Shown: positions 1-38,286 of the stretch, one piece after another
Numbering within the stretch: position 1 is the stretch's first letter
Layout: the number at the start of each line of letters is the position of its first letter
Assembly: GCA_903876865.1 (NCBI GenBank)
Contig: CAIRBY010000756.1
Coordinates: 1 to 38,286, forward strand
Origin: an uncultured Acidobacteriia bacterium
GTDB lineage: Bacteria; Acidobacteriota; Terriglobia; Bryobacterales; Bryobacteraceae
Length of the DNA: 38,286 nt
Direction: 5' to 3'
Position numbers and translations under genes: made by a program
The notes under the pieces: model-generated
Databases searched by the model: none
The model's input: only the letters and a program-made list of their open reading frames with translations
What the model was told of the DNA's origin: nothing

Positions 1-115
1 CAACTCGTAGACGAGGGAGCCGGTGAAATTGTGCTTGAGGTCAATGTAGGCAGAGCCCCATTCGGCCTTGCGGTCGTAGAGGTTCTGCATGTAGGCGGTA
101 GTCTTACCCACAGTG
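1..115 (-). pseudogene. Fragment of host TonB-dependent-receptor-like gene, apparently interrupted by the prophage left end
   Basis: Reverse complement of 1-120 is open and reads HYTVGKTTAYMQNLYDRKAEWGSAYIDLKHNFTGSLVYEL, resembling the 'DxxHxFxGSxVYELPFG' beta-barrel region of acidobacterial TonB receptors; coding character is lost beyond ~115-125. Confidence 0.5.
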
Positions 116-487
116 TAATGGAATTGGGGGCGGGAGATGGCGGGTAGTGGCGGGCAGGGCAGCCAACCGCGGGTAAGTTACGGCGACAGTAGGGGATAGC
201 GGCGGCGGCGGGCGCGCCAGGATGCGCCACGAGCGCGCCAGGCGCTGCTAACACTACGTTGGACATTCGGGGCAGTCGCGGGGCAGCGTCGACGAACAAT
301 CAATAAGATAGCGGGGTTTGCGCTGGCGGCGCGGCTGGTATGGCTCAAACCACTGATGGCGCGGACGTTAGGCTGCAGTTGCCAGCGTTGGTGGCGGAGA
401 ATGGCTGCGACACGCAAGTTTTGAAAGTATGCGGGGGCGGCGGTGGAGTAGTTTAATGTTTCAGGCGGGTCCGGCCGATAGATAGGC

Positions 488-787
488 GTGAGAATTCTGG
501 TAACACTGCTGGTGGCCGGCTGCGCGGTTGGGGCGCGGCGGGGTGAGGTTCGCGACGAGGCGGGCCGACAGAGGCGGGGGGCGGTCGCGCGGGTGGAGCG
601 GAGCGCGGCGGTGCGGCGGGAGTTCCAGCGGCTGCATCCGTGTCCGGCGATCGGACAACCGGATGGGGCCTGTCCAGGGTATGTGGTGGATCACATCCGG
701 GCGCTCAAGCGCGGGGGCGAGGATGCGGTATCCAACATGCAATGGCAGCCGGTGGCGGAGGCCAGGGCGAAGGACCGGATCGAGTAG
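488..787 (+). CDS. Small HNH-endonuclease-like protein with N-terminal hydrophobic/signal-like segment
   Basis: GTG start; C-terminus CPGYVVDHIRALKRGGEDAVSNMQWQPVAEARAKDRIE matches the short HNH pattern (VDHIxxLxxGGxDxxxNMQW). Confidence 0.7.
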   Translation: MRILVTLLVAGCAVGARRGEVRDEAGRQRRGAVARVERSAAVRREFQRLHPCPAIGQPDGACPGYVVDHIRALKRGGEDAVSNMQWQPVAEARAKDRIE

Positions 788-1279
788 TCAGAGACGAGCG
801 GCGGCGGGGCGGGTGTAGGAGAGCCAGAGGTCTTCGCTGCGGATGGCGGGGATGACGGTATAGCGGAGCTGGAGGACGGTGGTGGGGAAAGACCACTGGG
901 AGGTCCGGCCGGCATCGGTCTTCTGTTCGGCGGGGCGGCCGTAGCGTTCGGTGAGTAGCAGGTCGGTGGCCATGAAGGCGGCGGTGCCGGGGGTGGGTGT
1001 GTTCAGGTAGACGGCGGTGAGTTTGCCGGCCGGATCGAACAGGAAAAAGACCGACCAGGCGATAGGGCCAATTTGCAGGGTGGGGATGCCGAGCGGGGAG
1101 AGGATGCCTTCGATCTTCCGGGGAGCTTCGGGGCCGGTGAGGATTTGGGCGTCGGGGACCGCGGCGCGGACTTGATTGACGGTCATTCCCCACTTGGCGC
1201 CGGTCCAGCCACCGGGATCATCGGCGGCAAAAGCGGCCAGGACCAACACTACATATAAGGATAGAACCAGGGCTCTCAT
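788..1279 (-). CDS. Secreted protein of unknown function
   Basis: MRALVLSLYVVLVLAAFAADD signal-peptide-like N-terminus; start overlaps the stop of the upstream minus-strand gene (ATGA). Confidence 0.65.
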   Translation of the reverse strand: MRALVLSLYVVLVLAAFAADDPGGWTGAKWGMTVNQVRAAVPDAQILTGPEAPRKIEGILSPLGIPTLQIGPIAWSVFFLFDPAGKLTAVYLNTPTPGTAAFMATDLLLTERYGRPAEQKTDAGRTSQWSFPTTVLQLRYTVIPAIRSEDLWLSYTRPAAARL

Positions 1280-1524
1280 TTCGGCCACTGGTAAGCGCTC
1301 TGGGCGACGGCCGGATCGGCGGCGGCCGGCTGCGCCAGTTGGCGGCGGAGCGCCTGGATTTCATCGAGGAGTTCGGCCTGGCCTTCCACCATCCGGCCGG
1401 CGCGGTAGTAGATACCGAGCAGGATGAGCGGAGCGATGACGGCCAGGACGAGCAGGACCAGGCCGGCCAGAATCGGGATGATGGCAAGGGCACCGAGGGC
1501 AGAAGTTGCGGTGTGATCGGGCAT
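1276..1524 (-). CDS. Small membrane protein with C-terminal coiled segment
   Basis: Long hydrophobic stretch LGALAIIPILAGLVLLVLAVIAPLILLGIYY followed by a charged helix. Confidence 0.65.
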   Translation of the reverse strand: MPDHTATSALGALAIIPILAGLVLLVLAVIAPLILLGIYYRAGRMVEGQAELLDEIQALRRQLAQPAAADPAVAQSAYQWPK

Positions 1525-1539
1525 GACTCCTCTGTAGTA

Positions 1540-1986
1540 TCAGGGTTTCGCGTGCCGCTGTCTAGCGGGTTTGGCTGCGGCCTTTGGCGTGGCAAGGGTG
1601 GAGGCGAAGTAGCGGAGCAGGTGGTCTATGGCCGCGGCGGCGTCGGGGTTGCCGGAATCGAGCAGGGCATCCAATAGGGCGTGTTGGGCCTGGCGGCCGG
1701 CGTCCTGGATGGCTGCGTATTGGATCTGTTTCCCCTGGCGCTGGGCGAATTCCTGGGGAGGGTGGATCAGGGTGCGGACCTGCCACGCGTCGCTACTGAG
1801 GACGAGTGCCACATCGGCAAAGCCGCGTTCGGCGGCAATGGTCTTCATGCGCTCGACCACTTCGGGCGGAATCTTCTTGCCGGCTTCATAGCCTTGGATC
1901 GAGGCGTACGACCTGCCCACTAGATCGGCGAACTGGTGCTGATTCATCCCCATATGCTCGCGAAGAATTTTTAGCGGATTGTCCAT
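1540..1986 (-). CDS. Phage repressor, Cro/CI-type HTH
   Basis: LKILREHMGMNQHQFADLVGRSYASIQGYEAGKKIPPEVVERMK is a canonical HTH_XRE; divergent from the early operon. Confidence 0.85.
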   Translation of the reverse strand: MDNPLKILREHMGMNQHQFADLVGRSYASIQGYEAGKKIPPEVVERMKTIAAERGFADVALVLSSDAWQVRTLIHPPQEFAQRQGKQIQYAAIQDAGRQAQHALLDALLDSGNPDAAAAIDHLLRYFASTLATPKAAAKPARQRHAKP

Positions 1987-1993
1987 TTTGTAT

Positions 1994-2022
1994 TTGACAA
2001 CACAACCACCTAAGCATATGCT
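1994..2022 (+). promoter_or_regulatory. Predicted rightward early promoter
   Basis: TTGACA (1994-1999), 17-bp spacer, TATGCT (2017-2022), just upstream of the ATG at 2037. Confidence 0.65.
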
Positions 2023-2034
2023 TAGGCTTAAGCC
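2009..2034. promoter_or_regulatory. Operator candidate: two overlapping perfect palindromes
   Basis: CCTAAGCATATGCTTAGG (2009-2026) and GGCTTAAGCC (2025-2034) between divergent repressor and early operon. Confidence 0.7.
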
Positions 2035-2036
2035 TC

Positions 2037-2243
2037 ATGAATGTAAACCTACAAGTCGATAGTAGCGCGACGGTCAACCTGTTGCAAAAGCTGTGGTTGG
2101 CCCACAATCGCGGGGTATTGACTGAGGTTGCATTGAAACTTAAGGTCAGTCCGCAGGCGGTGAGCGCGGTGTACAAGGGCAAGAGACGTTCCGCGAAGAT
2201 CGAGCGGGCGTTAAAACGCAAGGGGGCCACGCTTGTCTTCTAA
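2037..2243 (+). CDS. Small HTH regulator (Ner/Cro-like position)
   Basis: First rightward gene; GVLTEVALKLKVSPQAVSAVYKGKRRSAKIERAL is HTH-like. Confidence 0.65.
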   Translation: MNVNLQVDSSATVNLLQKLWLAHNRGVLTEVALKLKVSPQAVSAVYKGKRRSAKIERALKRKGATLVF

Positions 2244-2463
2244 TCGCAAGGACGGAGCGGACCTGCTGGCGTTCGCGAAGGCGATTCTGGCGCTGGATCA
2301 GCCGGACGTGACTCGCGCGGCCGAGTCCGTGTTGGGCGCTTTGCTCAATGGTGGCAGCGCGTTGCGCTATCTGCGGATGTACCCGGATTTGAGTAGCGAT
2401 GCGGTTCACGATGCGCTCCGAAGTACAACGCTACGCCGAAAGAAGGGCAAAAACAATGTCTGA
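2233..2463 (+). CDS. Hypothetical early protein
   Basis: TTG start overlapping upstream stop; compact operon arrangement. Confidence 0.5.
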   Translation: MSSNRKDGADLLAFAKAILALDQPDVTRAAESVLGALLNGGSALRYLRMYPDLSSDAVHDALRSTTLRRKKGKNNV

Positions 2464-2866
2464 AGTTCGGCAGATTTCGGATAACGCCGTCGAGAGCGAT
2501 GGGGTAGGAGGCCTGTTATCCGACTCATTCTATGAGACTGCGGAGCGTATCCGGAAGGTGCTGAAGCAGGATCTGGCGGAGTGCAAGTGGTCGCGGGAAG
2601 AGGTTGCAATCCGGCTGAGTGTGCGGATGGGGCGGATCAGCCTGGCCATGATTGACGCGTACGTGTCGGAGAGCAAGGCAAATAAGTTCCCCGCGGAACT
2701 GATTCCGGCGTGGATCGAGGTGACGGGGTCGCACCGGATTCTGGCACTCCTGTGCGGGGATGTAGAGCTTTCGATCGCAACGCCGGAGGATCGGGACTTC
2801 GCGGAGTTGGGGCGGGCGCGGATGAAAGCGGAGCGGCTGGCCCGGAAGCTGGAGGGACGGGTCTGA
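2456..2866 (+). CDS. Hypothetical early protein (MSEVRQISDNAVESDG...)
   Basis: Internal ATG overlaps upstream stop; charged helical protein seen early in Mu-like phages. Confidence 0.6.
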   Translation: MSEVRQISDNAVESDGVGGLLSDSFYETAERIRKVLKQDLAECKWSREEVAIRLSVRMGRISLAMIDAYVSESKANKFPAELIPAWIEVTGSHRILALLCGDVELSIATPEDRDFAELGRARMKAERLARKLEGRV

Positions 2867-3444
2867 TGGCTGCGATTACGATCAGACTGGATGCCACCCG
2901 GGCGCTGCCGTTATCGCCGCCGTCGTGGAACGTGCCGAACCAGGCAGGGCTCTGGTTGGGGAATGCGTCCGCCGCGTGTAAGGCCTGCCGGGGCAACGGC
3001 GGGTCCCCTACCTATAGGGGGGCGCAGCTTTCGATGTGTGACTGCGTCGCGCGGCAGATCTTCCGGGCGTGCCTGGCCAAATACCGGGATCTGGAGCATT
3101 TCTCGCGGGAGACGATGGTGGGCTGGACAGGACTGCAAAAACAGGCTCGGTCTCGCGCCGAAGCGTGTCGGTATGTTCGGATCGCCGAGGATTACCGGGC
3201 GGACTTCTATCTGATTTCGAAGCGGTATCTGAACCAGCGGGAGTGGGCGCTGTTTCAGATGTACATGCTCGAAGGCCGGACGTGGCGGGAGTGCGCGGCG
3301 CAGGTGCAGATGGATCGCGGGTCGCTGTTCCATTCGATTTACCGGATGGAACGGACCTTGGGGCGGATTTTTCTGACGTTGAAACCATATGGTTTATTCC
3401 CGTTGGACGAGTATTTCAACTGCGTGATTGGGAGGAAGGCATGA
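2866..3444 (+). CDS. Zinc-finger plus sigma-70 region-4-like HTH protein
   Basis: ATGA overlap start; CKACRGN...CDC cluster followed by LNQREWALFQMYMLEGRTWRECAAQVQMDRGSLFHSIYRMERTLGRI. Confidence 0.6.
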   Translation: MAAITIRLDATRALPLSPPSWNVPNQAGLWLGNASAACKACRGNGGSPTYRGAQLSMCDCVARQIFRACLAKYRDLEHFSRETMVGWTGLQKQARSRAEACRYVRIAEDYRADFYLISKRYLNQREWALFQMYMLEGRTWRECAAQVQMDRGSLFHSIYRMERTLGRIFLTLKPYGLFPLDEYFNCVIGRKA

Positions 3445-5519
3445 GCCCGAATCGGATCACGAAGCAGGAAGCGGCGGCGCTGATGGGGCGCTCGGTGCGG
3501 ACGGTAGAGCGGCGCGGGCTCGGGGAAGGCGGGAAGGTGGGCGTGGAGACACTGCCGGTAGAGGCGCAGCGCGGGTTTCTGGCGCGCGGCAAGGTGGTGG
3601 AGCTGGCGCCGATCACGGACGTCGGGCAGATGACGCTGGCGCTGACGGCGCCGGTGGGACCGAACCTGAGCCTGGCGGACCGGAAAGAAGCGGAGCGGCG
3701 GTATAGCGCGATTGAGCCGTTGTTGCAGCCGGACCGGTGTCCGCTGCTCTATGCGCAGCACGGGAGCAAGGGCGCGGTGGTGGCGTGGCTATGCGGGCAG
3801 TACGAGGTGAAGCGGGCCACACTGTACCTGTGGTTGGCGAAGTACAAGCTGGGCGGCCTGCCGGCGCTGGTGACCAAGGACCGGGCGGACAAGGGAATCT
3901 CCCGCTCGCTAAACCGGGCGGCGATGGAGTTGTTGGTGGGTTTATCCTTGCCGCAAAAGGGGAGTCGCGGGACGTACAGCGTGGCGGAAATGCTGCGCAA
4001 CTACGAGGATGAGCGGACCTGGCGGGCGGCAAATGCGGCGCGGCGGCTGACGGATTGGGAGTGCAAGAAGTACGGGCCGTACGTGAACGAAGACGGCAAG
4101 TTGCGGCCGGAAGTGCAGTTGCCGGAAGTGTCGCGGGAGACGTTCCGGCGCTGGTTTGAGCGGATACCGGAGTTCATCCGGGAGCTGGGGCGGAACGGCG
4201 AAGAGGCCTTCCATAACACGCAAGCCATTATTTCTTATAGGGATATCAGCGCCATCTCACCGCTGGATTACGTGGTGATGGATCACCGGCGGCTGGATAT
4301 GTTCTGCCTGGCACCGGCGCCGGGCGGATGGAAACTGGTGCGGCCGTGGCTGACGGCCGCGATCGACATGCGGACGCGGAAATGGCTGGCCTGGGTCATT
4401 GTGGAAGCGCCCAGCAGCGACTCGATTGCAGCGGTGCTGCGCAAGGCATTCGTGGCCCACGGGCTGCCCAAGAGCCTGTATTGGGACAACGGCAAGGATT
4501 TTACCTGCGAGTGGTTTGAGGGCAAGCAGGTGGCGCGCGGCGAGCGCCGGCTGGAGAAGCTGGACGGGGTATGGCGGGGTGTGTTGGGCCAATTGGACTT
4601 GCAGGTTCACCACGCGATCCCCTACAACGCGCGGGCGAAGATCATCGAGCCGAATTTCAAACGGATTGCCAATTTTGACAGGACGCTGCCGGAGTGGTGC
4701 GGGCATAAGCCGGGTGCGCGGCCGGAGCGATTCGAGGCGCTGGTAGCGCAGCACGAGGCGTGGGTGGCGGGGCAGGCGGAAGGGACGCCATTCCGGACGA
4801 TCGGGCAGGTGGCGGCGCTGTACGAGGACGCGATCGAGGACCTGAACGAGCGGGAGATGGAAGGCGCGCTGGGGATGCGCAAGGTAAAGTGCGGCGGCGG
4901 CTACGCCTGGATGAGCCCCAACGAGTGTTGGGATGTGATGATTCCGAAGGTGGCGCGGCGGACGGTGCCGGCCGACGTCCTGCAGATGGTTTTTGCGAAG
5001 CAGCGCACGCTGACGGTGCAACATGCCGAGGTTTGCGTGACGCTCAACGGGGAGCAGTTCCATTACCGGTGCGATGGCCTGGCGCGGCTGAACGGGAAGA
5101 AGGTGGATCTGCGGTACGACCCACTGGACCTGGAGATGGCGGCGCTGTATTACGAAGACCGCTTCGCCGGCATGGTCCACTGCGCGGCATTGCGGCGCAT
5201 GGGTGAGGACCAGTTCAAGGAAGACGAACAGGAGCGCCGGCGGTTGTTGCGCCAGACGAAGCTGTTCATCAAGGCCGCGCACCAGCTGGTGCCGGTGACA
5301 GATCCGGAGGCCCGGCTGAATCGACGCCGGGCGGTGGCGCCAGTGCGGGATGTTCCGCGCGTCGAAGCGCCGGCAGAGCTGCCGGCCGCATTACTGGAGG
5401 CGGGGGCGGCGAGACGGGCCGATCTGGACCTGCGCTTTCAGGATTTGCCGGAGGTAGAGGTGACGGTGGAAGCCGTAGCCGCGCCGGTGGAAGACGACGA
5501 ATTCGATTTCTTTTCATAA
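3441..5519 (+). CDS. Mu-type transposase A (DDE integrase core, Mu C-terminal domain)
   Basis: MSPNRITKQEAAALMGRSVRTVERR winged HTH; DDE-like DYVVMDHRRLD...LYWDNGKDFTCEWF...NARAKIIEPNFKRI; followed by MuB-like ATPase. Confidence 0.93.
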   Translation: MSPNRITKQEAAALMGRSVRTVERRGLGEGGKVGVETLPVEAQRGFLARGKVVELAPITDVGQMTLALTAPVGPNLSLADRKEAERRYSAIEPLLQPDRCPLLYAQHGSKGAVVAWLCGQYEVKRATLYLWLAKYKLGGLPALVTKDRADKGISRSLNRAAMELLVGLSLPQKGSRGTYSVAEMLRNYEDERTWRAANAARRLTDWECKKYGPYVNEDGKLRPEVQLPEVSRETFRRWFERIPEFIRELGRNGEEAFHNTQAIISYRDISAISPLDYVVMDHRRLDMFCLAPAPGGWKLVRPWLTAAIDMRTRKWLAWVIVEAPSSDSIAAVLRKAFVAHGLPKSLYWDNGKDFTCEWFEGKQVARGERRLEKLDGVWRGVLGQLDLQVHHAIPYNARAKIIEPNFKRIANFDRTLPEWCGHKPGARPERFEALVAQHEAWVAGQAEGTPFRTIGQVAALYEDAIEDLNEREMEGALGMRKVKCGGGYAWMSPNECWDVMIPKVARRTVPADVLQMVFAKQRTLTVQHAEVCVTLNGEQFHYRCDGLARLNGKKVDLRYDPLDLEMAALYYEDRFAGMVHCAALRRMGEDQFKEDEQERRRLLRQTKLFIKAAHQLVPVTDPEARLNRRRAVAPVRDVPRVEAPAELPAALLEAGAARRADLDLRFQDLPEVEVTVEAVAAPVEDDEFDFFS

Positions 5520-5531
5520 CAGGGGGCTGAT

Positions 5532-6566
5532 ATGAAGGCAGTAGCAGAGGAAGTACGTGCGCAGGTGCTCGCATTTTTGCAGCGCCGGCCGGATCTGGTG
5601 GCAGGGGATCTGAGCGCACACACGAGGCTGGCGCAATCGACGTGCCGGCATTTCATGGATGGGGTCAACCTGGTGAACGGCCAGGACGGCGTGGCGGCGG
5701 AGTTTTCGCGCGTGCTGCGGCTGGCCGAGGCGGGGGATATCCTGCCGGCCGGGCTGACACCGGTAGAGATCACGGAGAGCCATCCGGAGCATCCGGAGCG
5801 GCTGCGCCGGGCGAAGGATTTCTACAAGATCGAGACGGTTGCGTGCGTGGCCACGACGTTGAGCTACTGCGCGGAGAACGGGCTGATCGGGGTAGTGACG
5901 GGCGATTACGGCATCGGGAAGACCGAGGCGGTGAAGGCCTGGCGGCGGAGCGCGGGGAAGAAGTTCCCTTCGCTGGTCTATGAATTCAACGAGTTCACGG
6001 CCAAAAACATCGTGGCATTCGTGCAGGCGATCGCGACGCTGCTGGATGTGCCATTTCCGGTGGGGTCGAACAACGGGCAGCGGGTGTTTGAGGGGGTGGT
6101 GGAGGCGCTGCTGGACGCGCCTTGCCTGCTGATTCTGGACCAGTGCGAGACGGTTTCGCCGCGGGTGATGCAGATTGTCCGGCAGATTCACGACCGGACG
6201 CGGGAGGCGGGGGTGGGGATCGCGCTGCTAGCGAGTCCGGTGCTGATGGAACGGCTGAAGGGGTCGCGGATCCGCGACCTGGGCGCGCTGAGTTCGCGGG
6301 TTGGGGTGTGGACCCAGTTGCGCGGGATCAGCTCGGCGGAGATGGGGGCGATTTTGAAGGCGGAGGGCATCACGCGGGTGGATGATGATGCGTTCCGGCT
6401 GTGGCATCGGGCTGTGGGCGGCAGCATGCGCCGGCTGATGGCGAGCGTCACGTTGATCCAGTTGAAGCACACGGGCAAGGCGATTACGGAGAAGACGATC
6501 GCGGGCGTGGCGAGCAGCTTGTGGGGGATGACGGTGGGGCCGCGGAATGTGGCGGTGGTGGCATGA
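5532..6566 (+). CDS. MuB-like AAA ATPase, transposition target protein
   Basis: Walker A GVVTGDYGIGKTEAVKAW; Walker B CLLILDQCE; adjacent to transposase. Confidence 0.9.
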   Translation: MKAVAEEVRAQVLAFLQRRPDLVAGDLSAHTRLAQSTCRHFMDGVNLVNGQDGVAAEFSRVLRLAEAGDILPAGLTPVEITESHPEHPERLRRAKDFYKIETVACVATTLSYCAENGLIGVVTGDYGIGKTEAVKAWRRSAGKKFPSLVYEFNEFTAKNIVAFVQAIATLLDVPFPVGSNNGQRVFEGVVEALLDAPCLLILDQCETVSPRVMQIVRQIHDRTREAGVGIALLASPVLMERLKGSRIRDLGALSSRVGVWTQLRGISSAEMGAILKAEGITRVDDDAFRLWHRAVGGSMRRLMASVTLIQLKHTGKAITEKTIAGVASSLWGMTVGPRNVAVVA

Positions 6567-6796
6567 AGCAGGGGAGAGCGGGGGCGGCTTTGATCCGGAA
6601 GTTGGTGGAGGATTTGATGGGGCCGACGTGCCAGTGCGGGCGCGGAAAGCGGCCAAAACAGAGCTTTTGCAAAGAATGCTTTGGCATGCTTCCGAAGGAG
6701 CAGCAGATGGCGCTTTACCGACGGATCGGGAACGGGTACGAGAGTGCGCACGCGGCGGCGGTGAGCTATCTGAAGGCGGCGGGGGTGTGCCAGTGA
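6563..6796 (+). CDS. Small zinc-ribbon protein
   Basis: CQCGRGKRPKQSFCKECF; ATGA overlap with upstream gene. Confidence 0.6.
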   Translation: MKQGRAGAALIRKLVEDLMGPTCQCGRGKRPKQSFCKECFGMLPKEQQMALYRRIGNGYESAHAAAVSYLKAAGVCQ

Positions 6797-7149
6797 GGCC
6801 GCTGCCGGAGGGTTGGACCAGGCGGTACGTCTGGGCGTGGAAGAAGAACGTCCCCTGCCTGACGTTCGCGGAGGGGGAGTTGTGCGTGGCGAACGACCCG
6901 TTCGACGACTTCATGCTCTTTCACCGGCGAAGCGGGTGGGTGTTGCGCTCGCGCGTGCCGTACGAAGAGGCGGTGCGGCTGGCGCAGGCGTGGGCCGGGT
7001 TCGATTGGGACTTCGAAGATGAACTGGAAACTGCGGCGCTGGTCACGCGGACGCTGGTGGTGGAATGGCTGCGGGTGGATGGGGCGTGCAGGACTGCGGA
7101 GGAAGGGAGAGGCCGGGATGCCTGTCCTGCGACGGGGGTGCCGGCATGA
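6793..7149 (+). CDS. Hypothetical early protein
   Basis: GTGA overlap start: VRPLPEGWTRRYVWAWKKNVPCLTFAEGELCVANDPFDDFMLF. Confidence 0.55.
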   Translation: MRPLPEGWTRRYVWAWKKNVPCLTFAEGELCVANDPFDDFMLFHRRSGWVLRSRVPYEEAVRLAQAWAGFDWDFEDELETAALVTRTLVVEWLRVDGACRTAEEGRGRDACPATGVPA

Positions 7150-7223
7150 TGCTGTTTCTGGCGGGGGTTGTGGTGGGGATGGGACTGATCGAGTGGCTGG
7201 AGTGGCGGAGGTACACGGGATGA
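7146..7223 (+). CDS. 25-aa single-pass membrane microprotein
   Basis: MMLFLAGVVVGMGLIEWLEWRRYTG; ATGA overlaps with both neighbours. Confidence 0.45.
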   Translation: MMLFLAGVVVGMGLIEWLEWRRYTG

Positions 7224-7492
7224 GCACTTTGGCCGAGTTGACGAACCAGCTGAATAGCGAATTGACGATTCTGCTGAACGGGTTGGAACAACTGGACTTG
7301 GACCTGCCGGAGGACGATCCGGCGCGGGAGTGGCTGTGGCGGATGGCGGGGGCGACGAGCACTGCGCAAGGGATCGCGGCGGCGCTGCTGAGGAAAGCGG
7401 ACCCGCGACGGATGGAGTACGGGCAGCAGATCGAGCGGATGGAGCAGGCGGCGCGACTGAGATACATGAGGCGGCTGGAGGAGCACCAATGA
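7220..7492 (+). CDS. Hypothetical early protein
   Basis: MSTLAELTNQLNSELTILLNGLEQLDLDLPEDDPAREW; ATGA overlap. Confidence 0.6.
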   Translation: MSTLAELTNQLNSELTILLNGLEQLDLDLPEDDPAREWLWRMAGATSTAQGIAAALLRKADPRRMEYGQQIERMEQAARLRYMRRLEEHQ

Positions 7493-7785
7493 AGGGCGAT
7501 ATCAACAAGGCGGATGTGATTGATTTATTTGGGGAGTTGACTGACGCGCTCACTCTCTACGCGGACCGGCTGGATCGCGAAGTGGAGTTGATTGTGCGGC
7601 CGGACGGGACAGCCGTCCTGATGGCGGCGAGTCCGACGTGCGTGGCTGGTGCGGACGTGGACTGCTTCGAAGAGCTGGCGGTCTTTGATAATTTCGTGGA
7701 TTTGTGGAGCGAATTGATGCAGGGCGAAGCGCCGGCGGGGACCGGCGAGACCGCGGCGGAGGAGGTGTTGGATGGGGCGGCCTAA
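7489..7785 (+). CDS. Hypothetical acidic early protein
   Basis: MKGDINKADVIDLFGELTDALTLYADRLDREVEL; ATGA overlap. Confidence 0.6.
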   Translation: MKGDINKADVIDLFGELTDALTLYADRLDREVELIVRPDGTAVLMAASPTCVAGADVDCFEELAVFDNFVDLWSELMQGEAPAGTGETAAEEVLDGAA

Positions 7786-8290
7786 GAAGATCCAGCGGGA
7801 ACTGCTGACGGTAGAGGATTGCACCGCGGCGATGGGGCGGCTGCTGGCGGCGACGATCGAGGCGGAGAAGGTAGTGGCGGAGCGGGACCTGGCGATCGCG
7901 GCGGCGAGCGCGCGGTTTGAGCCACGGCTGGATGAGGCGCGGCAGACGGCGGCGGAGATGACGGCCGCGCTGGAAGGCTACTACTACGCGCATGTGCAGG
8001 AGATCGAGGCGTCGGGGCGGAAGAGCCTGCAGCTGGTGAACGGGGTGATGGGGCGGCGCGACAATCCGCCGGCGCTGAAGCCGCTGAACCGGAGGTGGAC
8101 GTGGGCGGCGATTAAGCAGGCGGTGCGGGCGGGGTTGGGCCTGGAGTATTTGCGGCAGCCGGAGCCGGAGTTGGACAGGGACAAGCTGAAGACGCTGGGC
8201 AACGAGAAGCTGCGCGAGTTCGGGATGAAGGTGGAGAGCGACGAGACGTTTTATATCGAGCCGGAGCGGCTGCCGGAGGTGCGCGCGTGA
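7772..8290 (+). CDS. gam: Mu Gam-like host-nuclease inhibitor
   Basis: Coiled N-terminus (MGRLLAATIEAEKVVAERDLAIAAASARFEPRLDEA) and C-terminal RRWTWAAIKQAVRAGLGLEYLR...LKTLGNEKLREFGMKVESDETFYIEP typical of Phage_Mu_Gam. Confidence 0.85.
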   Translation: MGRPKKIQRELLTVEDCTAAMGRLLAATIEAEKVVAERDLAIAAASARFEPRLDEARQTAAEMTAALEGYYYAHVQEIEASGRKSLQLVNGVMGRRDNPPALKPLNRRWTWAAIKQAVRAGLGLEYLRQPEPELDRDKLKTLGNEKLREFGMKVESDETFYIEPERLPEVRA

Positions 8291-8511
8291 CGGCACTGGA
8301 CCTGGAGCGGCGGGTGGCGGAGTTGGAGCGGGAACTGAAAACCGTGCGGGGAGTGGCGGATGTGATGCCGCGGCCGATGCGGATGGCGAGCACGTTCGAG
8401 TTCACCTGCATCTGCGGGCGCAAGATTTCGACCCAGGCGGTGGAGAGCAAGTGCCCGGGTTGCGGACGGATGGCGCAGGTTTCATGGCCCGGGACGGGCG
8501 AGGGAGTCTAG
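8287..8511 (+). CDS. Small zinc-ribbon protein
   Basis: CICGRKISTQAVESKCPGCGRMAQVSWPG. Confidence 0.6.
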   Translation: MTALDLERRVAELERELKTVRGVADVMPRPMRMASTFEFTCICGRKISTQAVESKCPGCGRMAQVSWPGTGEGV

Positions 8512-8513
8512 CG

Positions 8514-8642
8514 ATGATCGAGTACACGCGGAAGATTGTGAATGGTTGCGAGGTGCGGACGTTGACGATCAGCCGGCCGGCGCTGGTCGGGTTCGCGGTG
8601 ATGATCGGATTCATCATTTTGTGCGCGAAGGGTGCGCAATGA
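8514..8642 (+). CDS. 42-aa membrane protein
   Basis: MIEYTRKIVNGCEVRTLTISRPALVGFAVMIGFIILCAKGAQ. Confidence 0.45.
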   Translation: MIEYTRKIVNGCEVRTLTISRPALVGFAVMIGFIILCAKGAQ

Positions 8643-9070
8643 CGGACGCGCCGTTGTTTGACCTGGAGCGGCGGGTGGCGGACGATCCATTTGCGCGATC
8701 GAAGGTTCCGCCCACGGGGCAGGAGCGGGCGATGGCGGAGGTGATCTGGGGGCACAAGGGGCGGGCGAATCCGATTCCGATTGCGCGGCTGTGCACGATT
8801 ATGGGCCTGAGCGAGCGGAGCGTGAAGGCTCTGAAACAGGCTCTGATTGTGACGCACAAGATGCGGATCGGGGCGCTGCGGGGCGGGGGCCAATCGGGGT
8901 ATTTCACGATTGTGGATGCGCAGGATCTGATGGTCACGATCGGGAGTTATCAGGGACAAATCATTGAAATGTGGCGGGTGTTGCGCGTGCTGGCGGAGCC
9001 ACACGAATTGCGGCGCCTGCATGGGCAGTTGGTGCTGGGCGAACGGCCGGCCGAGCAGGCGGCGGAGTAA
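8639..9070 (+). CDS. Winged-helix DNA-binding protein
   Basis: PIARLCTIMGLSERSVKALKQALIVTHKMRIGALRGGGQSGYFTI; ATGA overlap. Confidence 0.6.
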   Translation: MTDAPLFDLERRVADDPFARSKVPPTGQERAMAEVIWGHKGRANPIPIARLCTIMGLSERSVKALKQALIVTHKMRIGALRGGGQSGYFTIVDAQDLMVTIGSYQGQIIEMWRVLRVLAEPHELRRLHGQLVLGERPAEQAAE

Positions 9071-9074
9071 ACGC

Positions 9075-9647
9075 ATGGGAAGACAACAGGAAGCCAAAGA
9101 CACGAAGCCGCGAGCGCCGCGGGAGAAGCGGATCGCGGCGCCGGAAGAGACGGCGGATTTGCGGTTCCGCGAGAGCCTGATGGCATCGCCATACCGGGAC
9201 TTGCTGGAGGAACTGCAGGACGCGCCGCACGGGTCGACGCTGAAGATCGCGCGGCAGGCGCGGTACACGGTGGTCAAGTGGGTGCGGGAGCTGGGGCTGA
9301 AGGTGCTGTGGGCCCGGCGCGACGGGGATTTATACCTGAAGATCGTGGGCGAGGCGGAGGTGGTGGAAAAGCCTCTGACGATCGCGGGCGCGGTGCGGGA
9401 GGCGGCGGAGCATAAAGACACGGCGGCGGCGCGGCCGGCGGCGGCGCTGGCGGCGGTGGGGCACTCGCTGGAAGAGCGGGTGATCCTGGCGGGGCTGAAG
9501 CAGGCGGGTCCGCAGACGCTGCGGGAGCTGGCGCGATCTGTCGCGGTGACGCCGGTGAGCTGCAAGGAAACGATGGCGCGGCTGATCGGGCGGGGCGAGG
9601 TAGAGGAAGAGGATGGAGTCTTCCGCCTGAAGGCGGCGAAAAAGTGA
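9075..9647 (+). CDS. Double winged-helix-like DNA-binding protein
   Basis: Two HTH-like blocks, STLKIARQARYTVVKWVRELG and QTLRELARSVAVTPVSCKETMARLIGRGEVEEEDGVF. Confidence 0.55.
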   Translation: MGRQQEAKDTKPRAPREKRIAAPEETADLRFRESLMASPYRDLLEELQDAPHGSTLKIARQARYTVVKWVRELGLKVLWARRDGDLYLKIVGEAEVVEKPLTIAGAVREAAEHKDTAAARPAAALAAVGHSLEERVILAGLKQAGPQTLRELARSVAVTPVSCKETMARLIGRGEVEEEDGVFRLKAAKK

Positions 9648-10324
9648 AGCGGGGCGCGATTGTAGCGGAGCCGAAGGGGCTGGTGTTCCGGACGGACCGG
9701 GAGCACGCGCACGCGCCGCAGGTGGCGGCTGGAGCGCGGCGGCGGAAATGGAATGCGACGGAAGCGATCGACCAGACGATCCGGAGGGCGTACCAGAAGT
9801 TCATCGAGCAGAACGACCGGCATGCGCTGAAGCGCGCGGCGACGGAGATTCGGTGGCCGAAGCATGCTGTGGGCAAGCGGGCGGCGGAGCTGGGGTTTTC
9901 GCGGGTGAAGGAAGCGGACTGGTCCCTGGCGGAGGTCGCGATCCTGGAGGCCAACACGATGTATGGCTACGAAATGATCCGGAAGAAGCTGCGGGAGGCC
10001 GGCTTCGAGCGGTCGCGCACCAGCGTGTTGCAGAAGCGCAGGCGGATGGGCCTGGTGCGGGCCTACGACGGGTATTCAGCGACGTCGCTGAGCAAGCTGA
10101 TGGGGATCGATGGACATGGGGTGACGGCGTTCATTGAGCGGGGCTGGCTGGCGGCCGAGCATCGCGGGACGGGGCGGACGGCGGCGCAGGGCGGAGACAG
10201 CTACTACATTTCGCACGCGGCGGTGCGGGCGTTTCTGTTCGGGCATGCGGATGCGTGGGATCTGCGGAAGGTGGAGCGGTGGTGGTTTCTGGATCTGATC
10301 ACGGACGGGGCGATCACGAAATAA
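9644..10324 (+). CDS. HTH/Myb-like DNA-binding protein (paralogue 1)
   Basis: WSLAEVAILEANTMYGYEMIRKKLREAGFERSRTSVLQKRRRMGL; C-terminus AWDLRKVERWWFLDLITDG. Confidence 0.6.
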   Translation: MKRGAIVAEPKGLVFRTDREHAHAPQVAAGARRRKWNATEAIDQTIRRAYQKFIEQNDRHALKRAATEIRWPKHAVGKRAAELGFSRVKEADWSLAEVAILEANTMYGYEMIRKKLREAGFERSRTSVLQKRRRMGLVRAYDGYSATSLSKLMGIDGHGVTAFIERGWLAAEHRGTGRTAAQGGDSYYISHAAVRAFLFGHADAWDLRKVERWWFLDLITDGAITK

Positions 10325-10885
10325 ATGCTCAAGGGCGCGCGCAAGCACGAATTCTCGCCGGAGTTGGAGGCGCTGTTGCGGGAGGCATACCGCGCGGCGG
10401 ACAAGCGCGCGCTTTCGCAACGGCTGCGGCGGCTGATGCAATTGCGTCCGGACTGGCCGGCATGGGTGTGGTTCAACGAGGCTGCTCGGATGGGCTTGCA
10501 GGGGGAGATCGGGCGGCGGCGGTGGAGCGCGGCGGAGGACCGGGAACTGATGCTGGCGCTCGGGAGCGAGACGGTGGCGTCTTTGGCAGCGCGGATCGGG
10601 CGGACGCGGAAGGCGGTCTATCTGCGGGCGGAGAAGTTGCGGGTCAGCACACGGGTACGGGATGGGTTGAGCGCATGCGGCCTGGCCGAGGGATTCGGGG
10701 TGGGTGAGGCGACGGTAGCGCGCTGGATACGGGACGGATGGCTGACGCAGATTGAGGGGCGGATTTCGGAAGAGGCGGCGGCGCTGTTTGCGCGCGAATA
10801 TCCGAATGCGTATGACCTGCGGCGGGTGGATCAGGTGTGGTTCAAATCTTTGCTGACAGTGAGGGTAAGACGATGCCGGGCTTGA
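10325..10885 (+). CDS. HTH/Myb-like DNA-binding protein (paralogue 2)
   Basis: WSAAEDRELMLALGSETVASLAARIGRTRKAVYLRAEKL; C-terminus AYDLRRVDQVWFKSLLTVR similar to upstream gene. Confidence 0.6.
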   Translation: MLKGARKHEFSPELEALLREAYRAADKRALSQRLRRLMQLRPDWPAWVWFNEAARMGLQGEIGRRRWSAAEDRELMLALGSETVASLAARIGRTRKAVYLRAEKLRVSTRVRDGLSACGLAEGFGVGEATVARWIRDGWLTQIEGRISEEAAALFAREYPNAYDLRRVDQVWFKSLLTVRVRRCRA

Positions 10886-11331
10886 AAGCAGGGTATAGAA
10901 AGCGGCTATTCTCCGCGGTTCACGCGGAGGCGGCGAAGCGGAAGATCGACCACGATGCGCTGCACGATATGTGCGCGGAGCGGTTCAAGGTCCGGAGCAT
11001 GGCGGATATGACGGACCGGCAGTTGGCCTTCCTGTATCACGACTGGACGGGGAAGGGGCTGCGGCGCCGGGCGGCGTTGCCGCGGAAGGGCGAGGCGGCG
11101 GCGGCCGGCGCGGAGGCGCAGATCGTGAGCGGGGAAGAGCTGATCGAGCTGGGGCGGGAGTTTGCGAAGCGGGAGATCGGGGAGGCCGGGCGCGGAGATT
11201 TCATTGCGCGGCAGTTGCGCGGGCGGCGGGAGATCCGGACCAGGCGGGATTGGGTGAAGGTGATTGGCGGGCTGCGGGCGATGAATCGGCGGGCAGGGGA
11301 AATCGACAGGACACGAAAGGTGAGCTTATGA
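10873..11331 (+). CDS. gemA: GemA-like regulatory protein (Mu gp16 family)
   Basis: RLFSAVHAEAAKRKIDHDALHDMCAERFKVRSMADMTDRQLAFLYHDWTGKG is the GemA signature. Confidence 0.85.
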   Translation: MPGLKAGYRKRLFSAVHAEAAKRKIDHDALHDMCAERFKVRSMADMTDRQLAFLYHDWTGKGLRRRAALPRKGEAAAAGAEAQIVSGEELIELGREFAKREIGEAGRGDFIARQLRGRREIRTRRDWVKVIGGLRAMNRRAGEIDRTRKVSL

Positions 11332-11543
11332 CGATTTCAGATACGAATACGGTGTTGTTGTTTCTGGTGATTTGCGCGGCTGTGGCTGCATTGGCGGTGG
11401 TGGTGGACCCGAAGTGCTCCGGCTGGCTTGGCAAGCGGCTGTATATCCATTCCTGCGCGCAGAAAGAGGCACGTAGGACGTACCAGGCCGAGAAGAAGCG
11501 ACTGCGGGACGGCGCGCTGACGGCGAGCGTGGACGCGGCATGA
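11328..11543 (+). CDS. Small membrane protein
   Basis: TVLLFLVICAAVAALAVVVDP TM segment; ATGA overlaps. Confidence 0.5.
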   Translation: MTISDTNTVLLFLVICAAVAALAVVVDPKCSGWLGKRLYIHSCAQKEARRTYQAEKKRLRDGALTASVDAA

Positions 11544-11800
11544 GCGAGCGGACGGAGATTCCGCTGGAGGAGATGCCTTCGCTGAAGCGCGGCAACTCCT
11601 GCTATATCCACCTGGACGAGCGGACGGTATCGATCCACTGGGACCAGGCGCTGCCGGACGGGCCGCACAAGCCGACGCGGGTGGAGACAATGGCGGCGGG
11701 GGCGCTGCTGGGGATCGCGAGGACGCTGACGGGGCGCGGGGAAGAGGCGGTGATCGATGCAATCGCAATGTTCGAAAAAAAGAGGCGGCCGGGGCGGTGA
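11540..11800 (+). CDS. Hypothetical protein
   Basis: MSERTEIPLEEMPSLKRGNSCYIHLDERTVSIHWDQALPDG; operon position. Confidence 0.55.
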   Translation: MSERTEIPLEEMPSLKRGNSCYIHLDERTVSIHWDQALPDGPHKPTRVETMAAGALLGIARTLTGRGEEAVIDAIAMFEKKRRPGR

Positions 11801-11840
11801 GAGCGGGATTCGCGTCTGACAAAAGCGGAGATCGAAGGTA

Positions 11841-11990
11841 ATGTGGCTGCAGCAAGGTGATGGTGCGATGGGCGGACTGGCGGCGGGAATAGACAAGCGG
11901 GCGTGGGGCGTGGCGGATCATGTCTCGCGTGCGCGAGCTGGTGAACGCCGCCAGAATCCGTGGCGGAAGAGGAAAGCGACCATCACGTAG
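11841..11990 (+). CDS. 49-aa basic hypothetical protein
   Basis: MWLQQGDGAMGGLAAGIDKRAWGVADHVSRARAGERRQNPWRKRKATIT; below ORF-track length. Confidence 0.3.
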   Translation: MWLQQGDGAMGGLAAGIDKRAWGVADHVSRARAGERRQNPWRKRKATIT

Positions 11991-12004
11991 TAACTCTGAC
12001 GACG

Positions 12005-13042
12005 ATGCTGATTGGAAACGCAAAGAAGACCGCAAAAGTGTTACCGATGCTGGTGGAGCAGGCGAGGGAGAATTTCCCGGGCGATGTAAACCGGCAGCGG
12101 ACGGCGGTGCTGCTGGCATGGATCAATCTGGCGGGCATTCCAGGTTGGCAGCCGGAGATGGTGGGCAAGGTGGAAAAGGCGCTGCGGCTGTTCGCGCTGC
12201 TGGTAGTCTGCGTGGCGCTGGGTCATGGGGCGACGACGACGGTGGCGCAAACACAGATCGGCGCGCCGGACGCGCAGCACCTGGCGACGGGGACCATCAC
12301 GATCACGGCAACGGCACCATTCACTGCGGCGGACGGCGTGAGGGTGGAGATGACTCCGCTGACGGTGGAGATCCGGAACGGCGCGTTCAGCGTGAACCTG
12401 GAGCCGAACGATACGGGGACGCCGGCGGGGACGCAGTACGTGGCGGTGTGGGCGCTGGACGGCGCGCGATCGCGTACCGAGCGCTGGGTGGTGATTACGA
12501 GTGGCTCCACGCTAGCCGTGGGGGATGTGGTGGCGACTGTGATTGCGCCCACGGGTGTAGTGCAGCCGGGGCAGATCGCGCAGCATGGCGCCACCGCGGG
12601 GCAGACGCTGGTGTGGAGCGGGAGCACCTGGCTGCCGGGCGCGGTGACGGGCGGATCGGGCGGATCGGCCGGGCCGAACATTGCAGGCAGTTCGAATGTG
12701 ACGGCCGTGACGGCGTCGCAATCGCCGGTGGTGATTGGCAGCGGGTTGACGGCCGCGCACTACGCGGTGCGCTACTACGCGAGCGTGAATACGCCGTGCA
12801 CGGCCGGGGCCGAGAGTGTGAGTTTTCAGTTCACCTGGACGGACGCGGCGGCGCGATCGTTGACGACGGGGTCTCTGGTGATGGGGTCGTCGAGCCAGAA
12901 TTCGCAGGGGTATTTATCGGGCTTATTCGAGTTGTATGCCGGCGCCGGAACGAATGTTGCTTACGTTTCAACGGTGGCGGGGGGCTGTCTGACGGGGACG
13001 GCCAGTTATGACGTGCATGCGGTATTGGAGCAAATTCAATGA
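12005..13042 (+). CDS. Possible LLH-holin-like N-terminus followed by signal/TM helix and secreted beta-rich region
   Basis: VEQARENFPGDVNRQRTAVLLAWINLAGIPGWQPEMVGKVEKAL + LRLFALLVVCVALGHGATT + Thr/Ser/Gly-rich domain; alternative start ATG 12158. Confidence 0.55.
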   Translation: MLIGNAKKTAKVLPMLVEQARENFPGDVNRQRTAVLLAWINLAGIPGWQPEMVGKVEKALRLFALLVVCVALGHGATTTVAQTQIGAPDAQHLATGTITITATAPFTAADGVRVEMTPLTVEIRNGAFSVNLEPNDTGTPAGTQYVAVWALDGARSRTERWVVITSGSTLAVGDVVATVIAPTGVVQPGQIAQHGATAGQTLVWSGSTWLPGAVTGGSGGSAGPNIAGSSNVTAVTASQSPVVIGSGLTAAHYAVRYYASVNTPCTAGAESVSFQFTWTDAAARSLTTGSLVMGSSSQNSQGYLSGLFELYAGAGTNVAYVSTVAGGCLTGTASYDVHAVLEQIQ

Positions 13043-14022
13043 GAAAACGACTTTTGATGGCGGGCGCGCTGTTGGCCGGGCAGGCGATGGCGCAGGTATC
13101 GGGCGCGGGGCAGCTGGGCTGCCAGACGGCGCCGGTGGCAGGAGCGGCGTGGAGTAGCGCCACTTCGCTGAACACGACGCAGATTCTGATTACCAATGCG
13201 CCGGTGGGCCAGGTGGGCATCACGCTGGACACCACGACCACGATCACGGCGGGCGCGGTGACGTTTTTGGGCGACTATGGCGATGGCAACTTCGTCACGG
13301 TGCCGGCATCGCAGATCATCGCACCGGGGACGTTCGCCTCGATTGGCAATCCATACACGCTGATCGCGAGCACGAATCAGCCGTTCGTGGTGATCATGAA
13401 CGGCTTTTACAGGTTGCAGTTGAAGCTGAGCACCGCGATAACGGGGTCGGGGACGCTGACGCCGTATGTGGTGCCGCTGTGCTACACGCCGGCCGCGCCG
13501 ATCGGCATTTACAACACGTCGTTGCCGACGCTGACCAACGGCCAGGCGGCGATCAACCAGACGGATGCGAACGGGCGGCTAATTGTGAGCGGCACGGGCG
13601 GGACGTTCCCGGTGACGGAGAGCGGCACCTGGACGGTCCAGCCGGGCAATACGGCGAATTCGACGCCGTGGCTGGCATCGATCACGCCGAGCACGGGCGG
13701 GGGCTGGTCCAAAGCGAAGTACGCCACACAGACAACGACGGTTCAGACAGTGAAGGGATCCGCCGGCATTCTTGGCGGATATTTCATTTCAAATACGGCA
13801 AACAGCGCTAGTAGCTGCGTGCAGGTGTTCGATTCGACGAGCGCGACACTGGGCAGCACCACGCCGAACATGATCTATGAAATTCCGGCGAACGGGGCGG
13901 CGAACGTGGAGTTCGTGAACGGAGTGAACATGGCCACGGGCATCCAGCTGGCGGCGGCGACGACTTGCACGGGCAGCACCGCACCGACGAGCGGGCTGAA
14001 CATCACGGTTTATTACAAGTGA
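13039..14022 (+). CDS. Signal-peptide-bearing beta-rich phage protein
   Basis: MRKRLLMAGALLAGQAMAQVSG; C-terminal half resembles virion-type beta domains (GGYFISNTANSASSCVQVFDS...PTSGLNITVYYK). Confidence 0.65.
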   Translation: MRKRLLMAGALLAGQAMAQVSGAGQLGCQTAPVAGAAWSSATSLNTTQILITNAPVGQVGITLDTTTTITAGAVTFLGDYGDGNFVTVPASQIIAPGTFASIGNPYTLIASTNQPFVVIMNGFYRLQLKLSTAITGSGTLTPYVVPLCYTPAAPIGIYNTSLPTLTNGQAAINQTDANGRLIVSGTGGTFPVTESGTWTVQPGNTANSTPWLASITPSTGGGWSKAKYATQTTTVQTVKGSAGILGGYFISNTANSASSCVQVFDSTSATLGSTTPNMIYEIPANGAANVEFVNGVNMATGIQLAAATTCTGSTAPTSGLNITVYYK

Positions 14023-14030
14023 GGACGACG

Positions 14031-14714
14031 ATGAAGCGCGCATTCTTCCTTGGATTGATCAGCGCCTACACGGCATTCGGCCAGGTCTACGCCGTGACGG
14101 TGAATCAGGCGGGCGCCAACTACTCCACGGCACCGACAGTGACGCCGAGCGGTGGCGGGTGTACGACCCAGCCGACGTTTGTCGCGAGCGTGAGCAACGG
14201 CGGCTTGAACTCGGTGGCACCGACATTCATGGGCACGGGGTGCACGAGCGCGCCGAGTCTGGCAATCGGCGGGCCGGGAACGGGCGCATCGGCGGCGGCG
14301 GTGCTGCTGCCGGCGAGCATCACGGTGATGGCGGCGGTGCCGAGCACGGGCGGCAACGGGATTCAGCCGGCGATCGGCGGCACATATACGGCGTGGCAGT
14401 TCGCCTGCTGGCTGACGGTGCCGGCGGCGCGGGTACCGTTTTACGCGAACAACGTGTTCCGGATGCCGGGCACGTCCCAGGTCTCGCAGGTGATTCCGGG
14501 GCCGGCTGGTTTTGGCACCGCGCTGGCGACAGGAATCGTGACGGAGTTGGTGGATGTGGTGAACGTGACGTCATCTGTGGCTGTGGGCGTGGTGCAGGCG
14601 GCGGTGGTGAGCAGTTGCTCGGCGCAGCAATCCTCGCTGAACGCGTGGAATCCGTGGGCGAAATACGGATCCAGCTACCTGAACGGAGTTTGGACGGGAG
14701 TGACGATCCAGTGA
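14031..14714 (+). CDS. Secreted protein with fibre-like 'GxxYsxxPtVt' modules
   Basis: MKRAFFLGLISAYTAFGQVYAVTVNQAGANYSTAPTVTPSGGG... Confidence 0.65.
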   Translation: MKRAFFLGLISAYTAFGQVYAVTVNQAGANYSTAPTVTPSGGGCTTQPTFVASVSNGGLNSVAPTFMGTGCTSAPSLAIGGPGTGASAAAVLLPASITVMAAVPSTGGNGIQPAIGGTYTAWQFACWLTVPAARVPFYANNVFRMPGTSQVSQVIPGPAGFGTALATGIVTELVDVVNVTSSVAVGVVQAAVVSSCSAQQSSLNAWNPWAKYGSSYLNGVWTGVTIQ

Positions 14715-15448
14715 AACGCCTGCTGTTGCTGCTGGCCTCAATTGCCGCCGTGGCGCCTGGGTTTGGGGCCATTACCGTGGTCCAGACCCAGAATGGCGCC
14801 TGCACTACGAGCAACGGCAGTTTTACGACGGTGCCGCAGTCCGGGAGTTGCGGCTTCAGCGCCAGCGTCACAGCCGGCAATGTGGTGGTGCTGATCATCG
14901 AGACCCGGCAGAACACGCCAGCCATCAGTTCTCTGACCACCGCGGGCAAGGTCTCTACGTACAACTCCGCATACAGCCTTACGTCAGGCGGCGCAGTAGG
15001 GATCTTTTTCTATTGCGGCGCGGTGACGACGACCGGAACAGAGACGGTTGTGGCCAACGTGAGCCAGATCTATTTCGGTCACCTGTTCATGCTGGAGGCA
15101 AGCGGAACGAACGGCTGCACGGCGGACGGGACTGCTACGGGATCGAGTTCGCTCAGTCCTGGTTCTATCACGGTCTCGGTGGGGAGCTTGGTGATCAATG
15201 GGCTTTACGACAACACGACGAACTCAGACCTCGTGCTCACCGCTGGCTGGACGACGATTGGGCTGAACAACAACGGTGGAGTGTACAGGTCGGGCGCCGC
15301 GCAGTACATCAAGGCTGTGACCACCAGCTACAATCCCGCCAGCACGGGCAGTACCGACACCACCGTCAACGGCATCATTGCGATTCAGGCGGCAGCGGGA
15401 ACAACGTGTAAGGGCGGCTTGGCGCTGACGGGGACGGCGTGTAAGTAG
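14711..15448 (+). CDS. Secreted beta-rich protein
   Basis: GTG start; VKRLLLLLASIAAVAPGFGAITVVQTQNGACTTSNGSF. Confidence 0.65.
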   Translation: MKRLLLLLASIAAVAPGFGAITVVQTQNGACTTSNGSFTTVPQSGSCGFSASVTAGNVVVLIIETRQNTPAISSLTTAGKVSTYNSAYSLTSGGAVGIFFYCGAVTTTGTETVVANVSQIYFGHLFMLEASGTNGCTADGTATGSSSLSPGSITVSVGSLVINGLYDNTTNSDLVLTAGWTTIGLNNNGGVYRSGAAQYIKAVTTSYNPASTGSTDTTVNGIIAIQAAAGTTCKGGLALTGTACK

Positions 15449-15473
15449 GGCAAATGCGGACTAAGGGGCGGGC

Positions 15474-15749
15474 GTGAACGAACTGATCTCACTTATTAAG
15501 TCGCTGGAAAATGCCGGGGTTGCCGGATTGATGAGTTACTTGATCTACCGATTGGTGGATAAGTGGGCTCCTAAGTTCCTGGATGCGCAACAGGAAACGG
15601 CAAAGGCGATGCTTACTCTGGCGGCGAGCGTCAAGGAAGGGCAAGGCGAACAGCGGGAGATGCTGATTGCGATTCGTGTGCTGGCGACGGAGATCGGCGA
15701 CGTGAAGGGGCTACTGCGGGATATGGCGGCGGACAAGGAGAACGCGTAA
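15474..15749 (+). CDS. Small protein with weak TM segment (holin-like candidate)
   Basis: GTG start; NAGVAGLMSYLIYRLVDKWAPKFLDAQQETAKAMLTLAASVKEG. Confidence 0.45.
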   Translation: MNELISLIKSLENAGVAGLMSYLIYRLVDKWAPKFLDAQQETAKAMLTLAASVKEGQGEQREMLIAIRVLATEIGDVKGLLRDMAADKENA

Positions 15750-16096
15750 TGGCTGCGAGCGATGTGGAACGGGCGCGGCATGCGCTGGAGAAGGGAGCCA
15801 TCCTGCGGGTGTTGCAGGATGCGTACGGTGGGCCCGCAATGACGCTGAGCGGGCTGGCATCGGTGTTGGACAATCTCGGGTTCCCGATGTCGCCGATCGG
15901 ATTGCAGTTCGCCTTGACTTACCTGGGCGACACCGGCTTTGCGCGAGTGGTGAAGGCGAAAGACCTGCCAGGCTTCCGGCACGATAGGTTGCGGCAGGGA
16001 GAATCCCCGGAGACAGTGATGACGGCACAACTTACTCCGCTGGGACTTAAGTTACTCGACGGGACGGTGGCGGAGGACGAACAAATCCGGTTCTAA
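15749..16096 (+). CDS. Mu-like phage hypothetical protein upstream of gp27
   Basis: MAASDVERARHALEKGAILRVLQDAYGGPAMTLSGLASVLDNLGFPMS winged-helix-like; conserved position before DUF3486. Confidence 0.6.
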   Translation: MAASDVERARHALEKGAILRVLQDAYGGPAMTLSGLASVLDNLGFPMSPIGLQFALTYLGDTGFARVVKAKDLPGFRHDRLRQGESPETVMTAQLTPLGLKLLDGTVAEDEQIRF

Positions 16097-16097
16097 G

Positions 16098-16637
16098 ATG
16101 CCGCGCCTGAACACAGTTACGGAAGGGTGGAGCGACCTGGCGAAGCGGATCCTGGCCGAGGGTGCGGCGGCGGGCAACACGGCCGCATACGTCACGGAGC
16201 GGATTGTCACCGAGGCGGGCGACGACGTGGCGGAGCGTACGGTATCGCGGCGGCTGGCGGAATTGCGCGAAGCGGCGGCGGTGCGTACGGCGGCGCGGGA
16301 GCGGATGGAAGACCTGGTGGCGGCGCTGAAGGCCGGGAACGGGAGCGCGGCCGAATACATCCAGGCGCTGGCGATGCGGGCATTGGAACTGGAGCCGGAC
16401 GCGCTCACGGCGGCCGACCCGGTGAAGCTGCAGCGGCTTTCGCTGAAAGGCGAGGAACTGCGGCTGAAGAAAGACCAGATGAAGTTGAAGGCGCGGATGG
16501 TGGCACTGGACGAGCAGCGGCTGGCGTTGCTGGTGGAGCGGGAGAAGCGCGCGATCGCGATCTTGCAAGAGGGCAAGGGCGAGACGATGACGGCGGAAGA
16601 GCGGCTGAAGAAGGCGCGGGAGTTTTATGGGCTGTGA
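16098..16637 (+). CDS. Mu gp27-like protein (DUF3486), probable small terminase
   Basis: AKRILAEGAAAGNTAAYVTERI...ERTVSRRLAELR, helical C-terminus MTAEERLKKAREFYGL; directly before terminase. Confidence 0.75.
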   Translation: MPRLNTVTEGWSDLAKRILAEGAAAGNTAAYVTERIVTEAGDDVAERTVSRRLAELREAAAVRTAARERMEDLVAALKAGNGSAAEYIQALAMRALELEPDALTAADPVKLQRLSLKGEELRLKKDQMKLKARMVALDEQRLALLVEREKRAIAILQEGKGETMTAEERLKKAREFYGL

Positions 16638-16884
16638 AGCGGGGAAGGACCGAGTTGGCGGGACAGGCCGGGAGGCATGTCCGACGAAAGCGACGTGCCC
16701 GAATTGCGGGACGGATGTGATGGTCACGGGGTTTGACATCTACACCGACCGGAAGATCATGTACATGCGCTTTTCGGCGGGAGTGGGATCTGTGGCCGTG
16801 GCGGATCGGGAGCGGCCGGATGTGCATTGCGCGGCCTGTCACGCGGTGTTGCCGTGGACCGCGGCTGAACTGAGGGCTGCGTAG
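16627..16884 (+). CDS. Small zinc-ribbon protein
   Basis: CPNCGTDVMV...CAACHAVLPW. Confidence 0.6.
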   Translation: MGCEAGKDRVGGTGREACPTKATCPNCGTDVMVTGFDIYTDRKIMYMRFSAGVGSVAVADRERPDVHCAACHAVLPWTAAELRAA

Positions 16885-16885
16885 C

Positions 16886-18283
16886 ATGGTGAGCCCCACG
16901 ATTGTGAATCTGCTGGAGTGGCAGAAAAACTGGATCAACGACGAGGCGCGGTACAAGCTCGTGGTGGCGTCCGCACAATCGGGGAAGAGCTTTGGGACGA
17001 GCCTGGAATTCACGATGGACGCGATTGGCGGGAAAGCGCCGCTGGGGATTTTTCTGAGCGCGAGCGACCGGCAGTCGATGGAGCTGATGGAGAAGGTGAA
17101 GCTGCATGTGAAGGCGATGGGCGCGGCGAGCGAATACGACACGGAGTTCTGGAAGGGGACTTCGATCATGCAGCACACAGCGCGGTTTGGGAACGGGTGC
17201 AGGCTGATTGCGCTGCCGGCAAATCCGGACACGGCGCGCGGGTATTCGGGGAATCTGTTTTTCGATGAGTTCGCGATGCACCGGGATTCGAAGGCGATCT
17301 GGGCGGCCGGCATGACGCGCGCCACGCGCGGGTACAAGGTGCGAGTGGCGAGCACGCTGAAGGGGCTGAAGAACAAGTTCGGCGAACTGACGAAGATGCT
17401 GGGGCTGGCGGACGGGGTGGCGCCCACGCCGAATCCGCTGGTGCGGAATGGGTGGAGCGGGCATTGGGTGGATATCTTCATGGCGGCGAAGCAGGGCGCG
17501 CCGGTGAATCCGGAGCAGATCCGGCAGAGCTTGGACGATGAAGATATCTGGCTGCAGGAGTACTGCAACATGCCGATGGAAGACGGCAGCGACTTTATCG
17601 CGCTGGCGTTGATTCTGGCATGCGAGAACAGCGAGGCTTCGCTGGATTGGGACGGCAATGCGACTCCAGGGCTGTGTGCGGGCTTCGACGTGGCGCGGAA
17701 GCGGGACGGATCGATTCTGGTGATTGGTGAGCCTGTGGGGCCGCTGGCGATCGTTCGCGGGGTGAAGGTGCTGAGCCGTTTGAGCTTCGCGGAGCAGTTC
17801 AAGGTTTGCGCCGAAGTGGCGGAAGTGGTGGAGGCGAGCGGCGGCCGGTTCGCGGTGGACGCGACGGGGATCGGCATGCAGATCGCGGAGCAGCTGAGCG
17901 AGAAGTTTCCCTGCGTGGAAGCGGTCAACTTTGCGACCAGCGTGGAGACGGGGCAACTGGACAGCGAGAACAAGCCGGTGAAGGTGCTGGTGAAAGAACG
18001 GATGGCCGGCATCCTGAAGCGGCGGGTGGAAGAGCGGATGATCTGGCTGCCGGAGAGCGTGCAGCTGCGGCGCGAGTTCCAGGCGGTGAAGCGGTATGTG
18101 GGGCCCACCGGCGCGGTGCGGCTGGATTCAGAGCGGACGGATAAGGCTCACGCGGACTGGTTCTGGGCCACGGCGCTGATGTGCGCGGCGATGGAAGGGC
18201 AGGCGCGGCGGCAGCCGATGAAGACGCATTCGGCGATCGGCGGCCAGACGGTGTTGGGGAGCTTCATGGGAAGGGTATTCTGA
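16886..18283 (+). CDS. Terminase large subunit (Mu gp28-like)
   Basis: ATPase-like VVASAQSGKSFGTSLEF, LFFDEFAMHRDSKAIWAA; nuclease-like LCAGFDVARKRDGSILVI, FAVDATGIG. Confidence 0.9.
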   Translation: MVSPTIVNLLEWQKNWINDEARYKLVVASAQSGKSFGTSLEFTMDAIGGKAPLGIFLSASDRQSMELMEKVKLHVKAMGAASEYDTEFWKGTSIMQHTARFGNGCRLIALPANPDTARGYSGNLFFDEFAMHRDSKAIWAAGMTRATRGYKVRVASTLKGLKNKFGELTKMLGLADGVAPTPNPLVRNGWSGHWVDIFMAAKQGAPVNPEQIRQSLDDEDIWLQEYCNMPMEDGSDFIALALILACENSEASLDWDGNATPGLCAGFDVARKRDGSILVIGEPVGPLAIVRGVKVLSRLSFAEQFKVCAEVAEVVEASGGRFAVDATGIGMQIAEQLSEKFPCVEAVNFATSVETGQLDSENKPVKVLVKERMAGILKRRVEERMIWLPESVQLRREFQAVKRYVGPTGAVRLDSERTDKAHADWFWATALMCAAMEGQARRQPMKTHSAIGGQTVLGSFMGRVF

Positions 18284-18516
18284 TGACCGAGCGGATGGCG
18301 AAGCTGGTGAAGGAGATGAAGGTTTCGCACCGTTGCGGATGCTGCGGGACGGACATCGCGTATACGCACTGCTACTGCATGATCGAGACGCTGTGCAAGG
18401 CGTGCAACCGGTGCGTGGAGCATTGCAAGTGCGCGACGCCGGTGCAGGAGATTCCCTATCCGATGCAACTGTCGATTGCGAAGCATGAACTGCGGCTGTT
18501 GGGGGTGGCGATCTAA
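18283..18516 (+). CDS. Cys-rich zinc-binding protein
   Basis: HRCGCCGTDIAYTHCYCMIETLCKACNRCVEHCKCATP. Confidence 0.65.
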   Translation: MTERMAKLVKEMKVSHRCGCCGTDIAYTHCYCMIETLCKACNRCVEHCKCATPVQEIPYPMQLSIAKHELRLLGVAI

Positions 18517-20750
18517 TGGCGCGGATTCAAACACTCGGATTACCGGCTGGCCCGGTGGCGCGTCCGGCCGTGGGCGACGGGATGGCGGCCAAGGCGGCGG
18601 CGGAGCCGAGAATGCTGGAGATGGGCACGACGGGGACGGGCGTCTTCGGGCGGGGCTACATCCGCGAGCTCGGTGAGTATAACTCCGAGTTCAGCGGCGG
18701 ACCGTTCAGCTTTTACCGGGTGTGCGAGAAGATGCGCCGCGGGGACGCGCAGGTGGCCGCGACGGTGATGGCGATGAAGCTGCCGGTGCGGTGCGCCGAG
18801 TGGGCCGTGAAGCCTCCGGAGGATGCGACTCCGGTGGAGAAGGAATGCGCGGAGTTCGTGGAAACGTGTTTGTTCGACGAGATCGACTTCGATAGGACGC
18901 TGGAAAATCTGCTACTGGCGTTGGACTTCGGGGCGGGCTGCCACGAGGATATCTGGACGATCACGAACGGCCAGGTGCGGCTGGCGAAACTGGCGGCGCG
19001 CATGCCGCTGACGTTCTACAACTGGGTGGTGGACGCGAACGAATCGCTGGTGGCGCTGATCCAGCACGGGTTCCACGGCGGAGCGTTCGCGGAGTTCACG
19101 CTGCCGGCGGATAAGATCGCGCTGTACACCTTCCGGCAGGAGGGCGCGAATTTTGCGGGGCGCGCGATTCTGCGCGAGATGTATCAGCACTGGTACACGA
19201 AGGCGGCGCTGTATAAGATCGACGCGATCGCGTGCGAGCGGAACGGGATGGGCGTGCCGGTCGGGACATTGGCGCAGGGCGCGACGAGGGAAGATCGCGA
19301 GGCGTTTGAGCGGTTCCTGGCGAGCGTGGCGGCGCATCAGAGCGCGTATGTGATGCAGCCGGCCGGGTACAGCTTCGATTTGAAGGGCGTGGTGGGGCAG
19401 GTGCGCAACTGCACGGATTCGATTCAGCACCACAACATGCAGATTTCGATGGCGGGCCTGGCGCAGTTCATGATTATGGGGCAGGGGCACGGCGGCGGGG
19501 GCGGTAACCGGTCGCTGGGCGAGACGATGAGCGACTTCTTTTACCTGAGCCTGCAGACGCTGGCCAACCAGGTGGGAGACGCGTATTCGGACAATACGAT
19601 CGCGCGGCTGGCTCTGTACAACTACGGGCCGAAGGTGCGGGCGCCGCGGCTGGTGCCGCAGCAGATCATCGCGATGAAGTTCGAAAGTGTGACGGAGGCG
19701 CTGAGCAAGCTGGGCACGGCGAATATTCTAACTCCGGATCCGGATTTGGAATTGTGGATCCGGCAGAAGATGGGCGCGCCGGCGGTGGACCGCGCCGAAC
19801 TGGTGCGGCTGCGGGCGAAGACGGTTACGAGCGGAACTACACAAGTTAAACCCCAGGCGGAGCAAGCGGCAGGGGGCGGCGCTGTGGACGCCGTCCCCAG
19901 TGGCGCGCCGGCTGCGCCTGGCGCGGCGGGGAAAGAGGCAGCACCGAAGGTGGCGGCGGCCGAGGTGGATGGGGTGAAGGTACGGAGGCCTCCGGTGGGC
20001 GCCGAACTGTGTCTGGCGCTTTCGGAGATTGTGAGCGGGCTGAATAGCGGGCGGGACGACGTGGCGTCGGCGCTGCGGAAGGCGCGGCCGGCGATTCAGA
20101 GCGAGATGATTCACAAGATCCTCAACCGTCCGGTGGGGCAGATGCACAGGGCGAGCGTGGAAGCGGATTCGAAGCTGGTGGCGGCGGTAGCGGCGATTCT
20201 GCAGCGCGTGCATGACTTCGGGATGGAGCAGGTAAGCAAGGAGCGCGCGAAGCAGAAGGCGGGCGCCGCACCGGCGGATGCGGCGAAGATCCGCGCGGCG
20301 GCGGGGAAAGCGAAAGACCCGATCGGGCTGTATGCCGAGGGCGCGGTGAGCGAGTTCACGAACACGATTTCGTCGCGGGCGACGAATATGGTGATCGATC
20401 TGAAGCGCAAGGCGGGGCTGACGGACGGGGAGATCTTCCAGGCGGCGGAGGAGCTGCTGGACGAGCAGAGCGATAAATGGATCGATGGGGTGGGCGCGAA
20501 GGGTGCGAACGAAGCGTTTGCGGATGGGCGCGAAGCAGGGTACGAGGAGCTGAAAGGTGAGATCAGCAGCGTGATTTATTCGGCGCTGCTGGATACGAAT
20601 ACCTGCGAGGCGTGCGCGGCGGCGGATGGCGAAGATGGAGCGACGCCGGAGGATATTCCGGACGTGCCGAATCCCGACTGCGATGGCGGGGATAAGTGCC
20701 GGTGCGTGCATGTGTACGTTTTCAGCGATGAGGTCGCGAGTCAGAAATGA
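18516..20750 (+). CDS. Portal protein (Mu gp29/DUF935-like) fused to C-terminal head-morphogenesis (Mu F/SPP1 gp7-like) domain
   Basis: Portal-like DFGAGCHEDIWTI..., EGANFAGRAILREMYQHWYTKAALYKIDAIACERNGMGVPVG; C-term SALLDTNTCEACAAADG...PNPDCDGGDKCRCVHVYV. Confidence 0.85.
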   Translation: MARIQTLGLPAGPVARPAVGDGMAAKAAAEPRMLEMGTTGTGVFGRGYIRELGEYNSEFSGGPFSFYRVCEKMRRGDAQVAATVMAMKLPVRCAEWAVKPPEDATPVEKECAEFVETCLFDEIDFDRTLENLLLALDFGAGCHEDIWTITNGQVRLAKLAARMPLTFYNWVVDANESLVALIQHGFHGGAFAEFTLPADKIALYTFRQEGANFAGRAILREMYQHWYTKAALYKIDAIACERNGMGVPVGTLAQGATREDREAFERFLASVAAHQSAYVMQPAGYSFDLKGVVGQVRNCTDSIQHHNMQISMAGLAQFMIMGQGHGGGGGNRSLGETMSDFFYLSLQTLANQVGDAYSDNTIARLALYNYGPKVRAPRLVPQQIIAMKFESVTEALSKLGTANILTPDPDLELWIRQKMGAPAVDRAELVRLRAKTVTSGTTQVKPQAEQAAGGGAVDAVPSGAPAAPGAAGKEAAPKVAAAEVDGVKVRRPPVGAELCLALSEIVSGLNSGRDDVASALRKARPAIQSEMIHKILNRPVGQMHRASVEADSKLVAAVAAILQRVHDFGMEQVSKERAKQKAGAAPADAAKIRAAAGKAKDPIGLYAEGAVSEFTNTISSRATNMVIDLKRKAGLTDGEIFQAAEELLDEQSDKWIDGVGAKGANEAFADGREAGYEELKGEISSVIYSALLDTNTCEACAAADGEDGATPEDIPDVPNPDCDGGDKCRCVHVYVFSDEVASQK

Positions 20751-20893
20751 AGCAGGACGCGAGGGAGGTGATCCAGCGGGTCTGGGTTCAGCCCGAACCC
20801 AAGAAGGCGGGCTATACGATCGGCGTGAATGCGGACGGGCGGTTTGCGGTGTGTACGGGGGAATGCGGGAAAGGAGACGGGCATGAAGGATAG
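20747..20893 (+). CDS. 48-aa hypothetical protein
   Basis: MKQDAREVIQRVWVQPEPKKAGYTIGVNADGRFAVCTGECGKGDGHEG; ATGA overlap with portal stop. Confidence 0.45.
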   Translation: MKQDAREVIQRVWVQPEPKKAGYTIGVNADGRFAVCTGECGKGDGHEG

Positions 20894-21092
20894 TGTGTTT
20901 CCGCGAGGGATGCGGCCGGTGGCGATGGAAGCGGTGAGTGAGCGGGAGCGGGCGAAGGGACGGCCGCACCGGCATCAGAGCGGGCGGAATCTGATGCGGG
21001 CGTTGATGGCACAGGCGGCGGCGCCGGAGCTGGCAGGCGAAACCGCCTGCACTACAACGGAGCCGAAGAAGAAGGGGAGGAAACAAGCTTGA
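20883..21092 (+). CDS. Small hypothetical protein
   Basis: MKDSVFPRGMRPVAMEAVSERERAKGRPHRHQSGRNLMRALMAQ; upstream of protease. Confidence 0.45.
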   Translation: MKDSVFPRGMRPVAMEAVSERERAKGRPHRHQSGRNLMRALMAQAAAPELAGETACTTTEPKKKGRKQA

Positions 21093-22165
21093 GCGCGGCA
21101 TACGTGATTGCGTTGTCGATGTTGGGGGCGGAGGGGCGGCTGCCGATCGCGCAGCTGGGGATTCGCTATAAGGGCAAGCAGAAGATCGAAATCACGCGGC
21201 CGATGTTGAGCCAGGTGGTGGCGAATTTCGGCAAGCTCGATACGGGGGAAGTGCCGGTGGATTACGACCACGCGATCGAGATCGCGGCGGGCGGCGGGCA
21301 ACCGGTGCCGGCGGCGGGGTGGATCAAGTCGATCGACGAAGCGCCGGATAAGGACGGGATTTTGTGGGGATCGGTGCAGTGGACGCCGAAGGCGGAGGGG
21401 ATGATCCGCGCGGGGGAGTACAAGTACATTTCCCCGGTGATCGACCCGAACATCAAGGACAACAAGACGGGTGAGGCGCAGGGCTGGACGCTTACGAGCG
21501 CGGCGCTGACGAATCAGCCGGTCTTAAAGGGCATGCCGGCGCTGGTGTTGAGCGAGCGCGGCTGGAACAACCGCGGCGACGACGCGGTGGAGACACAGAC
21601 GATGAAAGTGAAAAAGCTGATCATGGCGGATCGCGTCGCGGGCACGGTGCGGGCGATCCTGGACGACGACAGCGAAGTCACGGTGCAACTGGAGGGCTTG
21701 GAAAAGCCGGTTCAGGTACTGCGGCTGAGCGATGTGAAGCGTGACGCCAAATCGCAGGAATACGATTTCGCGTCGCTGAACACGGACGGCGAGGTGCTGG
21801 TGGCGGGTGAAGTATTCCGCGCGCAGCAGGCACAGATGGCGCTGAGCGCGGCGGTGAAGGAAGGGAAGATTCTGCCTTCGCAGCGCGCGGTATACGAGCG
21901 GATGGCGCTGAGCGACCTGACCTCGTTCCGCGACCTGGTGGCGACGATGAAGCCGCAGGTGGAGCTGGGCACGAAGGGGACGGGCGCGACGCGGGGCGCG
22001 GCGACGGACGAAGCCGACGTGGAGGCGCGGGTGGTGACGGCGATCGGCCAGAAGATCGCGGCCAGCGAAGGAAAGCTGGACTACGGTTCGGCGATGCGGC
22101 TGGTGCTGGGCGACAACCCGGAACTGGCGGCGGAGTACAAGCTCACGATGGGAGGCAGGAAGTAG
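21089..22165 (+). CDS. Mu gpI-like head maturation protease/scaffold
   Basis: TTG start; VPVDYDHAIEIAAGGGQPVPAAGWIKSIDEAPDKDGILWGSVQWTPKAEGMIRAGEYKYISPVI...ALTNQPVLKGMPAL. Confidence 0.88.
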   Translation: MSAAYVIALSMLGAEGRLPIAQLGIRYKGKQKIEITRPMLSQVVANFGKLDTGEVPVDYDHAIEIAAGGGQPVPAAGWIKSIDEAPDKDGILWGSVQWTPKAEGMIRAGEYKYISPVIDPNIKDNKTGEAQGWTLTSAALTNQPVLKGMPALVLSERGWNNRGDDAVETQTMKVKKLIMADRVAGTVRAILDDDSEVTVQLEGLEKPVQVLRLSDVKRDAKSQEYDFASLNTDGEVLVAGEVFRAQQAQMALSAAVKEGKILPSQRAVYERMALSDLTSFRDLVATMKPQVELGTKGTGATRGAATDEADVEARVVTAIGQKIAASEGKLDYGSAMRLVLGDNPELAAEYKLTMGGRK

Positions 22166-22579
22166 ATGAAGGATTACCAGAGCTATAAATTCGAAGGTGC
22201 GGCCGGTGTGGCCGCATTCACGGCCGTGGTGGCGGGCGCGAACGCGGGCGGCGCGGCAATGCCGGCGGGCCAGAACGCTTCGGGCTTCGTGGGCTTCACG
22301 GCGGACAGCCTGCTGAGCACGCAGCAGTACCAGGCGGTGCCGGTGGTGCGCGGCAGCAGGTGCCAGGCGATTGCTTCGGGCGCGATCACGCACGGGCACT
22401 GGGTCCGGATCAGCAATGCGACGGGCCAGGTGGAGGATTGCCAGACGCTGGTGGATTCGGCGCCGGGCGTGGCGAGCAACTGCTACGTGATCGGCAAGGC
22501 CGAGACGGATGCAGTGAACGCGGGCGACACGGTGTTCGTGACGACGCAGGAGTTCGTGGCAAAGACGGCGGTCAGCTAG
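22166..22579 (+). CDS. Capsid decoration-like protein (DUF2190-type)
   Basis: Small beta-rich protein between protease and capsid genes (GVAAFTAVVAGANAGGAAMPAGQ...GDTVFVTTQEFVAKTAVS). Confidence 0.6.
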   Translation: MKDYQSYKFEGAAGVAAFTAVVAGANAGGAAMPAGQNASGFVGFTADSLLSTQQYQAVPVVRGSRCQAIASGAITHGHWVRISNATGQVEDCQTLVDSAPGVASNCYVIGKAETDAVNAGDTVFVTTQEFVAKTAVS

Positions 22580-22600
22580 CAAATGGGAGCCCGTCGACAG

Positions 22601-22633
22601 GTGAGTGCGCGGCCTGGACAAACGCGCACTCAC
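22601..22633 (+). terminator. Hairpin in intergenic region upstream of major capsid gene
   Basis: Perfect 11-bp arms GTGAGTGCGCG / CGCGCACTCAC, 11-nt loop. Confidence 0.65.
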
Positions 22634-22659
22634 GGCGTAAAGCGGCTTAACCAGGGAAT

Positions 22660-22679
22660 GGCGGAGAGCGGGCTCCGCC
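22660..22679 (+). terminator. Second hairpin upstream of major capsid gene
   Basis: GGCGGAG / CTCCGCC arms, 6-nt loop. Confidence 0.45.
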
Positions 22680-22713
22680 TGCCGCGGCGCATGGACGGAA
22701 GGGGAGAACACAA

Positions 22714-23691
22714 GTGCCAACTGGCGTAATTCACATCGATACGGCGCTCAGCAATCTGAGCATCGCGTACAAGAACGGCGCGGCGATCGCGCGGCAGGTG
22801 CTGCCGCCGTTCCCGAGCGCGAAGAAGAGCAACATCGTGTACAAATACGGTTCGGAGCTGTTTCTGAGCCAGGACGATCTGCGCGCATCCGGCGCGGAGG
22901 CGAAGGATAGCACCTGGAAGGTGGGCACGGTGAAGTACGCCTGCAGCGGTCATGCGCTGAAGGACAAGTGCCCGCGCGACAACGAGAACAACGCGGACCC
23001 GGCGCTGGATCTGATGCGGGACACCACCACGGTGCTCTCGAACAAGATCGCGGTGAATGAGGAAGTGGCCACGGTGGCGGCGCTGGTGGCGGGAATCACG
23101 GGCGGTTATGTGCAGGACCAGGCGGCGACGCCGTGGAACTCGCCGGACGTGGACCCGTACAAGATGCTGAAGACGTGGATCGACGCGGTGAACCTGGCGT
23201 GCGGATCCAAGCCGAATTCGCTGACGTTGAGCGGACCGGTGTGGACGGCGGTGAGGGTGAATCCGAACGTCGTGGGCCTGGTGACGGGCGCGCCGGCGAT
23301 CACGAACGCGGGCGTTTCGACGGCGCAGTTCGCGGAGCTGCTGGAACTGGACGAAGTGCTGGTGGGCCGGATGGTGTACAACACGGCGCCGGGCGCGGCG
23401 AACCAGTGGATCTGGGGGCAGAAGGCGCTGTTGCAGTACAAGGACCCGAATCCGGGGCTGCGCACGCTGAGCCTGGGCTATACGCCGGTGTGGACGGATG
23501 CGCTGGCGGCGGTGAGCGGACTGGACAAGGTGCCGGGCATGGCCGGGCAGGGCGACCAGTTCGTGCAGACGTATTTCTGGGAGCCGGAGATTGCCGATTA
23601 CGTGGTGGTGCACAGCTACTACGACAAGGAAATCTGGGCTCCGGAGTGCGGCATTCTGTTCACGGGCTGCCTGGGGACGGCGAACGCGTAG
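22714..23691 (+). CDS. Major capsid protein
   Basis: GTG start; IAYKNGAAIARQVLPPFPSAKKSNIVYKYGSELF...; position after protease and decoration protein. Confidence 0.8.
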   Translation: MPTGVIHIDTALSNLSIAYKNGAAIARQVLPPFPSAKKSNIVYKYGSELFLSQDDLRASGAEAKDSTWKVGTVKYACSGHALKDKCPRDNENNADPALDLMRDTTTVLSNKIAVNEEVATVAALVAGITGGYVQDQAATPWNSPDVDPYKMLKTWIDAVNLACGSKPNSLTLSGPVWTAVRVNPNVVGLVTGAPAITNAGVSTAQFAELLELDEVLVGRMVYNTAPGAANQWIWGQKALLQYKDPNPGLRTLSLGYTPVWTDALAAVSGLDKVPGMAGQGDQFVQTYFWEPEIADYVVVHSYYDKEIWAPECGILFTGCLGTANA

Positions 23692-23697
23692 CGGGTT

Positions 23698-23717
23698 GGC
23701 AGGCGGAAACGCCTGCC
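23698..23717 (+). repeat. GAAA-tetraloop hairpin, REP-like
   Basis: GGCAGGCG-GAAA-CGCCTGCC after major capsid gene; similar hairpin at 21032-21050. Confidence 0.6.
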
Positions 23718-23733
23718 CCACTTGGAGAAAACG

Positions 23734-24171
23734 ATGACGAAAACGACGATGAAACTTGCGATGGTCCTGGCGCTGCTGCTGAGCTGTGGCGCATGGGGGG
23801 CGGGCACTCCGGCCGTCACGGCGCTGACGAGCACGGGTTCCCTGACGGCGGTCTATTCGAGCGCCTGCACCACGGCAACTTGTGTGGTGGTACCGATGAA
23901 CGCACTGGCGAATTCGGAGACGTGGCAGATCACGGGCACGTTCACGGGCACGGTGACGTTTGAGGCTACGGTGGACGGGACGAACTGGGTGGCGGCATCG
24001 GTGGTACCGGTGGGCGCGACGCGTACGCTGACGACGACGGCAACGGCCGCGGGCGTGTGGCAGATGAATACGACGGGCTTCGCCTATGTGCGGGTGCGCT
24101 GTTCGGCATTCACGAGTGGAACGATCGTGGTGACGGGCAAGCGCGCGGGCGCCGTGCCTCCGGCGCAGTAG
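23734..24171 (+). CDS. Signal-peptide-bearing beta-sandwich protein in head module
   Basis: MTKTTMKLAMVLALLLSCGAWGAG; ITGTFTGTVTFEATVDGTNWVAAS... typical virion beta domain. Confidence 0.65.
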   Translation: MTKTTMKLAMVLALLLSCGAWGAGTPAVTALTSTGSLTAVYSSACTTATCVVVPMNALANSETWQITGTFTGTVTFEATVDGTNWVAASVVPVGATRTLTTTATAAGVWQMNTTGFAYVRVRCSAFTSGTIVVTGKRAGAVPPAQ

Positions 24172-24180
24172 GACACGAGC

Positions 24181-24918
24181 ATGACGATCACTTCCATTTC
24201 GCCGTTGTCTGGACCCCCTGGCACAACGGTGACGATCACGGGGACCGGCTTCACGGCCGGTTCCCGTGTTTGCTGCCCGGCGGCGGTGGCAACGACGTAC
24301 GTTTCGGCGACGCAGGTGCAGGCGGAGATTCCGGCGAGCTTCCAAGGGCCGGACGGGACGAATGTGCTGGTCGCGGTATTCGTGGCGGGCGCGGATGGGA
24401 CGGCTACGAACGGGGTGTTGTTCACGGTGCAGATGCCGGCGGCGAAGCTGCAGACCTACACGACGCTGGACGCGGTGTGCAGCGAAGTGCCGGGCTTTGC
24501 GCGGGGCGGGCAGATCGCGGACGGGACGATCCAGCTGTGGATGAGTTCGGTGGCGCAGGTGATCAAGGGCGCGATGTTACGGCGCGGCTTGAGTCTGAGC
24601 CCCGCGGACTGGCAGCAGGCAGGGACGGACGGGACGATGGCTCCGGCAGAGGTGCTGGAACTGATCAACCGGATGGGCGCGGCGGCGCGCCTGGCGGCGG
24701 CGGTGGTGAGCCTGTTTGGAAACGCGGACGCGGCGTTCAGCAAGAACCTGAGCGCCGCGTACAAGGACGAACTGGCGCGACTGGAGGAAGGGGCGTACGA
24801 CAAGAGCTTCAAGCCGGCGGCGGCGACGATGGAGAGCGGTCCGCTACTGGCGTATGGAGACACGAGCCGGGCGGACGGGGATTCGAGCGCGGCGTTCACG
24901 AAGGAGAAGGTATTCTGA
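24181..24918 (+). CDS. IPT/TIG-domain + head-tail connector-like (Mu gp36/DUF1320-like) fusion
   Basis: N-term SISPLSGPPGTTVTITGTGFTAGSRV; C-term LQTYTTLDAVCSEVPGFARGGQIADGTIQLWMSSVAQVIKGAMLRRG. Confidence 0.65.
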   Translation: MTITSISPLSGPPGTTVTITGTGFTAGSRVCCPAAVATTYVSATQVQAEIPASFQGPDGTNVLVAVFVAGADGTATNGVLFTVQMPAAKLQTYTTLDAVCSEVPGFARGGQIADGTIQLWMSSVAQVIKGAMLRRGLSLSPADWQQAGTDGTMAPAEVLELINRMGAAARLAAAVVSLFGNADAAFSKNLSAAYKDELARLEEGAYDKSFKPAAATMESGPLLAYGDTSRADGDSSAAFTKEKVF

Positions 24919-25400
24919 TGAGCGATTTTTCGCAGACGACGTTGTTTGCGGCGATGGCGAACGTCATGGCCGGAGTGCAGCAGCAGGTGGCGCAACTGAA
25001 TGCGGCGATGCAGGCCGACTATCTGGTCACCTTCAACAATTGGGCGCAGCGGGTGCTGGCGGGGCAGACGCCGGAAGTGAATCCGCCGCAGCCGCCGAAC
25101 GCGTATGTGGTGGGGAGTTTCACGGATGCGACGAACGCGGCGGCGCAGTGGGCGTACCCGGTGGTGGGCACGCAGCCGGTATGCGTGATGCCTCCGTTGC
25201 CGGTGATGCCGGTGGTGGTAGCGGCGACGGCCGCGCCGGCGAGCACGGCTTCGGCGCAGGTGGGCAGCAAGCAAAATGTGCCGGTGGGCGACACAATGCC
25301 GGTGGGGTACAAGGCGACGGCGCCGGACGGAGCGGTATGGCAGAAGATGGCCAGCCTGACGCCGTTCGGGACGGCGTACTACTACGAGAGGGTGGCATAA
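24918..25400 (+). CDS. Hypothetical virion-module protein
   Basis: MSDFSQTTLFAAMANVMAGVQQQVAQLNAAMQADYLVTFNNWAQRV; ATGA overlap. Confidence 0.55.
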   Translation: MSDFSQTTLFAAMANVMAGVQQQVAQLNAAMQADYLVTFNNWAQRVLAGQTPEVNPPQPPNAYVVGSFTDATNAAAQWAYPVVGTQPVCVMPPLPVMPVVVAATAAPASTASAQVGSKQNVPVGDTMPVGYKATAPDGAVWQKMASLTPFGTAYYYERVA

Positions 25401-25405
25401 CGGCG

Positions 25406-25591
25406 ATGAGCAAATTTCTGGTGTGGTTCAAGGGCTTCGCGGCGACGGTGATTGGCGGCGCGGTAGCGGGCGCGGCGCAGGCGGCGCAGGGTAGCGGCGT
25501 GACGGCATCGCAGGTGAAGGTGGCGGCGATCACGGGCGCGGTTTTGACGGTGGCTGCGTATTTTAAACAGGCACCGACGCAGGGGCAATAA
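25406..25591 (+). CDS. Small membrane protein, holin-like candidate
   Basis: FAATVIGGAVAGAAQAAQGSGVTASQVKVAAITGAVLTVAAYFKQ. Confidence 0.5.
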   Translation: MSKFLVWFKGFAATVIGGAVAGAAQAAQGSGVTASQVKVAAITGAVLTVAAYFKQAPTQGQ

Positions 25592-25596
25592 GGGAC

Positions 25597-25890
25597 ATGG
25601 ACAGGTTCGTGCTGGCGGCGATCATCGGGCTGGTAGTAGTGGTGCTGGGGACGGCGCTGGTGGGGACGTTTGGGACAGCGGGAGGCGCGGTTGAAGATAC
25701 TGTACGCGTTTGTGTTTGCTCTCGGGATTATGCAGTGGATTGCTGCAAATCCGGTAAGGTACGCGTCGCGGCATGGCCCGGGGTTTCTGGGGCCTGCAGC
25801 GGCCGATCTGGAGCCGAGGGTGATGATGGTGCCGGAGAGTTCGTTGAAGCGCTGGCGGGCGTGGAATCGCGGCTAAAGGGGAGTTTGTAG
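25597..25890 (+). CDS. Small membrane protein; only the N-terminal part looks protein-like in this frame
   Basis: MDRFVLAAIIGLVVVVLGTALVGTF; overlaps 25670..25876 in +1 frame. Confidence 0.4.
   Translation: MDRFVLAAIIGLVVVVLGTALVGTFGTAGGAVEDTVRVCVCSRDYAVDCCKSGKVRVAAWPGVSGACSGRSGAEGDDGAGEFVEALAGVESRLKGSL
25670..25876 (+). CDS. Small membrane/spanin-like candidate overlapping 25597 ORF
   Basis: TTG start; LKILYAFVFALGIMQWIAANPVRYASRHGPGFLGPAAADLEPRVMMVPESSLKRWRAW. Confidence 0.45.
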   Translation: MGQREARLKILYAFVFALGIMQWIAANPVRYASRHGPGFLGPAAADLEPRVMMVPESSLKRWRAWNRG

Positions 25891-25891
25891 G

Positions 25892-26452
25892 ATGTTCCGG
25901 TTCCGGTTGGAAATAGCGGGCGAGGTGGCGATGGATCGCGGCATCGCCCGCTTTGCGGATGGGGTGGCGGACTACCGGCCGATCTGGCCTTCGATCGAGG
26001 AAGATTTCTACCTGCAGGTGAAGGATCAGTTCAAGACACAGGGGACGGAAGGCGGGGAGGCGTGGCAGGAGTTGAATCCGGAATATGCGCAGTGGAAGGA
26101 AGTGCATTACCCGGGCATGCCGATTCTGCAGCGGACGGGGGATTTGTACAACTCGCTGACGAGTTCGACGGACCCGAACGCGGTGTTGGTGGAAGGGCGG
26201 AAGAGTTTGACGCTGGGGTCGCGGGTACCCTACGGGATTTATCACCAGAGCAGCGAGCCGCGGACTTCGCATTTGCCGCGGCGGCCGGTGATTCAGTTAC
26301 CGGAGGCGTTTAAGCGGACGGTGATGCACCACATTCAGACGTACCTGGTGCAGGTGGCATCACAGAGCGGGTTCCGGCAGGGTTTGGGGCCGCTCGATGT
26401 GTCGCGGCTTTCGGGCAGTTTGATGCGGCAGGGCGGGTATTTTCAGCGATGA
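25892..26452 (+). CDS. Phage virion morphogenesis/tail completion protein (Mu gpG-like)
   Basis: GEAWQELNPEYAQWK...GMPILQRTGDLYNSLTSS...VPYGIYHQ is the PF05069-type pattern. Confidence 0.85.
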   Translation: MFRFRLEIAGEVAMDRGIARFADGVADYRPIWPSIEEDFYLQVKDQFKTQGTEGGEAWQELNPEYAQWKEVHYPGMPILQRTGDLYNSLTSSTDPNAVLVEGRKSLTLGSRVPYGIYHQSSEPRTSHLPRRPVIQLPEAFKRTVMHHIQTYLVQVASQSGFRQGLGPLDVSRLSGSLMRQGGYFQR

Positions 26453-26913
26453 GCGACGGCATTGGACCACAGTTTATCCGGGTAGTGATCGACGCGGTGC
26501 TCTCGCTGCTGACGGACTATACGCCGGCGATTCTGGCGGAGCTGAACCAGACGCCGTTCACGCGGTTTGGGCGGGCGTTCCGGGGGCAGGCGATGGCGGC
26601 GCCGGAGGTATGGGCGGAGCCGGTGAACACGACGCTGGACGACGAAGGGCAGAGCAGGCACCAGATTCACCAGGTCAAGGTGACGGTGGGGCTGGTGGGC
26701 GGCGATCCGGAGGCGTTGACGGACCTGGCGCTGGATTATGTGCGGGCCGTGGATCTGGCGATCGCGCAGAACGAAAAGACGTTCGATGCGCCGGTGCTGC
26801 GGATTTTTGTGAGGGAGCACAATTATGGGGCGCTGCGGGTGAAGGGCACGGGCTTCGCGGTGTTTCCCGAGGTGTTTTTGCTGGTAGAGACGGAGGAAGA
26901 CGCAAATGGGTAA
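26449..26913 (+). CDS. Tail terminator-like protein
   Basis: Position after morphogenesis protein; VWAEPVNTTLDDEGQSRHQIHQVKVTVGLVGGDPEALTDLALDYVRAVDLAI. Confidence 0.6.
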   Translation: MSDGIGPQFIRVVIDAVLSLLTDYTPAILAELNQTPFTRFGRAFRGQAMAAPEVWAEPVNTTLDDEGQSRHQIHQVKVTVGLVGGDPEALTDLALDYVRAVDLAIAQNEKTFDAPVLRIFVREHNYGALRVKGTGFAVFPEVFLLVETEEDANG

Positions 26914-27049
26914 GTTTCAAGTGACACTGCCGATCGACGTGGACGGCGTGACTCATCTGGCCGGTTCGGTGATCGAACTGGACGAAGACGTGGCGTTGGA
27001 ATACCGGCATGCGCTGATCGCGCTGCCGCAAACGGGAGAGGAGAAATAG
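26906..27049 (+). CDS. 47-aa hypothetical protein
   Basis: MGKFQVTLPIDVDGVTHLAGSVIELDEDVALEYRHALIALPQTGEEK. Confidence 0.55.
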   Translation: MGKFQVTLPIDVDGVTHLAGSVIELDEDVALEYRHALIALPQTGEEK

Positions 27050-27052
27050 AGC

Positions 27053-27652
27053 ATGGCGGGAACGGCAACAGCATATAGCGCGGCAACGATCCATCAGGGT
27101 CCGGCCGATATCTGGATCATCGGCGGGGGCTTGGTCGACTCAGCGACGCCGCAGCTGACGATTGCGACGGACGGGACTCCGGACGCGACGGTGCATCTGG
27201 CGAGCGTGCATCTGGGCTACACGGAAGCGGCGGTGATGATGGCGTATACGCCGAAGATCGTGGACATTACGGCGGACCAGGCGCCGGCGGCGATCGCGCG
27301 ATACGGCGAAGTCGAGAAGATGACGATTTCGGCGGAGTTGAAGCAGCTGGACCTTTCCATCCTGCAGCAGTGCGCGGGGATGGGAGTCTACAGCACGGCG
27401 GTCGGCTACACGCAGCTGACATTCGGCGGCATCACGGCCGTGCCGAGTGTGTGCGTGGCGATGATCTGCGCCAAGCGCGGGGCGGCGGGCAAGTTCATTG
27501 TGGGGGTGTTGTTCGCGGCAACGGGGCAGGCCGGATTGGGCATGAGCTTCGGGCGCGCGAAGAGCACGTTCAACAAGGTGGAGTTCGAGGGCCTGGCGGA
27601 TATGTCGCGGGTCAGCGGACGGCAGATTGGCGTCTACTACGTGACAAAGTAG
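27053..27652 (+). CDS. Major tail (tube) protein
   Basis: ADIWIIGGGLVDSATPQLTIATDGTPDATVHLASVHLGYTEAAVMMAYTPKIVDITADQAPAAI; position before tail chaperone. Confidence 0.7.
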   Translation: MAGTATAYSAATIHQGPADIWIIGGGLVDSATPQLTIATDGTPDATVHLASVHLGYTEAAVMMAYTPKIVDITADQAPAAIARYGEVEKMTISAELKQLDLSILQQCAGMGVYSTAVGYTQLTFGGITAVPSVCVAMICAKRGAAGKFIVGVLFAATGQAGLGMSFGRAKSTFNKVEFEGLADMSRVSGRQIGVYYVTK

Positions 27653-27674
27653 GCGGGTGGGAACAGGGGGTTTT

Positions 27675-28205
27675 ATGAACGCGAGCGATTGGGAAAAAGC
27701 GGGACGGAAGAAGGCTGTGGAGGAGGCGGTGGAACTGGCGCTGCCGAGCGGGATGGTGATTCGGGCGCGGCGGCCGGACCCGGTGCAGGTGGCGATGTGG
27801 GGGCGGCTGCCGCTGCGCCTGGCGGGGATGGTGCAGGGCGAGGACGGGCGGCCGGGAATGCCGGCGGATGAGACGGTGGTGGCGGCGGTGGAGCTGGCGC
27901 GCGAGGTGCTGGTTTACTGCTGCGTGACGCCGCGGATCACGCTGACGCCGGCGGGGCCGGATGAGATTCATCCGAGCCATGTGCCGATGGACGATGTGCT
28001 GTTCATTTTGCGGTGGGCCCGAAGGGAGGAGGAGACCGAGACACTGCGCTCCTTTCGTGGAGGGTCCGCAACTGCTGTCTCTGGCATTCACGGCGAAGGC
28101 GTTCGGGCAGAGGCCGAGCGCGATGCTGGGGATCGAGGACCGGGTGATGGCACTGGAACTGGATCTGGCGGCGGCGACGGCGTTGAGTTTGCAAGAACGT
28201 TCTGA
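27675..28205 (+). CDS. Tail assembly chaperone (upstream ORF)
   Basis: Located between tail tube and tape measure; overlapping +1/-2-frame continuation (to 28209) shows G/GT-like frameshift arrangement. Confidence 0.7.
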   Translation: MNASDWEKAGRKKAVEEAVELALPSGMVIRARRPDPVQVAMWGRLPLRLAGMVQGEDGRPGMPADETVVAAVELAREVLVYCCVTPRITLTPAGPDEIHPSHVPMDDVLFILRWARREEETETLRSFRGGSATAVSGIHGEGVRAEAERDAGDRGPGDGTGTGSGGGDGVEFARTF

Positions 28206-28209
28206 GTAG
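28053..28209 (+). CDS. Frameshifted C-terminal extension of tail chaperone
   Basis: Alternate frame reads PQLLSLAFTAKAFGQRPSAMLGIEDRVMALELDLAAATALSLQERSE*; exact slip point not determined. Confidence 0.55.
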
Positions 28210-28215
28210 GGGCTT

Positions 28216-30822
28216 ATGTCGATCGATTCCACGGCGCAAATACTGTTCAATATCGGGGCGAACACGGATGAGGCAACGAGCAACATCAGCCGATTCCGCA
28301 CGCTATTGGGCAAGGATCTGGGTTCGATCACGAGCGAGTTCGACCAGTGGACGACGAAGCTGGTGGGCGACATCAGCACTGTAAATGGGGCGCTGGTGGC
28401 GACGGGCGCGCTGATGGGTGCGGGGCTGATCGCGGTGGCCGGGTTCGCGGTGGAAGCGGCGCACAAGTATTCGGAGTTTGTGGACGAAGTGGCGCGCGGG
28501 GCGAAGACCACGGGGATCAGCATGGAGAACATGAGCAAGCTCAAGTTCGCCGCGGATCTGACGGGGACGAGCTACGAGTCACTGACGACGGGGCTGACGC
28601 GGTTTGGGACGAACGTGGTGAAGGCGGCGCAGGGATCGGTACAGCAGAAGCAGGCGTTCGATGCGTTGGGGATCAGCCATGCGCAACTGATTGCGGGTGA
28701 GAAGGACCTGAACGGGCTGCTGATGATTGTGGCGGACCGGTTTCACGAACTGAGCAGCCGGGTGGTGGCGACGGCGGCGGCGCGCGACCTGTTTGGCAAG
28801 GGCGGCGCGGAGCTGGTGAAGATGCTTTCGCAGGGTTCGGCGGGGTTGCATGAGATGGGCGAAGAGGCGGCCGCGCTGGGGCTGGCGCTGGGGCAGAAGG
28901 ACAAGGACGCGAACGACGCCTACAAGCTTTCGATTCACCTGATGAAGGCGGAGATCGAGGGCCTGATGATGACGGTGGGGCGCGAGGCGCTGCCGATGTT
29001 GACGGCGCTGACGACGGGTGTGATGGGCCTGGCGCTGGGGCTGCGGGACGCGGTGAAGGAAGCGAACTGGGTGGACTTTCTTACACTGGGCGTGAAGACG
29101 ATGGTGATGGCCGGGGCGCATGGGCGCGAGGAAGCGGACGCGCTGAAGGCAAAGATCGAAGACCTGGCCAAGAGCATGGCGAAGTATGGGGACGGGCAGC
29201 GGAACCTGATCGACCAGGCGGGCGAGGCGAAGGGCGAGTGGAGCGGGCTGCGGGACATGCTGGAGAAGGTGCGCGAGGCATCGGGCGACCTGACCAGCGT
29301 GGACGAAAAAACGGCAAAGCAGCTGGAGCAGATTCAATACGAACTGGACAAGCTGACGAAGAAGTACAACGAGCTGAGCGCGGCGGGAAAACTTTCGGCC
29401 GAAGACGCGGCGAGCCAGGCGGACGCCCTGGCGAAGATGCCGGCGGCGATGGTGGAACTGATGACCCACTACATTGCCGAAATCAATAAGAAGAACGAAG
29501 AGGCAGGGGAGGATTTGGACGCGCGGATCGCGGCGCAGGGTGAGCAGACATTCCGGACGAAGGCGGCGGCTTGGGACCGGGAGATCAACAAGCTGAGCGA
29601 GAAGCTGGCGAAGGAAAAGGCACTGACGCAGGAGAACCAGGATCTGCTGTTCCAGCTTTATGTGGCGGGTACGGAGAAGCAGGACCGGGAGCAGGCGGAA
29701 GCGGTCCGGTCCGCGGGCGAGGATCTGGACGCGAGGCTGGGGCAACAGCGGGAAAAGACGTACCGCGAGCAGCAGGCGGCGTGGGATCTGGAGATCACGC
29801 GGCTGGGCGAGAAGCTGCAAAAAGAGGGACTGCTGACGCAGGCGAATCAGGATAAGTTGTTCGCGCTGTACGTGGCGGGTGGGGAGAAGATCGACCAGGA
29901 TCACGAGACGCGGTACGCGGCGGAACTGGGCAAGCTGAGCACGCATCTGGCGAGCCTGCTACAGGCGCAGATGACGCAGGCGGAGAAGCTGCGGATCACG
30001 TATCAGCGGGACCTGCTGGCGTATTCGGACGCGGAAGAAAAGAAGGCGCTGCTGACGGCGACTTCGGAGGCGAACGCGCAGGGGATCCGCGACCAGTTCG
30101 CGGTGTTGCGGAAGCAGCTGCTGGTGGGTTACCAGGTGGATTTGCAGGCGCTGCAGAATTCGCAGGGGTGGCAGGGGATTTTCGGGGCGAAGTTCGGGGC
30201 GCTGCTGAAGGGCGACGAAGCGGCGATGAAGGAGTGGGCGAGCAGCACGAACCAGAGCCTGCTGCTGGTGAAGGATTCGCTGAAGATGCTGGACCAGATG
30301 GGCCAGCAGGCGTTCGAGCATTTGGCGCAGGGGATGGGCTCGAATATCGCGAGCGCGTTCATCTATCAGAAATCGATTGGTCAGGCGATGCGAACGGCGC
30401 TGGCGAGCACGCTGGAATCGCTGGCATCGCAGAGCCTTGCATACGCGATTTATTCGCTGGCGTTGGGGTTTATGCGGCTGGCGGAGCACGACGGACCGGG
30501 CGCGACAGCGGCATTCACGGCGGCGGCGGAGTTCGGGGCGGTGGGCGCGACGGCGGCGGTGTTGGGGCGCGCGATCGCGCCACCACAGGCGGCGGCGGCA
30601 GCGGCGGGATCGAGCGCGGCGGCGGGGAGCAGCGCGGGGACGAGCGGGGCGGCGAGCGGGGCTGGCGGGGCGAATGGGAACGGGTACAACCTGACGGTGA
30701 TTGTGCAGGGGAATGCGTACACGGTGGATCCGCTGATCGATGCCATCAACGAGGCGGTGACGCAGCGGGACAAGACGTTGACGGCGACGAATACGACGAC
30801 GAGCCAGGTGGTGTATCGATGA
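28216..30822 (+). CDS. Tail tape measure protein
   Basis: 868 aa; HKYSEFVDEVARGAKTTGISMENMSKLKFAADLTGTSYESLTTGL..., long coiled-coil, hydrophobic C-terminal segments. Confidence 0.9.
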   Translation: MSIDSTAQILFNIGANTDEATSNISRFRTLLGKDLGSITSEFDQWTTKLVGDISTVNGALVATGALMGAGLIAVAGFAVEAAHKYSEFVDEVARGAKTTGISMENMSKLKFAADLTGTSYESLTTGLTRFGTNVVKAAQGSVQQKQAFDALGISHAQLIAGEKDLNGLLMIVADRFHELSSRVVATAAARDLFGKGGAELVKMLSQGSAGLHEMGEEAAALGLALGQKDKDANDAYKLSIHLMKAEIEGLMMTVGREALPMLTALTTGVMGLALGLRDAVKEANWVDFLTLGVKTMVMAGAHGREEADALKAKIEDLAKSMAKYGDGQRNLIDQAGEAKGEWSGLRDMLEKVREASGDLTSVDEKTAKQLEQIQYELDKLTKKYNELSAAGKLSAEDAASQADALAKMPAAMVELMTHYIAEINKKNEEAGEDLDARIAAQGEQTFRTKAAAWDREINKLSEKLAKEKALTQENQDLLFQLYVAGTEKQDREQAEAVRSAGEDLDARLGQQREKTYREQQAAWDLEITRLGEKLQKEGLLTQANQDKLFALYVAGGEKIDQDHETRYAAELGKLSTHLASLLQAQMTQAEKLRITYQRDLLAYSDAEEKKALLTATSEANAQGIRDQFAVLRKQLLVGYQVDLQALQNSQGWQGIFGAKFGALLKGDEAAMKEWASSTNQSLLLVKDSLKMLDQMGQQAFEHLAQGMGSNIASAFIYQKSIGQAMRTALASTLESLASQSLAYAIYSLALGFMRLAEHDGPGATAAFTAAAEFGAVGATAAVLGRAIAPPQAAAAAAGSSAAAGSSAGTSGAASGAGGANGNGYNLTVIVQGNAYTVDPLIDAINEAVTQRDKTLTATNTTTSQVVYR

Positions 30823-31034
30823 GCGAGATTCTGCGCCGGGAGGGGATGGCGGCCTTCACGGTGGAGCGGCAGTTCGATCAGATTACGGTGCTGGGCCGGG
30901 CGGACACGCAGACGGTGAAGATTTCGTTTGGGTCGGTAGATGTGGTGCTGACGACGGCGGGCGCGCGGCTGTTGGCGGCGGGGCTGGTGAAGGAAGCGGA
31001 TAGCGCCGAAGGCGGGGTGCAGAGTGGCAGCTAA
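30819..31034 (+). CDS. Small hypothetical protein
   Basis: MSEILRREGMAAFTVERQFDQITVLGRADTQTVKISFGSVDVVLTTAGARLLAAGL; ATGA overlap. Confidence 0.6.
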   Translation: MSEILRREGMAAFTVERQFDQITVLGRADTQTVKISFGSVDVVLTTAGARLLAAGLVKEADSAEGGVQSGS

Positions 31035-31039
31035 AGTGC

Positions 31040-31050
31040 GGGGGGGGGGG
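31040..31050 (+). repeat. Homopolymer G11 tract at the 5' end of the methyltransferase gene
   Basis: GTGC-GGGGGGGGGGG-CGTGATTCTC read directly. Confidence 0.9.
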
Positions 31051-31051
31051 C

Positions 31052-31750
31052 GTGATTCTCAGATGCGGGGATTGCCTGGAATTGCTGCCTGCGATCGCGG
31101 ACGCGAGTGTGGAAATGGTGTTGTGCGATCTGCCGTATGGCGTGACGGATTGCCGGTGGGACCGGAAGATCGATATCCGGAGATTGTGGGAGCAGTGGCG
31201 GCGGGTGGCGGCGCCGGGCGCGGCGGTGGTGTTGTTTGCGCAGGGGAAGTTTATTGCAGAGCTGATGAACGCGTCGCCGTACGGGTGGTTCCGGTACGAC
31301 CTGGTGTGGGACAAGCGCGGGGCGAGCGGGTTTCTGAATGCGAAGCGGGTGCCGATGCGGGCGCACGAATCGGTACTGGTATTCGGGCAGCGGCTGACGT
31401 ACCGGCCGCAGGGATTGCGGCGGGTGAACCGGCCGGTGCGGGCGAAGACGGGGACCACAGTGTATGGAGCGCACGGGAACGTTTCGCGGCAGACGCATAC
31501 GGGATATCCGACGAGCATTTTGCGGTTCGCGCGGGAGCAGAGCGCAGGGGCGTGCGCGAAACCGGTGGCGTTGTTGGAGTGGCTGATCCGGAGCTATACG
31601 GCGGAGGGTGCTGTGGTGCTCGATAGCGCGATGGGGTTGGGTTCGGCGGGCGTGGCGGCGGTGCGGAGCGGGCGGGAGTTTGTGGGGATGGAGATCGATC
31701 CGGAGCGGTTCAAGCAGGCGAAGGCGCGGATTGAAGGGGCGGTGGCGTAA
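31052..31750 (+). CDS. DNA methyltransferase (N4/N6 amino-MTase)
   Basis: Catalytic MVLCDLPYGVTDCRWD; SAM-binding VVLDSAMGLGSAGVAAVRSGREFVGMEIDPERFKQAKARI. Confidence 0.88.
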   Translation: MILRCGDCLELLPAIADASVEMVLCDLPYGVTDCRWDRKIDIRRLWEQWRRVAAPGAAVVLFAQGKFIAELMNASPYGWFRYDLVWDKRGASGFLNAKRVPMRAHESVLVFGQRLTYRPQGLRRVNRPVRAKTGTTVYGAHGNVSRQTHTGYPTSILRFAREQSAGACAKPVALLEWLIRSYTAEGAVVLDSAMGLGSAGVAAVRSGREFVGMEIDPERFKQAKARIEGAVA

Positions 31751-31899
31751 TGTCGATACCCTTGACGGTGCGGGCGGAGCGGCATGAGCAACAGGTGGTG
31801 GTGGAGACCGGGGGCCTGCAGGTGGCGTTGACGCCTGAGATGGCGCGGAAGCTGGCGTTCCGGCTGATGGAAGTGGCGGACGTGGCGGAGCAGGGATGA
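31750..31899 (+). CDS. 49-aa hypothetical protein
   Basis: MSIPLTVRAERHEQQVVVETGGLQVALTPEMARKLAFRLMEVADVAEQG; start/stop overlaps. Confidence 0.5.
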   Translation: MSIPLTVRAERHEQQVVVETGGLQVALTPEMARKLAFRLMEVADVAEQG

Positions 31900-32339
31900 G
31901 CGCGCCGAAGGTGGTTTACGACCCGGGGACGGGGGTGGTGACGCTGGCGTTTGTGCGCGGGCCGATGGACTTTTTGCCGGAGTGGGCGGCGGTGGTGCAC
32001 GACAACGTGGCCAGCTCCGGAGCGGCGCGCGAGCGGGTGGTGGAGAATCGCGGGATTGTGCTGCCGTTTGTGATGCCGGCGCTGACGGTGGGCGGGGGCG
32101 ACCTGGCGGCGTGGATGATGTTCATGGATTGGGCGATTGGCGGGGGCGGGTTCAAGTTCTATCCGAACCAGGCGTTGACCGATTGGTATAACTGCGTGGA
32201 CGAGCTGGGCGGGTGGCAGCCGCGGCGGGTGGCGCCGGGGGTGTATTCGGCGGCGTTCCGGTTTCGGATTTTGATGGACGGGCAGGCTCCGGCAGACCCG
32301 GGCACAGTGTTGCGGCGGTTCATGGGGGTGACGCCGTGA
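31896..32339 (+). CDS. Distal tail-like protein
   Basis: ATGA overlap; follows tape measure; FKFYPNQALTDWYNCVDELGGWQPRRVAPGVYSAAFRFRIL. Confidence 0.55.
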   Translation: MSAPKVVYDPGTGVVTLAFVRGPMDFLPEWAAVVHDNVASSGAARERVVENRGIVLPFVMPALTVGGGDLAAWMMFMDWAIGGGGFKFYPNQALTDWYNCVDELGGWQPRRVAPGVYSAAFRFRILMDGQAPADPGTVLRRFMGVTP

Positions 32340-33673
32340 TTGCCACCAATACCAACTGGGACGCGAAGAACGCGCTGACGGCGAAGCGGCCGATCTACGT
32401 GATGACGCTGAGCGGGCAGACGACGGTGTGGGCGACGGCGGACCTGGCGGCGGCCGGGGTGACGGGGAGTTTGCCGACGTGCCGGCCGTGGCTATTGACG
32501 CCGCAGGGCGCGGGGCAGAGCGTGGACGTGGTGAACGGGACGAGCACGATTGGGGAATTGCAGTGCGAGGTGATCGACCAGGGCGGCGAGCTGCGGACGC
32601 TGATTGGGACGACGACGCTGGAAGGCGCGACGCTGACGCTACGGATCGGGTGGCCCGGGATTGCGTACACGGAGTTTGTGGCGCTGCAGACCTACCAGCT
32701 GTACAAGGTGACGCCTTCGGCCGGATACAACAGCTGGATCTTCCTGGCGCGGGATAAGCAGTTGCTCGCGAAGAAGACGGTTTCGGTGCATCCGGAGAAC
32801 GGGGCGTATCTGACGGCGGACAATCCCTGGTATGTGGGCGGATCGGCGATTGAGATCATGCAGGCCATCGTTCTGTTCGGACTGGGGTGTGACCCTTCGG
32901 TTTTGGATTTGAGCGCGCTGGCGGCCTTGCAATCGCCAGGAGAAGGGCTTTATTCGAGCGCGCGGCCGTATCTGTTCGCGTTCACCGACAGTTTTGGGGC
33001 GAAGCAGTTCCTGGAGACGGAGCTTTACAAGAGCGCGGGACTGCATACGGTGATCACGAACACGGGGGCGATTTCGCTGAGGAGCTTCCGGGCTCCGGCG
33101 GCGGGGCCCACCGCGGTGTATGCGTTCACGGCGGATAACCTGTGCGGGTTGCCGGCGATTGACCGGTTGCCGGTGATCAACGAAATCATCTTCCGGCTGG
33201 ATTACGACGGGAGCAACTTCGGGACGGAGTTGTTTTTCCTGGAGAGCAATTCGCTGGCGGATTACGGGCGGACGACGCAGTGGGTGATGGAGAGCAAGGG
33301 GCTGCGGAGCGAGCTGGGCGGACAGTGGTACGCGCAGTGGGTGGCGAGCCGGATGTTCCAGCGATTCGCGGGCACGGTGGGCGGCCTGCGCGGCGGGGCT
33401 CCGACGGCGGTGGTGGAGGCGTTCCTGGGTACGGCGCCGGTGTGGGTGGGCGATTATGTGACGCTGACGCACGGGCTGATGCCGGACCTGCTGACAGGGG
33501 CGCTGGGCGTGACGAACCGGCTGTACGAGGTGATTTCGCGCGATCCGAACTATGCGAGCGGGCGGATGAAATACACGCTGCTGGATACGGGGTTGACGGG
33601 GGCTGCGCCGGCGTTTCAGTGGGGCAGCGGGAGCGCGCGGCCGCTGGTGATCGGGACGGGGGCAATTTACTGA
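32336..33673 (+). CDS. Baseplate/tail hub-like protein
   Basis: GTG start; TAKRPIYVMTLSGQTTVWATADL...DLLTGALGVTNRLYEVISRDPNYASGRMKYTLLDTG. Confidence 0.6.
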   Translation: MIATNTNWDAKNALTAKRPIYVMTLSGQTTVWATADLAAAGVTGSLPTCRPWLLTPQGAGQSVDVVNGTSTIGELQCEVIDQGGELRTLIGTTTLEGATLTLRIGWPGIAYTEFVALQTYQLYKVTPSAGYNSWIFLARDKQLLAKKTVSVHPENGAYLTADNPWYVGGSAIEIMQAIVLFGLGCDPSVLDLSALAALQSPGEGLYSSARPYLFAFTDSFGAKQFLETELYKSAGLHTVITNTGAISLRSFRAPAAGPTAVYAFTADNLCGLPAIDRLPVINEIIFRLDYDGSNFGTELFFLESNSLADYGRTTQWVMESKGLRSELGGQWYAQWVASRMFQRFAGTVGGLRGGAPTAVVEAFLGTAPVWVGDYVTLTHGLMPDLLTGALGVTNRLYEVISRDPNYASGRMKYTLLDTGLTGAAPAFQWGSGSARPLVIGTGAIY

Positions 33674-33786
33674 TGTGGCGCTTTGAAAAGATACAGGAGT
33701 TCGCCGGGAATCCGGTATACGTGCGGTGGTGTTACTCGATCGGGTGTGAGGATGTGTTCATTGCCGTTCGAGGGTGCTGGAACTAA
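33673..33786 (+). CDS. 37-aa hypothetical protein
   Basis: MWRFEKIQEFAGNPVYVRWCYSIGCEDVFIAVRGCWN. Confidence 0.35.
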   Translation: MWRFEKIQEFAGNPVYVRWCYSIGCEDVFIAVRGCWN

Positions 33787-33798
33787 GGGGACGATGAA

Positions 33799-34257
33799 AT
33801 GGCTTCTTTGACATTGAGTACCATTCCGGGCTTCACGGCGATTCCGACGAGCGATTTTGACGCGGGGAATCCGGCGACGGATACGGACCTGAAGGCGCTG
33901 AAGAGCAACGCGGAATTCGCGGCGGTGCGGAACGAACAGTTCTGGGGGTATTACAAGAGCGGCGAGACGGTGGGGCTGCCGACGAGTCCCGCGGATGGGT
34001 ATACGTACGCGCGGAACGAACTGGTGTATTCGTACAGCTTTTACTGGACGGGGAGTGCGACGGGGGCGTGCAACGGGACGCATACGGCACCTGGCCGCGG
34101 GGCAACGACGGGGGCGGGGACGGTGCTGCAGACGGGGGCGCTGGTGGACCCGGCGACGGGCGTGGTGACGACGAACGTGAGCTATTTCAAAACGGCACAG
34201 ACGGACACGAACGATGGCATTTTGCTGGTGATCACGCACGCGCAACGGAGCCGGTAA
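33799..34257 (+). CDS. Tail protein
   Basis: MASLTLSTIPGFTAIPTSDFDAGNPATDTDLKALKSNAEFAAVR; upstream of fibre. Confidence 0.55.
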   Translation: MASLTLSTIPGFTAIPTSDFDAGNPATDTDLKALKSNAEFAAVRNEQFWGYYKSGETVGLPTSPADGYTYARNELVYSYSFYWTGSATGACNGTHTAPGRGATTGAGTVLQTGALVDPATGVVTTNVSYFKTAQTDTNDGILLVITHAQRSR

Positions 34258-34260
34258 CCG

Positions 34261-37200
34261 ATGATTCATATTGCGCCAATCTGGGAACGGACGGGAGTGG
34301 TGGCAGGGTTTGTGCTGCGGCGGCAGTACACAACCGTGGCCAGCGTTCTGTACGAGGATGGCGTGGGTCCGGATGGGGAGCCGGTGGTGACGCCGGTCGA
34401 GGTGGACGTGGTGGTGGCGAGCGCGGTGCCGCTGCTGAGCAATGGGGTGCTGTTCGCGCAGCTGGGGATGTGGCGGCCGACTAGCTGGCCGACTGCGCCG
34501 GCGGCGCCGCTGAACCAGAAAAGCTGGCTGCATTACAACAGCACGACGGGGCTGTACTGGAACGCGAGCACTACGCCTGCGACTGCAGGGGATGCGCTGT
34601 TGGGTTGGGTGGTGTGCGACGGGACGGGCGTGATTCTCACATCGTCGCGGCAATTGGGGGGTGGGGACGAGGAGACGGTGGCGGTGCCGGTGGGCCCGGT
34701 GTTGCCGGCAAATGAGGGGATGGCACCGAACGTGACGGGCGCGTCGGTGAGTGTGGCCTATGTGATGGTGGGCAACGATCCGTTCGCACTGGTGCAGGGA
34801 TCGTTTAACCTTCCGACAACGGACCCGAATTACGCGCGGCTGAAATCGGTGGTAATTTCGGCGACTGGGCCGGGCGGGACGGTGGGGCTGGAGTTGTGCC
34901 GGCTGTACGCGCCGTTTTCGGGCACGTCGCTGGTGTTCAACGCCCTGGCCTATATTCCGCTGGGAGGCGGCGCAAATTCAGGGAGCTGGACGGCCACGTT
35001 TGCGGCGGTCAACGATACCGGGAGTGTGACGGCGTCGCCGGCGACGGCGGCATTCACAATTGACCGGATCGGCGTGTACTCGGTAGTTGGCAGCGACACG
35101 GCGGTGCGGGATATCGACTTGAGTAACCAGTTAACGTCCACCAGCATTTCCGCGGTGCCGACGCTGCTGGCGGCGGACTTTCCTCAGAATATCAGTCTGT
35201 GGCTGAGCAAGGGTGCGCTGTTCAATGAACAGATCACGGCCGCGGGCGCGGGCTACACACCGGGGACATACGCACTGGGATTCGGGAGTGGAAACGCCGC
35301 AGGCACATTCATAGTAAACGGCAGCGGGCATGTTTCGAGTGTGGCAATTACCAGCGGCGGGGATAGCTATACGGGCAGCGTGGCGTTGGTGTTTGCGGGG
35401 GCCGGAGCGGGCTCCGGAGCGGCGGGCACGGCGGACGTGCTGTTCGATTACGCGGGCTGGCAACTGATGAGCCAGGCGGGGCAGGCGCTGTTGCTAAACG
35501 AGCTGGTGCCGGGAGCGGCACAGACGTGGATCATCGCGGCGGCAACGGGGGCAATTCAGGACACGGGTCCGACGCCTTCGGCGGTGCTGACGGGGTATCC
35601 CTACTATGCGGCGGTGAGTGGCGGGTTCACGGTGGCGACACTGGGGGCACCGAGCGCGACGGCCATCACGGATGGCGGATTAGGCGTGGCAACGTGTGCG
35701 GTGGCGACGGGTGGCGCGGGCTACACAGCCGGGACGTACACGGTGACGGCCGCGGCTGGCGGCGCACAGATCAAAGTGACGTGTGCGGGCGGCGTGGCGA
35801 CGGTGGCGAGCGTGGTGGCGCCTGGCAAGGGATATTTGACACCTCCGAGCTTCGGGGGCGGCTTCGGCGGTGGGGCTGGCGCGACGTTCACGGTGACGAT
35901 CGGGGCATACCAATTCATCGACGCATATGGGGTGCCGGACTGGGCAATCGCGGCCGTGACGTTCACTACACCGGGGAAAAAGGACAAAAATGCGTGGTCC
36001 ACGGTGCTGACGTTCCGGGCCACGGATGCGGCGGGGAATCCGGCTGCGCCTGAGAATGGCGGGGTCGAAGTCGCTGTGGGCGAGTGGGTGAATGACGGCC
36101 AGTTGGCGGTGTGTACGGACATCGCGGACTATGGGTTTCAGCCGACGGGGGACACGCACACGTATGGTGAGCTGAAAATTTACCAGTTCTCGCGGAACGT
36201 GGATGTGACGAAGGCGAACTTCCTGGACACGACGCACTGCATTTTGCAGACGGGTGCGTTTGGCGGGGCGAGCTATCTGCGGGTGGCGTTTGGGACACCG
36301 GCGTCGAATACGTTGAGGCTGGATAAGACCGATTCGACGACACTGGGACTGGGTCTGGCTGTGGATGGGAGCAATAAGCCAAAGGCCAATCTGGGCAACG
36401 GACTGACAACCAGCAGCGGCGCAATCACGGTGAATCTGGGCAACGGACTGACGCTGAGCGGCGCGGCGGTGACGCTGAACCTGGGTAATGGCCTGCAGAT
36501 GAGCGGCGCGGCCGTCCAGGCGAATCTGGGGAACGGGCTGACGCTGAGCGGGTCCGCCATCACGCTGAATCTGGGCAATGGCCTGCAAATGAGCGGCGCG
36601 GCGGTGCAGGCTAATTTGGGCGGTGGCCTGACCATGAGCGGCGGCGCGATCGCGGTCAACCTGGGCAACGGGATGACGCTGAGTGGCGGGCAGCTGACGC
36701 TAAATGTGGGGAACGGCGTCCAAATCAGCGGCGGGGTGGTGCAGGCGAATCTGGGCAATGGTACAACGCTGAGCGGCGGCGCGATCACGGTGAATCTGGG
36801 CGGCGGTCTGACGATGAGCGGGGCCGCGGTCGCGGTGAATGGCGGGACGGGGCTGACGGTGGGGGTGACGCTTTCGATCAGCAACGGCGGAGTCGGACCG
36901 ACCCAGATTTCGAGCGTCAATGTATCTCAGCTGAACGCGGGCACGATGACTGTAGGGAGCGGGGGAATCAGCTTCAGTGGCACGGGTGGTGTCTCGGTAT
37001 TGAGCGGCGGCAATATCGCAGCCACACCTGGTTACGTGGCGGGCGCGCAGGTGTACTCCAGCGCGATTTCGGGGATGGCCTACTACGTGACGGGCGGCGT
37101 GGGCGTGATCAATGTGAGCGGGCAGTTCGTCGGCACAGGTGTGTATTGCCCCTCATACGGCGTCGCTGGCAGCGGTTTCAACCCGTACGTGGGCGGCACA

Positions 37201-37287
37201 CAATATTACGGGCAAAGCCTGACCTATCAAATTGCTGACACGAATGGCGGACTGCACACGGTGAAGGGCGGGGTGATCGTAAGCTGA
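34261..37287 (+). CDS. Tail fibre with beta-rich Gly/Thr modules and 15-residue repeat shaft
   Basis: 1008 aa; GAGYTPGTY...GGDSYTGSVALVFAG modules, repeated NLGNGLTLSGAAVTL units. Confidence 0.85.
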   Translation: MIHIAPIWERTGVVAGFVLRRQYTTVASVLYEDGVGPDGEPVVTPVEVDVVVASAVPLLSNGVLFAQLGMWRPTSWPTAPAAPLNQKSWLHYNSTTGLYWNASTTPATAGDALLGWVVCDGTGVILTSSRQLGGGDEETVAVPVGPVLPANEGMAPNVTGASVSVAYVMVGNDPFALVQGSFNLPTTDPNYARLKSVVISATGPGGTVGLELCRLYAPFSGTSLVFNALAYIPLGGGANSGSWTATFAAVNDTGSVTASPATAAFTIDRIGVYSVVGSDTAVRDIDLSNQLTSTSISAVPTLLAADFPQNISLWLSKGALFNEQITAAGAGYTPGTYALGFGSGNAAGTFIVNGSGHVSSVAITSGGDSYTGSVALVFAGAGAGSGAAGTADVLFDYAGWQLMSQAGQALLLNELVPGAAQTWIIAAATGAIQDTGPTPSAVLTGYPYYAAVSGGFTVATLGAPSATAITDGGLGVATCAVATGGAGYTAGTYTVTAAAGGAQIKVTCAGGVATVASVVAPGKGYLTPPSFGGGFGGGAGATFTVTIGAYQFIDAYGVPDWAIAAVTFTTPGKKDKNAWSTVLTFRATDAAGNPAAPENGGVEVAVGEWVNDGQLAVCTDIADYGFQPTGDTHTYGELKIYQFSRNVDVTKANFLDTTHCILQTGAFGGASYLRVAFGTPASNTLRLDKTDSTTLGLGLAVDGSNKPKANLGNGLTTSSGAITVNLGNGLTLSGAAVTLNLGNGLQMSGAAVQANLGNGLTLSGSAITLNLGNGLQMSGAAVQANLGGGLTMSGGAIAVNLGNGMTLSGGQLTLNVGNGVQISGGVVQANLGNGTTLSGGAITVNLGGGLTMSGAAVAVNGGTGLTVGVTLSISNGGVGPTQISSVNVSQLNAGTMTVGSGGISFSGTGGVSVLSGGNIAATPGYVAGAQVYSSAISGMAYYVTGGVGVINVSGQFVGTGVYCPSYGVAGSGFNPYVGGTQYYGQSLTYQIADTNGGLHTVKGGVIVS
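36388..36880 (+). repeat. Eleven degenerate 45-bp (15-aa) tandem repeats
   Basis: Consensus NLGNGLTLSGgAvtv; unit starts checked at 36388 and 36433 (45-bp period). Confidence 0.85.
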
Positions 37288-37802
37288 TGCACCTGCTACT
37301 TGCACTCGCGCTGGCCGTTCTGGGGCCGTTTACGGCTGCCAATAACTACGCCACCAACCTGATGGGGCCGACCGACACGCGGGTAGATACGTGGGGCACG
37401 GCCGATTCACAGGTCTGGCAGCAGAGCTTCCGGCCACCTGCCGGTTATCGGGTGCGTGTACTTCGGCTGTGGGGTGACCTGGTGGCGTGGCCGATGGTAT
37501 TGCCTGGCGAGCGGCCGGTGGCACCTGGTCAGTACGCGGGTGTGCTGGTGGGATTCCAAACCACTGCGCGCGATGGGTCGGACCGGTGCTGGCCTTGCGC
37601 GGACAACACGTTGTTGTATCTGCAGGGGGCTATGCACGCGGAGCCGGTGCGAATACCGTTCGACCAGCGCGTTTCGACGCTGTTGGAGGCGGACAACATT
37701 TTGGCGGTGAAGGTGGCGGACTGGCTGAATACGCTGGGACGGCCGGTGCACATGGAGGTTACCTACCGGGTAACTTATCGGTTCGAAAAGGAGACCAATT
37801 GA
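37287..37802 (+). CDS. Signal-peptide-bearing protein downstream of fibre
   Basis: MHLLLALALAVLGPFTAANNYATNLMGPTDTRVDTWGTADSQVWQQSFRPPAGYRVRVLRLWGDL. Confidence 0.55.
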   Translation: MHLLLALALAVLGPFTAANNYATNLMGPTDTRVDTWGTADSQVWQQSFRPPAGYRVRVLRLWGDLVAWPMVLPGERPVAPGQYAGVLVGFQTTARDGSDRCWPCADNTLLYLQGAMHAEPVRIPFDQRVSTLLEADNILAVKVADWLNTLGRPVHMEVTYRVTYRFEKETN

Positions 37803-38074
37803 GGATCGTTTTAGACATTGATGACGCGACCGTGCCGTCGATCGAGCAGTACATCGCGACGCAGGTGCGGGTAGAGCATGACCAGGTGACGGGTGCGCAG
37901 AAACACGTTCGGCTGTACGCCGATCCGCAGGCGCTAATCGAGGACGCGGTGTTCCAGGTGGTTCACCAGTGCGTCCGGCAATATCCGAGCGACCTGGTGC
38001 GGGAGAAGATGGCGGCCGAGCGGAAACTGCAGGAGGAGATCCGGGGCCACGCGCGTCCGACACGGGTGAAATAG
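37799..38074 (+). CDS. Hypothetical protein, last rightward gene
   Basis: TTG start overlapping upstream stop; LRIVLDIDDATVPSIEQYIATQVRVEHDQ. Confidence 0.5.
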   Translation: MRIVLDIDDATVPSIEQYIATQVRVEHDQVTGAQKHVRLYADPQALIEDAVFQVVHQCVRQYPSDLVREKMAAERKLQEEIRGHARPTRVK

Positions 38075-38105
38075 CCCATTTTGGGCTGAAAACGGGCTGG
38101 CAAAA

Positions 38106-38133
38106 CTAGCGTGCTGCGAAAGTGGCACGCTAG
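38106..38133. terminator. Bidirectional terminator-like hairpin at end of late operon
   Basis: CTAGCGTGC (38106-38114) / GCACGCTAG (38125-38133), 10-nt loop. Confidence 0.7.
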
Positions 38134-38286
38134 AGGTGTGTTTGGGCTTTGTTCTCAATCGTGTCTAAAATAGCGTTGGGAATGTCCAACGGAGCGTGGG
38201 GAAAAGTCCAAAACATCGCGTGCGGCTTTACTTCATCTCCAAGGGGTTTTCCAAAGACATCGCGTTTGCGCGGCAGGAACTCAACG
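38130..38286 (-). CDS. Partial minus-strand ORF entering from the right edge
   Basis: Reads VEFLPRKRDVFGKPLGDEVKPHAMFWTFPHAPLDIPNAILDTIENKAQTHL*; stop lies inside the hairpin. Confidence 0.4.
   Translation of the reverse strand, partial: VEFLPRKRDVFGKPLGDEVKPHAMFWTFPHAPLDIPNAILDTIENKAQTHL

Follow-up and report, generated by a model that had tools for sequence, protein, structure and literature searches.

The sequence evidence suggests that four consecutive genes of a Mu-like phage, here called A to D, form a variable cassette of Sec-exported, disulfide-containing, fibre- or adhesin-like late proteins that may block adsorption at the surface of the infected cell. We hold this reading as a whole at about even credence, with the blocking function as its least certain part. 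Sec signal peptides are predicted for these four proteins and for a fifth, E, encoded next to the capsid gene, and their export is strongly supported since the signals are kept despite sequence drift, the cysteine counts are even and the feature recurs in related phages.

Gene block and phage context

The window, that is, the whole stretch of 38,286 bases analysed here, is one complete contig of a 7.27-Mb draft genome and encodes a Mu-like transposable phage. Judging from what related genomes encode, its host is probably an acidobacterium. Genes for a MuA-type transposase (phrog_310, E-value 1e-72), a MuB-like protein (phrog_296, 2e-29) and a Gam-like protein (phrog_491, 3e-17) are found together with Mu-type head genes for terminase, portal, I-type protease, capsid and a G-like neck protein, with a tape measure gene and, at the 3' end, with fibre-like genes. 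This intact gene set rules out host contamination of the contig, and the original prediction was right to place the block inside a phage operon. Genes A to D follow one another in the interval bounded by the GemA-like region and the terminase genes, their ends overlap or nearly touch, and no separate promoter above chance was found for the block. The features discussed below are:

11960-12157, forward strand: in-frame stretch 5' of A; its counterpart in the relative L142 is a separate small gene (570-860); the stretch probably lies outside mature A
12161-13042, forward strand: gene A; predicted Sec signal, conserved beta-sandwich A-domain (~110 aa), linker and small C-terminal beta domain
13039-14022, forward strand: gene B; predicted Sec signal, beta-rich, 4 Cys; its start codon shares ATGA with the stop codon of A
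14031-14714, forward strand: gene C; predicted Sec signal, beta repeat known from phage virion proteins, 4 Cys
14711-15448, forward strand: gene D; predicted Sec signal, beta-rich, 6 Cys; translation starts at a GTG that overlaps the C stop codon
15474-15749, forward strand: small membrane protein also conserved in L142-L144; its gene separates the block from the gp26/gp27-like and terminase genes
23734-24171, forward strand: gene E; predicted Sec signal, YomS/XepA-like beta-sandwich; directly 3' of the major capsid gene
37287-37802, forward strand: gene F; hydrophobic N-terminus, weak possible signal, 2 Cys

The first protein had been taken to start at 12005; its signal is instead led by ATG 12158, GTG 12161 or GTG 12170. 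Elsewhere in the window, a neck-type protein in gp36 position (24181-24918) carries an N-terminal TIG/Ig-like domain (Pfam TIG, E-value 1e-10) and is conserved in L142-L144 with 43-53% identity, and a DNA methylase gene (31052-31750; N6_N4_Mtase, E-value 3e-19) follows the tape measure gene and precedes the fibre genes. The same genome encodes another Mu-like terminase, with 33% identity, on a 3.6-kb contig (L042, G000:C18).

Signal peptides and cysteine content

Signal peptides were assessed in the 44 candidate genes of the window with a home-made score built from h-region hydropathy, n-region charge and the -3/-1 rule and applied to all in-frame starts. Of 11 known signal peptides from E. 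coli, ten scored 4.6-6.2 and PhoA was missed; because every start is sampled, single positives may be false, and 31 of 114 host genes reach 4.5. Genes A to E scored 5.46, 5.37, 4.75, 4.91 and 4.99, respectively, and by this score possess the n-, h- and c-regions and the cleavage motif of Sec-exported SPI substrates, while all other genes of the window remained at about 4.1 or less. Thus the four consecutive signal-like N-termini of the original prediction were recovered in A to D, and of the two further signal-bearing proteins that it had named, E was retained whereas F, which lacks n-region charge, was only borderline (3.84). By our own arithmetic, the probability that four of five positives are adjacent by chance among 44 genes is ~0.002. 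On reading the sequences, a lipobox with Cys at the cleavage site is absent from A to D; E has LLSC.

The mature proteins A, B, C and D hold 2, 4, 4 and 6 Cys, which agrees with the earlier description of the block proteins as cysteine-containing. A set of 47 signal-bearing proteins was picked by hand before cysteines were counted, spurious frames and lysis-type proteins being left out; 36 of them have an even, five an odd and six a zero mature cysteine count, compared with 92 even and 113 odd counts among other genes of the same phages (n = 205; Fisher p 2.5e-7). With one member per homology cluster and the phage Tunturi_1 added, about 23 of 27 counts were even (p 1.6e-4). Even counts of this kind point to disulfide pairing outside the cytoplasm, E with 3 Cys being an exception. 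Chance hydrophobic N-termini are ruled out by the separation of the scores, the conservation of the signal in homologues (seen for A and E) and the cysteine parity.

Occurrence in other phages

Thirteen relatives with terminases 44-64% identical were found in IMG/VR, and 11 of them carry Sec-signal-bearing, beta-rich proteins, usually between the early genes and the terminase, 3' of the capsid gene in the head region, or at both sites. None of these proteins was found in L143, and the sole matches in L226 were judged to be lysis lipoproteins. A filter for signal-bearing and beta-rich proteins detected 25 of the 311 genes of the lineage, spread over 11 of its 14 loci (window included); it is strict in that the window itself contributes just two of its proteins. 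In the other terminase-matched loci, 31 of 3432 genes passed the filter, located in 23 of the 222 loci, and on control contigs of the host genome it detected one of 114 genes. In another Mu-like group (L241-L243, L254, L258, L261-L263), a conserved signal-bearing protein with the mature start QQxGDQ or similar is encoded ~6-7 kb downstream of the terminase; its gene probably follows the capsid gene.

Similar proteins are predicted in Tunturi_1 (PP887698), a cultured, apparently lytic podophage that infects Tunturiibacter of the Acidobacteriota (PMC11924767). Signal scores are 5.43 for gp12, 4.28 for gp13 (just under the cut-off), 5.91 for gp14, annotated as 'tail spike', 4.76 for gp16 and 5.75 for gp17, annotated as 'virion structural protein'; mature gp12, gp13, gp14 and gp17 contain 20, 10, 20 and 32 Cys. 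The text of the paper is silent on signal peptides, and integrase or recombinase genes are annotated only in Tunturi 3-5, not in Tunturi_1 (PMC11924767). No signals were found in structural and fibre genes in the stretches of Tunturi_3 and Tunturi_4 that were read.

The block had also been assigned to the lysis-gene position of Mu-like genomes, which holds by synteny: in the terminase-homologous Mu-like phages compared (Pasteurella phage AFS-2018a, Microcystis phage Mwe-Yong1, B3, StopSmel, Thiobacimonas P1, Rhodovulum P1), amidase or lysozyme genes, in some with an annotated holin, lie between the GemA/Mor and terminase genes. In the window this usual, though not obligatory, place of endolysin and holin between the middle regulators and the terminase is occupied by A to D. 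We rejected A to D as lysis proteins, since Pfam and PHROGs gave no match of A to F to peptidoglycan hydrolase, holin or spanin families and since the lysis genes of relatives come 3' of the capsid genes. By eye, L142 has a lysozyme-like gene there, and L231 one that is signal-bearing and resembles a lytic transglycosylase. Small hydrophobic ORFs are located at this place in the window (24918-25892), and no endolysin was recognisable among the window genes scanned.

Homologues and structural models

The A-family signals are kept despite divergence in both Mu-like and unrelated phages. All 13 family members from different phages begin with a signal-like stretch of unconserved sequence followed by the conserved domain; nine score at least 4.5 and the rest 3.65-4.43. 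Homologues of A are located in tail-tip operons of non-Mu-like phages or prophages (L380, L382, L384, L422-L425), where the A-domain is followed by collagen-like, beta-helix-like or other fibre modules; beta-helix-like sequence was recognised by eye in L382 and L423. In all of these loci except L423, the A-family gene lies between distal-tail-like and tail-hub-like genes. An A profile found matches in 137 of the 150 host-family genomes, with prophages among the top matches. Five host loci were read in detail; they are chromosomal and encode one protein of 424-436 aa each, with a signal, the A-domain and further beta domains. An AlphaFold2 model of A (mean pLDDT 76) shows a signal helix and a beta sandwich, and in Foldseek against the PDB the A-domain comes closest to tail-tip chains of Bxb1 and to the DEV collar, with marginal E-values of 0.005-0.04 at a probability of 1.00. 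The modelled likeness of the A-domain to phage tail-tip and collar domains is suggestive, not strong.

C matches the virion structural/head closure repeat of PHROGs (E-value 2e-6 to 6e-6), a repeat present in 21 phage records including tail and structural proteins. B and D returned little or nothing when host genomes, phage records and viral contigs were searched with them: homologues of B with hydrophobic, signal-like N-termini were found in the phage L194 and, with no evident phage genes around, on the chromosome of G031 (L040), and D had no detectable homologue in these sets, Pfam or PHROGs. For F, none was detected in Pfam, PHROGs or the relatives. At 14530-17255 of the host-family locus L040, genes for phage-like beta proteins with Sec- and Tat-like signals form a chromosomal cluster that has no evident phage genes around it.

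The AlphaFold2 model of E (pLDDT 80) shows the C2-like beta-sandwich disc fold of XepA/YomS, matching YomS (6i5o) in Foldseek with an E-value of 2.2e-5 and a target TM-score of 0.77; XepA was also matched. Among 80 viral loci with an E domain, 72 are below and eight above the signal cut-off, and L299, a locus from a lineage member, is just below it at 4.45. Signal-bearing proteins of the same homology cluster as E are encoded in the head region of L142, L225, L228 and L232. E is located directly after the capsid gene and not in a lytic cassette, and no amidase or holin family was matched among its scanned neighbours.

Discussion

We propose that the A to E proteins would be made with the late genes of the phage, translocated by Sec, cleaved and oxidised in the periplasm, and that the mature proteins would not act in the cytoplasm but outside it, probably at the surface of the infected cell. 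There their most likely targets would be glycans or receptors of the infected or dying cell, and binding to these may keep co-infecting phage and released progeny from adsorbing to the cell. Of the functions offered by the original prediction, namely receptor mimicry or exclusion, adhesion and a periplasmic stage, none is singled out by the sequences. We favour such a role late in infection over a trait of the prophage alone because of the tight gene overlaps, the lack of a separate promoter above chance and the signal-bearing spikes of the apparently lytic Tunturi_1.

A different fate of the exported proteins would be to form disulfides in the periplasm and to join virion tails or heads at lysis. 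We consider such periplasm-matured virion fibres unlikely, yet keep them as a candidate because of the tail-operon positions of six A-family genes and the signals in the annotated tail-spike gene cluster of Tunturi_1. The fibre or beta-helix modules at C-termini and the likeness of A and C to virion domains also agree with this reading, as does the position of E after the capsid gene combined with its fold, for which docking to capsid vertices is also proposed by the XepA authors (PMC6834076). Both virion assembly and display on the cell surface are compatible with the tail-operon position and the virion-type folds. Tailed phages are thought to make their receptor-binding proteins in the cytoplasm, and we know of no periplasmic route of fibre assembly in them. 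Action at the cell surface is preferred because the window also encodes fibre-like genes without signals (34261-37287), because host chromosomal homologues are exported without any virion, and because XepA is reported to be missing from mature particles (PMC6834076); signal-less fibre-like genes near the A gene of L423 likewise speak against virion fibres. It is unlikely, too, that acidobacterial phages of several unrelated lineages build part of their receptor-binding apparatus outside the cytoplasm, with fibres, spikes and head-surface proteins exported by Sec, receiving disulfides in the periplasm and joining the virions no earlier than lysis.

Exported factors that bind or degrade polysaccharide of the envelope or matrix, and so free the progeny, are a rather more doubtful explanation. 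Tunturi_1 gp17 has a Beta_helix match and a chitobiase C-terminal domain, L142 contains a CBM5/12-like stretch, Tunturi_2 gp14 is annotated as pectin lyase, and the beta-helix-like sequence of L382 and L423 would suit such an activity. In A to E of the window, however, Pfam and PHROGs gave no match to an enzyme family or a beta-helix, and no catalytic residues were identified.

Lysogenic-conversion morons, that is, surface adhesins expressed by the prophage to the benefit of the lysogen, have a precedent in lom of phage lambda, and the variable gene content of the cassette and the A homologues in genomes of the host family would be consistent with them. We assign them little probability, as the genes have overlapping ends and no promoter of their own above chance and as the same feature occurs in Tunturi_1, which has no predicted integrase or recombinase. 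XepA-like accessory lysis proteins, which would disturb the membrane from outside, are suggested by the lysis-gene position and the fold of E and are nevertheless very improbable, because E lies outside the block, the domains of A to D are fibre-type or without assignment, and L142 and L231 have their lysis genes after the capsid gene.

On the preferred reading of surface blocking, the Sec-exported, fibre-like proteins that recur in phages of Acidobacteria would represent a widespread strategy of surface blocking or adhesion; otherwise they may represent a new assembly route. Their lead domain, the A-domain, is shared with an exported protein that is nearly universal in the host family. The cultured Tunturi_1 makes these two possibilities directly testable.

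Comparison with known systems

The spike genes of Tunturi_1 resemble those of the window in being a cluster with predicted Sec signals, mostly even cysteine counts and fibre- or spike-like products in an acidobacterial phage. They differ in that Tunturi_1 is an apparently lytic podophage, and no sequence homology to A to E was detected. Within the open-access literature we found no paper that describes signal-bearing tail fibres as a class, and according to one paper the target proteins of phage DGRs lack signal peptides.

XepA and YomS of the B. subtilis prophages PBSX and SPbeta share the beta-sandwich fold with E (PMC6834076). That paper describes XepA as a phage protein that is exported past the membrane, has a link to lysis and does not occur in mature particles; E is likewise predicted to be exported. 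In contrast to E, with its predicted Sec signal and its place after the capsid gene, XepA and YomS sit in a lytic cassette, and the accessible part of the paper reports no signal peptide for them (PMC6834076).

In architecture alone, the A family is close to the MAT fibres of Bdellovibrio bacteriovorus, which consist of a signal peptide, a conserved beta-rich domain of ~130 aa, a mosaic phage-fibre-like stalk and a variable tip (PMC10769870): its signal directly precedes a conserved beta domain, and its C-termini are mosaic. MAT fibres are cellular (PMC10769870), whereas the A family is phage-encoded, and we do not file it as a MAT member. The S74 chaperone was not matched in the ten proteins scanned, and an approximate MAT N-domain motif gave nothing useful in the loci searched.

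Llp of phage T5 and Cor of lambdoid phages are small, phage-encoded, exported lipoproteins that block receptors and superinfection at the outer surface. The block has in common with them that its proteins are phage-encoded and, as predicted for A to D, exported and, as proposed, active at the outer surface; Llp and Cor are small lipoproteins, whereas A to D have no lipobox, are beta-rich and are partly fibre-like. The block proteins would be no lysis enzymes; they would resemble the MAT fibres of Bdellovibrio in their build and Llp of T5 in their purpose.
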